This document shows positions 1 through 64,000 of a stretch of DNA of 64,000 nt, in pieces. A model generated the notes under the pieces. The model was not told the DNA's origin, searched no databases, and saw nothing but the letters and a program-made list of their open reading frames with translations. The position numbers and the translations under genes were made by a program. The stretch is from Burkholderiales bacterium PBB1 (GTDB lineage Bacteria > Pseudomonadota > Gammaproteobacteria > Burkholderiales > Burkholderiaceae_C). The DNA lies in contig NKIN01000004.1 of the NCBI GenBank assembly GCA_002255905.1, positions 124,001-188,000 of the forward strand, read 5' to 3'. Numbering within the stretch: position 1 is the first letter of the stretch; each line of letters starts with the position of its first letter.

Positions 1-2334
1 CCGCTGCGCGGCGCAACGCCAGCCGGCCGGCCGCTTGCGGGGGCTGTGCCCGCAGCGCCGGCGCCACTGGCACTGAGCGAGTCGGGCATCGCGCTCAAGA
101 TATCTCGCAGCCTGCAGCCACCTCCCACCGGTGAGGCGGCGAAGCTGCTGCCCATTGCGGTGCAGGGGCAGTCGCTGCGAGGCCGTCCGGATCTCGACGC
201 CGTGGTCGAGGGCGACGCCCGGCTGCGCCGCGGCAACCTGTCGATCACCACCGATAGGTTGACCTACGATCAGGCCGAAGACCTCGCCGTGGCTCGCGGC
301 AACGTCAGCATCACGCAGGACAAGAACCGGTACAGCGGCGCCGAGTTGCAGCTGAAGACACAACGCTTCGAAGGCTACTTTCTCAACCCGACCTACTTCT
401 TCGGTCGCACCCAGGCCGGGGGCACCGCGGACCGCATTGACTTCATCGGCCCGCAGCATTCGGTAGCCACCAACGCCACCTACAGCAGCTGCCCTGCCGA
501 TGGCAGTGGCGACCCGGCATGGCTGCTGAGCAGTGAACAGATCGATACCGACTTCGACACCAACACCGGTGTCGCAAAGGGTGCGGTGCTGCGCTTTCTG
601 GGCGTGCCGATCCTGTGGGCGCCGGAGCTCAGTTTCCCGCTCACCAACGAGCGCAAATCCGGCTGGCTGCCGCCCAGCGTGGCCATCGACAGCAATGCGG
701 GTGTTCGCGTCGAGGCCCCGTGGTACTGGAACATCGCACCGAACCGCGACGCGACGCTGACGCCATCGGCCAGCCTGCGACGAGGTGTCGGCCTGGACAC
801 CGAGTTCCGTTACCTCGAACCGACCTACAAAGGGCAGTTCAACTTCAACTTCCTGCCAGACGACAACGTGGCCAACCGCTCGCGCTACTCGCTGGGGGTT
901 GTGCACGAGGCGGATTTCTCCGCGGCCACGCGCTTGTCGGTCAACATCAAGCGAGTGTCCGACGACGACTACTGGAAAGACTTCCAGCGTGAGCCCGGCA
1001 CGGTCACTCCGCGCCTGCTGCTGTCGGACATTCAGGCCTCGCATGAGATGGGCGACTGGACGACCTATGCCCGCGTGCAGCGCTGGCAGGTGCTGCAGGA
1101 CCCGGATGCACAGATCATCACGCCGTACCAACGTTTGCCGCAGATCGGCGTGCGCACACTGCAGACGCTCGGCAGTGGTCTGGACATCAGCTTCGAGGGC
1201 GAATACAACCGCTTCACCAATCCGGCGTCGACCATCGAGGCGCACCGGCTCGATGGCGACCGGGTGCACACGCTGACATCGATCAGCTACCCATGGGTCA
1301 CCACGCCGGGCTGGACACTGACGCCCAAGGTGGCGCTGAATGCGGCCGCCTATTCACTGAGCCGTGCGGTCGCGGTCAGCGGCAACAAGAAGACCTCGCG
1401 GGTCATCCCCACGGTCAGCCTGGACAGCGCCTGGGTGCTCGAACGCGAAACCAATTGGTTCGGCACCGATTTGCTGCAGACGCTGGAGCCGCGGGTGCTC
1501 TATGTGTACACGCCGTACCGCAAGCAGTCCGACTTCCCGATTTTCGATTCAGCCGCACGCGACCTGAACTTCGAGACGGCGTTCAGCGAAAACGCGTTCT
1601 CCGGCATCGACCGGGTCTCTGACTCCAACCAGGTAATTGCGGGTGCGAAAACCCGGCTGATCAACCCGGTGACCGGCGCGGAAGTCATGCGGCTGGGCGC
1701 GGTGCAGCGCTACCTGTTGAGCGACCAGCGCATCACGCCACTCGGGACCCCGCTGACACGACGGGTGTCCGACCTGCTTCTGCTGGGGTCGACCAGCGTG
1801 ATCCCGAACTGGACCCTGGGCACCACGCTGCAATACAACCCGCAGGTCAATGCCTTGATCACGTCCACCAGCGGCGTCACGTACTCGCCGTCGCCGTTCC
1901 GCACAGTGAGTCTGATCTACCGGCAGGTCCGTGGCGCCAGCCAGCAGATCGAGACTGGCTGGCAGTGGCCCATCTACGGCCGCACGCCAGACCTCAGCGG
2001 GCAGGCCGATGACGGGCGCGGCAATCTCGGCACCTGCACCGGATCGCTCTACACCGTAGGCCGCATCAACTACAGCACCCGCGACAGCCGTCTCGTCGAT
2101 GGCATCATGGGCTTCGAGTACGACGCGGGTTGCTGGATCGCCCGTGTGGTGGCCGAGCGGCTGTCCACGGGCAGCAGCAACGCCACCACCCGGCTGTTGT
2201 TTCAAATCGAATTCGTCGGCTTATCTCGACTCGGCTCGAACCCGCTACAGGTGCTGAAGGACAATGTCCCGGGGTATCGCCTTTTGCGCGACGGGCCACA
2301 AGCCACGCAGTCCTCGAATCTTCTGTATGAGTGA
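1..2334 (+). CDS. lptD: LPS-assembly protein LptD (5' end outside window)
   Basis: Outer-membrane beta-barrel that, with LptE, inserts lipopolysaccharide into the outer leaflet. The reading frame is open from the first base, so the true start and the signal peptide lie upstream; a GTG at 46 is only the first in-frame start codon inside the window. About 760 residues are visible. An OstA/LptA-like N-terminal domain (around EGDARLRRGNLSITTDRLTY) is followed by a long barrel region. Cysteines expected for the LptD disulfides are present: one N-terminal (YSSCP) and two near the C-terminus (LGTCTG, DAGCW). The stop overlaps the surA start by 8 bases, the usual lptD-surA pairing. Its partner gene lptE is in this window at 12360-12896. 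Family assignment is firm; only the 5' end is missing. Confidence 0.95.
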   Translation, partial: PLRGATPAGRPLAGAVPAAPAPLALSESGIALKISRSLQPPPTGEAAKLLPIAVQGQSLRGRPDLDAVVEGDARLRRGNLSITTDRLTYDQAEDLAVARGNVSITQDKNRYSGAELQLKTQRFEGYFLNPTYFFGRTQAGGTADRIDFIGPQHSVATNATYSSCPADGSGDPAWLLSSEQIDTDFDTNTGVAKGAVLRFLGVPILWAPELSFPLTNERKSGWLPPSVAIDSNAGVRVEAPWYWNIAPNRDATLTPSASLRRGVGLDTEFRYLEPTYKGQFNFNFLPDDNVANRSRYSLGVVHEADFSAATRLSVNIKRVSDDDYWKDFQREPGTVTPRLLLSDIQASHEMGDWTTYARVQRWQVLQDPDAQIITPYQRLPQIGVRTLQTLGSGLDISFEGEYNRFTNPASTIEAHRLDGDRVHTLTSISYPWVTTPGWTLTPKVALNAAAYSLSRAVAVSGNKKTSRVIPTVSLDSAWVLERETNWFGTDLLQTLEPRVLYVYTPYRKQSDFPIFDSAARDLNFETAFSENAFSGIDRVSDSNQVIAGAKTRLINPVTGAEVMRLGAVQRYLLSDQRITPLGTPLTRRVSDLLLLGSTSVIPNWTLGTTLQYNPQVNALITSTSGVTYSPSPFRTVSLIYRQVRGASQQIETGWQWPIYGRTPDLSGQADDGRGNLGTCTGSLYTVGRINYSTRDSRLVDGIMGFEYDAGCWIARVVAERLSTGSSNATTRLLFQIEFVGLSRLGSNPLQVLKDNVPGYRLLRDGPQATQSSNLLYE

Positions 2335-3670
2335 ACCGTTGAAAACGATCATGGCCGCCCTGATGGCCGCGGGGCTGATGACCTGTGCCATGGTGGCTCC
2401 ACAAGCCCGGGCGCAGTCCGACAGGCGGGCTGAACAAGCCGTCCGGCCAGGTGACTTCATCGTTGCGGTGGTCAACCAGGAGCTGGTGACAGCCATCGAA
2501 ATCGAGCAGCGACTGGCCCGAGTGCGCGAGAACGCAACGCGCGCCGGACAGCGCCTTCCGCCGGACAGCGTGCTGCGCAAGCAGATCCTGGACGGCCTGA
2601 TCGACGAACGTGCGCAACTGGCGTATGCCCGCGAGAGCGGGACGCGCATCGAGGATGCGGAGCTCGACCGCGCCGTTGCCAACGTCGCGGCGCAGAACAA
2701 GGTCACGATGGCGCAGATGCGCGAGCAGCTGGCCCGAGAAGGCATCGACTTCGCGCGCTTCCGCAAGACCGTCCGCGAGCAAATGTTGCTCGAGAAGGTG
2801 CGAGAGCGCGAGGTGCAATCGCGGATTCGAGTCACCGATGCCGATATCGAGGCCTTGCTGGCCAAGCAGCGCGCTGACACCACGGCCACACCGTCGTACA
2901 ACCTCGCCCAGATCCTGATTCCCGTGCCCGAGAACGCCACCGACGCCGAAGTCGCCCGGCTCAAGGGCATGGCTGAGGCGGCCCTGGCACGCGTCCGCGG
3001 GGGCGAAACGTTCGAGGCTGTTGCCCGCGATTTGGTGTCTGACGAACGAGACAAGATCAGCGGTGGCGAGTTGGGCCTGCGCACCGTCGATCGCCTCCCC
3101 GATGCATTCATCGAGCACGTGCGCGGACTGAACTCTGGGCAAGTCGCCACCAGCGTATTGCGCACCGGTGCAGGGTTCCATCTGCTGAAGGTCGTCGAGC
3201 GCCGAGACGGACAGGTGTTTTCGGTGATCGAGACCCATGCGCGCCACATCCTGTTGCGCCCGACGCCTCAGCTCGATCAGGCGGCGATCATCCAGCAGAT
3301 GGCTGAAATGAAGGCACAGATCGTGTCCGGCGCGACGACGTTCGAGGCACTGGCCAAGGAGCGTTCGGAAGACGGCAGTTCCGCGCAGGGCGGGGACCTG
3401 GGCTGGACCATGCCGGGCACCTTCGTGCCGGAATTCGACGACGCCATGGCTGCGCTGCCCATAGGTGATGTGTCAGACCCGGTGATTTCGCGTTTCGGCG
3501 TCCACCTGATCCAGGTGCTCGAACGGCGGCAGGCCGCACTCGACGCCAGGCAAGAGCGCGAACAGGCCCGCAACCAGCTGCGCGAGAAAAAATACGAAGA
3601 GGCCTATGCCGAGTGGAACCGAGAGTTGCGCGAGCGCGTTTACATCGAAATGCGCGAGCCGCCGCTGTGA
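2327..3670 (+). CDS. surA: Periplasmic chaperone / peptidyl-prolyl isomerase SurA
   Basis: Periplasmic chaperone for outer-membrane proteins, including LptD. I chose the ATG at 2327, which gives 447 residues starting with a clear signal peptide (hydrophobic TIMAALMAAGLMTCAMVAP, cleavage near ARAQ); an in-frame start at 2264 would put non-signal sequence in front. An N-terminal SurA chaperone domain is followed by two parvulin domains, roughly residues 190-290 and 300-405; the second has the typical ARHILLRP and GGDLGW motifs. It overlaps the lptD stop by 8 bases, so the two are probably translationally coupled. In many proteobacteria pdxA follows surA; here the next gene is rsmA directly. Confidence 0.95.
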   Translation: MSEPLKTIMAALMAAGLMTCAMVAPQARAQSDRRAEQAVRPGDFIVAVVNQELVTAIEIEQRLARVRENATRAGQRLPPDSVLRKQILDGLIDERAQLAYARESGTRIEDAELDRAVANVAAQNKVTMAQMREQLAREGIDFARFRKTVREQMLLEKVREREVQSRIRVTDADIEALLAKQRADTTATPSYNLAQILIPVPENATDAEVARLKGMAEAALARVRGGETFEAVARDLVSDERDKISGGELGLRTVDRLPDAFIEHVRGLNSGQVATSVLRTGAGFHLLKVVERRDGQVFSVIETHARHILLRPTPQLDQAAIIQQMAEMKAQIVSGATTFEALAKERSEDGSSAQGGDLGWTMPGTFVPEFDDAMAALPIGDVSDPVISRFGVHLIQVLERRQAALDARQEREQARNQLREKKYEEAYAEWNRELRERVYIEMREPPL

Positions 3671-3736
3671 CCACACGCTGCGCCCGCCGCGACACTGAAT
3701 CGGCTTGAGCCTCGGCCGCCCACCCCACGCACGCTG

Positions 3737-4501
3737 ATGGCACACATCGCGCGCAAGCGCTTCGGTCAGCACTTCCTGCACGACCGATTCGCCATCGACG
3801 CCATCGTCGATGCGATCGCGCCGAACGAACACGATGCGCTGGTGGAGATCGGCCCCGGTCTGGGTGCGATGACCTTCCCTTTGCTCGAGCGCTGTCGGCA
3901 GCTCACGGTCATCGAGCTCGATCGCGATCTGGCCGCGCGCCTGCGGCGCCGGCCGGAGCTGACGGTGATCGAGGCCGATGTCTTGAACGTGGATTTCGAT
4001 GCGCTGGCGGCGGCCGCTGGTCAACCGCTGCGGGTGGTGGGCAATCTGCCCTACAACATCTCGACACCCATCCTGTTTCATCTGCTGCCGACGGCCTCAC
4101 GGGTGATCGATCAGCACTTCATGTTGCAAAAGGAAGTCGTCGAGCGCATGGCCGCTGCCCCGGGCAGCAAGACCTACGGCAGGCTCTCGGTGATGCTGCA
4201 ATGGCGTTACGACATCGATTCGGTGCTCGATGTCGAGCCCGAATCGTTCGACCCCCCGCCTCAGGTGCGCTCAGCGATCGTGCGCATGGTGCCGTTGCCG
4301 GCCCGTACTGACATCGATCCGGTGCTGCTGGGCGAACTGGTCACGGTGGCGTTCTCGCAGCGGCGCAAGGTGTTGCGCAACACGCTGGGTCGCTGGCTCG
4401 AAGACCGCCGTTACGGCGGCGCTTTCGATCTGCAGCGCCGCGCCGAAGAGGTGCCGGTGACTGATTACCTCGCCCTCGCGAGCGCAGTCGGCGCACCATG
4501 A
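3737..4501 (+). CDS. rsmA: 16S rRNA (adenine1518/1519-N6)-dimethyltransferase RsmA (KsgA)
   Basis: Dimethylates two adjacent adenines in the 3' terminal hairpin of 16S rRNA with SAM during 30S assembly. 254 residues, normal for the family. It opens with [12 protein letters not shown], then the SAM-binding motif [10 protein letters not shown] and the catalytic NLPYNIS motif near residue 103. It lies 66 bases after surA, in the conserved lptD-surA-(pdxA)-rsmA neighbourhood but without pdxA. The stop is followed within a few bases by an intrinsic terminator, so it ends the transcript. Confidence 0.97.
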
Positions 4502-4504
4502 ACA

Positions 4505-4530
4505 AAGGCGGCCAGACGGCCGCCTTGTTG
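4505..4530 (+). terminator. Rho-independent terminator after rsmA
   Basis: A 9-bp perfect stem (AAGGCGGCC / GGCCGCCTT) with the 4-base loop AGAC, followed by TTGTTG and preceded by AAC-AAA. It starts 3 bases after the rsmA stop. The flanking A and T bases would let it work in both directions. Confidence 0.75.
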
Positions 4531-4713
4531 AATCGAGACCCTCTTGCCCCGGCCCCGTTACGGGCCGAAGAGCGAGCCTCGCATCACGCCGCGTTCAACC
4601 ACATCGAGGTGTCGAACGCGCTGCTCATCAGCGGCATGTTCATGCCGAAGCTGGCGTTGGCCGCACTCTTGGCGACGGGCTTGGCGGGCTTTTCGCAGGG
4701 GCTGACTGTTTCG
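4531..4713. other. Intergenic stretch without a supported gene
   Basis: Between the rsmA terminator and the palindrome that ends the barstar gene. An open frame 4498-4743 (+) crosses it, but it would begin inside the rsmA stop codon and run through the terminator stem, and its product resembles nothing I know. I see no promoter or RNA gene here. Confidence 0.5.
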
Positions 4714-4754
4714 GTAGCCCGCTCCCAAGAACCGAGTTCCTGAGAGCGGGCTAC
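4714..4754 (-). repeat. 41-base near-perfect palindrome at the 3' end of the barstar gene
   Basis: Arms of 19 bases around a 3-base loop. On the plus strand 17 of 19 positions are Watson-Crick pairs; on the minus strand the two exceptions become G-T, so a minus-strand transcript could pair along the whole stem. The barstar stop codon (4751-4753) lies inside it. There is no T-tract on either side, so it is not a textbook terminator. It may protect or end the barstar mRNA, or be a dispersed REP-like element; only a genome-wide search would tell. Confidence 0.6.
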
Positions 4755-5146
4755 TGAAAAGAATAGAAGCACCTGAAGGCAACTTTTCGCTCAGCCCAGA
4801 AATCTGCTGCATCGCGGAACACATCGAGCAACTGCTCGCGCGCCTCACGATCGAAACGCGGGTTGTCAGGAAGCTGCTCGAGCACGACCACAAAGCCTGG
4901 TTGCGAGCCGGCCTTGTGGACCAGATCGGTCATGCAGTCGTAGAGGGCATCGAGGTTCTTGCCGAAATGCAATGGGAACAGGAACGCCTCGGCGATGGTG
5001 TCGAGTACCTCTTGTTTCGACTGGGCCGTCGTCAGGTTGGCGTAGAGGAAATGCTGGCCGGCGTTTTGCGCTGCCAACATCAGATCCTCGACGCGGTAAG
5101 CGCGTATCGATTGGACGATGTTCGATCGGACGGTCTGCAAGAGCAT
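4751..5146 (-). CDS. Barstar-family ribonuclease inhibitor
   Basis: 131-residue cytoplasmic protein of the barstar fold, which blocks the active site of barnase-type RNases. The family region is recognisable at FPLHFGKNLDALYDCMTDL, the helix and loop carrying the Asp/Asn residues that plug the RNase active site. It has no signal peptide, as expected for an inhibitor that protects the cytoplasm. It follows the RNase gene by 39 bases on the same strand, so the two form a toxin/inhibitor operon. The start is the ATG at 5146; the stop lies in a long palindrome. Confidence 0.9.
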   Translation of the reverse strand: MLLQTVRSNIVQSIRAYRVEDLMLAAQNAGQHFLYANLTTAQSKQEVLDTIAEAFLFPLHFGKNLDALYDCMTDLVHKAGSQPGFVVVLEQLPDNPRFDREAREQLLDVFRDAADFWAERKVAFRCFYSFQ

Positions 5147-5185
5147 GGACTCGTTCCTCCTGTGGTCAATGAACTCGAGCGCCGC

Positions 5186-5614
5186 TCACTGCACGATGCG
5201 TTTGAAGCTCGCGTAGTGGTCGGCGCTGTAATAACAGCTCTCAGGTATCCGAGGTTGTTTCCCGCCGCAGACGATGCGCCGGGCGCCCCTGTCGCGTGCG
5301 CCGGGCGTCGGCACCGTGTACTCGCGGTAAAACCCCCGTGATCGATCCGGCAACAACCGCTCCCGGTTGCCGAACACGATGCCATCCTTGCGGTACGGGA
5401 ACGGCCCGCCAGAATGAATCAGCATGTGGGTTTGTCTCGCTTCTGGAGGCAGTTGTTTCAGCTCGACGGCCGAAATTCTTGCCTCGACGCCCCCGTCCCT
5501 GGCCCAGGATGTGCTGGTCAACAGACAAACGCTCACCACACAAACCGCCATCAGCGAGCCAACGACAGAAGCGAGGCGTTTCTGGGGAGCCCGAAACAGG
5601 CGCGACAAAAACAC
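5186..5614 (-). CDS. Secreted guanyl-type ribonuclease (barnase / RNase N1-T1 family)
   Basis: 142 residues: an N-terminal signal segment (hydrophobic about 14-36, cleavage near SWA) followed by a roughly 100-residue ribonuclease domain. Catalytic residues of the family can be placed: Glu98 in FYREYTV, Arg112/113 in ARRIVCG and His133 in DHYASF; the FGNRE motif is also present. The enzyme cuts single-stranded RNA after guanosine and is expected to be exported. GTG start at 5614, with an AGGGA-like ribosome-binding site just upstream. A promoter-like pair lies at 5642-5670. The barstar gene downstream supplies the inhibitor. Whether it serves nutrition, defence or competition cannot be told from sequence. 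Confidence 0.9.
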   Translation of the reverse strand: MFLSRLFRAPQKRLASVVGSLMAVCVVSVCLLTSTSWARDGGVEARISAVELKQLPPEARQTHMLIHSGGPFPYRKDGIVFGNRERLLPDRSRGFYREYTVPTPGARDRGARRIVCGGKQPRIPESCYYSADHYASFKRIVQ

Positions 5615-5641
5615 GGGTTATCCCTGAATTGAGAATGGGAG

Positions 5642-5670
5642 ATGGTACCGAATCGGGCGAAAAACCTCAA
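5642..5670 (-). promoter_or_regulatory. Sigma70-like promoter for the RNase-barstar operon
   Basis: On the minus strand TTGAGG (5665-5670), a 17-base spacer, then TACCAT (5642-5647), about 28 bases upstream of the RNase start. The boxes match 4/6 and 4-5/6 of consensus with ideal spacing. Confidence 0.5.
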
Positions 5671-5882
5671 GCCGGTGCATCCATGCGGGCCGCGACCCAT
5701 CTTTGGGAAGTGATCGCTCACATTTCCCGAAAGCTTTTCGATATCAGTGATCTGAAACCGCAAGCCGCTGTGCATGCGGTATCGAATCGGGGCCTTGAAT
5801 TTGTCACAAAGCCCTTGGAGGCCTCTGGCGAGCGTCCGACGGCAGCGCCCGAGGCGCCGCAGCCGGTGTGGGCGGACTGGCC

Positions 5883-8180
<2,298 letters not shown>

Positions 8181-8204
8181 GGGGTCACCAGAAACATCTA
8201 GGGG

Positions 8205-8210
8205 ATTGTA
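8205..8210 (-). promoter_or_regulatory. Probable -10 element for maeB
   Basis: TACAAT on the minus strand, 25 bases upstream of the maeB start codon. No good -35 hexamer is found at 16-18 bases. Confidence 0.35.
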
Positions 8211-8277
8211 GGAGTGGGCCGCTCCGGCGTCTTGTAGTAGCCAGCGTCGCGGCCTCGCACGCGGCGAGAATGCGCTC

Positions 8278-9264
8278 ATGTCGATAGGCGAGTTCGACCT
8301 CATTGCCCGGTACTTCGACCGTCCCGTGCGGCGCGCGGCGCTGGGCATCGGTGACGACTGCGCGTTGCTCGCGCTGCCCCCAGGCATGCAGCTCGCGACC
8401 TCGTGCGACATGCTGGTCGAAGGCCGCCACTTTCTCTCCACGGTGGCGCCCGAGCGCCTGGGTCACAAGGCGCTGGCGGTCAACCTGAGCGATCTGGCCG
8501 CCTGCGGTGCCGAGCCGCTCGCCTTCACGCTGGCACTGGCGTTGCCCAGTGCGGACGAGGCGTTCATGGGTGGCTTCTCGCGCGGGCTGCTCGCACTGGC
8601 CGATGCCCACGGTTGCGAACTGATCGGTGGCGACACCACGCGCGGCCCGCTGAACATTTGCATCAGCGTGTTCGGGCAGGTGCCGGCGGCCGACGGGAGC
8701 GGTGCGCTGCTGCGCTCGGGCGCGCGCGCTGGAGACGATCTCTACGTGAGCGGTGCGCTGGGCGATGCGCGGCTGGCGCTCGAAGCCTTCCGCGGCACGC
8801 TGTCACTGCAAGGCGCCGACTTCGAGACGGTGCGTCGCGCCATGGAAATGCCGCAGCCGCGCGTTGCGCTCGGGCAGGCGCTGCGCGGCGTGGCGAGCAG
8901 CGCGATCGACCTGTCCGATGGCCTGCTCGGCGATCTGGGCCATGTGCTGCAGCGCTCCGGCGTCGATGCCGTGGTGGAGGTCGATGCCGTGCCACGCAGT
9001 GCGGTGTTGAGCGCGCAGCCAATGGCGGTGCAGCGCCTGTGCACCCTGTCGGGCGGCGACGATTACGAATTGCTGTTCACGGCACCGCCCGGGCGCGCGG
9101 CCCAGGTGTCGGCCGTCGGCCGCCGTACCGGCGTCGCGTTGACGCGCATCGGCCGCATTGCGCCTCGCGCGGATGGCGGGCCGCGCCCCCACATCGGGTT
9201 GATCGATGCCGCAGGCCATGCGGTCGTGCATGTCTCGGCCTCCTTCGATCATTTCCGGACATGA
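8278..9264 (+). CDS. thiL: Thiamine-monophosphate kinase
   Basis: Phosphorylates thiamine monophosphate to the cofactor thiamine diphosphate, the last step of the pathway that ThiC (15823-17733) feeds. 328 residues, normal. The N-terminus MSIGEFDLIARYF and the ATP/Mg motif GIGDDCAL are characteristic, as is GGDTTRGPLNI near residue 120 and DLSDGLLGDLGH near 213. Its stop overlaps the pgpA start (ATGA), starting a four-gene chain with overlapping ends. Confidence 0.96.
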   Translation: MSIGEFDLIARYFDRPVRRAALGIGDDCALLALPPGMQLATSCDMLVEGRHFLSTVAPERLGHKALAVNLSDLAACGAEPLAFTLALALPSADEAFMGGFSRGLLALADAHGCELIGGDTTRGPLNICISVFGQVPAADGSGALLRSGARAGDDLYVSGALGDARLALEAFRGTLSLQGADFETVRRAMEMPQPRVALGQALRGVASSAIDLSDGLLGDLGHVLQRSGVDAVVEVDAVPRSAVLSAQPMAVQRLCTLSGGDDYELLFTAPPGRAAQVSAVGRRTGVALTRIGRIAPRADGGPRPHIGLIDAAGHAVVHVSASFDHFRT

Positions 9265-9803
9265 GCAACAGCCTCGACGCGCCCGACATGGCACCGCGCC
9301 GCGCATCGGTGCGGCTGATGCTCAGCCACCCGGCCCACGCGATGGCCTTCGGCTTCGGCAGCGGCCTGTCGCCGATGGCACCGGGCACGGTGGGCACGCT
9401 GTGGGCATGGCTCGCCTTCCTGGTGATGCAGCCCTACCTGAGCACGTTCCAGCTGGCCGCGCTGTTGCTGGCTGGCTTCTTTGTCGGCTGGTGGGCCTGC
9501 ACGGTCACTGCGCGCTCGCTCGCCACGCCCGATCCCGGATCCATCGTCTGGGACGAGGTGCTCGCCTTCTGGCTGGTGTTGTGGTTGGTCACGCCGGCCG
9601 GCCTGCTCGAGCAAGGCGTGGCCTTTGCGTTGTTTCGTTACTTCGATGCCGCCAAGCCCGGCCCGGTGGCCTGGGCCGATGCACTGTTTAAGGGGCGCCG
9701 TGGGGCAGCCATCGGCTGGGCGCAGGGCTTCGGCATCCTGTTCGATGATCTGATCGCTGCCCTGTGCACCTTGCTCGTGATGGCGGTGTGGCGATGGCTT
9801 TGA
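9261..9803 (+). CDS. pgpA: Phosphatidylglycerophosphatase A
   Basis: Dephosphorylates phosphatidylglycerophosphate to phosphatidylglycerol at the inner membrane. 180 residues from the ATG at 9261, which overlaps the thiL stop by 4 bases. Family motifs: [13 protein letters not shown] near residue 36, DEVLAFW near 97 and DDLIAA near 161; several hydrophobic segments fit a membrane enzyme. thiL-pgpA coupling is common in proteobacteria. Confidence 0.95.
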
Positions 9804-10282
9804 CCGAGTTTGATCCCAGCGTGCTCGCGCTGGGTGATGCGCTGCGTGCCCGCGGCTCCATGCTCGCCACGGCCGAGTCGTGCACCGGCGGGCTGATCGC
9901 CGCCGCGTGCACCGCAGTCGCTGGCTCGAGCGATTGGTTCGAGCGTGGGTTCGTCACCTACTCGAACGCGGCCAAGACCGAGCTGCTGGGGGTCGATGCA
10001 GCGCTGATCCAGGCCCACGGCGCGGTCAGCGCCGAGGTGGCGTGTGCGATGGCCGAGGGCGCGCTGGTGCACTCGAACGCTGGCATCGCCGTGGCCGTGA
10101 CCGGCATTGCCGGGCCGGGCGGTGCGGTGCCCGGCAAGCCGGTCGGCACCGTCTGGTTCGCGCTGGCGCGCCGCGGCGAGGCTGCGAGTGCCGAGTTGCT
10201 GCAGCTCGGCGGCGACCGCACGTCGGTGCGCGAGCAGACCGTCGCCCACGCCTTGAGCCGCTTGCGGGAAGTCCTCTCGTGA
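9794..10282 (+). CDS. pncC: Nicotinamide-nucleotide amidase (CinA C-terminal family)
   Basis: Deamidates nicotinamide mononucleotide to nicotinate mononucleotide in NAD recycling. 162 residues, consisting only of the CinA C-terminal domain: the motif [15 protein letters not shown] near residue 28 and [11 protein letters not shown] near 105 are diagnostic. The ATG at 9794 overlaps the pgpA end by 10 bases; an upstream start at 9764 would overlap further. Fourth-position overlap with the next gene continues the operon. Confidence 0.93.
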
Positions 10283-11214
10283 GTGTGTTGATCGCCGCTG
10301 ACTTCGAGGACGCCGATTGGGACGCATGGTGGCCTGCGCTCACCGCGGCCCTGCCCCACGAGCGGCTGGTGCGCAGCATTGCCGAGGCAGCTGGTGATGC
10401 GATCGACATCGCGCTGGTGGCCAACCCGCCGGCCGGTGCCTTGCAGGGACTGAACTCGCTGCGGCTGATCCAGTCGCTGTGGGCTGGCGTCGACAAGCTG
10501 CTTGCCGACCCGACCGTGCCGCCCGGCGTGCCGCTGGCGCGCATGGTCGATCCGGCGATGAATGCCGCGATGGCAGAGACCGCGCTGTGGGCCGTTCTGG
10601 GACTGCAGCGCGACTTCTTCGACTACGCGGCCAGCCAGCGCGCAGCGCAGTGGAAGCCGATGCCGCAGCGGCGTGCCAGCGATCTCACCGTGGCGGTGCT
10701 CGGCCAGGGCCAGATGGGCCGTGCCGTGGCGCGGCGCCTCGTGCAGCACGGCTGCCGCGTGATCGGCTGGAGCACCCGTCCGTGTGAGGTCGATGGGGTG
10801 CAGACCCATGCCGGCGACGCGGCGTGGCCTGCCGTGCTCGCCATGGCGCAGATCGTCGTCAACCTGCTGCCCCTGACACCCGCGACGCGGGGCGTGCTCA
10901 ACGCGGCGGCTTTCGCGCAGATGCCCCGTGGTGCGAGCCTCGTGAACCTGGCCCGCGGTGCGCACGTGGTCGAGGCCGATCTGCGGGCCGCGCTCGATGC
11001 CGGACATCTGCACCGCGCGGTGCTCGACGTGTTCGCCGCGGAGCCGTTGCCCGCGGCGCACCCTTACTGGTCGCACCCGCGGGTGACGGTGCTGCCGCAC
11101 ATCGCGGCGCAGACCGATCCACGCTCGGCGGCCGCGGTGGTGGCGGCCAATGTGGAGGCCTGCCGCAGCGGCCTGCCTCTCGCGCACCTGGTGGATCGGG
11201 TGCGCGGCTACTGA
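10279..11214 (+). CDS. ghrA: Glyoxylate/hydroxypyruvate reductase A-type dehydrogenase
   Basis: D-2-hydroxyacid dehydrogenase of the GhrA branch, reducing glyoxylate or hydroxypyruvate with NADPH. About 311 residues from the GTG at 10279, which overlaps the pncC stop (GTGA). The nucleotide-binding motif is [14 protein letters not shown] near residue 139; catalytic residues sit in [13 protein letters not shown] (Arg) and the PHIAAQTDP segment (His). The substrate preference between glyoxylate and hydroxypyruvate is inferred from the family. A hydroxypyruvate isomerase gene lies at 44990-45781, consistent with glyoxylate handling. Confidence 0.85.
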
Positions 11215-11239
11215 ACTTCGCCGATGAGGCGGACCGTGC

Positions 11240-12343
11240 TCAGCCCTGCAGGGCGAGCCGGGGCACTACCACCGCGCGGCCACCACGGCGTGCAGCCGGT
11301 GGCGCCGACGTGCTTTGCAGCACCATCAGCAACAGCCGCTTCAGGCCGTCCCAGGGCTCCAGTGGCCAGTCGGGGTGCTTCAGCCCCTTCACCAGTCCGT
11401 CGCAGACCTGCGCGGCGTGCAACAAGGCGTCCAGCGCGGCCTCGGTGAACAGCGGCAGCGCGCGCTCGAACAGCCGCTCCTTCTGGCCCCAGACGCGCGC
11501 CTCGCGCAGTGCCAGCGGCAAGGGTCGGCCGGCGCTCATGGCGTCGTGGACCCGCTTGAGCGCGCGCACGTCCTCGGCCAGTGTCCAGTGCACCAGCACG
11601 GCCGCCTCGCCCTCGGCGCGCAGGCCGTCCAGCATGCGCAGCGCCCGCGTCACCTGGCCGGCCAGCGCGGCTTCGCCGAGCTTGAACACGTCGTAGCGGG
11701 CCACGTTCAGCACTGCGGCCTCGACCTGCTCGAAGCTCAGTTCGCCGGGGGGATGCAGCAGCGCGAGCTTCTGGATTTCCTGGTGGGCCGCCAGCAGGTT
11801 GCCCTCGACACGGTCGGCAAAGAACGCCAGCGTGCGCTGACCCGCCTCGCCGGCTTGCACGCGCTGCCCTTGGGCGCTGAGGCGCTGTGCGATCCACTGC
11901 GGCAACGCCTGGCGCTCAACGGGATCCACGCGCAGCGTCACCCCCGCCGCATCGAGCGCACCGAACCATGCGCTTTGCTGCTGCTGGCGGTCGAGTCGGG
12001 GCAGCTGCACGATCGTCACCACGTCCTCGCACAGCGTCTCGCAATAGCGCTGCAAGGCCTCCGAGCCGTCCTTGCCCGGTTTGCCCGAGGAAATGCGGAT
12101 CTCGACGAGTTGGCGGTCCGCGAACAAGCTCATCGCCTGCGAGGCGCCGAGCAACGCGCTCCAGTTGAAGTGCGCGCCCGAGACCGCATGCACCTGGCGT
12201 TCGCTGTAACCGGCGTTGCGGGCCGCCGCGCGCAGCGCATCACAGGCCTCCTGCATCAGCAGTGGTTCATCGCCCCACACGGTGTACAGCGACCGCAGGC
12301 CCTTCTGCAGGTGGGGGCCGAGCTGGTCGAATCGCAGTTGCAT
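11240..12343 (-). CDS. holA: DNA polymerase III delta subunit
   Basis: Clamp-loader subunit that opens the beta sliding clamp. 367 residues, slightly above the E. coli size. The N-terminus MQLRFDQLGPHLQKGL and the YTVWGDEPLLMQEACDALR segment are typical HolA; LPRLDRQQQQSAWFGAL and ADRVEGNLLAAHQEIQKL are also family hallmarks. It is the last gene of leuS-lptE-holA, 16 bases after lptE, an order widely conserved in gamma- and betaproteobacteria. Converges with ghrA. Confidence 0.95.
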   Translation of the reverse strand: MQLRFDQLGPHLQKGLRSLYTVWGDEPLLMQEACDALRAAARNAGYSERQVHAVSGAHFNWSALLGASQAMSLFADRQLVEIRISSGKPGKDGSEALQRYCETLCEDVVTIVQLPRLDRQQQQSAWFGALDAAGVTLRVDPVERQALPQWIAQRLSAQGQRVQAGEAGQRTLAFFADRVEGNLLAAHQEIQKLALLHPPGELSFEQVEAAVLNVARYDVFKLGEAALAGQVTRALRMLDGLRAEGEAAVLVHWTLAEDVRALKRVHDAMSAGRPLPLALREARVWGQKERLFERALPLFTEAALDALLHAAQVCDGLVKGLKHPDWPLEPWDGLKRLLLMVLQSTSAPPAARRGGRAVVVPRLALQG

Positions 12344-12359
12344 CGGCGTCGAGCGAGGG

Positions 12360-12896
12360 TCAGAGCGCCGGAACCGCGGCCAGACGCCGCATGATCTGCG
12401 AGACGATGTCGGTTTGCATCTCCCGGTAGAGCAACGCCTCCTCCTGCTCCTTCGCCAGCGCGTCGGATTCGTTGTAGCTGATGTCGCGTCCGAGCAGCAG
12501 CTCGGTCAGGCCGATCAGCTCTCGGTCGGAGGGCGTCCGCAGCTTGAAGGTGAAGCGCACGCGCAGGCTGATCTGGCGCACCTGGCCCGCCGAGGTGGTG
12601 GCGACCACATTGCGCTCGCGCCGTTCCGAGACCGCCTCCAGCAGCACCTGCGCCTCGCCGCCTGAATCGACGACACGCGTGGTCTGGCTCGCGTTGATGG
12701 CGCGGCGCAGTTCCTTCTCCAGCGGCGAATGGGGCTTGAAGCCGATGAGCTGCACGGTGCGGAACTTCAGTTCCTGCGCACCGCGCAGCTGGAAGCCGCA
12801 ACCGGCGAGCGTGGCCGCGGCAAGCGAGGCCATGCCGATCAGCCAGGTGCGGCGTGGAGCGCTAGGGTGGTGCAAAGGCTTTGGTGGTGTGGGCAT
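12360..12896 (-). CDS. lptE: LPS-assembly lipoprotein LptE
   Basis: Outer-membrane lipoprotein that plugs the LptD barrel and assists LPS delivery. 178 residues. A lipoprotein signal peptide with lipobox LAGC (Cys33) follows a basic N-terminus (APRRTW). The mature start CGFQLRG is the hallmark of this family. The C-terminal half shows the ERRERNVV and DRELIGLTELLLGRDISYNE features common in beta-proteobacterial LptE. 12 bases after leuS. Confidence 0.93.
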   Translation of the reverse strand: MPTPPKPLHHPSAPRRTWLIGMASLAAATLAGCGFQLRGAQELKFRTVQLIGFKPHSPLEKELRRAINASQTTRVVDSGGEAQVLLEAVSERRERNVVATTSAGQVRQISLRVRFTFKLRTPSDRELIGLTELLLGRDISYNESDALAKEQEEALLYREMQTDIVSQIMRRLAAVPAL

Positions 12897-12908
12897 CAGC
12901 TGGCGGTC

Positions 12909-15551
12909 TCAGAGCACCACATTGATCAGGCGGCCGGGCACGACGATCACGCGCTTGACCGGCGCGCCCTCGGCGAACTTCAGCAGCTCGGGGCTGGCCA
13001 GCGCGACCTTCTCGATCGTGGACTTGTCGGCGCCGGCGGGCACGGTGATCGCGCCACGCAGCTTGCCATTGATCTGCAGCATCAGCTCGACCTCGTCTTG
13101 CACCAGTGCGCTCTCGTCGACCTCGGGCCAGGGCGCATCGAGCAGGTCGCCGTGGACTGCCGTGTAGCCCAGCTCGTTCCACAGCGCCCAGGTGGTGTGC
13201 GGGCAGGCCGGGTACAGCGCGCGCAGCAGGATGCCGTAGCCCTCGCGCAGCACAGGCGCCGCGCCGGCATCCTTGCAGGCTTCGAGCGCGTTGAGCAGCT
13301 TCATGGCGCCAGACACCACGGTGTTGTATTGCATGCGCTCGTAGTCGAAGCTGACCTGGCGCAGCACCTGGTGCACCTCGCGGCGCAAGGCCTTGCCGGC
13401 GTCAGAGAGGTCGGCTGACAGGGCTGACGCCGTGCGCAGCGCCTCGGCGTTCTTGGCGCCGAAGCCCCAGACCCGCTTCAGAAAGCGGTGCGCGCCTTCC
13501 ACGCCGGCATCGTTCCATTCCAGCGTCTGCTCTGGCGGCGAGGCGAACATCACGAACAGCCGCGCGGTGTCGGCGCCGTACTGGTCGATCAGCGCCTGCG
13601 GGTCGACGCCGTTGTTCTTGCTCTTGCTCATCGTGCCCACGCCCTCGTAGGTCACGGCCGAGCCGTCGCTCTTCAGCGTGGCGCCGGTGATCTTGCCGTC
13701 GCTGCCATAGCTGTGCTCCACGTCGTGCGGCCAGAAGTACTCGATGCCGCCCTGTGCCGTCTTGCGCGAGTAGATGTGGTTGAGCACCATGCCCTGGGTC
13801 AGCAGCTTGGTGAACGGCTCATCGACCGACACCAGCTTCAGGTCGCGCATCACCTTGGTCCAGAAGCGCGCATAAAGCAGGTGCAGGATGGCGTGTTCGA
13901 TGCCGCCGATGTACTGGTCCATCGGCATCCAGTACGCCGCACCGTTGCTCACCATCGCGTCGGTGTTCTGCGGGTCGCAGTAGCGCATGAAGTACCACGA
14001 GCTGTCGACGAAGGTGTCCATCGTGTCCGTCTCGCGGCGCGCCGGGCGGCCACAGGTCGGGCACGCCACGTTCAGGAACGCCGCGTGTTTGGCCAGCGGA
14101 TTGCCCGAGCCATCGGGGATCAGGTCTTCGGGCAGCACCACGGGCAGATCGGCCTCGGGCACCGGCACGGCACCGTGCTCCTCGCAATGGATGATCGGGA
14201 TCGGCGTGCCCCAGTAGCGCTGGCGGCTGATGCCCCAGTCGCGCAATCGCCAGGTGGTTTTCTTGCTGCCCAGGTCGCGTGCGGCCAGCGCCTTGGCCAC
14301 CGCGTCGACGGCCGCCTTGCAACTGAGGCCGCTGAAGTAGTCCGAGTTGATGGTCACGCCGCGCTGCTTGTCGGCATACCAGTCCTGCCAGTGGTCGTAG
14401 CTGAAGTGCGGCTCGCCGTCCACTTGCACCACTTGCAGGATGTCGATGCCGAATTTCTTCGCGAAGGCGAAGTCGCGCTCGTCGTGTGCGGGCACGCCCA
14501 TCACGGCGCCATCGCCGTAGCTCATCAGCACGTAGTTGCCGACCCACACATCGACCGGCTGGTGCGTGAGCGGGTGCTTCACCGTCAGCCCGGTGTTCAC
14601 GCCCTTCTTTTCCTGCGTGGCGAGTTCGGCTTCGGTGGTGCCGCCAGCCTGGCACTCGGCGATGAAAGCCGCCACCGCCGGATTCGAGGCTGCGGCGTGC
14701 TGCGCCAGCGGGTGTTCGGGGGCGACCGCGCAGAACGTCACGCCCATGATGGTGTCCGCGCGCGTGGTGAACACATACAGCCGGCCGTCCTGGATGGGTT
14801 GGCCGCTGCCGTCGCGGATGTCATGGGTGAACGCAAAGCGCACGCCCTCGCTCTTGCCGATCCAGTTCTCCTGCATCAGCCGCACCCGCTCGGGCCAGCC
14901 GGGAAGGTGGTGCTGCACCTGGTCGAGCAACTCGTCGGCGTAGGCGGTGATCTTCAGGTAGTAGCCGGGGATCTCGCGCTTTTCCACCGTGGCACCGCTG
15001 CGCCAGCCCTTGCCGTCGATCACCTGCTCGTTGGCGAGCACGGTCTGGTCGACCGGGTCCCAGTTGACGACCTGGGTGCGCCGCTCGGCGATGCCCGCTT
15101 CCAGCATCTTCAGGAACAGCCACTGGTTCCAGCGGTAGTACTCGGGCCGGCAGGTGGTGACTTCGCGGCTCCAGTCGATCGCCAGGCCCATCGCCTTCAT
15201 CTGGCCCTTCATGTGGGCGATGTTGTCGTAGGTCCACTGCGCTGGCGGCACCTTGTTCTTCATCGCCGCGTTTTCCGCGGGCAGGCCGAAAGCGTCCCAG
15301 CCCATGGGCATCAGCACGTTGTGGCCCTTCATGCGCAGCTGACGCGTCAACATGTCGTTGATGGTGTAGTTGCGCACGTGGCCCATGTGCAGCTTGCCGC
15401 TGGGGTAGGGCAGCATCGAGCAGGCGTAGAACTTCGGTTTGGGCTGGCCGTGGCTGTCGAGCGCCCCTTCGGTGACGCGGTAGGCGTCTCGTGCGTTCCA
15501 GGCGGTCTGCGCCGCGCGTTCGACCTCGGTCGGCTTGAATTCGGGATTCAT
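12909..15551 (-). CDS. leuS: Leucyl-tRNA synthetase
   Basis: Charges tRNA-Leu and edits mischarged products. 880 residues, the usual bacterial length. The class I signature HMGH is in [17 protein letters not shown] (about residue 53) and the second signature is [11 protein letters not shown] (about 640); the CP1 editing domain contains [12 protein letters not shown]. First gene of leuS-lptE-holA. A TATAAT box lies 36 bases upstream of the ATG at 15551. Confidence 0.98.
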
Positions 15552-15586
15552 GAGAGGGCGCGGTGCGCTCGGGGACGTGAGTTTTC

Positions 15587-15592
15587 ATTATA
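15587..15592 (-). promoter_or_regulatory. -10 element for leuS
   Basis: Perfect TATAAT on the minus strand in a short AT-rich island, 36 bases upstream of the leuS start. The -35 region is poor. Confidence 0.5.
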
Positions 15593-15638
15593 GGAAGCGA
15601 CCCTCGCCAGCTGTGGGTTGGTGCGACACGCCTACACT

Positions 15639-15746
15639 GCACGGGCTTGTCGGGGCGCCGTGGACCGTGGGGTCGATGGCTGAGACCACACCCGTGTGGA
15701 ACCCGCTGAACCTGATCGGGGTCATGCCCGCGTAGGAATCAAGTGC
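15639..15746 (+). ncRNA. TPP riboswitch (THI element) upstream of thiC
   Basis: Contains the conserved thi-box landmarks in order: GGGGCGCC (15652-15659), GGCTGAGAC (15678 on), ACCCGCTGAACCTGATC (15701 on) and GGTCATGCCCGCGTAGGAA (15719 on). Short complementary ends (CTTG near 15646, CAAG near 15740) can close P1. It binds thiamine diphosphate and lowers thiC expression when the cofactor is plentiful. A TACACT box at 15633-15638 is a possible -10, which would start the RNA at about 15645, right at P1. The thiC start is 77 bases further on. Confidence 0.93.
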
Positions 15747-15771
15747 AGCGGCCATCGAGGCGGGGTTTTGA

Positions 15772-17733
<1,962 letters not shown>

Positions 17734-17750
17734 TCCGCCCGGGGGTGGTG

Positions 17751-18044
17751 TCAGGCCGCGATCTGTGCGGCCTGTGCGGCCGTGGCGGCGTCCAGGCACT
17801 TGTTGCACTTGCCGAGGCCGCGCAACCGCGGATCGGGCCGGCCCTCGCCGGTCTTGAAGTTCGCCTGGCAACGGCGGCAGACGTACATCTTCGAACTCGA
17901 CATCATGGGCTTGATGCCGGGTTCCGACGCAGGACGTGCCGCCGAATACTCGGCCTGGGTCTGTCGCAGCTTGATGCTCTCAGCGCTGGCGGCTACCGTG
18001 ACGGCGGCGGGAGTGGCGGTGGTTTTGGTTCGTTGTGTGGCCAT
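17751..18044 (-). CDS. Small conserved CxxC protein, copy 1 (function unknown)
   Basis: 97 residues. Two CxxC pairs (CRRC near residue 56 and CNKC near 80) could bind one zinc or another metal. The N-terminal third is low-complexity and Thr/Ala-rich, the tail is Ala-rich. A second copy at 26691-26981 shares the QTQAEYSAARP, SSSKMYVCRRCQANFKTG and GLGKCN segments. I do not recognise a named family. The start is the ATG at 18044; a weak promoter is seen at 18112-18141. It lies between thiC (convergent) and a 195-base gap. Confidence 0.75.
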   Translation of the reverse strand: MATQRTKTTATPAAVTVAASAESIKLRQTQAEYSAARPASEPGIKPMMSSSKMYVCRRCQANFKTGEGRPDPRLRGLGKCNKCLDAATAAQAAQIAA

Positions 18045-18111
18045 GGCGCGGGAGTGGACCTCTCAGGTTGAGCCGGCATGTCGGGGCTGGAACATGCCAA
18101 CGAAAACCCCT

Positions 18112-18141
18112 ATTGTCCCTGCTGTGACCAATTCCCGCCAA
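18112..18141 (-). promoter_or_regulatory. Possible sigma70 promoter for the CxxC protein, copy 1
   Basis: Minus strand TTGGCG (18136-18141), 18-base spacer, GACAAT (18112-18117), about 68 bases upstream of the start codon. It lies in a locally AT-richer stretch. Confidence 0.3.
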
Positions 18142-18239
18142 AACGGGGTGATCTTCGAAATGTGAAAAGGCGTTACAGCGGCCTGTGGCGGCCCTCGAAC
18201 GCGCTCGCGCGCGGTGCGGGAGGACTTCTAACCGCGCAG

Positions 18240-18650
18240 TCAGCGGCGGCCTTTGAATAACGACCACGCCTCTGGCGCGTGCGCTGATGCACGATGGTCC
18301 CGCCACGCGGCCACCAGAAACGCGAGGCCACCCGCGTGGAAGGTCAGGGCAGCCAACGGGATGGCCGTGAGTTGCCAGATCAACATGCTCGCACCAGCTG
18401 CCAGCCAGGTGGAGATCAGACAGGCCGCCGCCAAATGGGCTGCGACAGGCCGCTTGAAACGCCACCAGAGCAGACTGATCGCGGCGAGCACAACGCCCGC
18501 CTTGATCACCGCCATGGCTCGAAGCAGGCGACCCAGGGCGAAACCCGAGTCCAGGTACGGCGCCGGATTTCCAACCCATGCGGCGAGGGCGACCGTCACC
18601 ACGCAGCCCAGCAGCAACGTGGTCCGGAGCGTGACCGTCTCGGTGTACAC
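18240..18650 (-). CDS. Small membrane protein, function unknown
   Basis: 136 residues with about four predicted transmembrane helices: roughly 10-27, 45-62, 71-90 and 97-113, ending in a basic tail (SLFKGRR). No recognisable catalytic motif. It starts 4 bases after the stop of the dienelactone hydrolase gene on the same strand, so they are probably co-transcribed. I cannot assign a function. Confidence 0.7.
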   Translation of the reverse strand: MYTETVTLRTTLLLGCVVTVALAAWVGNPAPYLDSGFALGRLLRAMAVIKAGVVLAAISLLWWRFKRPVAAHLAAACLISTWLAAGASMLIWQLTAIPLAALTFHAGGLAFLVAAWRDHRASAHAPEAWSLFKGRR

Positions 18651-18654
18651 CCAC

Positions 18655-19356
18655 TCACCCCAACCACTTCCCGAAGAATCGCAAGGTCCGATCCCAAGCC
18701 TGCTGCGCCCACACCGGGTCGAACTGCGTCGCCGGAATCCGCCCTGGGCCCACGGCGGTTTCGTTGGCGAAGGCGTGGTGCGCCAGGTAGCGGTGAAACG
18801 CGAAGTTCACATGGGCTGCGCGCAGTTTGGCTTCCAGCGCATCGACGGTGGCGATCGGGAAGAACTCGTCCTGGGTCGCCCAGTGGCCGAGCAGCGGTGC
18901 CTTGAGCTTCGCGGCGTCGATGTATTCCAGCGGCGGGCAGCCGTACCAGACGACGCCGGCGTCGGCCTCGGGCGTGGCGCACAGGCTCAGCAGGGTCAGT
19001 GCGCCACCCATGCAGAAACCGGTGATGCCGACCTTCGCTCCCGCCGTGCCCGTCTGCTTGAGATGCAGCACCGCGCCCCGGATGTCCTGCGACGCGGCAT
19101 CGCCGAAGTTCAGCGCGCTCATCAAGTGGTGCGCCTCCTCGGCCTCCACTGTCAACTGGCCGCGGTACAGGTCGGGCACCAGTGCGCGGTATCCCGCCTG
19201 CGCCAGCCGGTCGGCCACGCCTCGGATCTGCTCGTTCAGGCCCCACCATTCCTGGATCACGACGATGCCGGGCGCGTCGGTCGGGTGGATCGGTTCGGCC
19301 AGGTAGCCCGAGGCGGTCTGCCCGTCAGGGCGTTGATAAGTGATGGCGGTGCCCAT
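18655..19356 (-). CDS. Dienelactone hydrolase family protein
   Basis: Cytoplasmic alpha/beta hydrolase, 233 residues from the ATG at 19356 (MGTAITYQRPDGQ). The nucleophile elbow GFCMGG near residue 115 carries the family's catalytic Cys, with the Asp/His partners in HWATQDEFFP and YLAHHAF. The conserved IVVIQEWWGLNEQIR motif near residue 33 is typical. The family ranges from carboxymethylenebutenolidases of aromatic degradation to general esterases; nothing adjacent points to a chlorocatechol pathway, so the substrate is open. Confidence 0.88.
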   Translation of the reverse strand: MGTAITYQRPDGQTASGYLAEPIHPTDAPGIVVIQEWWGLNEQIRGVADRLAQAGYRALVPDLYRGQLTVEAEEAHHLMSALNFGDAASQDIRGAVLHLKQTGTAGAKVGITGFCMGGALTLLSLCATPEADAGVVWYGCPPLEYIDAAKLKAPLLGHWATQDEFFPIATVDALEAKLRAAHVNFAFHRYLAHHAFANETAVGPGRIPATQFDPVWAQQAWDRTLRFFGKWLG

Positions 19357-19412
19357 GGGCGGTCTCCGTCGGGTTGGGTCAGCGCACAGCGGCGAGGAAG
19401 TGGCGGCGAGGG

Positions 19413-20393
19413 TCAGGCTCGCCGCGAATCGATGGGCAGCGCCACGCCACAGGCCTCCAGCGCCTGGGCCACCGCGCCGCGGCTGACCGGCTTGTGCAAG
19501 AAGGCGTCGCAGCCGGCCAGTTCGGCACGCACCCGTTCCACGGGACGGGCCGAGCCGGTGACGACGATCAGTGCACACGCTGGATCGCTGGCGTGCGCAG
19601 GCGGCGCCTTGACGCGGCTGCACAGGTCGTGGGCCGCTGGTGCCGCCGAGCCATCGAAGACGATGCTCAGGAAGGCCACCGTGTAGCGCTTGGCGGCCAG
19701 CATGCGCACCGCCTGCATCGTGCTTTGCACCGGGTGCGTGCGAAAGCCGAATACTTCGAGCAAGGCGCACAGCTGCTCGCGGGCACCGTCGTCGCCGTCG
19801 AGCACCAGCACATCGGGTGGGGCGGCCGCCGGTGCAGGCTGCCCTTTGCTCGCCAGCAGAGTGCGCCGCACCTGCGCGCGCCGCAATGCTTTGGTGGCGG
19901 CTTTGGCGACCGGTGACGGCTCCTCGGGCGCGGCGTGGCGGTGTCTGGCCACTGGGGCAGGTGCCGCTGATGGTTGCCGTTCAGGCGCGATGCAGGGCAG
20001 CGGCGCTTGCGGGTCGGCCAGGATTGCGTCGTTCATCAGCGGCGGGTTCGGTGCCGACTCGTCGCGGGGGGGAGGCATCTCGAATTCGCGCAGATGCAGC
20101 GGCGGCAGCGGCGTGTCGGGTTCCACGTGCTTGGCAGTCTGGTGCGGCTCGGTGTGGCCGTCGAGGCCACCGGAGCGGGAATTGAACCAGCGCCGCAAGT
20201 CTGGCGCGTCCAGGTGCACCGAGGGCGTGGTGTCGGCGTCGAGCTCCATTTCTGCCAGGTTGACGAAGGCTTCGGAGTACTCCTCCACCGCGGGCGGAGC
20301 CGTGCCGTCCAGTGCCGCGCCGCAGGTGGTGCAGATGCGGGCATCCGGCAGGTTGAGCCGGACGCATGACGGGCACACGTTGAACGGAGGCAT
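19413..20393 (-). CDS. Zinc-ribbon protein with C-terminal degenerate receiver domain
   Basis: 326 residues from the ATG at 20393. An N-terminal zinc ribbon (Cys7, Cys10, Cys21, Cys24) is joined by a long Pro/Ala-rich linker (about 30-190) to a CheY-like domain (about 193-320). The receiver keeps the acidic pair (LVLDGDDG), the Thr of IVVTGSA and the Lys of FLHKPVS, but the usual phosphate-accepting Asp is replaced by Ser243 (VAFLSIVFDG), so it probably cannot be phosphorylated in the normal way. A further in-frame ATG at 20450 would add 19 residues before the zinc ribbon. No output domain is seen. Function unknown; a protein- or nucleic-acid-binding role is possible. Confidence 0.75.
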   Translation of the reverse strand: MPPFNVCPSCVRLNLPDARICTTCGAALDGTAPPAVEEYSEAFVNLAEMELDADTTPSVHLDAPDLRRWFNSRSGGLDGHTEPHQTAKHVEPDTPLPPLHLREFEMPPPRDESAPNPPLMNDAILADPQAPLPCIAPERQPSAAPAPVARHRHAAPEEPSPVAKAATKALRRAQVRRTLLASKGQPAPAAAPPDVLVLDGDDGAREQLCALLEVFGFRTHPVQSTMQAVRMLAAKRYTVAFLSIVFDGSAAPAAHDLCSRVKAPPAHASDPACALIVVTGSARPVERVRAELAGCDAFLHKPVSRGAVAQALEACGVALPIDSRRA

Positions 20394-20473
20394 GCCCCAT
20401 TCTGGCCGAGCCGTTGTCGAGCGCAATCCCCTTTTGACCAGCCGCGCCATGTGTGGGCGGCCGACGCCAGCGG

Positions 20474-21121
20474 CTAGGCAAGCAGGCGGTCTCCGATCTG
20501 CTCGGGCCGATCCACACGCCATGGATCCAGCCCAGTAGGCACCGCATGCGCCCCATAGCCCCAGCTGACCAGGGCGGCGGGGCAGCCGGCTGCCGATGCG
20601 GCCAGGATGTCGGGCGGCGCGTCGCCCACCATCAGCAGCTGCGATGCCGTCACCCCCAGCTGCGTGGCCGTCGTCTGCAGCATCGCGGGCGAGGGCTTGC
20701 GCTGCGCGGCCGAATCGGCGCCCTGCACCAGCGCGAACCAAGGCAGCAAGCCGGCCGCATCGATGACTGCCCGTGCCAGGCGCGTGGGCTTGTTGGTGAC
20801 CACGGCGAGCGGGTATGGCCGCTCGCTCAGCTGGCGCAGCAACGCCGCGATGCCGGGGAACACCTGGCCGTGGGCCAGCGGCGCGGCCAGCGTCGCTGCG
20901 TCAAAGCCGGCGCGCAGCGACTGTCGCAGCGCCACGTCCTCGGCCGACACACCTTGGGCCCCCAGCGCTCGGGCGATCAGCGCGTCGGGACCGTCGCCGA
21001 TCCAGGTGCGCACCGTCGCCAGATCGAAGCGTTTCAGCCCCGCTGCAGCCAGCGCGGTGTTGACTGCATGGCCGATGTCGGCTGCGCTGTCGATCAGCGT
21101 GCCGTCGAGGTCGAAGGCCAC
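20474..21121 (-). CDS. gph: Phosphoglycolate phosphatase (HAD family)
   Basis: Hydrolyses 2-phosphoglycolate formed by RuBisCO oxygenation or DNA repair. 215 residues from the GTG at 21121; the nucleophile motif FDLDGTLIDS comes at once, so the native start may be a few codons earlier at a rare start, limited by a stop about 15 codons upstream. Other HAD motifs: VVTNKPTRLA (Thr/Ser motif) and MVGDAPPDILAA (acidic motif). It follows rpe by 44 bases; rpe-gph is a conserved pair in betaproteobacteria. Confidence 0.92.
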   Translation of the reverse strand: MAFDLDGTLIDSAADIGHAVNTALAAAGLKRFDLATVRTWIGDGPDALIARALGAQGVSAEDVALRQSLRAGFDAATLAAPLAHGQVFPGIAALLRQLSERPYPLAVVTNKPTRLARAVIDAAGLLPWFALVQGADSAAQRKPSPAMLQTTATQLGVTASQLLMVGDAPPDILAASAAGCPAALVSWGYGAHAVPTGLDPWRVDRPEQIGDRLLA

Positions 21122-21165
21122 GGCGCGGACCGCCCGCAGCTCGGCCAGCAGGTGAATTGGCGCGC

Positions 21166-21870
21166 TCAGACGCGACGCGCCAGTGCGCCGGTGATGGCAT
21201 TCGCGCGGATCGCGGCGATCGATTCGGCGTAGCGCCCACCGCCGAACACGGCCGAACCAGCGACCAGCGTGTCGGCACCGGCGTTACCGACGCGCTGCGC
21301 GTTGTCGGCCTTGACGCCACCGTCGACCTCGAGCCAGATGTCGCGGCCGGTGGCGTCGATGCGCTTGCGCACTGCATCGATTTTCGGCAGCACGTGTTCG
21401 AGGAAGCTCTGCCCGCCGTAGCCGGGGTTGACCGACATCAGCAACACCAGATCGAGCTGGTCGAGCACATGATCGAGGCAATTCAGCGGCGTGGCCGGGT
21501 TCAGCACCAGGCCGGCCTGCACGCCGAGCGACTTGATCAGCTGGATCGTCCGGTCGACGTGCTCGCTCGCCTCGGGATGAAACGAGATGATCGACGCGCC
21601 GGCCTGCGCGAACATCGGGATCAGCGCATCGACCGGCTTGATCATCAGGTGCACATCGATCGGTACCGGCTGGCCGTCCTTCACCGCGTAGGGCTTGATC
21701 GCCTGGCAGACCAGTGGACCCACCGTGAGGTTGGGCACGTAGTGGTTGTCCATCACGTCGAAGTGGATGACGTCGGCGCCGGCGGCGATCACTGCAGTGA
21801 CCTCTTCGCCGAGGCGGGCGAAGTCGGCGGACAACAGGCTGGGCGCAATGCGCATGGTGGGGCTGGTCAT
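21166..21870 (-). CDS. rpe: Ribulose-phosphate 3-epimerase
   Basis: Interconverts ribulose-5-phosphate and xylulose-5-phosphate in the pentose phosphate and Calvin cycles. 234 residues from the ATG at 21870 ([20 protein letters not shown]). TIM-barrel motifs include [36 protein letters not shown] and the VDGGVK phosphate site. It heads the rpe-gph pair. Confidence 0.97.
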
Positions 21871-21997
21871 GGGAACTCTTTTCAAGGGCTCAGGGGCGGG
21901 CGGAACTGACGGCGCTGCGCATCCGCGGTGCCAACGGGATCGAGAGGCTATTTTCCCGTCGTTCGTGCCATGGCTGCCGGCTTTTGTGCCCGGCCCC

Positions 21998-23662
21998 TCA
22001 ATGTGCTGGCGGTCGGCAGCCTTTGACCAGGTCCAGTGCCGGCTCGTAGACGCTGGTCTGCACGTCGAGCAGCCCGAGCATGGTGTGGAACAGGTTGTCG
22101 TGCGTGGCGCGCTGCGTGGCGCGGGTGCGCAGGCAGCTGAGGTCGACGTGGCGGCTGTCGGCAAACGACGGCGACAACCACATCACCATCGGCACCTGCG
22201 TTTGCTGTATCGGCGCGATGGCGTACGGCAGCCCATGGAGGAACAGGTTGTTCTCGCCCAGCGACTCGCCGTGGTCCGACACGTACAGCAGCGCAGTGTC
22301 GTAGCGGTCGCTTTGCCCCTGCAGGAAGCGGATGGCCTCGGCCAGCACATGGTCGGTGTAGGCGATCGAGTTGTCGTAGGCGTTGACGACCGCTTCCGTC
22401 GAGCATTTGCGCAGTTCGGCGGTGTCGCAGGTCGGTGTGTAGCGCTTGAATTTTTCGGGCGCACGCCGGTGGTAGGCCGGGCCGTGGCTGCCCATCTGGT
22501 GCAGCACGATCAGCCGGTTGCCTTTGCCCGTGTCACCGGCCAGCTCGGCATCCAGACCTTTGAGCAGGATCTCGTCCATGCATTCCGAGCCACTGCACAG
22601 CGAGGGGTCGGGCGTGTCGACCATCTTCTGCATCGGCAGCCCTTCGCACACGCCTTTGCAGCCCGACTGGTTGTCGCGCCACTGCACGCCGAAGCCCGCG
22701 CGTTTCACCACGTGCAGCAGCGATTCTTCGCCGCGGATGCGGTCCTCGTCGTAGTCGCGCCGCCCGATCCGCGAGAACATGCAGGGCACCGAGGTTTCGG
22801 TGTTGGTGCCGCAGCTGCCCACATCGCTGAAATTGACCACGTTGAGTGCGGCCAGTTCGGGGGTGGTCTGACGCGCGTAGCCATTCAGGCCCCAGTTCAT
22901 CGCGCGCGCGGTTTCGCCCACCACCAGGATGAACAGCAGCGGCTTGCTGCGCCCGGCCCAGGCCGGGCCGGCCACGGCATCCGTGCCGACCGGCACCATG
23001 GGCTTGGTGGCCTCCACGGCGTCGGCGGTGACGACCCGGGCCAGTGAGTACACATAGTTGCCTGGCGTGATCAGGTAGCGCATCGATTTGTTGGACCGCA
23101 TCAGCGACGACAGATCCTGCGATACCGCCATGAACGCGCCGATGCCCATGCCCACGGCCAGCACCATCGAACCCAGCCGCCAGGCGGTGGCACTGCGCCA
23201 GCTGCGCTCGCGCAGACGCACGCGCCAGACCAGCCACATCGGCAGCGCCGCCTGCCAGGCCAGGTGCGTCAACATGTCCCAGGCCAGCAGATCGCGCGCC
23301 TCGCCGACATCGGTGTGCAGCAGGTTGCGCAGCATCGTCGGGTCGAGGAACACCGAGTACTTGCCCATGAAATACGACGCGAACGCCGTGCACACCAGCA
23401 AGAGCATCAGCAATGGCTTCGTCGTGTGCCGGGTGGCGATGACGCTCAGCACGATGAAGTGCAGCAGCACCAGCAAAACGAAGACGCCGATGCCGAAACG
23501 CCAGGTGCCGGCATCGCCGGGTGACCGATCCGCCAACGCGCTGGCCCAGAACGAGTGGTTGCCGACCGCGACGAAGTACGCGCAGACGCACAGCACGAGC
23601 GCCTCGGTCGACAGCGTCCAGGTCTTGCGTATGCCCTGTGGCGTGCCGGTTGATGAACGCAT
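21998..23662 (-). CDS. eptA: Lipid A phosphoethanolamine transferase (EptA/MCR family)
   Basis: Inner-membrane enzyme that moves phosphoethanolamine from phosphatidylethanolamine to lipid A, lowering polymyxin binding. 554 residues: five transmembrane helices in the first ~215 residues, then a periplasmic alkaline-phosphatase-like catalytic domain. Key residues can be placed: Glu250 ([10 protein letters not shown]), the nucleophile Thr288 within [12 protein letters not shown], and Asp463/His464 (VSDHGES); the paired cysteines of the family are present (284/294 and others). It is a chromosomal gene in normal local composition, without mobile elements. Its regulator is not adjacent. Confidence 0.92.
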
Positions 23663-23790
23663 GATCGAGGCCAGAGGGCGGTGAAATGGAAGGGCGGTGG
23701 TCGCGTGCTGCCGACCGAGTGCGAACCGAGCAACACGCGAGGCTGAGGGACCCGCCTTAATTCTGGATGAACACCCGAGTGGTGCGTTGC

Positions 23791-24981
23791 TCAGTTGGCA
23801 AAGGCCGCAATGCCCGTCATCGCCCGGCCGAGGATCAGCGCGTGGATGTCGTGCGTGCCCTCGTAGGTGTTGACGACTTCGAGGTTCACCAGATGGCGCG
23901 CGATGCCGTACTCGTCGCTGATGCCATTGCCGCCCAGCATGTCGCGCGCCATCCGGGCGATGTCGAGTGACTTGCCGCAGGAGTTGCGCTTGAGCATCGA
24001 AGTGATCTCAGGCGTCGCGCTGCCTTCGTCCTTCATCCGGCCCAACCGCAGGCAGGCCTGCAGGCCGAGCGCGATCTCGGTCTGCATGTCGGCGAGCTTT
24101 TTCTGGATCAGCTGGTTGGCCGCCAGCGGCCGGCCGAACTGCTGTCGGTCCAGCACGTACTGGCGCGCGCGGAACCAGCAGTCCTCTGCGGCGCCCAGGG
24201 TTCCCCAGGCGATGCCGTAGCGCGCACTGTTCAGGCAGGTGAAAGGGCCTTTGAGCCCGCGGATGTCGGGGAAGGCGTTCTCCTGCGGGCAGAACACCTC
24301 GTCCATCACGATCTGTCCGGTGACGCTGGCGCGCAGCCCGACCTTGCCGTGCAGCGCCGGTGCGCTGAGGCCTGCCGTGCCCCGATCGAGAATGAAACCG
24401 CGGATCTCGCCCGCGTCGTCTTTCGCCCAGACGACGAACACATCGGCGATCGGGCTGTTGGTGATCCAGGTCTTGGTGCCTGTCAGCCGGTAGCCGCCGG
24501 GCACGCTGCGCGCCCGCGTGACCATGCTGCCGGGGTCGGAGCCATGGTCGGGCTCGGTCAGGCCGAAGCAGCCGATCACCTCGCCGTTGGCCAGTTTGGG
24601 CAAGTAGCGCTGCTTCTGCGCCTCGGTGCCGAAGGCATGGATCGGCAGCATCACCAGCGAACTCTGCACGCTCATCATCGAGCGGTAGCCCGAGTCGACA
24701 CGCTCGACCTCGCGTGCCACCAGGCCATAGCAGACGTGGTTCATGCCCGCACCGCCGTACTCGGGCGGGATCACGATGCCCAGCAGACCGAGCTCGCCCA
24801 TTTCACGAAAGATCGTGGTGTCGGTGGTTTCGTGGCGGAAAGCCTCCAGTACCCGCGGGGCCAGCCGCTGCTGGCAGTAGGCCGCTGCCGCCTCGCGCAC
24901 CGCGCGCTCGTCGGCACACAGCTGGCTCTCCAGCAGCAGCGGGTCGTCCCAGGCAAAACGCGGGGAGGGGTGAGGGTTCAT
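23791..24981 (-). CDS. gcdH: Glutaryl-CoA dehydrogenase-type acyl-CoA dehydrogenase
   Basis: FAD enzyme of about 396 residues from the ATG at 24981. It oxidises and decarboxylates glutaryl-CoA to crotonyl-CoA in lysine, tryptophan or aromatic breakdown. Acyl-CoA dehydrogenase motifs: [14 protein letters not shown] and [15 protein letters not shown]; the catalytic Glu lies in [16 protein letters not shown]. The sequence [13 protein letters not shown] at the N-terminus and [14 protein letters not shown]-like middle are typical of the GcdH branch. Divergent from the fpr gene. Substrate is inferred from subfamily features. Confidence 0.87.
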
Positions 24982-25106
24982 TCGGAAGCTCCGTGTGGTC
25001 TGCCACCGTGGTGCCCGATCATGCCTTCGAATTGCGCGCATCGATCTTTGCCGCGGGAGTGGACCGGGGCGTGGAAAATACGCGTTTTGTCGATTCGACC
25101 CCACCC

Positions 25107-25880
25107 ATGAGTGCATTCAACGAAGAGCGCGTGCTGAGCGTCCACCACTGGACCGACCGGCTGTTCAGCTTCACCACCACCCGCGACCCGAGCCTGCGCT
25201 TCAGCAACGGCCATTTCACGATGATCGGCCTGCGTGTCGACGGCAAGCCGCTGCTGCGGGCCTACAGCATCGTCAGTCCGAACCACGACGACACGCTCGA
25301 ATTCCTGAGCATCAAGGTGCCCGACGGTCCACTGACCTCGCGGCTGCAGCACATCAAGGTGGGCGACACCGTCATCGTCGGCAAGAAGCCCACTGGCACC
25401 TTGCTGATCGACTACCTGCTGCCGGGCAAGCGGCTGTACCTGATCGGCACCGGCACCGGCGTCGCGCCCTTCCTCAGCATCATCCGCGACCCGGACACCT
25501 ACGAGCGCTTCGAGAAGGTGATCCTGGTACACGGCGTGCGCGAGGTGAAAGAGCTGGCGTACCACAGCTACCTCAGTGAGGAGCTGCCGGTGCATGAATT
25601 CCTGGGCGAGATGGTGTCTAGCCAGCTGCTGTACTACCCGACGGTGACCCGCGAACCTTTCGTCAACCAGGGCCGCATCACCACGCTGATCGAGACCGGC
25701 AAGTTGACCGCCGACCTCGGCCTGCCCGCGCTCGACCCCGCGCACGACCGCGTGATGCTGTGTGGCAGCCCCGAGATGCTGCGCGACCTCAAGGCGATGC
25801 TGGAAGCCCGCCATTTCAAGGAAGGCAACACCTCCATCCCCGGCGACTACGTGATCGAGCGGGCTTTCGTCGAGCAGTGA
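25107..25880 (+). CDS. fpr: Ferredoxin-NADP+ reductase
   Basis: FAD enzyme that exchanges electrons between NADPH and ferredoxin or flavodoxin. 257 residues from the ATG at 25107 ([17 protein letters not shown]). The FAD motif RAYSIVS and the NADP motif [12 protein letters not shown] are clear, and the C-terminus [10 protein letters not shown] is that of the bacterial subclass. A longer in-frame reading upstream (from 24714) overlaps gcdH and is not credible. Confidence 0.94.
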
Positions 25881-25905
25881 GCGCGGGCCGACGCTGAAGG
25901 ACGCC

Positions 25906-26694
25906 TCACCAGGGCAGAGGCTCGCCGTGGTGATTGAAGAACCCGCCGGTGTCCTTCGCGCGCAGCCCGTCGATCACCGCCAGCAGCCGCGCTGCAGCCT
26001 CGTCGGGCAGCTGCACCTCCAGGCCGGACTTGGCGAAACCGGACGACAGCGGTGTATCCACCGTGCCCGGATGCAGCGCGACGCAGATCGCCTGCGGCTT
26101 CTGGCGCGCCAGCTCGATCGCCGCGGTATGCACCAGCTGATTCAGCGCCGCCTTCGAGGCGCGGTAGCTGTACCAGCCGCCCAGCCGGTTGTCGCCGATG
26201 CTGCCGACCTTGGCCGACAGCGTCGCGAACACCGCCTTGCCCGACCTGGGCAGCAACGGAAGGAAGTGCTTCATCAGCAGCGCGGGACCGATCGCGTTGA
26301 TGGCAAATGCATGTGCCATGTGCGCCGCGTCGAGCTGGCGCCACGACTTCTCGGGTTCATGGCCGCCGCCGTGCAGGAAACCGGTGGCGTCGATCACCAG
26401 GCGCAGCGGGCGGTCCGGGTCGATCAGCTGGCCGATGCTGGCAGCCGCTGCGGCGATGCGCGGCTCGTCGGTGAGGTCGATGTCGAGATCGAGGGCGGCG
26501 TGGGTCGAGTCCACTGCAGCGGATCGCCTCCCCGCACTCAGTACCCGATGGAAGTTCGACTGGCTGCGCAGCCGTGTGCACAGCGCGGCCCCCAGACCAC
26601 CCCGCGCACCGATGACCAGCGCCAATCCGCCGCGCCAAGCCTCTCCGGTGCTGTCCGCTGTTGCGGGCGCGGACTGCGGGGATGCACCGGTCAA
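25906..26694 (-). CDS. Short-chain dehydrogenase/reductase
   Basis: Rossmann-fold oxidoreductase with nucleotide motif GARGGLGAAL, a VIDATGFLH strand, catalytic Ser in FATLSAKVGS and the YxxxK motif YRASK. Substrate unknown; similar cell-cell-signalling-like SDRs are widespread. The start is uncertain: an ATG at 26769 overlaps the CxxC gene by 79 bases, a TTG at 26694 overlaps its stop by 4 bases (TTGA, used here), and a later TTG directly before ALVIGARGG would give the shortest protein. Co-directional with the CxxC gene, so the two may be co-transcribed. Confidence 0.8.
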   Translation of the reverse strand: MTGASPQSAPATADSTGEAWRGGLALVIGARGGLGAALCTRLRSQSNFHRVLSAGRRSAAVDSTHAALDLDIDLTDEPRIAAAAASIGQLIDPDRPLRLVIDATGFLHGGGHEPEKSWRQLDAAHMAHAFAINAIGPALLMKHFLPLLPRSGKAVFATLSAKVGSIGDNRLGGWYSYRASKAALNQLVHTAAIELARQKPQAICVALHPGTVDTPLSSGFAKSGLEVQLPDEAAARLLAVIDGLRAKDTGGFFNHHGEPLPW

Positions 26695-26981
26695 GTCGAT
26701 GCCGGATCCAGCGAAGCGCTCGAGGCTGCCGAGGCGGCGGCAGCCGCCAGGGCCAGGCAAGGGTTGCATTTACCCAGACCTGCCATGCGCACATCGGGCC
26801 GACCGTCACCGGTCTTGAAGTTGGCCTGGCACCTGCGGCAGACGTACATCTTCGAGCTGGACATCATTGTCTTGGCGCCGGGCTCGGCGGGCGGCCTGGC
26901 CGCCGAGTACTCGGCCTGTGTTTGCCGCAGCTTCTGTGCGGACTCGTTTGATTTGTCGGTCTTGGTCTTGCGTGTGGTCAT
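26691..26981 (-). CDS. Small conserved CxxC protein, copy 2 (function unknown)
   Basis: 96 residues from the ATG at 26981. Paralogue of the protein at 17751-18044: the QTQAEYSAARP, SSSKMYVCRRCQANFKTG and GLGKCN blocks are almost identical, while the N-terminus (Lys/Thr-rich) and the Ala/Ser-rich tail differ. Two CxxC pairs suggest a metal site. A longer start at 27047 is possible, but the copy 1 alignment supports 26981. The stop overlaps a possible start of the SDR gene. No family name known to me. Confidence 0.75.
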   Translation of the reverse strand: MTTRKTKTDKSNESAQKLRQTQAEYSAARPPAEPGAKTMMSSSKMYVCRRCQANFKTGDGRPDVRMAGLGKCNPCLALAAAAASAASSASLDPAST

Positions 26982-27176
26982 GGCAAGCAGAGGAGTCATG
27001 TTGCCCGCGCCGGGCGACGAAATCGCCCGCGGAAATGAATTGTCCATGCAATCGCCATGCCGTGTCTGTCCCCGACAAGGGGGAAGTCAGATCGCTACCG
27101 ACTCACTAAGCAAGGTGCGGACAGGCGAGATGACCTTGCCTTGCGGCTCGACCCGCGCGGCAGCCGACCGACCCCG

Positions 27177-27551
27177 TCAGACCAGCAGTGCCCGCAGCGC
27201 AGCCGCGGCAAAAGGCTTGGGCAACGCGCCCGCCACATCGAGCCCGCTGGCGCGGGCCTGGGCCACGGCGCGGTCCAGCCGCTCGGCATCGGCACCGCTC
27301 GCGACGATGATGCGGGCGTTGCAGCCACGGGTCACCAACTCGGTGAGCACCTGCTCTCCGCTGGTCTCGGGCATGGTCAGGTCCAGCACGACATGGGTGG
27401 GATGCCAGTTGTCCACCGCGACATAGAACTCGTCGGCCGCGCGGGTGAGGCAGGTCGCGACCCCGGCCAGGCGGGCGATCGACTCGACGAGCAGGCCGAC
27501 CAGCGCGTCATCGTCGAGGATCAGCAGTCGCCGCTCGCCAGCCGGGCTCAT
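27177..27551 (-). CDS. Single-domain response regulator
   Basis: 124 residues, one CheY-like receiver and no output domain. Acidic pair in LLILDDDAL, phosphate acceptor Asp57 (HVVLDLTMP), switch residue Ser85 (VASGAD) and Lys112 (LPKPF). Its start overlaps the stop of the 1067-residue hybrid kinase (ATGA), so the two are translationally coupled and very likely form a phosphorelay or share a phosphate-sink role. Confidence 0.88.
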   Translation of the reverse strand: MSPAGERRLLILDDDALVGLLVESIARLAGVATCLTRAADEFYVAVDNWHPTHVVLDLTMPETSGEQVLTELVTRGCNARIIVASGADAERLDRAVAQARASGLDVAGALPKPFAAAALRALLV

Positions 27552-30500
27552 GTCGGAGGGCGCGTTTTCAGAACCGTGTGCACCTTGCGCGCCAGGTCGA
27601 TGCTGCGGTAGGGCTTGGGCAGCAAGTGCACGCCGCGGTCGAGTCGGCCGTGGTGCACGATGGCGTTCTCGGTGTACCCGGAGGTGTAGAGCACCTTCAG
27701 CGCGGGGTGCATCGACATCGCCTGCTCGGCGAGCTCTCGCCCGTTCAGGCCACCGGGCATCACCACATCGGTGAACAGCAGATCGAAGTCACTTCGCTCG
27801 CGCAGGATGGCCAGCGCCGCCATCCCGGTTTCGGCCACGGTGACGTCGTAGCCCAGGCCGACCAGCACGTCGCGGGCGTGCCGCAGCACCAGTGGGTCGT
27901 CCTCGACCACCAGCACGCGGGCCGTGCCGCGAAAGTCGTGCTCGGTGCGAACCACGGTGGGTGGCGCTTCGGGCGGGCCCTCTGCACGTGGCAGGTACAG
28001 CCGTGCCGTCGTGCCGTGGCCAGGTTCGGAATACAACTTGACGTGACCTCGGGACTGCTTGAGGAAGCCGTACACCATGCTCAACCCCAGACCGGTGCCC
28101 TTGCCCACGCCCTTGGTGGTAAAAAAGGGCTCGAACACACGCGCCAGGTGCTCGGGGCTCATGCCGCCTCCGGTGTCCGACACCGACAGCAGCACGTACT
28201 GGCCCGGTGCCACGTCGGGGTGGCGCTCGGCGTAGTGCTGATCGATCCAGGCGTTCGATGTTTCCAGCGTGATCTTGCCGCCCGACGCCATCGCATCTCG
28301 CGCGTTGATCACCAGGTTCAGCACCGCGGCTTCGAGCTGTGACGGATCGACCAGTGCGGGCCACAGGCCGGCACCGCGCACCAGCTCGAGTTCGATGTTG
28401 GCCGGCAGGGTGCGGCGCAGCAAGGCGTCCATGTTGGCCAGCAGTTGATGCGCATCCACCGATTGCGGCTGCAAGGCCTGCCGGCGTGCGAACGCCAGCA
28501 GGCGTTGCGTCAATTCGGCGCCGCGCTCCGCAGCCGTGCGGGTCATCTCGGCGAGCGGCAGCAGCAGCGGCTGATCGGCCAATTGCTCGGCCAGCAAGTC
28601 GGCGTTGCCCAGGATCACCGTCAGCAGGTTGTTGAAATCGTGGGCAACGCCACCCGTCAGCTGACCGATGGCTTCGAGCCGGCGCGCTTGCTGCAGCTGA
28701 GCTTCGAGCTCGAGCCGAGCGGTGACGTCGGTGCCGACGCCGAAGATCGCGCTGGGCTTTCCGTCGGCATCACGCACCAGCGTCCATCGACCTTCGACGG
28801 TGACCCAGCGTCCGTCCTTGCAACGCTGCCTGAAGGTGGCGGCATACCGGCCTGTGCTCAGCAGGATCTCGCGCGCGGCGTCATTGCCTGAGCCGTTCAC
28901 CAGGCTCAGCTCCGACAGGCGCCGACCGACCGTCTCCGCAGCGCTCCAACCGAACATGCGCTCTGCGCCGCGGCTCCAGTAGCTGATGCGGTCGTCCAGA
29001 TCGCGCACCACGATCGAATCCTCGGTCTCGTCGAGCAGCGTCGCCTGTTGCAGCAGGCGGGATTCGTTTTGCCGTTGCTCGGTCAGGTCGGTCATGCCGC
29101 CCACCATGCGCACCGCGCGGCCCTCGGTGTCCCGGATGACGAAGCCGCGGTCGGAGACGATCGCGTAGTCACCTCTGTGGCGCTGGAATCGGTACTCGGC
29201 GCTCCAGTGTTCACCGCCGCCATCGATCACGCCGTGGATGCTGTCGAGCACGCGGCGCAGGTCGTCGGGGTGAATGCGTCGGGCCCACGACTGGCTGTCG
29301 GGCTCCAGCGTGTCCAGGGCGTGCCCGAACAGCACCTGCATGCCCTCGCTCCACCACATCGCGTCGTCGTCGAGAGTCCAGTCCCAGACGGCGTCGGCGG
29401 TGGCTCGAGCGACGTTGCGAAAGCGCTCCTCGTTTTCTCGCAGCGTGCGTTCGACACATTTCTGCCGCGTCTGGTCGAGCAGCGCGCCTTGCACCCGCAC
29501 CACCCGCTGGCTGCTGTCGCGCACCGCTTCGCCGATCACACGGACATCCAGCGGACGCCCTTTGATCGTGACCAGCTGCAATTCGAGATCGAACGGTGTC
29601 CCGTGTTCGAAGGCGGCTTCGAGAGCGCGGCCGAGCGCCTCGCGCGATGGCGGTGGGTACCAGCTCAGGCTCATCTCGAGCTGAGGCGAGTGCTCTGGCG
29701 CGCAGTCGAGGATGGCGCGCAACTCATCGGACCACCGAACCACCGGCGCCGAGGTGCCGGTCGGGGCGTCGATCGCCCAGCCACCGAGGCCGGCCATGCG
29801 TCCTGCCAGCCCGATCAGCTGGTGGCTTTGCTGCAACCGCAGCTGTGCGAGCTTCTGGTCGTTGATGTCCGTCACCACCGCGACCAGCCGTGCCTCGCCG
29901 GGTATCGCTGCAGACTGCATCTGGGACACGGTGGTGCGGGCCCAGATGGCCTGGCCGTCGGGGCGCAGGTAGCGCTTGTCGATGCTGAAGCTGTCGATCT
30001 CGCCAGCCAGCAGACGTTGCATTTCCAGGCTGCACGGCGAGATGTCGTCGGGATGCGTGAAGGCGAGGACCTCCATACCACGCAGGGCCTCCTCGCTGCG
30101 CCCGACCAGCGCGCAGAACGCCGGGTTGGCGCTGAGGTAGCACCCATCGTCGTCGGCCGAGACAATCCCTGTGGCGCTGGATGCAAAGAGGCGCCGCCAG
30201 CTGGCTTCACTGTCGCGCAGTGCCACGAGGCTGCGCTCGCGTGCCTCCATCGCCTGCGTCACCAGTGCTCGTTGGCGACGGGATTCGATCTGCGCCATCA
30301 CCTGCAAGGCCAGCGTCTGCAGGGCCTCGACCTGCACGGCGCCGAGTTGTCGCGGAATCCGATCGAGCACGGCCAGTGCACCAAGCGCGTGACCCTCGGG
30401 CGTCACCAGCGGCATGCCCGCGTAGAAACGCAGGTGAGGCTCGCCACGGACCAGCGGGTTGTCGCAGAAACGCGCGTCGGCGTGCAGGTCTTCGATCACG

Positions 30501-30751
30501 CACAGCACCTGCTGCTCGATGGCATGCGCGCAGATCGACATTGCGCGATCGGTCTCGGTCCAGGCGATGCCGTGCACCGACTTGAACCATTGGCGGTCGC
30601 TGTCGACCAGGCTGATCAGCGCGATCGGTGTGGCGCAGAGGTGCGCCACCAGTTGGGTGAGGCGGTCGAAATCGGGCTCGGGCAGCGTATCGAGGACGCC
30701 ATAGGCGCGCAGCACGGCGATGCGTTCGGTTTCCTTCGCAGTCGGCAGCAT
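27548..30751 (-). CDS. Multi-PAS hybrid sensor histidine kinase/response regulator
   Basis: 1067 residues without transmembrane helices, so a cytoplasmic sensor. Order: N-terminal GAF (about 10-165), four PAS-like modules (about 175-305, 310-435, 437-565, 567-690), dimerisation/phosphoacceptor helix with GGVAHDFNNLL (about 697), ATPase domain (DTGGGMSPEH, then GKGTGLGLSMV; to about 920) and a C-terminal receiver (about 940-1060, phosphate acceptor in LLFTDVVMPGG, Lys in LLPKPY). The signal is unknown; GAF and PAS modules often bind small molecules, haem or flavin. Coupled to the single-domain receiver downstream. Confidence 0.92.
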   Translation of the reverse strand: MLPTAKETERIAVLRAYGVLDTLPEPDFDRLTQLVAHLCATPIALISLVDSDRQWFKSVHGIAWTETDRAMSICAHAIEQQVLCVIEDLHADARFCDNPLVRGEPHLRFYAGMPLVTPEGHALGALAVLDRIPRQLGAVQVEALQTLALQVMAQIESRRQRALVTQAMEARERSLVALRDSEASWRRLFASSATGIVSADDDGCYLSANPAFCALVGRSEEALRGMEVLAFTHPDDISPCSLEMQRLLAGEIDSFSIDKRYLRPDGQAIWARTTVSQMQSAAIPGEARLVAVVTDINDQKLAQLRLQQSHQLIGLAGRMAGLGGWAIDAPTGTSAPVVRWSDELRAILDCAPEHSPQLEMSLSWYPPPSREALGRALEAAFEHGTPFDLELQLVTIKGRPLDVRVIGEAVRDSSQRVVRVQGALLDQTRQKCVERTLRENEERFRNVARATADAVWDWTLDDDAMWWSEGMQVLFGHALDTLEPDSQSWARRIHPDDLRRVLDSIHGVIDGGGEHWSAEYRFQRHRGDYAIVSDRGFVIRDTEGRAVRMVGGMTDLTEQRQNESRLLQQATLLDETEDSIVVRDLDDRISYWSRGAERMFGWSAAETVGRRLSELSLVNGSGNDAAREILLSTGRYAATFRQRCKDGRWVTVEGRWTLVRDADGKPSAIFGVGTDVTARLELEAQLQQARRLEAIGQLTGGVAHDFNNLLTVILGNADLLAEQLADQPLLLPLAEMTRTAAERGAELTQRLLAFARRQALQPQSVDAHQLLANMDALLRRTLPANIELELVRGAGLWPALVDPSQLEAAVLNLVINARDAMASGGKITLETSNAWIDQHYAERHPDVAPGQYVLLSVSDTGGGMSPEHLARVFEPFFTTKGVGKGTGLGLSMVYGFLKQSRGHVKLYSEPGHGTTARLYLPRAEGPPEAPPTVVRTEHDFRGTARVLVVEDDPLVLRHARDVLVGLGYDVTVAETGMAALAILRERSDFDLLFTDVVMPGGLNGRELAEQAMSMHPALKVLYTSGYTENAIVHHGRLDRGVHLLPKPYRSIDLARKVHTVLKTRPPT

Positions 30752-30941
30752 CCAAGCCCTCCCTGGTCACCCGTCCCGTCCCAGCCCGATGCGTCGCAGT
30801 GTAGGAGAAGAAAAAAAGGCTGCTGCAACCCCCTCGATCGCAGGGATCCTCGGCCGACCGTGGGTCACGCAAGGCTTGCCAAGGGGGTGGGCCATACTGC
30901 GTCCGCGCCGGCGCCAGCCGCCCTTTGTTCAGGAACCACGC

Positions 30942-31232
30942 ATGATCGTTCGCATCGAAATCGACACCCCGCCTGGCGGTCAGTTCGACTACCGGGTCAC
31001 CGACGAAGGTCAGACGCTGTATGCCGACGCCGAACTGCCATCGCTGGCCGACGCGCTGGTGGCCGCCGTCGAAGGCCTGGCCCCCGAAGTGGTTGGCGCC
31101 GAGGTCTGGTTCCGCGGCGTGGTGTCGGGCACCTACCCGCTGCATGTCATCGCGGCCAATCACGAGCAGATCGCCACCCACGCAGCCAACACCACCGCAG
31201 CGATCTTCGAGGGCCTGGCGGCCGCCGACTGA
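30942..31232 (+). CDS. Conserved hypothetical protein
   Basis: 96 residues from the ATG at 30942 (MIVRIEIDTPPGGQFDYRV), preceded by an AGGA ribosome-binding site. It is acidic, alternates beta-like and helical stretches, and has no signal peptide, Cys motif or catalytic signature I recognise. It lies alone between the hybrid kinase (divergent) and a GGDEF gene (convergent). Confidence 0.7.
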   Translation: MIVRIEIDTPPGGQFDYRVTDEGQTLYADAELPSLADALVAAVEGLAPEVVGAEVWFRGVVSGTYPLHVIAANHEQIATHAANTTAAIFEGLAAAD

Positions 31233-31249
31233 GGCGACCGGTCGCCTGA

Positions 31250-32371
31250 TCAGCCCGTGTGGGGCGACCGGTCGAGCCCGGCCTCGAACGCGCCGTGGTG
31301 AGCGCAGGCGCGGTTGCGCCCCTGGCGCTTGGCCTGGTACAGCGCCGCGTCGGCGCGGTCCACGGTGGCGCAGAACGGCTCGTCGATCTCGAGCTCCGCC
31401 ATGCCGATCGACACCGTCGTCGACAACGAGGCGCCATCGGACAGGGGGTGGACGTGCCTGGCCACCGCATCGAGCACCTTGTCTGCGACCTGCACCGCCG
31501 AATCGATGCCGGCGCCCGCCAGGCAGACCATGAATTCTTCGCCGCCCCAGCGCAGCACGTTGTCGCCCTTGCGCAGCTCCCGGCGCAGCAGGTGGGCGAT
31601 GTCCTGCAGCAGCCGGTCCCCGGTGGCGTGTCCGTGATCGTCGTTCACGCGCTTGAAGTGATCGATGTCGATCATCAGCACCGTGGCGGGTGGGTCGAGC
31701 AGGCTGCTGCGCAGAATCGGGCGGCTGACCACGTCGACCGCATGCCGGTTCAGCAGGCCGGTCAGGGCATCCGAATAAGCCGCCTCCTGCAACTGGGTGC
31801 GTTCGGCGGCGACCGACAGCACCGAGCTGAACATGTCCGCCAAGGCTTCGAACAGCCCGATGCCGACTTGCTGAAAGTAGTCGGGCACATCGGCATACAG
31901 CGCCAGCAGTCCGCGGTCGGAATTGACCGTCGAGGCCAGGGGCAGCGACACCGCGCTGCGGATGCCATGCAGTGCCGCCGCCTCGCGCCACGGGCCGTAC
32001 AACGACATCCGCGACACGTTGAAGGGTTCCACCCGTTTGCCTGCCAGTGTGCGGAACGCCGGCCCGATCTCGGTCAGGAAGCCGCGGTCGATCTCCAGCT
32101 TGAGGGCATAGGCCGCGGCGGGCCCGACGACGATCTGCGGCACGATGCGCGGGGTCTCGACCGGGCCGAACCAGGTCCAGGCCAGGCGCACATGGGGGGT
32201 GGCCAACGTCAACGCCTCACACACCCGCTGGATGATGTCGCGGTCGTTGCGTTGCTCCAGCAGGCGAGAGGCGCTGCGCACCAGGGACTCGGCCACGCAG
32301 GCCTTTTCGTGGCTGGCGTCAAATCCGGTCGTCTCGGCGCTGCGCTGCCGGAAGGCCAGGCGCAGCTTCAT
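31250..32371 (-). CDS. Diguanylate cyclase (GAF-GGDEF)
   Basis: 373 residues from the ATG at 32371. A GAF-like sensor occupies about residues 25-190; the GGDEF domain about 200-370 has the active-site motif GGEEF (276-280) and the inhibitory site RKGD (267-270) five residues before it, so it should make c-di-GMP and be subject to product inhibition. No transmembrane segments. In-frame sequence upstream to 32851 lacks sensible content. Confidence 0.92.
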   Translation of the reverse strand: MKLRLAFRQRSAETTGFDASHEKACVAESLVRSASRLLEQRNDRDIIQRVCEALTLATPHVRLAWTWFGPVETPRIVPQIVVGPAAAYALKLEIDRGFLTEIGPAFRTLAGKRVEPFNVSRMSLYGPWREAAALHGIRSAVSLPLASTVNSDRGLLALYADVPDYFQQVGIGLFEALADMFSSVLSVAAERTQLQEAAYSDALTGLLNRHAVDVVSRPILRSSLLDPPATVLMIDIDHFKRVNDDHGHATGDRLLQDIAHLLRRELRKGDNVLRWGGEEFMVCLAGAGIDSAVQVADKVLDAVARHVHPLSDGASLSTTVSIGMAELEIDEPFCATVDRADAALYQAKRQGRNRACAHHGAFEAGLDRSPHTG

Positions 32372-32540
32372 CGGAAAGCGATCATCATGATGGCTGTGCT
32401 CGCACCGCGCGGGTCGACATCGACAATGGGCTGCTGAGCAGCATGGGGGGCTTCTGTTTGGTAGATATCGGCACTTTCCCGTCATACCCAATGGCTTGGC
32501 GGCTGCGGTGGGCACGTCCATGTGCCGTGGTCTTGGGTTG

Positions 32541-33140
32541 ATGAGCTCCCTGAGAGGCCGCCGTGCATTGGGCAGCGTGATCGCTGCCGGTTTGCTGTTG
32601 AGCCTGCTCCCGGCTGCGCAGGGGCAGGCCTCACCCGCGCTCGGCGAGCTCACGCTGTATGGCGTGCGCCTCAAGGGCGCGTCCACCGACGCGTTCGTCA
32701 CGGCCGCGCTGCAGGCGGGTGCCACGCCGCTGGTGCGAGGCACCGAAGGGCCGTTGAGCTTCGACACGCGGCAGGCGGGCGTGCCGGCGCTGCAGCGCCT
32801 GACGTTGCAAAGCGATGCGGCCGGGCTGGTCAGTGCGCAATTCGTCATCAAGCCCTATGGCCAGGAGAACGAGGCGCTGCGCCAGTTGCTGGTGAGCAAG
32901 TACGGCTTGCCGAGCACCGCCGATGGTGCCCGTCGCCCTTTCCCCGCATTCGCCGCCCGGTTTGCGCCGCGGGGCAGTTTCGACTGGGATTTCGCGGGCG
33001 GCATGAAGCTGATCTACCGCCAGCCGGCACTGGGTGACGCCACCTTGTCGTACACCGATGTCGAGCGCGCACAGCGCCTGCCGTCGGCGATCCCCGGGCC
33101 CGGCGCCTCCGGCGCAGGCGCACTCATCAACCGGTTCTGA
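32541..33140 (+). CDS. Exported protein of unknown function
   Basis: 199 residues from the ATG at 32541. The N-terminus is a signal peptide (SLRGRRALG then a hydrophobic run SVIAAGLLLSLLP, cleavage near AQGQA). The mature part has no cysteine pattern, repeat or catalytic motif I recognise. Upstream in-frame starts at 32496 would place extra residues before the signal. It lies 29 bases before the degenerate GGDEF gene on the same strand, so the two could be an operon. Confidence 0.7.
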   Translation: MSSLRGRRALGSVIAAGLLLSLLPAAQGQASPALGELTLYGVRLKGASTDAFVTAALQAGATPLVRGTEGPLSFDTRQAGVPALQRLTLQSDAAGLVSAQFVIKPYGQENEALRQLLVSKYGLPSTADGARRPFPAFAARFAPRGSFDWDFAGGMKLIYRQPALGDATLSYTDVERAQRLPSAIPGPGASGAGALINRF

Positions 33141-33169
33141 GCCTGCAACGGCGGCTGTAGAGTCGGCGC

Positions 33170-33727
33170 ATGGTGAACACCGCGCAGTTGTTTCGCGACG
33201 AGCTGACGGGCTTGCATCACCGGGCGTTTTTCCTCGATCGCCTCAGCGAAGCCGCTGAGGCCGCCCAGACCCAGCGCCAGGCGTTGGCGCTGTTGCTGGT
33301 GGACCTCGACAACCTGTTTCTCATCAACATGGAGCGCGGCCGCGACAGTGGCGACCGTGCCCTGGTCGCGCTGGCCGCGACGCTGCAGCGATCGGCACGC
33401 CCGGGCGATACCGTGGCGAGACTGCAGGGCGATCAGTTCGTGTTGTTGCTGCCTGGCACGTCACTGGCCACTGCCACGCAGTTCGCCTGCGGGATCCGCA
33501 GCCTGGTGGGTCGCGCGCACGACGTGCATCCGGAGGTCGGCACCATTGATGTCTGCATCGGCGTGGCCGCGCGGCCTGCTCACGACGCGTGGCGTGCCCA
33601 CGACCTGCTGGCACTCGCCGATCTGCGGCTCAATTCCGCGAAGCGCTCGCGCCATCGGCCGGGTTGGACGCAGCAGGTGTGGGCCGGCCCGCCCGACCTG
33701 CCCGATGAGGACGGCGCCGACGACTGA
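33170..33727 (+). CDS. Degenerate GGDEF-domain protein
   Basis: 185 residues, essentially a lone GGDEF domain (about 8-165). The opening DELTGLHHRAFFLDRL and the LLVDLDNLFLIN strand are normal, but the active-site loop reads QGDQF (86-90) instead of GGDEF, so synthesis of c-di-GMP is doubtful. The inhibitory-site motif RPGD (77-80), five residues upstream, is intact, so it could bind c-di-GMP as a receptor. No sensor or membrane segment. Short spacing after the exported protein gene. Confidence 0.85.
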   Translation: MVNTAQLFRDELTGLHHRAFFLDRLSEAAEAAQTQRQALALLLVDLDNLFLINMERGRDSGDRALVALAATLQRSARPGDTVARLQGDQFVLLLPGTSLATATQFACGIRSLVGRAHDVHPEVGTIDVCIGVAARPAHDAWRAHDLLALADLRLNSAKRSRHRPGWTQQVWAGPPDLPDEDGADD

Positions 33728-33753
33728 TGCGCCGGGCCACGCTGCCCGCAGGC

Positions 33754-34035
33754 TCAGTGGGCGTGTGACAACTGCCAGCGGGCGATGGCCGCTTCGCTGA
33801 TTTCGCTCGCACGCACCAGGTCGCTGAGGAACAGGTGCGCGGCCTGGTCGATGCACCGGTGCAGTTCGTTCGAATCGACGTACACATGGCGATCGGGGTC
33901 GATCGCCAGCGTGGGCAGCGCGGTGCGCTTGAGCAAGATGGCCTGGATGTGCCGGCAGACCACGTACTCAAAGACAAACGACTGGTCGATGTCCACCTTC
34001 GCGGCAACGGCAAAAACGATGTGCTCGAGCTTCAT
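33754..34035 (-). CDS. Conserved hypothetical protein
   Basis: 93 residues from the ATG at 34035 (MKLEHIVFAVAAKVDIDQS). No signal peptide or transmembrane helix; a mixed helical pattern with several His residues in the second half. No family recognised. It lies 114 bases downstream of pabBC on the same strand and converges with the degenerate GGDEF gene. Confidence 0.6.
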   Translation of the reverse strand: MKLEHIVFAVAAKVDIDQSFVFEYVVCRHIQAILLKRTALPTLAIDPDRHVYVDSNELHRCIDQAAHLFLSDLVRASEISEAAIARWQLSHAH

Positions 34036-34149
34036 GAAGACTCCTGTCGGCGCTGTGGGTCTCAGAGGGTGGCCGTGACCACCATGAACCAGATATCGGC
34101 CGCATCGTCCCGCTCGTGAGGGCATTCCACACGAAAGCGGCGGCGCGAG

Positions 34150-36084
34150 TCACCCAGCGATCAGCCGGGCCGACAACGTACCGCGCAAGGCGTTGCACAC
34201 CATGATGGCTTCGGCGCGGGCCAGATCGGCCGTGCCGAGGCTGCGCTCTGCGGCTTGCCACTGCGCGTCGGCCAGCACCAGGCCGCGCATCACGCCGGGC
34301 AGGGCGCCATCGGCAACCGGCGGGGTGTACCAGCCGCCGTCCAGCCTCAGAAACACCGAGGTGCGGCCGCCTTCGACCAGCCGCCCGTCTTCGGTGAAGA
34401 AGAGGCTGTCGAACGCACCCGCCCGCTCGGCGACCTGCACGCCCTCGTCGTAGTGCTGACGCAGCGTGGTCTTGTGCGCCGACAGCGGTTGTGCGTTCGG
34501 CAGGCGATGCGGGGCCACCAACAGCGACACGTCGGCACCATCGGAGCCGGGTGGCAGCGCGTTCAGCACGGCTTGCGTCAATTGCAGGCGGCCATCGTGG
34601 TTCAGCGACAGACGCAACCGATGCGGCGCGTGCGGGGCATCGCTCAGGCGGCTCCACTGCGACTCGACCAGGCGCCAAGCAGCATCGCGATCGAAGACGA
34701 ATCCCAGCGCCTGCGCGCTGCGGCCGAGTCGATCCAGGTGCAGCGCCAGGTGGGCCACCCCTTGCTCCGGCGTGGCTCTCAGGGTTTCGAACAGCGCAAA
34801 GCCCGGCGGCACCCCGGTCAGGAAGCGCGCCTTCAGCCGGCACTCCTCGAACTCTTCGTCGGCGCGGCTGTCGAGCACGATGCCCGCGCCGATGCCCAGA
34901 CGCGCCGGGCGCCGGCCCTGTGACGCGGCGCCGAGGGTGAGGGTGCGGATCGCGACCGACAGGCAGAAGTCGCCCAGCCGCGCGTCGCCACGCGGGGCGC
35001 TCATCCAGCCGATCGCGCCGCAGTAAAGGCCGCGGGGTGTCGATTCGAGGCGGGCAATCCACTCCATCGTGTGGTGCTTGGGCGCGCCGGTGATCGAGCC
35101 GCACGGGAACACGGCGCGCAGCAGCGCGGGAAAGTCCACCTCGGGCCGCACACGCGCCTGCACCGTCGAGGTCATCTGGAACACGGTGGAATACGGCTCG
35201 ATGGCAAACAGCTCGGGCACCTGCACCGATCCGGTCTTTGCGATGCGGCCCAGGTCGTTGCGCAGCAGGTCGACGATCATCAGGTTCTCGGCCCGGTTCT
35301 TCACATCCAGCGACAGGTGGCGCGCGGTTTCGCTGTCGGCTTCGGGGGTGAAGGTGCGCGACGCGGTACCTTTCATCGGGCGTGCTGTCAGCAACCCGTC
35401 GTCGTGCCGCAGGAAGAGCTCGGGCGAGCACGACAGCACATGCGTGGTCTCATCGCCGCATGCCGGTGTGCCGTCGTCAGTGCACGGCAGTTCGATGTAA
35501 GCCCCATAGGCCACCGGCTGCAGCGCGCGCAAGCGACGGTAGAGCTGCACGGGCGAGCCGTACGCCTGCCCGTGCAGCCGGTAGCTGTAGTTGATCTGGT
35601 AGGTTTCGCCGGCACGGATGGCTTCGTGGATACGGGCAATCGCCTGGGTGAATGCCAGCTTGTCGACGCTGGCCTCGAGGTTCATCACGCCGGCGACATC
35701 TCGCAGGCCGGCATCGCCCACGCGCGAGGCCAGATCGTCCAGCCACTGGTCGGCCTCGGACCGCGACAGCCGTTCGCAGTTGGCGAACATCAACACCCGC
35801 AGCGACGAATGGTCGCCCGCGGGCAACAGCGGGAGGCCGGCCCGCAGCAGCTTGGCGCCCCACTCGTAGTCGACCAGCAGCAAGGCGTGCAGCCCGCGGC
35901 GCAGGTCGGCGTCGACCGCGGCCCAGGTGGCCGCCAGCGTGGCGGGATCGGTGCAGCGGTGCTCGTGCACGAAGCCGCTGTAGGCGCGGCTCGTGGGTTG
36001 TTCGTGCGACGCGTCGCGGTCGTCGAGCAGGGCGACGCAGCGGAGGCCGCGTTCAGGCGCGGCCGGCGGGGCGGCCGTCGGCAC
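34150..36084 (-). CDS. pabBC: Aminodeoxychorismate synthase PabB fused to aminodeoxychorismate lyase PabC
   Basis: Folate pathway enzyme joining two steps: chorismate to aminodeoxychorismate and then release of 4-aminobenzoate. 644 residues from the GTG at 36084. The chorismate-binding domain covers about 1-400 (INYSYRL, FPCGSITGAPKHHTMEWI, IGAGIVLDSRADEEFEEC); the PLP-dependent lyase domain about 410-644 with the PLP Lys in LSAHKTTLRQHYD. The start is 2 bases after the stop of the TPR gene, so they are coupled. Amidotransferase subunit PabA is not in the window. Confidence 0.92.
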   Translation of the reverse strand: MPTAAPPAAPERGLRCVALLDDRDASHEQPTSRAYSGFVHEHRCTDPATLAATWAAVDADLRRGLHALLLVDYEWGAKLLRAGLPLLPAGDHSSLRVLMFANCERLSRSEADQWLDDLASRVGDAGLRDVAGVMNLEASVDKLAFTQAIARIHEAIRAGETYQINYSYRLHGQAYGSPVQLYRRLRALQPVAYGAYIELPCTDDGTPACGDETTHVLSCSPELFLRHDDGLLTARPMKGTASRTFTPEADSETARHLSLDVKNRAENLMIVDLLRNDLGRIAKTGSVQVPELFAIEPYSTVFQMTSTVQARVRPEVDFPALLRAVFPCGSITGAPKHHTMEWIARLESTPRGLYCGAIGWMSAPRGDARLGDFCLSVAIRTLTLGAASQGRRPARLGIGAGIVLDSRADEEFEECRLKARFLTGVPPGFALFETLRATPEQGVAHLALHLDRLGRSAQALGFVFDRDAAWRLVESQWSRLSDAPHAPHRLRLSLNHDGRLQLTQAVLNALPPGSDGADVSLLVAPHRLPNAQPLSAHKTTLRQHYDEGVQVAERAGAFDSLFFTEDGRLVEGGRTSVFLRLDGGWYTPPVADGALPGVMRGLVLADAQWQAAERSLGTADLARAEAIMVCNALRGTLSARLIAG

Positions 36085-36086
36085 GT

Positions 36087-37199
36087 TCAGTGCCCTTCGG
36101 CTGCCAGTGTTCGACCCAGCAGATCGATCATGGACTGCATCATGGCCTGGTGGGTCGCCCAGTGCTCGCGGGCCATCTGGCGGTGGTGCAGCGCGGCGTC
36201 GATGTCGCCCAGCGCTTCGAACACCTGATCGAGCCGTCCGCAGGCGACGGCCAGGTCTTCCACGTACATGCCTGGGTCGATCAACGCGGCGGCGGCGTTC
36301 CCGTCGGTGCGAGCACCGTTGGCGTCGCCTGTGTGAAAGCGGCACCAGGCCTGATCGGCCAGATGTGCCGCCCGCATGTGCGCCAGCCCTTGCCGGTCGG
36401 CCTGGGCGAGGTGGGCTTCGTACAGCGCGAGGGCCTGCGCGTATTGGTGCTCGGCGGAATACAGCTGCGCGCGCAGCGTGCGGGCAAAACTGTCCTGGGG
36501 CGCTGCCCCGACCTGCTGGTCGAAATTCAAGGATGCATCGAGCCACGCCTGCGCACGGCGGGTCTCGACGGCGTCGACACGGCCGAAGATCGAGGCGCGC
36601 GACGCGTGGTTGCAGCGGTGGCACGCCATCATGAAGGTGACGATGCTGAGCAGGGCTTCGTCGGCATCGGCGACCGCATGTTCGCGGGCACGGGTGTACC
36701 AGGGCTGTGCGAGGTCGAGGCGATTCGCCCAGTGATAGCCCGAAGCCGCCACCAGCGCAGCGCGTGCCTGCGCGGCGTGGTGATCGGGCGCGGCGAGTTG
36801 CAAGGCCAGCTTCAGGTACTTCGCCATGTCGTCGAAGTCGTCCTGCATGTACCCGAGGTGTGCGAGCCAGGCCGCACTCAGGGCTTGCAACGGCTTCAGC
36901 CGGGCCGCGGCACTCAGTGCCTGGGCGCGCCGCATCTTGTCGCGCCCGACCGAGGGGCGGCCGCTGTACTGCTCGATCCAGGCCTCGACGATGCAGATCC
37001 ACACCGTGACCACCGCCGCCGGCCGCTCCGCAAAGTCGCGCCGCAGGATCTGCAGCTCGGCCTGGGCTTCGTCGAGGTTGCCCTGCCGCGCCAGCAAGCC
37101 TGCCCGCTCGGCACGCACACATGCCGTGTCGACCGGATGCCTGGAGGCAGCCAGCGCGGCGTCGAGCCGCGCCATCATCGGCGATGGGGGTGGTTTCAT
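36087..37199 (-). CDS. TPR-like helical repeat protein, function unknown
   Basis: 370 residues, almost entirely alpha-helical with tetratricopeptide-like repeats (for example [36 protein letters not shown] and [17 protein letters not shown]). No signal peptide, membrane helix or enzyme motif. Its start overlaps the purC stop (ATGA) and its stop lies 2 bases before pabBC, so it is locked between a purine and a folate gene. A scaffold role is a guess. Confidence 0.75.
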
Positions 37200-38104
37200 C
37201 GGGTCAGGCGTTGCAGGGCTTCTCGGTAGGTCGCTGCGGTGTGTTCGATCACCGATGCGGGCAGGGCTGGCGCCGGGGCCTTCTTGTCCCAGGGCTTGCC
37301 GCCGACGACCGCCTGTTCCAGCCAGTCGCGCACGAACTGCTTGTCGTAGCTGGGCGGGTTGAGGCCGTCGCGCAGCGCGGCTTGGTAGCCCTCGATCGGC
37401 CAGAAGCGCGAGGAGTCGGGTGTCAGCACCTCGTCCATCAGCGTCAGCGTGCCATCGGCATCGAGGCCGAACTCGAACTTGGTGTCGGCAATGATGATGC
37501 CCTTGGTCAGGGCATGCGCCGCGGCGGTTCGGTACAGCTCGATGGCCACCCGACGCACCTGCTCCGCCAGCGGCGCGCCGATGATGGTTGTCATGCGCTC
37601 GAACGAGATGTTCTCGTCGTGGTCGCCCATCTCGGCCTTGGTCGCGGGCGTGAAGATCGGCTCGGGCAGCTGCGCCGCGTTGACCAGCCCATCAGGCAGC
37701 GCCACGCCACACACCGAGCGGCTGTGCTGGTATTCCTTCCAGCCACTGCCCGCGAGATAGCCGCGGACCACGGCCTCGACCGGCAGGGGCTTCAATCGCT
37801 TGACCAACATCGAGCGGCCGACCACCTGTGCGCGCTCGTCGGCGGCCACGACGCTCTCGGGGGCATCCCCCGTCAGGTGGTTGGGCACGATGCCCTTGAG
37901 CCGTTCGAACCAGAACAGCGCCATCTCGGTCAGCAGCTGGCCCTTGCCCGGGATGGGCTCGCCCATCACCACGTCGAAGGCACTGAGGCGGTCGCTGGCG
38001 ATCATCAGCAGCCGGTCGGCGCCGACGGCGTAGTTGTCACGCACCTTGCCGCGCGCCAGCAGGGGCAGGCTGTGCAGGCGGCTTTCGAGCAAGGCGTCGG
38101 TCAT
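37196..38104 (-). CDS. purC: SAICAR synthase (phosphoribosylaminoimidazole-succinocarboxamide synthase)
   Basis: Joins aspartate to carboxyaminoimidazole ribotide in purine synthesis. 302 residues of the long type. Motifs: [14 protein letters not shown] near the N-terminus, [27 protein letters not shown] and [15 protein letters not shown]. The stop overlaps the TPR gene (ATGA). It follows the aldolase gene by 34 bases. Confidence 0.97.
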
Positions 38105-38138
38105 GGCGAGATGGGTTGGTATGTGGATTCGGACGTCA

Positions 38139-39203
38139 TCAGACCACGGTCTGGGCCAGCTCGCCCCTCGCGTAGCGCTGCGCGATGACCTGCAGCGATT
38201 CCGGCTTGATCTTCGGCCCCTGGCCCTCGCAGCCGAACTCCAGGTAGCGCTGCTTGCACACCTTGTAGGCCGCCTCGCGCGCTGGCTTGAGCCACTCGCG
38301 GGCGTCGAACTTGTCCGGGTTCTCGGCCAGGAACTTGCGCACCGCGCCGGTCATCGCCAGACGGATGTCGGTGTCGATGTTGATCTTGCGCACGCCGTGC
38401 TTGATGGCTTCCTGGATCTCCTCGATCGGCACACCGAAGGTCTCCTTCATCTGGCCGCCGTACTGGTTGATGATGGCCAGCAGCTCCTGCGGCACGCTGG
38501 ACGAGCCATGCATCACCAGGTGCGTGTTCGGGATGCGTTGGTGGATCTCCTTCACGCGGCCGATGGCGAGGATGTCGCCGGTGGGCTTGCGCGAGAACTT
38601 GTAGGCGCCGTGGCTGGTGCCGATGGCGATCGCCAGCGCGTCGAGCTGCGTGGCTTTCACGAAGACGGCGGCTTCTTCCGGGTCGGTCAGCATCTGGCTG
38701 TGGTCGAGCTTGCCCACGGCGCCGATGCCGTCTTCTTCGCCGGCGTCACCGGTTTCCAGGTTGCCCAGGCAACCCAATTCGCCCTCGACCGTGACGCCCA
38801 CCGCGTGCGCCATGTCGACCACCTTGCGCGTGACCTGCATGTTGTAGTCGAAGCTCGAGGGCGTCTTGCCGTCTTCCATCAGCGAGCCGTCCATCATCAC
38901 CGAGCCGAAGCCCAGGTTGATCGCGCCTTCGCAGATCTTGGGGCTGGTGCCGTGGTCCTGGTGCATCACCAGGGGCACCTGCGGGTAGGCCTCGGTGGCG
39001 GCCTGGATCAGGTGCTTGATGAAGGGTTCGCCGGCGTACTTGCGGGCACCGGCGCTGGCCTGCAGGATGACCGGTGCGCCGACCTCGCTGGCGGCCTGCA
39101 TCACGGCTTGCACCTGTTCGAGGTTGTTCACATTGAAGGCGGGGATGCCGTAGCGGTGCTCGGCGGCATGGTCGAGCAGCTGGCGCATGGAGACGAGGGG
39201 CAT
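38139..39203 (-). CDS. fba: Class II fructose-1,6-bisphosphate aldolase (Calvin-cycle subtype)
   Basis: Zinc-dependent aldolase, 354 residues. Zinc ligands and active site: [10 protein letters not shown] (His), EGELGCLG (Glu), MHGSSSVP (His) and KINIDTD. The whole-length pattern is that of the 345-residue CbbA-like subtype found in many betaproteobacteria, used in both glycolysis/gluconeogenesis and the Calvin cycle. Neighbours pyk and pgk complete a lower-glycolysis block on this strand. A TACAAT box lies about 100 bases upstream. Confidence 0.96.
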
Positions 39204-39301
39204 GGTCGTTTCTCGCGGAACATGGGAACCCGGGAGCGGGCTGGGCTGGCCGTGGCCAGCGAGGCAAGGGGTCGCCGAAACAGCGCTCTCCGGCAGGTTT
39301 T

Positions 39302-39307
39302 ATTGTA
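39302..39307 (-). promoter_or_regulatory. Possible -10 element for fba
   Basis: TACAAT followed by AAAA on the minus strand, 99 bases upstream of the fba start in a 185-base gap after pyk. The -35 region is weak. Confidence 0.35.
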
Positions 39308-39388
39308 TCGGCCGGGTCTTCGGCGCCAGTTGCATCCCCCCGCGATTGCGGGAGCGTGCGCCCGTGCGGAATGTCGCGCCGCAGCGCG

Positions 39389-40819
39389 TCACGCCACCCG
39401 GCAGACCTTCAGCATGTTGGTGCCCCCGGGGTAGCCCATCGGCTCGCCCACGGTGATGGCGTAGGTATCGCCCGGCTTGAGCACGCCCTGCGCGACCAGC
39501 AAGGCCTCGGCGCTCGCCAGCGCCTGGTCCCGGTCGGTGAAGTTGGGCATCAGCAGCGGGCGCACATTGCGGTACAGCGCCATCTTGCGCTGGCTGTTGA
39601 GCTTCGAGGTCAGGCCGTAGATCGGCACGTGGATCTTGTGCCGGCTCATCCACAGCGCGGTCGAGCCCGATTCGGTCAACGCCAGGATCGCCTTGCAGCC
39701 CAGGTGGTGCGCGGTGAACAGCGCGGCCATGGCGATCGATTGGTCGATGCGGCCGAAAAGCTTGTTGGTGAAGCCGGCATCGAGCGAGATCTCCTCGGCG
39801 CGCTCGGCCTCGAGGCAGATCGAGGCCATCATCTCGACGGTCTCGACCGGGTACCGGCCCGCGGCCGTCTCGGCGCTGAGCATCACCGCGTCGGTGCCGT
39901 CGAGCACCGCATTCGCCACATCGCTGACCTCGGCCCGCGTGGGCACCGGGTTGACGATCATCGACTCCATCATCTGCGTGGCGGTGATGACGATGCGGTC
40001 GAGCTCGCGCGCCATCTTGATCATCTTCTTCTGCAGCGCTGGCACCGTCGCGTTGCCGACTTCCACCGCGAGGTCGCCGCGCGCCACCATGATCCCGTCG
40101 CTGGCCTTCAGGATGCTCTCCAGAACCGGGATGGCTTCGCTGCGCTCGATCTTCGCGATCAGCGCCGCCTTGTGCTTGTAGGGTTCACCGGCCAGGTTGG
40201 CGAGCTGGCGCGCCATTTCCATGTCGGTGGCGCTTTTCGGGAAGCTCACCGCCAGGTACTCGCACTGGAAGCTCATCGCGGTCTTGATGTCCTCCATGTC
40301 CTTGCCGGTCAAGGCTGGCGCCGTCAGGCCGCCACCGGCCTTGTTGATGCCCTTGTTGTTCGACAGCTCGCCGCCGATCACCACCGTGGTGTGCACCTCG
40401 GCACCGCGCACCGCGTCGACGGTGAGCTTGAGCAGGCCATCGTTCAGCAGCAGCGTGTCGCCGGGGCGCACGTCGCGCGGCAGCTCCTTGTAGTCCAGGC
40501 CGATGCGCTCATTCGTGCCGAGCGCGGTCATCTCGCCATCGAGGATGAACGCCTGACCGGCCTCGAGCACCGTCTTGCCCCCCTCGAACTTGCCGACGCG
40601 GATCTTCGGGCCCTGCAGGTCGGCCATCAGCGCGATTTCCTTGCCGACGCGCTGGGCCACCTCGCGCACCAGCGCCGCGCGGTCGATGTGGTCCTGCGCG
40701 CTGCCGTGCGAGAAATTGAGCCGCATCACATCGACGCCGGCGCGGATCATCCGTTCGAGCACCTCGGCGGAGCTGGAGGCCGGCCCGAGGGTGGCGACGA
40801 TCTTGGTGGCACGCAGCAT
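39389..40819 (-). CDS. pyk: Pyruvate kinase
   Basis: Converts phosphoenolpyruvate and ADP to pyruvate and ATP. 476 residues. N-terminal TKIVATLGPASSS, the active-site region MVARGDLAVEVG and the ATQMMESMI motif are characteristic; the C-terminal allosteric domain ends with GGTNMLKVCRV. It follows pgk by 50 bases on the same strand. Confidence 0.97.
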   Translation of the reverse strand: MLRATKIVATLGPASSSAEVLERMIRAGVDVMRLNFSHGSAQDHIDRAALVREVAQRVGKEIALMADLQGPKIRVGKFEGGKTVLEAGQAFILDGEMTALGTNERIGLDYKELPRDVRPGDTLLLNDGLLKLTVDAVRGAEVHTTVVIGGELSNNKGINKAGGGLTAPALTGKDMEDIKTAMSFQCEYLAVSFPKSATDMEMARQLANLAGEPYKHKAALIAKIERSEAIPVLESILKASDGIMVARGDLAVEVGNATVPALQKKMIKMARELDRIVITATQMMESMIVNPVPTRAEVSDVANAVLDGTDAVMLSAETAAGRYPVETVEMMASICLEAERAEEISLDAGFTNKLFGRIDQSIAMAALFTAHHLGCKAILALTESGSTALWMSRHKIHVPIYGLTSKLNSQRKMALYRNVRPLLMPNFTDRDQALASAEALLVAQGVLKPGDTYAITVGEPMGYPGGTNMLKVCRVA

Positions 40820-40869
40820 GGTCGGTTCTTCGCGGAAGGGCCAGGCCGTGCCTTGAGCTCGGTGACCGG

Positions 40870-42087
40870 TCAGGTGGGCGCGTCTTGCGCGCGTTGCTCG
40901 AGGATCTCGATGGCCGGCAGGACCTTGCCTTCGAGCATTTCGAGGAAGGCGCCGCCGCCGGTGCAGATGTAGCCGACACCCGACTCGACACGGAACTTCG
41001 CGATCGCGGCCAGCGTGTCACCGCCACCGGCGATGCTGAATGCGCTGGACGCTGCGATCGCGTGGGCGATGGTTTCGGTGCCATGCGAGAACGCCTCGAA
41101 CTCGAACACGCCGACCGGGCCATTCCAGACGATGGTGCCGGCCGACTTGAGCTTGTCGGCCAGGGTCGCCGCGGTCTTCGGGCCGATGTCGAGGATCAGG
41201 TCGTCAGCCGCCACGTCGGTCGCCGCTTTGGTCGTGAAGGGGGCGTCTGCTGCGAAGGTCTTGGCGGTGACCACGTCGACCGGGATCGGCACCTCGGCGC
41301 CGCGCGCTTTCATGGCCGCGATCACGGTCTTCGCCTTGTCGACCAGGTCGGCTTCGGCCAAGGACTTGCCGATCGGCAGGCCGGCCGCCAGCATGAAGGT
41401 GTTGGCGATGCCGCCACCGACGATCAGCCCGTCGACCTTGGCCGACAGCGCTTCGAGGATCGTCAGCTTGGTGCTGACCTTGCTGCCGGCAACGATCGCG
41501 ATCAGCGGGCGCTTCGGTGCGGCCAGTACTTTCGTGATCGCGTCGGCCTCGCCAGCCAGCAACGGGCCGGCGCAGGCAATCGGTGCGTACTTCGCGATGC
41601 CGTGCGTGGAGGCCTGCGCGCGGTGCGCGGCGCCGAACGCATCGTTGACATAGATGTCGCACAGCGCGGCCATCTTGCGGCTCAGTGCGTCGTCGTTCTT
41701 GGCCTCGCCGACATTGAGGCGGCAGTTCTCCAGCAGCACCAGCTCGCCGGGGGCCAGCGCACGGCCGTTCACCGTCACGCCGTCGACCCAGTCCTTGATC
41801 AGCGGCACCGGTCGGCCCAGCAGTGCACCGACATGTGCAGCGATCGGTGCGAGTGAATCTTCGGCGGTCCAGTGGCCTTCTTTCGGCCGACCCAGGTGCG
41901 AGGTGACCATCACCGAGGCGCCTGCCTTCAGCGCGGCTTCGATGCAGGGCAGCGAAGCACGGATGCGGGTGTCGTCGGTGATGCGGCCGGCATCGTCCTG
42001 CGGCACGTTGAAATCGACGCGGATGAGCACCCGCTGGCCCGCGACCCGGTTCGCGGCAATGAGATCGGTGAATCGAATGGCTTGCAT
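40870..42087 (-). CDS. pgk: Phosphoglycerate kinase
   Basis: Transfers phosphate between 1,3-bisphosphoglycerate and ADP in glycolysis and the Calvin cycle. 405 residues. Motifs: [46 protein letters not shown] and the nucleotide-loop GGGDTLAA. First of the pgk-pyk-fba block; azlD ends 58 bases upstream of it. Confidence 0.98.
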
Positions 42088-42145
42088 GGAGGGAGTCGGT
42101 CTGCTGGCCGCGCGAGTTTAAGGGGGCTGGTGGTCGCGCAGTGGC

Positions 42146-42478
42146 TCACCAGCCGCAGATCAGACGCAGGGGCAGGTACGCGGCCAGCCCTGCCAGCAGC
42201 GGCCCCAGCACACCGGGTCGCCAGGCGTACCAGAGCGTGGTCACCAGCGCAGCCGGTAGCCGGGCGTCCTGCCAGGTGCTGATCAGGTGGCCTTGCGTCA
42301 TCACGATCTCGGGCACGATCACGGCCGACAGTGCAGCCAGCGGGGCCACCTTCAAGCCCCGCTGCAGCCACTCGGGAATCGGCACCTCGCGCTCGGGAAA
42401 CAGGAAGAACCCGCGCGAGACGACGGTGATGACGGCCAGCCCGACGATGGTCACGGTGGTGTAGGCGGTCTCACTCAT
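42146..42478 (-). CDS. azlD: AzlD-family branched-chain amino acid export subunit
   Basis: 110-residue small membrane protein from the ATG at 42478, with about three or four hydrophobic helices (VTIVGLAVITVVSRGFFLF, LAALSAVIVPEIV, LLAGLAAYLPLRL). AzlD works with AzlC to export branched-chain amino acids or analogues. It follows azlC by 23 bases. Confidence 0.9.
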   Translation of the reverse strand: MSETAYTTVTIVGLAVITVVSRGFFLFPEREVPIPEWLQRGLKVAPLAALSAVIVPEIVMTQGHLISTWQDARLPAALVTTLWYAWRPGVLGPLLAGLAAYLPLRLICGW

Positions 42479-42501
42479 GGGGCGGGGTCCACCGGAGCGC
42501 T

Positions 42502-43245
42502 TCAGGCCGGCCGCTGCAGGCGCCGGGCTGCGTTCTGCCCTTGCTCGATCAGCAGACCGGCGGCGACTGCCGCCACGATGGCGACGATGATGTTGAGCTT
42601 CAGGGGCAACGCATATGCGGCCACCGCCGCGCCGCCGGCGACCACGGCAACCACCCAGGTGCTGCGATCGGACAACAGGCTGTAGGTGATGCCGACCATC
42701 GCCAGCGTTCCGGCAAAACCCAGGCCCCAGGAGGCCGGGATCACATTGGCCAGTGCGATGCCGATCAGCGAGGGCACCTGCCAGGCCACCCACAACAGCA
42801 GCGCACCGCCGACGAAGTACGGCAGCTGCCCTGGCGCACGACTCGGGCCGTGTTCGTCCGCCGGGTAGGCACGCTGGAAACCGATCAGGCTCAGGTCCAC
42901 GGCCAGATAGCCCAGCAACAGGCGGTGGCGCCGGGGCGCGTGCGCGAACACCGCGCGCCAGCGGGCGCTGTAGATCACGAAGCGCAGATTGACGCAAAAA
43001 GCCGCCGCCCAGATCACCCACATCGGCGCCCCGGCCGCCAGCAACGGCAGTGCGGCCAGCTGGGCGCTGCCGGCGTACACGAGCAAGGTCATCAGCGCCG
43101 CCAGCGGCACGCTCAGACCGCCCTTGACCATCGCCACGCCCGTGACCAGACCCCAGGCACCGATGCCGGCCGCCAGGCTGCTCATTTCACGGGCGCCGCG
43201 GCGGAAATCGGGGTCGCGCAGCAGCGACCGGAACTCAGCACTCAT
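42502..43245 (-). CDS. azlC: AzlC-family branched-chain amino acid exporter
   Basis: 247 residues from the ATG at 43245 (MSAEFRSLLRDPDFRRGARE), with six to seven transmembrane helices. The family motif VYAGSAQLAALPLLAAGAP near residue 64 and NLRFVIYSARW near 97 are diagnostic. Inner-membrane component of the AzlCD exporter; substrate is inferred. Confidence 0.92.
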   Translation of the reverse strand: MSAEFRSLLRDPDFRRGAREMSSLAAGIGAWGLVTGVAMVKGGLSVPLAALMTLLVYAGSAQLAALPLLAAGAPMWVIWAAAFCVNLRFVIYSARWRAVFAHAPRRHRLLLGYLAVDLSLIGFQRAYPADEHGPSRAPGQLPYFVGGALLLWVAWQVPSLIGIALANVIPASWGLGFAGTLAMVGITYSLLSDRSTWVVAVVAGGAAVAAYALPLKLNIIVAIVAAVAAGLLIEQGQNAARRLQRPA

Positions 43246-43349
43246 CGCCGGATTGTGTGGGCTCGAGCGGCGCTGTCGCGCCCGGGCGCTCGCATGGCCC
43301 GAGGGCAAGCCTGGCTTTGCGCCGCGTTCCGAACCCGGGGCTCACGCCC

Positions 43350-43751
43350 TCAATGGGCGGCCGGTTCCTTGGCGTCCTTGGGGGCCTTGGCGGTCTGGGT
43401 GTCCGGCGCTGGCGCCCCGGATGACTCGGTGGTCTCGGCTGCTGCCGTCTTGCTGCTGGTGCTTTCCACCGGGTTCTCGAGCTGTGGAGACACCGCGTCG
43501 ATCTTGTTCTCGCGCATGTAGTCGTTCATGTCACGCCAGCCGGCGAAGATCGCTGCCTTGTCGGCCTTCTTGTTCAACGTGTAGCAATCCTCGATGGCCC
43601 GGCCGGCGTGGCGGCAGGCGCCACCGATGGCAGCCCCTTCGGCAGTGCGGGCGGCGGCGATCTTTTCGGGCGATTCGATGCCCAGCTGATCACAACCGGC
43701 CAGCGGCAGCGCGACGATGGCAATCAGGGCAGACAGGGCTAGGCGCAACAT
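43350..43751 (-). CDS. Small lipoprotein of unknown function
   Basis: 133 residues from the ATG at 43751: a lipoprotein signal peptide with lipobox LAGC (Cys20) followed by DQLG. Mature part has two further Cys (GGACRHAG, EDCYTLNKK) that could form a disulfide, and a Ser/Thr/Ala/Pro-rich tail without structure. An alternative ATG at 43790 would add 13 residues. No family recognised. Confidence 0.75.
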   Translation of the reverse strand: MLRLALSALIAIVALPLAGCDQLGIESPEKIAAARTAEGAAIGGACRHAGRAIEDCYTLNKKADKAAIFAGWRDMNDYMRENKIDAVSPQLENPVESTSSKTAAAETTESSGAPAPDTQTAKAPKDAKEPAAH

Positions 43752-43897
43752 GGTGGACTCGACAAGGCGAAGAAACTCTTCGGGGCTCATCGTTCTATCG
43801 ACCCGCCCGACGCCGACTTGAGTTGGAAATGACCGGTGTTTGCGGGCTGTTTCTGCGGCGACGGTCTCCGGCGACACACCGATGCCAAAATCGATGC

Positions 43898-44335
43898 GTG
43901 TCCCTCCCCCTCAACCCCGACTTCGCCACCGAAACGCCGCTCCCGCGCGGCGCCGCGACGGCGGACGCCGCACAGCCGATGGATGTGATCTTCATCGAGG
44001 GCTACACCGGCGAGACGGTGATCGGCATCCACGATGTCGAGCTGCACCGCCCGCAGACCCTGGTGGTCGATGTCCACGCTGGCCTGCCGCGCGCCCAGGC
44101 CTGCGAGACCGACCGCATCGCCGACACCATCGATTACGGTGCGGTGCATGGGCGGCTGGCGGCCCTGTACCGGGATCACAAGCTGACGCTGCTGGAGTCG
44201 TTTGCCGAGGCGATCGCGACGATGCTGGTCACTGACTTCGGAGCCGCGTGGGTGCGCGTCAAGGTCGTCAAGCCGAAGAAGTTTCCCGATGTGGCGGCGG
44301 TGGGCGTCGTCATCGAGCGGCGCGCGCCGCGCTGA
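43898..44335 (+). CDS. folB: Dihydroneopterin aldolase
   Basis: Folate pathway enzyme splitting dihydroneopterin into hydroxymethyl-dihydropterin and glycolaldehyde. The catalytic domain starts at MDVIFIEGYTGETVIGI and contains DTIDYGAVHGRL, TLLESFAE and VKVVKPKKFPDVAAVGV. I give the longer reading from the GTG at 43898 (145 residues); the ATG at 43979 gives a standard 118-residue FolB and is equally possible, as neither has a good ribosome-binding site. Confidence 0.9.
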   Translation: MSLPLNPDFATETPLPRGAATADAAQPMDVIFIEGYTGETVIGIHDVELHRPQTLVVDVHAGLPRAQACETDRIADTIDYGAVHGRLAALYRDHKLTLLESFAEAIATMLVTDFGAAWVRVKVVKPKKFPDVAAVGVVIERRAPR

Positions 44336-44343
44336 GCGCTCGA

Positions 44344-44853
44344 TCAGGCTGCCGAGAACGGCGGCGCCACCGAGCCCTTCCTCGCGATCACTTCGGCGGC
44401 CGTCGGCGTCCCCGTCACGGCGCGCTGGATGGCTTCCTTGGTGGCCAGGTAGTTGTAGTCCTGGATCTTGCGGTCGTCTTCGGCCAGCCAGTGGATGAAC
44501 ACGCTGACGCAGATGAACAGGTTGTCGGCTTCGATCAGCGGAATCGTGCCATCTTCGACCGAGTCGGCCACGGCCAGCGCGATGCCGCGCTGCGCCGGGC
44601 CGAACATCTGCACCGCCTGCTTTGCACCCTTGATCGTGACCTTGTTGAACATCACCGTCGATGGCTTGGTCAACAAATTGGGAGCAATCACGGCCAGCAT
44701 GGAGGTGAAGCCATCCTTGTTGTTCACCAGCGCGTTGGCGAAGGCCGCTTCGGCCGCGCTGCCGCGGGGTCCGATGAGCAGGTCGATGTGCGCGACTTCG
44801 TGGCCTTCGCCGACCATCGATTCGCCCACCATCAAGCGATCGATCTTTGCCAT
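44344..44853 (-). CDS. fae: Formaldehyde-activating enzyme (tetrahydromethanopterin hydro-lyase)
   Basis: Condenses formaldehyde with tetrahydromethanopterin, the entry to the methylotrophs' formaldehyde oxidation route. 169 residues, matching the family. Highly characteristic stretches: [14 protein letters not shown] (its His22 is the family's catalytic His), [35 protein letters not shown] and [19 protein letters not shown]. No other tetrahydromethanopterin gene is in the window, so it stands apart from the rest of the pathway here. It could also be a Fae homologue used for formaldehyde sensing or detoxification. Confidence 0.92.
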
Positions 44854-44989
44854 GGTTTCAGTCCTGGAGTTTCCCGTTGAGGCGGCCCGGGCGGGAGGTC
44901 GCCCGGCCTGACGGGAACCTTATCACCAAGGCTCCGACCGGCAAGGCCCCGACGCATCGCGTGGTTCCCCCTCGCCCGACAATCGCCGC

Positions 44990-45781
44990 ATGCCCCGATT
45001 TGCCGCCAACCTCACCTTGATGTATTCGGAGCACGACTTCGGCGATCGATTTGCAGCGGCGGCAGCCGATGGGTTCGACGCGGTCGAGTGCCTGTTCCCG
45101 TATGCACTCGGCTCCGACGATCTCGCGCAGCGTCTGCAGGCGCAGCGGCTGAGTCTGGTGCTGTTCAACCTGTGGCCCGGAGACTGGGCGGCGGGCGAGC
45201 GTGGCCTGGCCGCGCTGCCGGGCCGCGAGGCCGAGTTCGAGGCCTCCGTCGAGACCGCGTTGCGCTATGCGCAGGCCACCGGCTGCCGGCAGCTGCATGC
45301 GATGGCCGGGTTGGTGCCCTCTGGCGCCCTTGCCGGCGACCGCGCCACGATGCACCGCACCTATGTCGCCAACCTGCGCCGTGCCGCGCGGGCGTTGGCG
45401 CCGCACGGCATCACGCTGCTGATCGAGCCGATCAACACCCGCGACATGCCCGGCTACCTTCTGAACCACCAGCAGGCGGCGCACGACGTCGTTGCCGAGG
45501 TCGGTGAGCCCAACCTCAAGGTGCAGATGGACCTGTACCACTGCCAGATCATGGAAGGCGATGTGGCGACCCGGCTGCGCCGCCACATCGCAGGCGTCGC
45601 TCATCTGCAGATCGCCGGCGTGCCGGATCGGCATGAGCCCGACAGTGGCGAGCTGAATTACCCCTTCCTGTTCGAGCTGATCGACCAGCTGGGTTATCGC
45701 GGACATGTGGGCTGCGAATACCGACCGCGCGCCGGCACCTCCGCCGGCCTGGGCTGGTGGCGCCGGGCCTGTCAGAGCTGA
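44990..45781 (+). CDS. hyi: Hydroxypyruvate isomerase family protein
   Basis: TIM-barrel isomerase converting hydroxypyruvate to tartronate semialdehyde in glyoxylate metabolism. 263 residues. Start motif [21 protein letters not shown]; metal-binding and catalytic residues in [14 protein letters not shown] (Glu), [10 protein letters not shown] (Asp/His) and [10 protein letters not shown] (Glu). Divergent from fae. The GhrA-type reductase at 10279 could act on related substrates. Confidence 0.92.
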
Positions 45782-45910
45782 GTCATGCACCGGGGGTTCA
45801 ATATCGAACTTGCGATGCGCCGGGGCGCTGCGGCCGTGGCGTCGGCCGATGGAACTCCAGTGCCCCACCAGAATCGAGCCTGGGCGGGCGGGCAGTGAAC
45901 AAGGGACGGG

Positions 45911-48175
45911 ATGAGTTCAGCGGTGCTTGATCGACGATCTTCGAGGCCGCTGCGCGCGGCACGGCCGGCGGCCCCATGGCACTGGCTTGCCGGTCTGATC
46001 GTGGCGCTGGTCGCCGCCGGGCCGGTGATGGCGCAGCCGGTGAAGACCGATCACGTCACTGCCGAGCTGGTGGCCGAGCGCAGCGCGGTGCAACCCGGGC
46101 AGGCGCTGCGCATCGGCTTGCGCCTGCAGCACATCCCGCACTGGCACACCTACTGGCGCAATCCTGGGGACTCCGGCTTGCCCACCACGCTGAGCTGGAC
46201 CCTTCCGCCGGGCAGTCAGACCGGCGACATCGAATGGCCCGCACCCACGCGGCTCCCGATCGGCCCGCTGGTCAACTACGGCTACGAAGGCGAACTGCTG
46301 CTGCCGGTGGAATACACCGCGCCGGCCGATGCGCGGCCCGGCACCACGCTGACCCTGCATGCGCAGGCCACGTGGCTGGTGTGCCAGGACGTCTGCATCC
46401 CCGAGAACGCGAGGCTGACGCTGCAACTCCCGGTGGTCGCCGGAGGCGACTCGTCCGACGCGGTCACGCCGGGCACCACCGAACACACCGCGCTGTTCGA
46501 GCGGGCCCGCGACGCTCAGGCGGCGCCGCTCACCGGCTGGGCGGTCGACGCACAGCTGGCTGGGCGCGAGCTGCTGGTCACGTTCTCCAAGCCACTCGAT
46601 GTCGCAGCGCCCCGGCCCGCAGTGCAGTTGTTTCCGTATGCCGAGCAACTGATCGAGCCGGCGCAGCACGAGGTGTTTCGCACCGACGGCGGCTATGCGG
46701 TCAAGCTGCGCCTGCTCGACGGTGCGGCCGTACCCGCGTCGCTCGCCGGCATCGTGGTGGTGCCAGCTGCAGACGCGCCCGGTGCGCCCACGGTGTGGGG
46801 CGGCATGCAGCGCTCGGCCGAGTTCGACGCGCCGGTACGCGCCGTGTCGGCGCTGGCGTGGCCGGCGGGCGCGAAGGCGCTGGCCGACACGCCCCGGCGC
46901 GCCTCGGCGCCCGAGACCCTCGGCGGCGGTGCCGACCTCGGCTGGGCGACGGCCTTGCTGCTGGCCTTCGTGGGTGGCATGGTCTTGAACCTGATGCCCT
47001 GTGTGTTCCCGGTGCTGTCGATCAAGCTGTTGAGTCTCGCCCGGCAGGGTGGCGATGGCACACCCTCCGCGGCCGCGCTGCGCGCCCATGCGCTGGCCTA
47101 CAGCACCGGTGTCGTGCTCAGCTTCCTTGCGCTGGCCGGGCTGCTGCTGGGCCTGCGTGCGGCCGGCAGCGTGATCGGTTGGGGCTTTCAGCTGCAGGAG
47201 CCGGGCGTGGTGTTCGTGCTGGCGTTGTTGTTCTTCGCGCTGGGGCTGAACCTGATGGGTGCGTTCGAGTTCGGGACGCTGCTGCCGCAGGGCCTGGCGG
47301 CGTGGCGCGACCGTCGGCCGGCGATCGATGCCCTGGCCTCCGGTGTGCTCGCGGTGGTGGCGGCCAGCCCCTGCACCGCGCCGTTCATGGGTGCGGCGCT
47401 CGGCTACGCGATCACGCAGTCGCCAGCCGTCGGCCTCAGCGTGTTCGCCGCGCTCGGTCTCGGCATGGCGCTGCCCTACGCGCTGCTGGTGCTGCTGCCG
47501 GGCTGGCGCGCCCGGCTGCCGCGGCCGGGTGCGTGGATGCTGCGGCTGAAGCAGGCGCTGGCCTTTCCGATGTTCCTGACCGTCGTCTGGCTGGTCTGGG
47601 TGCTCGGCCAGCAGCAGGGCGTCGATGGCGCTGCGAAGGCGCTGATCGCGTTGGTCGTGCTGGCATTCGCGATCTGGGTCGGCAGCGCCTCGTCAGGGGG
47701 TGACCGGAGCCCGGTGGTGTGGCGTGCCGCCGGCGGTGTGATGCTGGTTGGCGCGCTGGTCTGGGGCTGGCCCGGCGGAGCGGTCAGCGGCAGTGCCCTT
47801 GCTGCGTCGGGCGCTGCCGCTCCAGGTTCGCCCGAGGCGGCCTGGGCGCCGTACGACGAAGGACGGATTGCCGAGCGGCTGGCGGCTGGTCAGCCGGTGT
47901 TCGTCGATTTCACAGCGGCGTGGTGCGTCAGCTGCCAGGTCAACAAGCGGCTGGTGCTGCACACCGACGCCACGATGCAGGCCTTTGCCCAGGCGAATGT
48001 CGCGCTGATGCGCGCCGACTGGACGCAGCGCGATGCGCGCATCACCGAAGCGCTGGCACGGCTGGGGCGCAACGGGGTGCCGGTGTACGTGCTGCTGCGC
48101 CCGGGCCGTGAACCGTTGCTGTTGCCCGAGGTCCTGACCGCGGCACTGGTGCGCGACGCGCTGGCCACGCTGTGA
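45911..48175 (+). CDS. dsbD: Thiol:disulfide interchange protein DsbD-type (ScsB-like)
   Basis: Inner-membrane protein that carries electrons from cytoplasmic thioredoxin to the periplasm. 754 residues: signal region, a periplasmic N-terminal domain (about 45-330; WLVCQDVCIP holds a Cys pair), a central eight-helix domain (about 345-630) with redox Cys in LNLMPCVFPVLSIK and AASPCTAPFMGAALG, and a C-terminal thioredoxin domain with the CVSC motif (FTAAWCVSCQVNKR). The N-terminal domain resembles the ScsB type rather than classical E. coli DsbD. Followed by an exported redoxin, a plausible client. Confidence 0.92.
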   Translation: MSSAVLDRRSSRPLRAARPAAPWHWLAGLIVALVAAGPVMAQPVKTDHVTAELVAERSAVQPGQALRIGLRLQHIPHWHTYWRNPGDSGLPTTLSWTLPPGSQTGDIEWPAPTRLPIGPLVNYGYEGELLLPVEYTAPADARPGTTLTLHAQATWLVCQDVCIPENARLTLQLPVVAGGDSSDAVTPGTTEHTALFERARDAQAAPLTGWAVDAQLAGRELLVTFSKPLDVAAPRPAVQLFPYAEQLIEPAQHEVFRTDGGYAVKLRLLDGAAVPASLAGIVVVPAADAPGAPTVWGGMQRSAEFDAPVRAVSALAWPAGAKALADTPRRASAPETLGGGADLGWATALLLAFVGGMVLNLMPCVFPVLSIKLLSLARQGGDGTPSAAALRAHALAYSTGVVLSFLALAGLLLGLRAAGSVIGWGFQLQEPGVVFVLALLFFALGLNLMGAFEFGTLLPQGLAAWRDRRPAIDALASGVLAVVAASPCTAPFMGAALGYAITQSPAVGLSVFAALGLGMALPYALLVLLPGWRARLPRPGAWMLRLKQALAFPMFLTVVWLVWVLGQQQGVDGAAKALIALVVLAFAIWVGSASSGGDRSPVVWRAAGGVMLVGALVWGWPGGAVSGSALAASGAAAPGSPEAAWAPYDEGRIAERLAAGQPVFVDFTAAWCVSCQVNKRLVLHTDATMQAFAQANVALMRADWTQRDARITEALARLGRNGVPVYVLLRPGREPLLLPEVLTAALVRDALATL

Positions 48176-48272
48176 TCGCAGGCCCTGGCCCGGAACCCTT
48201 GGCCGCCACCGGGCTCAGTGCAGAGAGCGCGGTGTCTGCCGCGCCTTCCACCGGACAACACCGGAGTTCACG

Positions 48273-48905
48273 ATGACCACACGCCGACACTTCCACCGCT
48301 GGACCCTGGCGACCGCCGCGTTGCCGCTGATCGCGGGGGCGCTGGCAACCGTCGCGCAGGCCGCCACCGTCGGCCAGCCGGCGCCGCCCTTCGAACTGAA
48401 GGACGCCAGCGGCAGAACCGTCAGGCTGGCCGACTTCAAGGGCAAGCACGTCGTCCTCGAGTGGACGAATCCCGGCTGTCCGTTCGTCGCGAAGCACTAC
48501 GGCTCGCAAAACATGCAGGGTCTGCAGAAGGAATTCACCGCCCAGGGCGTGGTCTGGCTGAGCATCAGCTCGACCGCCCCCGGCAACCCCGAATACCTGG
48601 CGCCTGCCGAGCTGGCTGCCAGGTACCGGGCCTGGGGCGCTTCTGCGAGCGGCCTGCTGCTGGACGACAGCGGCGCCGTCGGCAAGGCCTACGCCGCGAA
48701 GACCACGCCGCACCTGTTCGTCATCGACCCGACCGGCAAGCTGGTCTATGCGGGCGGCATCGACGACAAGCGGTCTGCCGATCCGGCCGACCTGAAGACA
48801 GCCAAGAACTTCGTGCGCGCCGCGCTGCTCGAGAGCCTGGCCGGCAAGGCGGTCAGCGTGCCGAGCGCCGCGCCCTACGGCTGCGGCATCAAGTACGCGG
48901 GCTGA
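48273..48905 (+). CDS. Exported thioredoxin-like redoxin with Tat-type signal
   Basis: 210 residues. The N-terminus TTRRHFHRW followed by a hydrophobic run to AQA fits a twin-arginine signal. The rest is an AhpC/TSA-redoxin fold: PAPPFELKDASGRTV, then NPGCPFVAKHY with a single active-site Cys69, and TTPHLFVIDPTGKLVYAG. A second Cys (204) sits near the C-terminus. It may be a peroxiredoxin or thiol oxidoreductase kept reduced by the DsbD encoded just upstream; that link is inference from position (about 97 bases apart, same strand). Confidence 0.85.
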   Translation: MTTRRHFHRWTLATAALPLIAGALATVAQAATVGQPAPPFELKDASGRTVRLADFKGKHVVLEWTNPGCPFVAKHYGSQNMQGLQKEFTAQGVVWLSISSTAPGNPEYLAPAELAARYRAWGASASGLLLDDSGAVGKAYAAKTTPHLFVIDPTGKLVYAGGIDDKRSADPADLKTAKNFVRAALLESLAGKAVSVPSAAPYGCGIKYAG

Positions 48906-48922
48906 GGCCGGCAGACCGTCGC

Positions 48923-49870
48923 ATGCACATCGCCCGGGCCCTGGTGCTGGCCGTGGCCGGCATGACCGCTGCGTCGGGCGTGGTCGCTGCCGATGGCGTC
49001 GCGCTCGCTGCGCAGTCTGCCGCGACGGGCGACACCGCGGTGGATGCCTCCGGGCACTCGATCGATGTGTCCGCGCTGGCGCAGCGTCTGCGCAGCGCGC
49101 GCCACGTCTTGTTGGGCGAAGTCCATGACGACGCTGTCCAGCACCGGCTGCGGGCCGCCGTGCTGAAGGCGCTGCTGGCCGATGGCAGGCCCTCCTGGGT
49201 GGTGTTCGAGCAGATCGACCGCGAGCACAACGCCGCGGTGGCCCACGCAGCGCGCGACACCGAAGCAGTCATCACCGCAGGGCAGCTCAACCGCAAGGCC
49301 TGGGCGTGGCCGCTGCACCGCCCGCTGTTCGATGCGGCATTGGCCGCGGGTGCCACGGTGGTGGGCGGCAACCTGAGCCGCGCCGAGGCCGGCCGGGTGG
49401 TGAGTGGCGGTGTGGCGCAGGCGCCGGCGGAACTGCAGCGCTGGCTGGCCGCACCTGCAACCACCAGCGCCGAGTCGTCACGGGAGTGGACGTCGGCACA
49501 AGACGCCGAGTTGCGCCGCCAGGTCGACGAAGGCCACTGTGGCGCGCTGCCGGCGGCGATGATCGGGACCATGGCCTTGGCCCAGCGGGCCCGCGATGCC
49601 GCGCTGGCGGCTGCGATGATGGCTGCGCCGCCCGGTGCCAGGGTGGTGCTGATCGCCGGCAATGGGCATGTGCGGCGCGACATCGGCGTGCCGCACTACC
49701 TGGCCGCAGCGCAGGCCGGAGACATCGTCAGCATCGGCTTTCTCGAGCGCGGCCCTGACGGTGCGACGCGGGCGGACGGCCCCTACGACGAGGCCTGGTT
49801 CACCGCGCCGGTGGAGCGGCCCGATCCATGCGCCTCGTTCCGGCCGCCCGGGGCATCGGGATCGCAGTAG
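48923..49870 (+). CDS. ChaN-family (haem-binding/uptake type) exported protein
   Basis: 315 residues from the ATG at 48923. Signal peptide ending near VVAAD, without a lipobox, so probably soluble in the periplasm. Family features: VLLGEVHDDAVQH near the N-terminus, VVFEQIDRE, and the C-terminal VLIAGNGHVRRDIGVPHYL with conserved His. ChaN relatives bind haem and are often iron-regulated. It starts 17 bases after the redoxin stop, so they are probably one operon. Confidence 0.85.
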   Translation: MHIARALVLAVAGMTAASGVVAADGVALAAQSAATGDTAVDASGHSIDVSALAQRLRSARHVLLGEVHDDAVQHRLRAAVLKALLADGRPSWVVFEQIDREHNAAVAHAARDTEAVITAGQLNRKAWAWPLHRPLFDAALAAGATVVGGNLSRAEAGRVVSGGVAQAPAELQRWLAAPATTSAESSREWTSAQDAELRRQVDEGHCGALPAAMIGTMALAQRARDAALAAAMMAAPPGARVVLIAGNGHVRRDIGVPHYLAAAQAGDIVSIGFLERGPDGATRADGPYDEAWFTAPVERPDPCASFRPPGASGSQ

Positions 49871-49985
49871 GCCGCGGCACAATGCGACGTGTCATCACCT
49901 CGACTTGCCGCTGGAGATCCACCGATGCCCAAGCCCTGCGCCCCGTTGATGAAACAGATCGATGCCCTCGGCAGCTGACGAAGCG

Positions 49986-50585
49986 ATGAGTGCCTCCCGC
50001 GTTCTGGTCATCGCCGGCAGTGCCCGCCACGGGTCGCTGAATCAACAGCTCGCAGCGGTGGCTGTGCGCGAACTCGAACAGGCCGGCGCCGCGGTCACGC
50101 CGGTCGATCTGCGCGCGCTGGCGCTGCCGATCTACGACGCCGACATCGAGGCGCGCGGCATGCCCGAAGGCGCACGCACCCTGCGCCGGCTGTTTGCCGA
50201 GCATGAGGCGCTGATCCTCGTCACGCCTGAATACAACGGGTTTCCGACGCCGCTGTTGATCAACGCGCTCGACTGGGCCTCACGCCCGGTGCCCGAAGAC
50301 GGCCTGCCATCGGGCCCGGCCGCGATGAGCGGCACGGTCGCCGGCCTGCTCAGTGCCTCGCCCGGCGGCTTGGGCGGCCTGCGCAGCCTGCTGTTCACGC
50401 GCCAGTTTTTGCAGATGAACCTGGGCATGCTGATCGTGCCCGAGCAGTTCGGCCTCGGATCGGCCGACAAGGCCTTTGACGCAGCTGGCGTGCTGATCGA
50501 TCCGAAAGCCCACGCCGCGGTGGTGAAGGTGGTGCAGTCCGTGTTGCGCACGGCGGTGGCGATGAAGCCGCCGCCCGCGGTCTAG
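49986..50585 (+). CDS. NAD(P)H-dependent FMN reductase
   Basis: Flavodoxin-fold reductase, 199 residues from the ATG at 49986 (MSASRVLVIAGSARHGSLNQ); an in-frame ATG at 49962 would add 8 residues. The FMN phosphate loop GSARHGSLN and the TPEYNGFPTPLLINALDW motif are diagnostic. The family reduces FMN, quinones, azo dyes or chromate; substrate cannot be told. A 17-codon open frame with a ribosome-binding site precedes it (49925-49978). Confidence 0.88.
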   Translation: MSASRVLVIAGSARHGSLNQQLAAVAVRELEQAGAAVTPVDLRALALPIYDADIEARGMPEGARTLRRLFAEHEALILVTPEYNGFPTPLLINALDWASRPVPEDGLPSGPAAMSGTVAGLLSASPGGLGGLRSLLFTRQFLQMNLGMLIVPEQFGLGSADKAFDAAGVLIDPKAHAAVVKVVQSVLRTAVAMKPPPAV

Positions 50586-50613
50586 CCCAGCCAGCGGCCA
50601 CGGGGCTTGATGC

Positions 50614-52869
<2,256 letters not shown>

Positions 52870-52875
52870 GCCAGC

Positions 52876-53415
52876 TCAGGCGCACACCACCGCATCGCCG
52901 ACGTTCAGCCGGCCACCCACCCGCACGCGGGCTGTCAGGCCGCCGTGGCCCCGCATCGCGTTGTACCCGCCAGGGCCCAGCAACGCTTCCATGCGCGAGC
53001 AGGGGTCGCATGGTCCGGTGATCTCCAGCACGACCTCGGCACCGATGCGCAGGTGCAGCGGCTGGTCCTTGAACAGGCTGCGCGCGGCCAGCAGGTTGAG
53101 CCCCGACACCACCAGATTGCGCCGCAGCCCCAGCGCATCGACCTCGGCCTGTGCAGCGAGCGCAGCGATGACCGGCAAATGCTCGGCCTGTATCAGGGTG
53201 ACCTGGCGTTTGCCGCCCTCGGCGAGGCTGCCTGCGCGCGGCGGTGTGGCGGCGCTGCGGTCGCCTTGCAGGCCGCGCCCCGCCCACGCGGTGGCTTCGT
53301 CGACCGACAGCGCGCAGACCTGGCGCGCCGGGCGCAGCACGATCGCCTGCAGCCTGCCGGCGCGCGGGAACTGGCGCGTCAGTGCGCGCAGTGATCCATC
53401 GTGGGCGACAGCCAT
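52876..53415 (-). CDS. MOSC domain protein
   Basis: 179 residues, a single MOSC domain (molybdenum cofactor sulfurase C-terminal). Typical features: GRGLQGDR early, [13 protein letters not shown], and the conserved Cys region [20 protein letters not shown]. The family takes part in molybdenum cofactor sulfuration or binding; the small bacterial members (YiiM-like) reduce N-hydroxylated compounds. Divergent from tonB across 203 bases. Confidence 0.9.
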
Positions 53416-53477
53416 CAGCCGTGCCGCCCCGTGACAGGGTGCGGCTTCATTTCGGTTGCTCCATCCTTATTTACGCA

Positions 53478-53496
53478 AATGCGAATCGATCTCACT
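53478..53496 (+). promoter_or_regulatory. Fur-box-like operator upstream of tonB
   Basis: AATGCGAATCGATCTCACT matches the betaproteobacterial Fur pattern AATGAGAATCATTCTCATT at 15 of 19 positions. It lies 123 bases before the tonB start, in an AT-richer stretch, and suggests iron repression of the tonB-exbBD gene run. Confidence 0.55.
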
Positions 53497-53618
53497 TGTG
53501 TTAGCCTTCATGTGTGCGCAGTGCCTCGCGGTGTCTCGTGGAGACCGGTGGTGCAGCCGCCATCGACTGTCCGTCGGCATGCGGACTGTTTGTCCTCGAT
53601 TCATTTTCACGCGCGCCC

Positions 53619-54407
53619 ATGGTCCGTTCCATCGCCTTGTCGTCTGCCGCTGTGGCCCGCATGCCTGGCCACGGCCTCGCGTCCGGGCGAGGCATCGGCG
53701 GGCTGGGCGGGCCGGCATTCGACCGCACCGCAGGGGCCTGGGACGACCTCACGCCACGTCAGCGCCGCAGTGTGGTGGCCGCGATGGTGCTGCTGCACGC
53801 GGGCGCGGCGGCATGGCTGGCGCTGCTGCCGGCGCACGCACCGCTGCCGGTGGTGCCACCCCACACGCTGAAGGTCGAGTGGCTCGCCGCGCCCGCGCCG
53901 GTGGTCGAGCCCGCTCGGCCGGTCGCGCCGACGCCGCTGCCCGCGAGGCCGACGCCGCCGCGGCCGGTGCTCGCGCCGCCCGAACGACTGGTCGCCGCGC
54001 CCGAGTCCGCAGCCCCCGCGGCGGTGGTCACGCCGCCGCCCGCACCGCTGCCGGTGGTCGACAGCCCCGCAGCGCCCCCCGAACCCGCGGCGCCACCGGC
54101 CCCGGCCAGCCCGGCCGCGCCCAAGACACTGCCACCGGAAGCGGTGCAGTACCTGCTGCCGCCGGCACCGGTGTATCCGAAGTGGTCGCTCCGCCAGGGC
54201 GAGTCGGGTCGGGTGCTGGTGAAGGTCTACGTGGACGAAGGCGGCATGCCGCGCTCGGTGCAGGTCGTCGAGTCATCCGGTCATCCGCGCCTTGACGAGG
54301 CGGCCCGCACGGCCGTCCAGGCCGCACGCTTCAAGCCCTATGCCGAAAACGGCCGCCACACCGCTGGCTGGGCCTTCGTTCCCCTCACTTTCGATCTGGA
54401 GAAATGA
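53619..54407 (+). CDS. tonB: TonB energy-transducing protein
   Basis: Carries proton-motive energy from ExbB/ExbD to outer-membrane receptors. 262 residues from the ATG at 53619. A cytoplasmic N-terminus of about 45 residues, one transmembrane helix (VVAAMVLLHAGAAAWLALL), a long Pro/Ala-rich periplasmic spacer (about 75-180) and the TonB C-terminal domain (YPKWSLRQGESGRVLVKVYV to TFDLEK). Stop overlaps exbB start by 4 bases (ATGA). Dedicated partner of the receptor at 61082-63415 by context. Confidence 0.94.
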   Translation: MVRSIALSSAAVARMPGHGLASGRGIGGLGGPAFDRTAGAWDDLTPRQRRSVVAAMVLLHAGAAAWLALLPAHAPLPVVPPHTLKVEWLAAPAPVVEPARPVAPTPLPARPTPPRPVLAPPERLVAAPESAAPAAVVTPPPAPLPVVDSPAAPPEPAAPPAPASPAAPKTLPPEAVQYLLPPAPVYPKWSLRQGESGRVLVKVYVDEGGMPRSVQVVESSGHPRLDEAARTAVQAARFKPYAENGRHTAGWAFVPLTFDLEK

Positions 54408-55276
54408 CCGTGACCCAAGAACTTGCTGTCGCGACCGCATCGGCGCCGCTGGCCACACTCCAGCCGCTCGGTTTCGGCCACTTCATGGCGCAGTCCGACG
54501 CCGTCGGGCAGACGCTGCTGGTGGTGTTGCTGGCGATGTCGGTGCTGACCTGGGCAGTGATCGCGCTGAAAGGCGTGGCCCAGACGCTGCAACGGCAGCG
54601 CAGTCGGCGCTTTCTGGATCGCTTCTGGAATGCCGCGTCGCTGCAGCAGGTCGAGGCCGACCTCGCCGCGCCAGCAACCGATGAAGGCCGCGACCCGTTC
54701 TCGCGCCTCACGCAGCAGGCACTGCAGGCCCGGGCGCACCACGCCCGGCATGGCACCTCGCGGCTCAGTGATGCGGGCAGCGCGGGCGAATTTGTCACGC
54801 GCACGCTGAAGAAGGCGCTCGACGAGGAAACGATGCGGCTCGAAAGCGGCCTGACGCTGCTGGCCACCGTGGGTGCCACCGCACCCTTCGTCGGGCTGTT
54901 CGGTACCGTCTGGGGCGTCTACCACGCGCTGGTGGCGATCGGCGCCAGCGCCGCCGACGGCCCCGGTTCGCTGGCCCAGGTGGCCGGCCCGGTGGGCGAG
55001 GCGTTGATCATGACCGGCCTCGGTCTGGCGGTCGCGATCCCGGCGGTGATGGCCTACAACGTCTACACCCGCCGCAACCGGGTCACGGCCTCTCGCCTCG
55101 ATGCCTTCGCCTACGAGCTGCATACCTTCGTCGCGATGGGCCAGCCCCTGGGCGGCGGCACGTTGCCGGCAGGGGCCGCCGCGCCGGCGGCGTCCGCAGT
55201 GCCCGCGGCCGCTGCCTCCGTGACCTTGACACCGCCCGCCACCGCCACGCGGCGTGCCTCGCCGATCGCTGCCTGA
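54404..55276 (+). CDS. exbB: Biopolymer transport protein ExbB
   Basis: Inner-membrane proton channel subunit of the TonB system. 290 residues with three helices (about 35-55, 145-168, 190-215). The MotA/TolQ/ExbB signature LLATVGATAPFVGLFGTVWG and EALIMTGLGLAVAIPAV are clear. An Ala/Thr-rich tail of about 45 residues is longer than usual. Coupled to tonB by an ATGA overlap. Confidence 0.95.
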   Translation: MTVTQELAVATASAPLATLQPLGFGHFMAQSDAVGQTLLVVLLAMSVLTWAVIALKGVAQTLQRQRSRRFLDRFWNAASLQQVEADLAAPATDEGRDPFSRLTQQALQARAHHARHGTSRLSDAGSAGEFVTRTLKKALDEETMRLESGLTLLATVGATAPFVGLFGTVWGVYHALVAIGASAADGPGSLAQVAGPVGEALIMTGLGLAVAIPAVMAYNVYTRRNRVTASRLDAFAYELHTFVAMGQPLGGGTLPAGAAAPAASAVPAAAASVTLTPPATATRRASPIAA

Positions 55277-55286
55277 GGACCACGCC

Positions 55287-55754
55287 ATGGCCTTCGCCTC
55301 GTTCGACAACAACCGCTCTGCCGGGCCGATGACCGACATCAACATGGTCCCGCTGATCGACGTGCTGCTGGTGCTGCTGGTGATCTTCATCGTCACCGCG
55401 CCGCTGCTGACGCATGCCGTCAAGCTCGATCTGCCCAAGGTCAGCTCGCAGCCGCACCTGCCCACGCCCGATGCGATCCAGCTCGCCATCGACGCCGAGG
55501 GCGGCCTGTTCTGGAATGGCGAAGCGCTCAGTCGCCAGCAGGCCGCCGAGCGCTTCGCTGTCGAGGCGCAGAAGCAGCCCCAGACCGAAGTGCACCTGCG
55601 GGCGGACGAGCACGTGGCCTATCGCCATGTTGCGCAGATGCTGGCCGATGCCTCGCACGCCGGCCTCACCAAGCTCGGCTTCGTCAGTGAGCCCGCCGGT
55701 GCAGCCGGCGCGCCGACCGATCCCGCCCTGGCCACTGCCACGTCGCGCCGATGA
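55287..55754 (+). CDS. exbD: Biopolymer transport protein ExbD
   Basis: 155 residues from the ATG at 55287. Single N-terminal transmembrane helix containing the proton-carrying Asp (VPLIDVLLVLLVIFIV), periplasmic domain after it. Ten bases after exbB. Its stop overlaps the start of the PepSY membrane protein (ATGA), which ties the energy-transducing genes to the redox genes that follow. Confidence 0.95.
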   Translation: MAFASFDNNRSAGPMTDINMVPLIDVLLVLLVIFIVTAPLLTHAVKLDLPKVSSQPHLPTPDAIQLAIDAEGGLFWNGEALSRQQAAERFAVEAQKQPQTEVHLRADEHVAYRHVAQMLADASHAGLTKLGFVSEPAGAAGAPTDPALATATSRR

Positions 55755-56413
55755 ACCACGGTGCGCCATCGGCGGCCACACATGGCCGCAGTGTCGGCAA
55801 GGGCCGCGCCTACTGGCTGAAGACGCTGCACCAGTGGCACTGGATCAGCGCAGCGACCTGCCTGATCGGCATGCTGCTGTTCAGCGCCACCGGCATCACG
55901 CTGAACCACGCCGCACAGATCGATGCCAACCCGCAGGTCACCCGCCAGACACTGCAACTGCCACCCGGACTGCAGCAGCACCTGGCCGCGAGCGCCCCGT
56001 CCGATGAGCGGCGCCCGGCGCCGTTGCAGGCCGAGCTGGCCGGCTGGCTGTCGGCGCAGCTCGCCGTCGAAGTCGAGGGTCGCGACGCCGAGTGGTCGGC
56101 CGACGAGGTCTATGTGTCGATGCCGCGTCCCGGTGGCGATGCCTGGCTGCGCATCGAACGCGAGACCGGTGCGGTCGAGTTCGAGCGCACCGACCGCGGC
56201 TGGGTGTCCTACCTGAACGACCTGCACAAGGGGCGCCACACCGGCGTGGCCTGGTCCTGGTTCATCGATGTGTTCGCGGTCGCGTGTCTGCTGTTCTCGG
56301 TCACCGGGCTGTTCATCCTGAAGTTGCATGCGGCCAACCGCCCGACCACCTGGCCGCTGCTCGCGCTCGGGCTCGTGATCCCGCTGCTGCTTGCCCTCCT
56401 GTTCATCCATTGA
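55751..56413 (+). CDS. PepSY-type membrane protein with candidate haem-ligating histidines
   Basis: 220 residues. Helix 1 about 31-50, a periplasmic part of about 110 residues with PepSY-like strands (DEVYVSMPRPGGDAWLRIE), helix 2 about 170-191 and helix 3 about 202-219. Histidines lie at helix ends (His27, His30, His53, His159, His163, His193), as in PepSY-associated membrane proteins thought to carry electrons across the membrane. PiuB-like proteins of this class occur with siderophore receptors. Start overlaps the exbD stop. Electron-transfer role is inferred. Confidence 0.85.
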   Translation: MNHGAPSAATHGRSVGKGRAYWLKTLHQWHWISAATCLIGMLLFSATGITLNHAAQIDANPQVTRQTLQLPPGLQQHLAASAPSDERRPAPLQAELAGWLSAQLAVEVEGRDAEWSADEVYVSMPRPGGDAWLRIERETGAVEFERTDRGWVSYLNDLHKGRHTGVAWSWFIDVFAVACLLFSVTGLFILKLHAANRPTTWPLLALGLVIPLLLALLFIH

Positions 56414-56426
56414 AGAAGGCCTCGAC

Positions 56427-56945
56427 ATGAACTTGCGTTATTCCGTCGCACTCGGCGCCGCGGTGTTCGGTGCCCCGCCCCTGCAGGCCGCCGATCTGTC
56501 CATCGGTGTGGAGATCCCGCGCCTGAGCGTGGCCGAGTACCACCGTCCGTACGTGTCGGTGTGGATCGCCCGGCCCGACCAGAGCGCCGCCTCGACCCTG
56601 GCCGTGTGGTTCGAGCAGAAGAAGCCGAACGCCGAAGGCACCAAGTGGTTGAAGGACATGCGCCAGTGGTGGCGCCGCAGCGGCCGCGACATGAAGGTGC
56701 CGGTCGACGGCGTCACCAGCGCGACACGCCCGGTCGGCAAGCACAAGATCGAGGTCGCCGACGGCAACGCCCCGCTGGGCAAGCTGCCCGCAGGCGACTA
56801 CCAGCTGATGGTCGAGGCCGCGCGCGAAGGCGGTGGCCGCGAGCTGCTGTCGATTCCGTTCCAGTGGCCGCCGAAAGCGGCGCAGCAACTCGCCGCACAA
56901 GGCCAGAGCGAGCTGGGCGAGATCAGCCTCGAGCTCAAGCCCTGA
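56427..56945 (+). CDS. DUF2271 periplasmic protein, candidate flavinylated electron carrier
   Basis: 172 residues from the ATG at 56427. Signal peptide ends near LQAAD. The mature domain has the pattern KWLKDMRQWWRRSGRD followed by VDGVTSATRPVGKH. Residues 94-100, DGVTSAT, fit the motif D-x-x-(S/T)-x-A-(S/T) at which ApbE attaches FMN in NqrC/RnfG-type proteins, with Thr100 as the acceptor. An apbE gene is two genes downstream. It would sit in the periplasm between the PepSY protein and the iron-siderophore. 13 bases after the PepSY gene. Confidence 0.85.
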   Translation: MNLRYSVALGAAVFGAPPLQAADLSIGVEIPRLSVAEYHRPYVSVWIARPDQSAASTLAVWFEQKKPNAEGTKWLKDMRQWWRRSGRDMKVPVDGVTSATRPVGKHKIEVADGNAPLGKLPAGDYQLMVEAAREGGGRELLSIPFQWPPKAAQQLAAQGQSELGEISLELKP

Positions 56946-56992
56946 TCCCGGGGTCGCCACCCCCTGACCTTCCGATCTGCAGGAGCCTCCCC

Positions 56993-57808
56993 ATGATTCT
57001 TTCCTCGTTCCAGCGCGTGCTGGCCACCACGCTCGCCCTCACGCTGGCCGCGCCGCTCGTGGAGGCACACAGCGCCTTCTTCGTGCCGTCGAGCACGGTG
57101 CTGTCCAAACCACAGTGGGTGACCATCGATGGCGGCGTTGGCACCGACATGTTCTATTTCAACCACGGGCCGCTGCGGCTCGATGGCCTGGTGGTCACGG
57201 CCCCCGACGGCACCGCGGTGACGCCCGAGAACCTGGTGGTCGGCAAGGTGCGCAGCGTGTTCGACCTGAACCTCACGCAGACCGGCACCTACCGCATCGC
57301 CACGGCGAACAGCGGCGTCACCGCGCGCTACAAGGACAAGGCCACCGGACAGAACAAGGGCTTCCGGGGCACGGCAGCGAACTTCGAGAAGGAGGTGCCG
57401 GCCGACGCCGAGGATCTGCAGGTCAATGAATCGGTGAGCCGTCTCGAGACCTTCGTCACCGTCGGCAGGCCGAGCGCATTCACGCCGACGGGCGTGGGGC
57501 TGGAGCTGATCGCCGTCACGCACCCGAACGACCTGTACAGCGGCGAGGAGGCGACCTTCGCGTTTGTGCTGGATGGCAAGCCCGCCGTCGGGCTCGAGGT
57601 CGAGGTCGTGCCGGGGGGCGTCCGCTACCGCGACAAGATCGGCGAGATCGCCCTGAAGACCGACGCGCAAGGCCGCGTCACGCTGAAGTGGCCGCAGCCC
57701 GGGCTCTATCGCCTGGAGGTCAACGCGAAGGATGGTCAGACCACGGTGAAGCAGGCCAGGGAACGCCGGCTCGGCTATGCGGTGGTGCTGGAAGTGCTGT
57801 CGCAGTAG
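56993..57808 (+). CDS. DUF4198 periplasmic protein
   Basis: 271 residues from the ATG at 56993, with an AGGAG ribosome-binding site. Signal peptide predicted to be cut at VEA-HSAFF, leaving His as first residue. The mature protein is built of beta-rich domains (FVPSSTVLSKPQWVTIDG, then PNDLYSGEEATFAFVLDGKP and LKWPQPGLYRLEV), as in the DUF4198 family, members of which are linked to metal uptake. Role in this operon unknown; a metal-binding or scaffolding part is plausible. Confidence 0.85.
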   Translation: MILSSFQRVLATTLALTLAAPLVEAHSAFFVPSSTVLSKPQWVTIDGGVGTDMFYFNHGPLRLDGLVVTAPDGTAVTPENLVVGKVRSVFDLNLTQTGTYRIATANSGVTARYKDKATGQNKGFRGTAANFEKEVPADAEDLQVNESVSRLETFVTVGRPSAFTPTGVGLELIAVTHPNDLYSGEEATFAFVLDGKPAVGLEVEVVPGGVRYRDKIGEIALKTDAQGRVTLKWPQPGLYRLEVNAKDGQTTVKQARERRLGYAVVLEVLSQ

Positions 57809-57853
57809 GCGAGCCTGGCCGGCCCTTCGTTGCACCTCACCCTCGATCCCCGC

Positions 57854-58915
57854 ATGACGCATCCTGCCGACGCTGCCGCATCGACAACCCGCTGGCGCTC
57901 CACGGCCCCGCTGCAGGTGGCACCCGTGAAGACCGTGGCGCCGGTGGTGAGCGAACTCGGCGGGCTGACGATGGGCACGCGCTGGAGCGTCAGGTTCTGG
58001 CACCCGATCGGCACGCTGTCGGCGCCGCACAGCGCGTTGCGTGCGGCGATCGAGTCTGCACTCGACACGGTGGTGCAGCAGATGAGTCCGTGGGCGCCCG
58101 ACTCCGACCTCAGCCGCTTCAATCGCGCTGCCGCAGGCCACTGGCAGACGCTGCCCGAGCCCTTCTTCAGCGTGCTGCGCTGCGCGCTGGATCTGGCGCG
58201 CGACAGCGGCGACGCCTACGACCCGACCGTCGGCCCGGTGGTCGACCTGTGGGGCTTCGGCCCGGCGCCCACGCGCGACACGGTGCCGCCCGCAGCCGAG
58301 ATTCAAGCGGCCCACGCCCGCGTCGGCTGGCAGCGTCTGGCCATCGACGTGCCGCAGCGGCGCGTGCGCCAGCCGGGAGGCAGCGCACTCGACCTGTCCT
58401 CGATCGCGAAGGGCCATGCCGTCGACGCGGTGGCGTCTGCCCTGCGTGCCCTGGGCTGCGCCAACGTGCTGGTCGAGGTGGGCGGCGAACTGCTGGGTTG
58501 CGGACGTCGGCCCGATGGTGCGCCCTGGCGGGTGGCTGTGAAGCTGCCCGGCTTCGCCATGACCGACACCGGTGCCGACATCGACGAGGCGCCCGGCCCG
58601 GTGCTGGCGCTTCCCGATCTCGCGGTTGCGACCTCGGGCGACGACTTTCGCCATTTCGTTGCCGATGGCGAACACTGCTCGCACACCATCGATCCGCGCA
58701 CCGGCCGGCCGATCCGGCATGCGCTGGCCTCGGTCACGGTGGTGCATCCGCAGTGCATGCAGGCCGATGCGTTGGCCACGGCGCTGCTGGTGCTGGGGCC
58801 CGAGGCAGGATGGGCCTACGCCCAGCGGCACCGGCTTGCAGCGCTCTTCATCCGCCGCGGCGCCGAGGGGCACGAGGCCCGCCCGACCGAGGCGTTCGAC
58901 GCGCTGCTGGCATGA
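57854..58915 (+). CDS. apbE: FAD:protein FMN transferase (ApbE)
   Basis: Transfers FMN from FAD onto a Thr/Ser of target proteins. 353 residues from the ATG at 57854. Conserved parts: GGLTMGTRWSVRFW, YDPTVGPVVDLWGFG, LDLSSIAKGHAVDAV, LVEVGGELLGCGRR and the C-terminal SHTIDPRTGRP with metal ligands. Unlike most ApbE proteins it shows no signal peptide or lipobox; an in-frame stop at 57806 rules out a longer N-terminus containing one. The adjacent DUF2271 protein is the natural target candidate. Confidence 0.93.
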   Translation: MTHPADAAASTTRWRSTAPLQVAPVKTVAPVVSELGGLTMGTRWSVRFWHPIGTLSAPHSALRAAIESALDTVVQQMSPWAPDSDLSRFNRAAAGHWQTLPEPFFSVLRCALDLARDSGDAYDPTVGPVVDLWGFGPAPTRDTVPPAAEIQAAHARVGWQRLAIDVPQRRVRQPGGSALDLSSIAKGHAVDAVASALRALGCANVLVEVGGELLGCGRRPDGAPWRVAVKLPGFAMTDTGADIDEAPGPVLALPDLAVATSGDDFRHFVADGEHCSHTIDPRTGRPIRHALASVTVVHPQCMQADALATALLVLGPEAGWAYAQRHRLAALFIRRGAEGHEARPTEAFDALLA

Positions 58916-58931
58916 CGGCGGGTGCGGTGTG

Positions 58932-60323
58932 ATGCCGGCGGACACGCTGCGCGAGGTCGCAGCGGGCCTCGTCGTGTTGTCCTACCTCGGCCTGTGCGCC
59001 GCCACCTGGCGGCACCACCGGGCCCGCCGCTCACAGGCCGCGCTTGCCAACGCTGCGTTGGCACCTGCTGCTGCCGCTGACGCGCCGCCGGTGCTGGTGC
59101 TGCATGCCAGCCAGACCGGCACCGCCGAGCAGCTCGCGTGGCAGGCTGCCCAGGCGCTGCACACCGCCGGCGTGCCCGCGCGGCTGTGCAGCCTGTCGCA
59201 GCTGCGGGCCGAGGATCTGCGCACCGCCGAGCGCGCACTCTTTGTCGTCAGCACCTACGGTGAGGGCGACCCGCCGGATGCGGCGGCCCCCTTCGTGCGG
59301 CGTGTCATGGCGGCGCAGCGCCCGCTGGCCCTGCACCACCTGCACTGCGGCGTGCTCGCGCTCGGCGACAGCAGCTACCGACACTACTGCGGCTACGGCC
59401 GCGCGCTCGACCGCTGGCTGCGGCACTGCGGCGCGCCCATGCTGTTCGAGCGCATCGAGGTCGACCAAGGCGACCCTGCCGCACTGCAGAAGTGGCAGCA
59501 CGAGGTCGCACGCATCGCTGGCATGAGCGACCTGCCAGAGGGGCTGGCAGCCGACCCGTTCGAGCCGTGGCGGCTGGTGGTGCGTCGGCACCTGAACCCG
59601 GGCAGTCAGGGCGGCCCGTGTTTTCACCTTGAATTCAAGCCGACGGCCGGCCGCTCGCTCGGCCGTTGGCAGTCGGGCGATCTGGTACAGCTGCTGCCCC
59701 CCGGCAATGCCTCACGGCCGCGCGAGTACTCGATCGCTTCGTTGCACGCCGATGGCCGCGTGCACCTGCTGGTGCGTCAGCAGCGCCATGCCGACGGCAC
59801 GCTGGGCGTGGCCTCGGGCTGGCTCACCGATGGGCTGGCGCTGGGTGGCGAGGTCGCCTTGCGTGTGCGAGCGCACCGCCACTTCCGGCTGGGCGACAAC
59901 GCACAGCGGCCGCTGATATTGATCGGCAATGGCACCGGCCTGGCCGGCCTGCGTGCCCATCTGAAAGCCCGCGCGGCAGCGGGCACGGGCGCAGGCCCCG
60001 CATGGCTGGTGTTCGGCGAGCGTCAGGCCGCGCACGATGCCTACTACCGCGACGAGATCGACACCTGGCTTGCCAGCGGCGTGCTCGAGCGAGTCGACCT
60101 GGTCTACTCGCGCGACACACCCGAATGTGGGTATGTCCAGGACGTGCTGCGCGAGCAGGCCGATCTGCTGCGTGCCTGGCTGGCGCGTGGTGCCGCGATT
60201 TATGTCTGCGGGAGCCGGGCCGGCATGGCCTCCGGCGTCGAGGCGGTGCTGATCGCCGCCTTAGGCCAGGACGGCGTCGACGCACTCATCGAGCAAGGTC
60301 GCCTGCGGCGGGATGTTTACTGA
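58932..60323 (+). CDS. Membrane-anchored flavodoxin/FAD-NADPH reductase (CysJ-like)
   Basis: 463 residues from the ATG at 58932. One N-terminal helix (about 8-24, then HRARR on the cytoplasmic side) anchors it. Flavodoxin domain about 45-190 (HASQTGTAEQLA, STYGEGDPPD, LALGDSSYRHYCGYG), FAD domain about 205-330 (RPREYSIAS, LGVASGWLTD), NADPH domain to the end (LIGNGTGLAG, YVCGSRAGMASGV). Same architecture as sulfite reductase flavoprotein, but no sulfite reductase gene is nearby. Likely to pass NADPH electrons to the PepSY protein; this is inference. It ends 1 base before the convergent piuC stop. Confidence 0.92.
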   Translation: MPADTLREVAAGLVVLSYLGLCAATWRHHRARRSQAALANAALAPAAAADAPPVLVLHASQTGTAEQLAWQAAQALHTAGVPARLCSLSQLRAEDLRTAERALFVVSTYGEGDPPDAAAPFVRRVMAAQRPLALHHLHCGVLALGDSSYRHYCGYGRALDRWLRHCGAPMLFERIEVDQGDPAALQKWQHEVARIAGMSDLPEGLAADPFEPWRLVVRRHLNPGSQGGPCFHLEFKPTAGRSLGRWQSGDLVQLLPPGNASRPREYSIASLHADGRVHLLVRQQRHADGTLGVASGWLTDGLALGGEVALRVRAHRHFRLGDNAQRPLILIGNGTGLAGLRAHLKARAAAGTGAGPAWLVFGERQAAHDAYYRDEIDTWLASGVLERVDLVYSRDTPECGYVQDVLREQADLLRAWLARGAAIYVCGSRAGMASGVEAVLIAALGQDGVDALIEQGRLRRDVY

Positions 60324-60324
60324 G

Positions 60325-61005
60325 TCAGACCTCGCCCCACTGACGCAGCAGGTTGTGATAGTGCCCGGTGAGGCTCAGCACCTCGTCGCATTCGCTCAGG
60401 CGCAGCCGCAGCTTCTGGATGGTCTGGTCGAGCTCGAACAGCAGTTGGCGCTGCGCGTCGTCGCGCACCATGCTTTGTGTCCAGAAGAAGGAACACACCC
60501 GCACACCGTCGGTCACCGGCTCGACGCGGTGCAGGCTGCTGGCGGGGTACAGGATCAGATCGCCCGCGGGCAGCTTCACCTCGTGGGTGCCGTAGGTGTC
60601 CACCACGACCAGCTCGCCGCCCGCATAGTCGTGCGGCTCGCTGAGGAACAGGGTGCACGACAGATCGGTGCGCAGCCGCAGGTTCGTGCCCGGCACCTGG
60701 CGCACCGCGCTGTCGACGTGCAGCCCGTAGTGTTCGCCGCCTTCGTAGCGGTTGAACAGCGGCGGCACGGTGCGCAGCGGCAGCGCGGCCGACACGAACA
60801 GCGGGTGTGCCAGCACGGCCGTCAGCACCATCTCGCCCAGCTCGCGCCCGAGTGGCGACAGCTCGGGCAGCTGCCGGTTGCGCTTCACCTGCGCACCTTG
60901 GCTGCCGACGGTGGCGCGGCCATCGACCCAGTCGGCCGTGTCCAGTCGCGAGCGGATGTCGGCCACGTGCTGCGGCGTCAGGACCTCGGGGATGTGCAGC
61001 ATCAT
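60325..61005 (-). CDS. piuC: Fe(II)/2-oxoglutarate hydroxylase PiuC
   Basis: 226 residues. Prolyl-4-hydroxylase-type dioxygenase with iron ligands HVD (YGLHVDSAV, His95 and Asp97) and a distal His in SSLHRVEPV, and the 2-oxoglutarate Arg in the following VRVCSFFW strand. PiuC genes stand beside TonB-dependent siderophore receptors and are iron-regulated; the substrate is not settled. Here it follows the receptor gene with a terminator-like hairpin in between, so expression may be attenuated relative to the receptor. Confidence 0.93.
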
Positions 61006-61018
61006 GGTGGCGGTTCCC

Positions 61019-61053
61019 GAACGAAGAAGGGCCCCCCGCTCTCACGAGGGGCC
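61019..61053 (-). terminator. Rho-independent terminator after the siderophore receptor gene
   Basis: On the minus strand a 10-bp stem (GGCCCCTCGT / GCGGGGGGCC, two G-T pairs) with loop GAGA, followed by CTTCTTCGTTC. It lies between the receptor stop (61082) and piuC (61005), so it would reduce read-through into piuC. Confidence 0.6.
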
Positions 61054-61081
61054 GGGGCATGCGCGCGTTTTCAGTGCGGCA

Positions 61082-63415
61082 TCAGAAGGTCAGGTTCGCG
61101 GTCAGCAAGGCCGAGCGCGGCACGCCTGGGAAGTAACGCGAACGTCCATTGTTCACCGAGGCGATGTAGTCCTTGTTGAACAGGTTGTTCACGTTCAGCT
61201 GCAGGCTCAGCGACTTGTTGACGTCGTAGTTCACCAGCGCATCGGCCACCCAGTAGCCCGGAATGCGGTAGATGCCGCTCAAGGTCGAGGTGTCGACATT
61301 GCTCGACGTCACCGAGTTGCCGACACGCCGCACGCCCGCGCCCAGCGTCACCCCCATCGGCAACTGGTAGGTGGCCCACGAGGTGAAGGTGAACTCGGGC
61401 GAAAACTGGATCGCCCCGCCCTGGGTGGCGACGGCCGCGCGGGTGATCTTCGTCTTGACGTAGGCGAGCCCTGCGCTCAGGTGCAGTGCGTCGGTGAGCT
61501 GCCCCACCACGCTGACCTCGGCGCCCTTGACACGGCGTGCGCCGACCTGGGTGTAGGTGTTCGGGTCGACCGGGTCTTGCACCAGCTCGTTCGTGTTCCT
61601 GCTGTGGAACAAGGCGCCGGCGACGGCCAGGCGGCCGCCGTTGAATTCCCACTTGGTGCCGAGTTCGATGTTGCGGCCCTTCTGGGGCGCGAGGTCGGGC
61701 CGGTTGGCGCTGTTGATGGCCGTGCTCAACGCGAAGTTCGCGCCGCCCGGGGGCTGCTCGGAGTTGGCCGTCGAGACATAAACGCTGCCATTCGGCGCGG
61801 GCTTGTACAGCGCGCCGAGCTTCCAGCTCTTGAGGTTGCCCGACGACTCCGGTGCGGCATGCACCAGCGTGCCCACCGGCAGCGTGGGGTAGGTGGTGAG
61901 CGTGGACACCACGGCCGAACTCGAGTCGGTGTTGTAGTGCTCGAACCGCAAGCCACCCGTGAGCTGCCACTGTTCACCGACCTTCAGCGTGTCGAACAGG
62001 TACAGCGCCGATGAGGTGGTGTCGCCGTTGCTGAAGGTGCCATTGCGCACCGGCGTCTGGAACACGTCGCTGGTGCTCGGGTTGTAGAGGTTGGCGTTCG
62101 CCTGCGTCACGCCGGTCGGCAGGCCGAAACCGGGCGTCTTCTGCTTTTCGTGGATGAACTCCACTCCTCCGCTGAGCGAGTGCCTGAAGGTGCCGCTGCC
62201 GATCTCGGCGGTGAGGTTGGTCTGGTTGGTCAGGATCTCGTTGGTCTGGTCCCGGCCCTGACGCGAGCGGCTCACGGTGTAGCCCGCGAAGTTGCTGCTG
62301 GGAGACGCCAGCGTGCCGATGCCGGCCAGGGTGTTGACGCCGGTGAGCGTGCTTTCCAGTGTCAGGCGGCCGTAGCGCGAGGTGTTGCGCAGCGTGACGC
62401 CGGGCGCCAGGTCGTGTTCGATGCGGGCGGTGAACATGTTGATGTTCACGTCCTCGTCGTCCGACTTCGCACCGTAGAAGTTCTTCGAGTTCACCTTCGG
62501 CGGCTTGATGCCATTCGGCGTGAGCACCGCGTTGTAGAAGCTGCGCAGGCCCACCGTGGGCACGCCGCCGTCGGGCCGGTTGTTCTGCTGGCTGTGCAGC
62601 AGATAGAAGTACACGCGGGTCGGTGTGTTCAGGCCGAAGGCGATCGACGGCGCGAAGCCGTAGCTCTTGCGCTCGACTTCATGGCGGCCGGGCACGCCGT
62701 AGTCCTGTGCCACGAGGTTCAGCCGAATGGCACTGCCGGGAATGCCGATGTCGATCGGGCGGTTCAGGTCGGCGGTGGCGCGCTTGCGGCTGTGGGTGCC
62801 GAGGCTGAGGCTGGCCGTGTTGTAGCCGTCGAGGAACGGCACCTTGGTCAGCAGGTTCACATAGCCCGACGACGTGCCGCGGCCGTTGTCAGCGCCCGAG
62901 GGTCCTTTGACGACTTCGACCTGTTCGATGTTGAACACATCGCGCGAGATCGAACCCAGGTCGCGGATGCCGTCGACGAAGATGCTGCCCTGCGTGTCGA
63001 AGCCGCGCATGAAGATCGAGTCGCCGCTGGAGGTGTTGCCGTTCTCGCCGGCCAGCATCGTCACGCCCGGCGTGTTGCGCAGCGCCTCGGCCAGTGTCGT
63101 CGCGCCTTGCTCGCGCAGCAGCTCCTTCTTGATCACGGTGATGGTCTGCGGCGTGTCCACCAGCGGCTGGGTGAACTTCGGCGACGACATGGCCTCGGCC
63201 TTGTAAGGCACCTCGGCTGCCGACTTGACCTTGACCTCGGGCAGCACCGCGTTTCGCGCCGGCGCCGAGGCTGCCGCCGCCGGGGGCGTGGCTTGCTGCG
63301 CCTGCGCTGCAACGGGCAGGGCCAGGGCCGCCACCGCAGCGGCAGACTGGGTCAAATGAAAGGAACGAAAGTGACGAGAGGGACGGGCGTGCGGGCGGGA
63401 CTGGATGTGAGCCAT
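61082..63415 (-). CDS. TonB-dependent siderophore receptor (Fiu/PiuA-like)
   Basis: Outer-membrane receptor, 777 residues. Signal peptide ends near AQAQQ; then an Ala/Pro-rich stretch, plug domain about 60-210 (PQTITVIKKELLREQGATTL, LRNTPGVTM, SIFMRGFD, VEVVKGPSG) and a 22-strand barrel ending with the terminal Phe of LLTANLTF. The plug sequence fits catecholate-type receptors such as Fiu. A Fur box and a TTGACA -35 element precede it. tonB-exbBD and reductive genes nearby complete the uptake system. Confidence 0.95.
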   Translation of the reverse strand: MAHIQSRPHARPSRHFRSFHLTQSAAAVAALALPVAAQAQQATPPAAAASAPARNAVLPEVKVKSAAEVPYKAEAMSSPKFTQPLVDTPQTITVIKKELLREQGATTLAEALRNTPGVTMLAGENGNTSSGDSIFMRGFDTQGSIFVDGIRDLGSISRDVFNIEQVEVVKGPSGADNGRGTSSGYVNLLTKVPFLDGYNTASLSLGTHSRKRATADLNRPIDIGIPGSAIRLNLVAQDYGVPGRHEVERKSYGFAPSIAFGLNTPTRVYFYLLHSQQNNRPDGGVPTVGLRSFYNAVLTPNGIKPPKVNSKNFYGAKSDDEDVNINMFTARIEHDLAPGVTLRNTSRYGRLTLESTLTGVNTLAGIGTLASPSSNFAGYTVSRSRQGRDQTNEILTNQTNLTAEIGSGTFRHSLSGGVEFIHEKQKTPGFGLPTGVTQANANLYNPSTSDVFQTPVRNGTFSNGDTTSSALYLFDTLKVGEQWQLTGGLRFEHYNTDSSSAVVSTLTTYPTLPVGTLVHAAPESSGNLKSWKLGALYKPAPNGSVYVSTANSEQPPGGANFALSTAINSANRPDLAPQKGRNIELGTKWEFNGGRLAVAGALFHSRNTNELVQDPVDPNTYTQVGARRVKGAEVSVVGQLTDALHLSAGLAYVKTKITRAAVATQGGAIQFSPEFTFTSWATYQLPMGVTLGAGVRRVGNSVTSSNVDTSTLSGIYRIPGYWVADALVNYDVNKSLSLQLNVNNLFNKDYIASVNNGRSRYFPGVPRSALLTANLTF

Positions 63416-63573
63416 GGTTTTCCTCGAGAGTGGTCGTAAGGGGTCGAAACCGCAAAAAAGCGCAGAGGCTGGCTTTCTGCAGCGATCTCGACCGCGACCC
63501 GGCGCGGAAAACAGATGGCTTGAAGCAGATGGCTGACCGGATTGCAGTCAGCCATCGACCGCAATCAGGTGAA

Positions 63574-63592
63574 GATGATAATCATTCCCATT
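63574..63592 (-). promoter_or_regulatory. Fur box of the siderophore receptor promoter
   Basis: AATGGGAATGATTATCATC on the minus strand, very close to the classical Fur consensus (central GAATGATTATCAT). It lies directly downstream of a -35 hexamer, so bound Fur would cover the -10 region. Confidence 0.85.
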
Positions 63593-63598
63593 AAGTTT

Positions 63599-63604
63599 TG
63601 TCAA
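63599..63604 (-). promoter_or_regulatory. -35 element (TTGACA) of the siderophore receptor promoter
   Basis: Perfect TTGACA on the minus strand. The matching -10 lies inside the Fur box: TTATCA at 17 bases or GATTAT at 15 bases. About 180 bases upstream of the receptor start codon. Confidence 0.65.
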
Positions 63605-63670
63605 TCAACGGCATCACCGCCTCGACAGGCGTCGTCGACGCGCCGGTCCCGAGGCTGCATGCCTGCCAGA

Positions 63671-64000
63671 TCACGCACCGAAGCCGATGTCATGGCTCCA
63701 GAACACCGTCGCAGACCGTGTCCGCTTGGCCCGGTAGAGGGCGGCGTCGGCGCGATCCATCAGTTCCTCGAGGCGCAGCACGTCGTCGTGTTGAGCCACC
63801 ATGACACCCATGCTGCAGCCGATCGCCAGGGTCTTGCCGTCGCGCTCGATCGGCGCCTCCAGTGCCGCGCGCACCCGATCGGTGAGCGCCGGCAATTGCG
63901 CGGGTGCGACATCTCTCAGCAGCGCGCAGAACTCGTCGCCACCCAATCGCGCCACGATGTCGCCGGCCCGGAAGAATTTGCGCAGGCGCTCACCGACCAC
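63671..64000 (-). CDS. Diguanylate cyclase, C-terminal part (continues outside window)
   Basis: The last 109 residues of a GGDEF protein; the frame is still open at the window edge, so the sensor part and start are not visible. The active site GGDEF is intact and the inhibitory motif RAGD stands five residues before it, so it should be an active, product-inhibited c-di-GMP synthase. Ends divergently from nothing; the Fur-regulated receptor promoter lies just beyond its stop and points the same way. Confidence 0.9.
   Translation of the reverse strand: MVGERLRKFFRAGDIVARLGGDEFCALLRDVAPAQLPALTDRVRAALEAPIERDGKTLAIGCSMGVMVAQHDDVLRLEELMDRADAALYRAKRTRSATVFWSHDIGFGA

Follow-up and report, generated by a model that had tools for sequence, protein, structure and literature searches.

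The zinc-binding domain (ZBD) of ClpX (PF06689, zf-C4_ClpX) is a C4 finger of about 40 residues with two CxxC pairs, the second of which opens a helix. The same description applies to the predicted finger of the two small proteins analysed here, whose predicted structure gives a weak fold match to nearly the whole of that domain. The two fingers differ in that the pairs stand 18 residues apart in 13 ClpX loci of related genomes but 20 residues apart in the present family (92/92), and ClpX has an AAA+ part that is absent from this protein; none of the 17 members of our alignment A1 matched PF06689 at E ≤ 1. The C4 finger of DksA/TraR (PF01258) is likewise a small finger of treble-clef type placed after a helix, and TraR is a similarly small free-standing protein. 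In the rows compared, 17 residues lie between its pairs as against 20 here, and again none of the 17 members matched the model at E ≤ 1. FYVE and FYVE-like fingers (PF01363), which belong to eukaryotic membrane or Rab effectors, are linked to the present protein by weak fold matches and by a weak Pfam match of copy 1 (14.1 bits, E 0.051, below the gathering cut-off of 27.8 bits), but they hold two zinc sites whereas a single site is predicted here. The haloarchaeal one-domain zinc-finger micro-proteins HVO_2753, HVO_0758 and HVO_2901 are also small single-finger proteins and are conserved in one clade; they differ in being archaeal, under 70 aa and without a basic tail bearing LRQTQAEYxAARP. 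The HVO_2901 family (NF041915) was the nearest NCBIfam model, at 12.1 bits far below its curated cut-off of 80, and was weakly matched by 6 of 26 members (best E 0.05). Deletion mutants of small archaeal zinc-finger proteins can show phenotypes, according to one report (PMC6562870), so bacterial counterparts may be an overlooked regulatory layer.

Two paralogous genes in the window

The window, a stretch of 64,000 nucleotides from a Burkholderiales genome, carries two minus-strand open reading frames (ORFs), copy 1 and copy 2 (Table 1). A first-pass annotation had described them as paralogues sharing a core of about 60 residues, with an invariant block, CNxC pairs and diverging ends, and our comparison agreed on each point: the cores agree at 84% over 59 residues, SSSKMYVCRRCQANFKTG is the same in both, the second cysteine pair reads CNKC in copy 1 and CNPC in copy 2, and the two ends diverge. 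Their common core runs from KLRQTQAEYSAARP through SSSKMYVCRRCQANFKTG to GLGKCNxCL. When the whole genome (3.25 Mb, 99.6% complete) was searched with copy 1, copy 2 was recovered over residues 17–94 of the query at 71% identity (E 1.8e-33), and no convincing third copy was found, the next best place having an E value of 0.14. An alternative, longer ORF for copy 2 reaches 27047; we prefer the start at 26981 because it aligns with the first methionine common in the family and because the upstream ATG overlaps a -10-like element.

Table 1 Features of the two paralogous genes, with positions in the window and the analyses on which each assignment rests
Feature	Positions	Strand	Basis
Copy 1 coding sequence, 97 aa	17751..18044	-	ORF; genome search; core dN/dS
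Copy 2 coding sequence, 96 aa	26691..26981	-	ORF; genome search; core dN/dS
Copy 1 conserved core, residues 25-84	17793..17972	-	alignments A1 and A2; column counts over 93 distinct rows
Copy 2 conserved core, residues 17-76	26754..26933	-	alignments A1 and A2; 84% over 59 residues against copy 1
Copy 1 predicted metal site, C56-x2-C59-x20-C80-x2-C83	17796..17879	-	spacing fixed in 92/92 distinct relatives; finger pLDDT ~90
Copy 2 predicted metal site, C48-x2-C51-x20-C72-x2-C75	26757..26840	-	copy 2 sequence; spacing as in 92/92 distinct relatives
GGACAATA, -10-like element upstream of copy 1	18111..18118	-	motif search; no paired -35/-10 consensus nearby
GGACAATT, -10-like element upstream of copy 2	27038..27045	-	motif search; no paired -35/-10 consensus nearby

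The first-pass annotation had placed the copies 9 kb apart, a distance that is not strictly kept elsewhere. Among the seven genomes with both copies on one contig, the separation is about 7–9 kb in five (G000, G007, G008, G012 and G014), about 45 kb in G006 and about 84 kb in G010. In a tree built from 63 columns, the copy 1 and copy 2 sets lay on opposite sides of one branch (support 93/85), most forks were without resolution, and copies 1 and 2 were not sisters.

The sequence GACAAT is found 30–100 bases before the start in 80 of 93 distinct upstream regions, and 90 of the 93 are covered when GAAAAT and TAAAAT are included, compared with 0.5% (GACAAT) and 0.8% (any of the three variants) of random windows from the same loci. 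The median distance between element and ATG in these 90 regions is 57 bases. A promoter scan found no paired -35/-10 consensus at copy 1 or copy 2, so we describe a -10-like element without a recognisable -35. Within the window, the longer form GGACAATW is confined to two sites, one shortly upstream of each copy; this count, against 0.86 expected, is not significant by itself, as 21 of 100 shuffles reach 2. Genome-wide there are 11 occurrences, compared with 5 of a reversed control, and a coding-like start follows within 130 bases at 5 of the 11 sites, both copies included. On these counts GGACAATW looks like an ordinary, rare -10-like promoter core rather than the mark of a private regulon.

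Conservation, selection and distribution

A scan of the genome collection with copy 1 found 124 relatives, the best 80 of which were kept and combined with the loci of close relatives to give 110 copies and 93 distinct proteins; counts over 92 rows leave aside one truncated row. The core is almost fixed across the 93 distinct rows. All 92 distinct full-length relatives contain exactly four cysteines at the spacing C-x2-C-x20-C-x2-C and have a core net charge of +7 to +9, and the isoelectric point over the same rows has a median of 10.0 and a minimum of 9.5. A 26-row alignment contains 31 invariant columns, including L, R, Q, Q, E, Y, A, A, R and P of the N-terminal stretch.

Median dN/dS of the core was 0.012 for copy 1 and 0.087 for copy 2 (78 within-genus pairs each), 0.133 between copy 1 and copy 2, and 0.127 between other genera, and the entropy at codon positions 1, 2 and 3 was 0.30, 0.20 and 0.92 bits. 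Together these values indicate that conservation acts on the protein rather than on the DNA, and more tightly on copy 1 than on copy 2. High-GC DNA yields many spurious ORFs, and one rival reading is a GC-rich ORF without function that persists by chance or lies antisense to another feature; with dN/dS of 0.012 and 0.087 and far more entropy at third positions than at the other two, this codon-level pattern refutes it, the fixed start and upstream element also speak against it, and we give it practically no credence. Both window genes are real and under strong purifying selection with free third positions.

At least one copy was present in all 15 genomes of the window's genus that were searched, and two copies in 12; the three single-copy genomes are 74, 85 and 94% complete. 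Of nine genomes from elsewhere in the GTDB family that were searched alongside them, one has a single copy. In a wider sample of that family, 36 of 399 genomes carried the gene, spread over 11 of 141 genera. In three further genera it was present in 7 of 8, 10 of 10 and 64 of 80 genomes. Within the last of these, 43 of 52 good genomes carry the gene and 9 are without it, hence it is not needed everywhere. Certain genera have it as a near-core gene, and most of the remaining GTDB family lacks it. A sample of the order gave matches at E ≤ 0.01 in 7 of 399 genomes, only the window genome and a second genome from its family being convincing; the other five (E 0.0017–0.0087) were chance-like on translation, three of them with internal stops, and were rejected. 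In a sample of the class, the single match among 369 genomes was the window genome itself, with no convincing member outside the GTDB family. A tblastn search with copy 1 found no match in phage and plasmid collections, and the 44 stretches of viral contigs that matched the peptide pattern included none coding for a relative. In the samples searched, the family is clade-restricted, being found only in one branch of Burkholderiales.

Among the best 80 of the 124 relatives, the named records include Rubrivivax, Piscinibacter, Schlegelella, Leptothrix, Methylibium and Rhizobacter. Family labels, where given, are mostly Sphaerotilaceae, the exceptions being one metagenome-assembled genome labelled Rhodoferax (Comamonadaceae) and one record labelled Burkholderiaceae. 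Rubrivivax gelatinosus, Rubrivivax benzoatilyticus and Piscinibacter sakaiensis, cultured according to their record titles, have one copy each in the stretch analysed. Diverged extra copies were seen in one other genus (G674, G736 and G1164); three such members from the first two of these genomes (L151, L152 and L154) are without the MMSSSKM block, and one diverged extra member that is without one metal-site cysteine looks like a case of decay.

Predicted fold and database comparisons

Copy 1 consists of a basic tail rich in Ala, Thr, Pro and Ser, the KLRQTQAEYSAARP stretch, a linker, the C4 finger and an Ala-rich C-terminal helix, and copy 2 is laid out in the same way but with a shorter tail and a longer C-terminus. 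Throughout the family the N-terminus is basic, most commonly M-[AT]-T-R-R, and leads into the Ala/Thr/Pro/Ser-rich tail of 15–35 residues; the conserved LRQTQAEYxAARP comes next, joined by a linker to the finger, after which the protein ends in an Ala-rich segment. The AlphaFold2 model of copy 1 (26 rows) had a mean pLDDT of 69 and a pTM of 0.41, with pLDDT of about 90 over residues 51–90, and placed strands at 53–56, 62–64, 68–70 and 77–80 and a helix from 81; a model of the core alone (21 rows; mean pLDDT 77, pTM 0.49) contained the same elements. The helix over LRQTQAEY was modelled with low confidence (pLDDT about 53–62). A CxxC pair at the start of a helix is a hallmark of treble clefs, and because the second CxxC opens a helix, in our reading of the predicted secondary structure, the C4 finger looks treble-clef-like rather than like a plain zinc ribbon. 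The four cysteines probably fold around one zinc ion. An archaeal precedent advises caution here, as such motifs may hold no zinc: of 14 purified C(P)XCG proteins, 5 were reported to be free of zinc, and AlphaFold2 to be unable to tell (PMC11241148).

For this protein, every Pfam, NCBIfam and PHROG model fell well short of its threshold, and sequence searches of the PDB gave nothing convincing. Matches to PRDM9 (E 0.00095 and 0.00013) were rejected, as they rest on a repeated short 'YVCRxC..F' piece of which no single stretch passes. Foldseek returned nothing at E ≤ 0.001 from the PDB (best 0.45) or from viral models (best 0.029), where several of the matches were HNH-type fingers that we treated as sharing a common fold only. 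With VIA-align, the full model matched the FYVE-like finger of Slac2-a (2zet_C; Z 4.2, rmsd 3.4, 50 aligned), ClpX ZBD chains at Z 3.5–3.7 (2ds5_B, Z 3.7, rmsd 3.2, 42 of 44 residues; 2ds8_B, Z 3.6, rmsd 2.2, 40 of 41 residues) and the FYVE domain 1vfy (Z 3.0). The core model gave Z 3.5 for Slac2-a and 2.8–3.1 for the ClpX ZBD (2ds8_B, Z 3.1, rmsd 2.1, 39 of 41 residues). These middling Z values may reflect just a common arrangement; no DksA/TraR chain was among the VIA-align matches listed for either model. Profile–profile comparison by hhalign, run on shallow alignments, assigned probabilities of 2.6% to the ClpX ZBD and 0.9% to DksA-type fingers, though a control comparison of ClpX with DksA likewise reached just 10.3%.

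The proposal of the first-pass annotation that this is a real, unnamed family with a putative metal site was upheld by the purifying selection, by the spacing of the four cysteines (fixed in 92/92) and by the absence of any family-library match at threshold; membership of a known, characterised zinc-ribbon family, which it had said would count against the proposal, was searched for and not found, and its caution seems to us apt. Its tentative suggestion that the proteins bind nucleic acid or protein we regard as plausible. A literature search, with subscription journals mostly outside its coverage, found no paper on the family. It is an unnamed family of small single-finger proteins, in itself a known kind, under tight constraint in a narrow clade. 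It makes a clean orphan: a short gene under very strong constraint, seen in one Burkholderiales branch only, that has no match in the curated families searched.

Functional readings and gene neighbourhood

Searches of Pfam, NCBIfam and PHROG gave no catalytic-family match. The lack of a catalytic signature, the high charge, the near-invariant finger face and the separate conserved stretch together suggest a binding factor with one zinc-held finger. Our preferred reading, to which we assign a probability of roughly 0.4, is a clade-restricted, basic zinc-finger binding factor that would act most likely on nucleic acid or a nucleoprotein machine. The product would be a small, basic, cytosolic C4 zinc-finger protein, a binding factor rather than an enzyme, in which the four invariant cysteines would hold a single zinc ion. 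The finger (about residues 51–84 of copy 1) would show a strongly positive, nearly invariant face, KMYVCRRCQANFKTG.G.PD, most likely in contact with nucleic acid or with a nucleoprotein machine, for example the ribosome or RNA polymerase, and the LRQTQAEYxAARP stretch, tethered by flexible linkers, would dock on a conserved partner. Copy 1 is the more constrained form, whereas copy 2 has diverged and is preceded by a promoter-like element of its own.

The best structural matches, all weak (Z ≤ 4.2), include protein-binding domains (ClpX ZBD, FYVE-like and RING-like), which counts against the nucleic acid reading, and many proteins with acidic protein partners are basic too. The finger might accordingly be a protein–protein adaptor that, like the ClpX ZBD or other treble-clef adaptors, recognises a substrate, protease or regulator; 2ds5_B and 2ds8_B are the best-covered bacterial fold matches, and the short conserved stretch outside the finger fits a docking peptide. 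We consider this a tentative possibility, given that the Z values lie within the range of a merely common arrangement, that the profile–profile probability is 2.6% and that the cysteine pairs are spaced by 20 residues rather than the 18 of the ClpX rows. We rank nucleic acid or nucleoprotein first, ahead of an adaptor resembling the ClpX ZBD, but with modest confidence, since nothing beyond charge and conservation decides between the two. Four invariant cysteines in a small basic protein from a stand-alone gene would also suit a zinc buffer or a zinc/redox sensor, whose cysteines bind or release metal or form disulfides under stress; but the whole 60-residue core is near-invariant well beyond the cysteines, which a mere metal buffer does not need, making this role improbable. 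Many members read CIKCH or CIRCH and so contain the CxxCH of c-type haem or electron-transfer proteins: 44 of the 93 distinct rows have H directly behind the first CxxC, and there are single weak Pfam matches to cytochrome models (best E 0.037). In 49 of the 93 rows, both window copies included, the residue is Q, so CxxCH is not in every member; a second CxxC pair is invariant, no hydrophobic signal segment was visible by eye in the polar, basic N-terminus, and we regard haem binding as very improbable.

A more specific and unlikely reading would be that the protein serves a universal machine (RNA polymerase, the ribosome or an RNA-turnover complex) as an accessory factor peculiar to its clade. 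One Sphaerotilaceae branch would have gained it at the root and then fixed it under nearly the constraint that acts on core components. In that case the branch would carry out transcription or translation with one small zinc-finger part more than other Burkholderiales.

The convergent gene thiC ends 17 bases from copy 1, which therefore has no downstream partner; thiC stands beside copy 1 in 6 of 13 loci of the genus. Copy 2 is followed after about 50 bases by an SDR gene in the same orientation. This order is preserved in 13 of 13 genus loci (L002 and L023–L034), and the two genes could be co-transcribed. The first-pass annotation had suggested examining taxonomic spread and gene neighbourhoods, and both were followed up, the spread being the 11 of 141 genera given above. 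For the neighbourhoods, ORFs of at least 110 aa that lay within 5 kb and passed a composition filter were clustered across 80 loci; no cluster occurred in more than 19 of the 80, and no functional theme emerged. Neighbours that differ between genera are as expected for a stand-alone factor.

Several other features were seen nearby. A TPP riboswitch at 15641-15755 on the plus strand (73 bits against a gathering score of 54.3) lies upstream of thiC (15823-17733). Between the two copies, the minus-strand gene at 19413-20300 encodes, by eye, an N-terminal CPSC...CTTC pair and a C-terminal receiver-like domain that scores below its Pfam cut-off (26.5 against 30.2 bits), a putative zinc-ribbon/receiver fusion. 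Upstream of copy 2, on the minus strand at 27177-30751, the gene of a receiver-domain protein (27177-27551) shares 4 bases with the end of an ORF of 1067 aa, which by eye looks like a multi-PAS hybrid sensor kinase; the receiver or the kinase also adjoins copy 2 in some relatives. Beyond this pair, a 142-aa ORF on the plus strand (30804-31232) has no Pfam match and has a relative in one genus locus, L025, at 87% over 108 residues.

Follow-up and report, generated by a model that had tools for sequence, protein, structure and literature searches.

The window, a stretch of 64,000 nucleotides from Burkholderiales bacterium PBB1, carries an operon that runs from tonB to a flavodoxin-reductase gene, and convergent to it lie the genes of a PiuC-type dioxygenase and a TonB-dependent receptor (Table 1). 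A PF16357 protein is found here in a flavinylation cluster together with DUF2271 and DUF4198, which places the locus among the PepSY-like flavinylation systems. The exact order PepSY-DUF2271-DUF4198-ApbE-flavodoxin/reductase recurs in 115 of about 197 loci (some loci represent the same genomes twice), and further variants of it occur.

Table 1. Genes and sequence features of the locus, with positions in the window
Feature	Position	Strand	Basis
Fur-box-like site AATGCGAATCGATCTCACT	53478..53496	+	14/18 of AATGAGAATNATTCTCATT; operon head
tonB (start codon uncertain)	53514..54407	+	Pfam TonB_C 2.5e-19
exbB	54404..55276	+	Pfam MotA_ExbB 8e-32
exbD	55254..55754	+	Pfam ExbD 3e-29
PepSY_TM_like_2 membrane protein, probable haem-b conduit	55751..56413	+	Pfam PF16357 1.3e-86
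DUF2271, predicted covalent-FMN carrier, Sec signal peptide	56427..56945	+	PF10029 9.2e-50
DGVTSAT flavinylation motif, acceptor Thr100 (predicted)	56706..56726	+	motif match, conservation
DUF4198 exported protein	56993..57808	+	Pfam PF10670 7e-51
leaderless ApbE (FAD:protein FMN transferase)	57854..58915	+	Pfam ApbE 4.8e-83
CysJ-like flavodoxin + NAD(P)H reductase with one TM, probable electron donor on the cytosolic side	58932..60323	+	Flavodoxin_1 5e-27, NAD_binding_1 5e-10
PiuC/YbiX-type Fe(II)/2OG dioxygenase	60325..61005	-	Pfam PKHD_C 3.5e-20, 2OG-FeII_Oxy_3
TonB-dependent receptor, Fiu/PiuA-like by context	61082..63415	-	Pfam TonB_dep_Rec 5e-57, Plug
Fur-box-like site GATGATAATCATTCCCATT (+ strand letters)	63574..63592	-	15/18; upstream of receptor gene

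Translation from ATG 56427 gives a DUF2271 protein of 172 amino acids, in which DGVTSAT forms residues 94-100, just as an earlier note on this DNA had read it. The protein starts with a Sec-type signal peptide, MNLRYSVALGAAVFGAPPLQAADL, without a twin-arginine pattern, so that its presumed export is borne out, and the gene order DUF2271, DUF4198, apbE agrees with a position two genes before apbE. DUF2271 is its sole Pfam match (profile positions 2-135 of 136). An FMN_bind-type protein was rejected, since the Pfam scan returned no PF04205 domain, and no FMN_bind protein was found in the window's own genome either. The likeness to NqrC and RnfG drawn in the earlier note therefore holds for the type of motif and for a Thr-linked FMN attached by ApbE, but not for the protein family. 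In the core of the motif, TSAT, Ser takes the place of Gly, a deviation from the strict published form [S/T]GA[S/T]. The protein combines a conserved Ser/Thr acceptor with an apbE gene two genes on, the two features by which a DUF2271 flavinylation substrate is recognised.

DUF2271 as a flavin carrier has been known since 2021 and is settled in principle; the window adds a member. The survey to which the earlier note refers exists and goes further than the note: Meheust et al. (2021; PMC8238504) found DUF2271 beside orphan apbE genes, described the motif [S/T]GA[S/T] and obtained UV fluorescence on SDS-PAGE when the Amantichitinum ursilacus DUF2271 was co-expressed with its cognate ApbE, while a Thr-to-Ala exchange abolished flavinylation. 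The same study delimited PepSY-like clusters with DUF2271 (2833), DUF4198 (1500) and ApbE and proposed iron reduction for them (PMC8238504). The window protein shares motif, position of the motif and operon type with this flavinylated homologue (PMC8238504) and has an apbE gene nearby, which supports the assignment of DGVTSAT as an ApbE-type flavinylation motif.

Motif conservation was assessed in 187 unique DUF2271 domains, taken from 120 gene neighbourhoods (order, family and phylum samples) and 80 named loci. The acceptor column holds Thr in 175 and Ser in 12 domains, thus Ser/Thr in all 187, and the -3 position of the motif is Ser/Thr in 185 of 187; no other column of the domain exceeds 85% Ser/Thr. 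Among the 168 members of the main group, Gly precedes the Ala or Pro in 122 cases and Ser does so in 30, so the strict [S/T]GA[S/T] is narrower than the family. Ser in TSAT is therefore an ordinary variant, and the acceptor hydroxyl is invariant. Pro stands in place of the motif Ala in 27 of these 168. The Asp is nearly invariant in the main group, to which the window protein belongs (165/168), but the 11 aligned group B paralogues always end in GAS and keep the Asp in 5 cases only. An Asp that is invariant throughout the family, as the earlier note had suggested checking along with the Thr, is thus false, and the Asp is not essential throughout DUF2271, whereas the hydroxyl residue stood without exception.

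Group B (L129, L132-L139, L092-L097, L176-L179) is a shorter DUF2271 paralogue with the motif G[VI][ST]GAS, in which the Asp is often replaced by N, Q or A; its neighbours are a PepSY-flavodoxin-reductase fusion and an ApbE that lacks a signal peptide. Fusions of ApbE and DUF2271 were also seen (L088-L091, L170, L172, L174, L175). Most of them carry D-x-[VM]-[ST]-[KR]-P-T, and they mostly begin with an N-terminal signal peptide.

The pattern D..[ST].A[ST] arises by chance in 0.66% of 20,000 shuffled versions of the DUF2271 protein, and it is absent from all 10 other window genes checked. The view that DGVTSAT matches by coincidence, or belongs to the architecture of the fold and is no flavinylation site, gains something from this rate and from an AlphaFold2 model (51 sequences; mean pLDDT 76.8), a beta-sandwich with one helix in which the motif region, residues 91-100, is a low-confidence loop (pLDDT about 55). 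With such a loop the model gives no independent support for the site, and it neither supports nor contradicts flavinylation. Foldseek returned only weak C2-domain-like beta-sandwich matches (best E 2e-3, TM 0.3), and a search for solved relatives by sequence gave chance matches only. The conservation of the acceptor, with the -3 column of the same motif as the only other conserved Ser/Thr column, removes the doubt over a chance match, and the apbE gene in the operon and the published Thr mutant of the homologue (PMC8238504) count against it as well. We consider a fortuitous or purely structural motif highly improbable and flavinylation of Thr100, the predicted FMN acceptor, very likely.

The two best Fur-box-like matches of the 64 kb both belong to this locus: the site at 63574 ranks first and that at 53478 second; the latter agrees with an E. 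coli-style consensus at only 12 of 19 positions. Together with TonB-ExbB-ExbD, the flavodoxin-NADPH reductase, PiuC and a Fiu-type receptor, these predicted Fur boxes point to a putative role in reductive iron uptake. From this gene content we infer both the iron role and the following electron path. ApbE would move FMN from FAD onto Thr100 as a phosphoester, turning the DUF2271 protein into a small exported electron carrier. NAD(P)H electrons would enter through the membrane-anchored flavodoxin/FAD reductase, pass to the putatively haem-binding PepSY membrane protein and from its haem to the FMN on periplasmic DUF2271. The latter may then reduce ferric iron or a ferri-siderophore that the Fiu/PiuA-type receptor brings in together with PiuC and TonB-ExbB-ExbD, whereby iron would be released and taken up.

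Among 173 relatives of the PepSY protein His30 and His159 are conserved at 99-100% and the C-terminal His220 at 93%, a pattern that would fit a haem conduit. His220 is the last residue of PepSY_TM_like_2 (window 56408-56410) and a possible haem ligand. A comparison with the PDB by sequence and profile found no solved structure for this protein; the haem sites of FoxB are summarised elsewhere (PMC11334425).

In Caulobacter, Fur targets include CCNA_03155-03159, the equivalent of the PepSY operon in the window, and the PiuA/PiuC-type pair cciT/cciO; transposon insertions in either lower fitness in EDTA (PMC12004947). A flavinylated DUF2271 could also serve another task, with a different metal or a periplasmic redox partner, since the literature read gives no measured electron acceptor for any DUF2271 system. 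We regard this as unlikely, because TonB-ExbB-ExbD, the receptor, PiuC and two Fur boxes share one locus and because of the Fur regulation and EDTA phenotype in Caulobacter (PMC12004947). The window locus ties the DUF2271 carrier to a PiuC/receptor pair and to Fur boxes and thereby strengthens the role in reductive iron uptake. For Thr100 flavinylation within an iron-linked redox system we estimate a probability of about 0.88.

The window ApbE has a full ApbE domain (PF02424) with 5 Cys and matches PDB 5mgy over residues 42-360 (1.5e-65); H274, D277 and D302 are invariant among 40 relatives. Neither a lipoprotein signal nor another export signal, as is typical of ApbEs with exported substrates, was found in it. 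The start is ATG 57854, with TTG 57830 as alternative, and no signal-peptide-like stretch is present in the ~54 residues between the preceding stop and the domain. A missed upstream start was therefore rejected, the whole open stretch being covered by these residues. The N-terminal extension is variable among relatives and holds no conserved targeting element. With a home-made rule in place of SignalP (false positives about 5%, sensitivity 82-98%) a signal peptide was called in 5 of 163 unfused cluster ApbEs, compared to 175 of 178 DUF4198 and 150 of 182 DUF2271 proteins, on a background of 28 of 510 internal ApbE stretches. This rule replaced a looser one, which had called 31 of 171 ApbEs, mostly fusions and proline-broken segments. 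A twin-arginine pattern was found in none of 174 DUF2271 proteins, so Sec is the likely export route, and Tat export of a folded, flavinylated DUF2271 was rejected on the same count.

A quick maximum-likelihood tree, built with 140 ApbEs, places those of DUF2271 operons in one clade with a support of 100, in which 92 of 97 are leaderless. The signal-peptide-bearing members (Luteibacter, Dokdonella, G901 and G192) are nested inside this leaderless clade, with three changes on the tree, which argues that export was regained and that periplasmic flavinylation is workable too. Cysteine content follows the predicted compartment. Leaderless ApbEs have 3.67 Cys on average and secreted ones 0.72 (p 2e-13, a statistic that ignores kinship), the five ApbEs with regained export have 0 or 1 each (mean 0.6), and 182 DUF2271 and 178 DUF4198 sequences have none at all. 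This avoidance of Cys provides an independent argument for leaderless ApbEs working in the cytosol.

We checked 60 genomes for their ApbE complement. In 25 near-complete ones the leaderless operon ApbE is the single copy (in one of them, G375, the gene read in two pieces), and since no FMN_bind or DUF3570 protein was found in these 25, the exported DUF2271 is the only recognised ApbE substrate there. Two ApbEs are encoded in the window's own genome, one with DUF2271 and the other with a DUF3570 gene, and neither has a signal peptide. Action of another, secreted ApbE was rejected for the 25 genomes and for the window's own. All five genomes with an apbE-less DUF2271 operon (G177, G190, G257, G276, G282) encode a lipoprotein ApbE elsewhere, the gene being split in G276.

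The DUF3570 gene belongs to a second flavinylation locus of the same genome (L260:4019-6265; G000 contig C8, about 97,500-99,800), where a DUF3570 protein with two SGAT motifs adjoins its own ApbE, also without a signal peptide. A further ApbE clade, the third and separate from the others, was noted in related genomes (L261-L266); its members have no recognisable signal peptide. The ApbE gene of L264 is followed by that of a lipoprotein-like protein of ~1009 amino acids, which has two CxxCH and whose middle domain is of the hydrazine-synthase-alpha type (PF18582). The protein showed no GAT-type motif, and L261 and L266 encode a similar protein of like size at the same position.

A leaderless ApbE raises the question in which compartment, and at which stage of export, FMN is attached to DUF2271. 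In the textbook order, export comes first and flavinylation second. Because the window ApbE lacks an export signal, flavinylation in the cytosol is the most likely course: FMN would be joined to the DUF2271 preprotein there, with FAD in ample supply, and Sec would then export the flavinylated chain. We think it rather probable that in a large proteobacterial PepSY/DUF2271 clade a cytosolic ApbE flavinylates the DUF2271 preprotein before it crosses by Sec. Periplasmic flavinylation would on this account have been restored at least twice, in Luteibacter/Dokdonella and in one Burkholderiales lineage. Since the published co-expression used truncated proteins (PMC8238504), DUF2271 and ApbE were both synthesised in the cytosol of E. 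coli, and this compartment is thus permissive for flavinylation. Against a cytosolic step speaks that the A. ursilacus ApbE construct was worded 'signal peptide-truncated' (PMC8238504), according to which this ApbE would be an exported one.

Alternatively, DUF2271 may be flavinylated in the periplasm, either by a leaderless ApbE exported along an unrecognised route or by another secreted ApbE. In the cases studied to date, exported substrates are modified by ApbEs that are exported as well, and for Salmonella ApbE the periplasmic location is essential (review PMC12052999); the five cluster ApbEs with regained signal peptides and the use of a lipoprotein ApbE in trans by genomes without operon apbE point the same way. 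We nevertheless hold periplasmic flavinylation for doubtful, as the 25 genomes and the window's own have leaderless ApbEs only, as the high Cys content of these enzymes fits a reducing compartment and as their variable N-terminal extension offers no conserved targeting element. In the 2025 review, leaderless ApbEs are mentioned only in connection with substrates that are cytosolic or fused, and the way in which ApbE is supplied with FAD is called obscure (PMC12052999). The pairing of a leaderless ApbE with an exported DUF2271 is a point not raised in the literature searched, and the question of compartment is directly relevant to the supply of FAD for flavinylation outside the cytosol. If true, cytosolic flavinylation would need no FAD export for the DUF2271 route and would reverse the textbook order.

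Of the known systems, the A. ursilacus DUF2271 (WP_053936890.1) shares Pfam family, ApbE as modifying enzyme and a Thr acceptor with the window protein. Its accession number ends in 890 and that of its ApbE in 888, which suggests a spacing like that in the window, with a single intervening gene. The two differ in that the window motif is TSAT as opposed to the consensus [S/T]GA[S/T] of the A. ursilacus paper, and in that the window ApbE has no signal peptide whereas the A. ursilacus construct was described as freed of one. NqrC, RnfG and NosR (FMN_bind, PF04205) are likewise extracytosolic electron carriers with a Thr-linked FMN attached by ApbE, as predicted for DUF2271, at a motif of the D-x-x-[ST]-x-A-T type, but they differ in fold and family, DUF2271 being modelled as a beta-sandwich. 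The cytosolic ApbE of Klebsiella resembles the window enzyme in lacking a signal peptide; its substrate, a fumarate reductase, is however cytosolic, while the window DUF2271 is exported by Sec. FoxB and VciB, iron reductases of the PepSY type, resemble the window locus in having a PepSY_TM-type membrane protein thought to pass electrons to periplasmic ferric iron, but the window protein is of the short PepSY_TM_like_2 type. In Caulobacter crescentus, CCNA_03155-03159 comprises PepSY, DUF2271, DUF4198 and a flavin reductase and shares Fur control (predicted in the window) and a role in iron homeostasis; the window locus also includes tonB-exbBD and converges on the PiuC/receptor pair, whereas Caulobacter has that pair elsewhere (CCNA_00027/00028).
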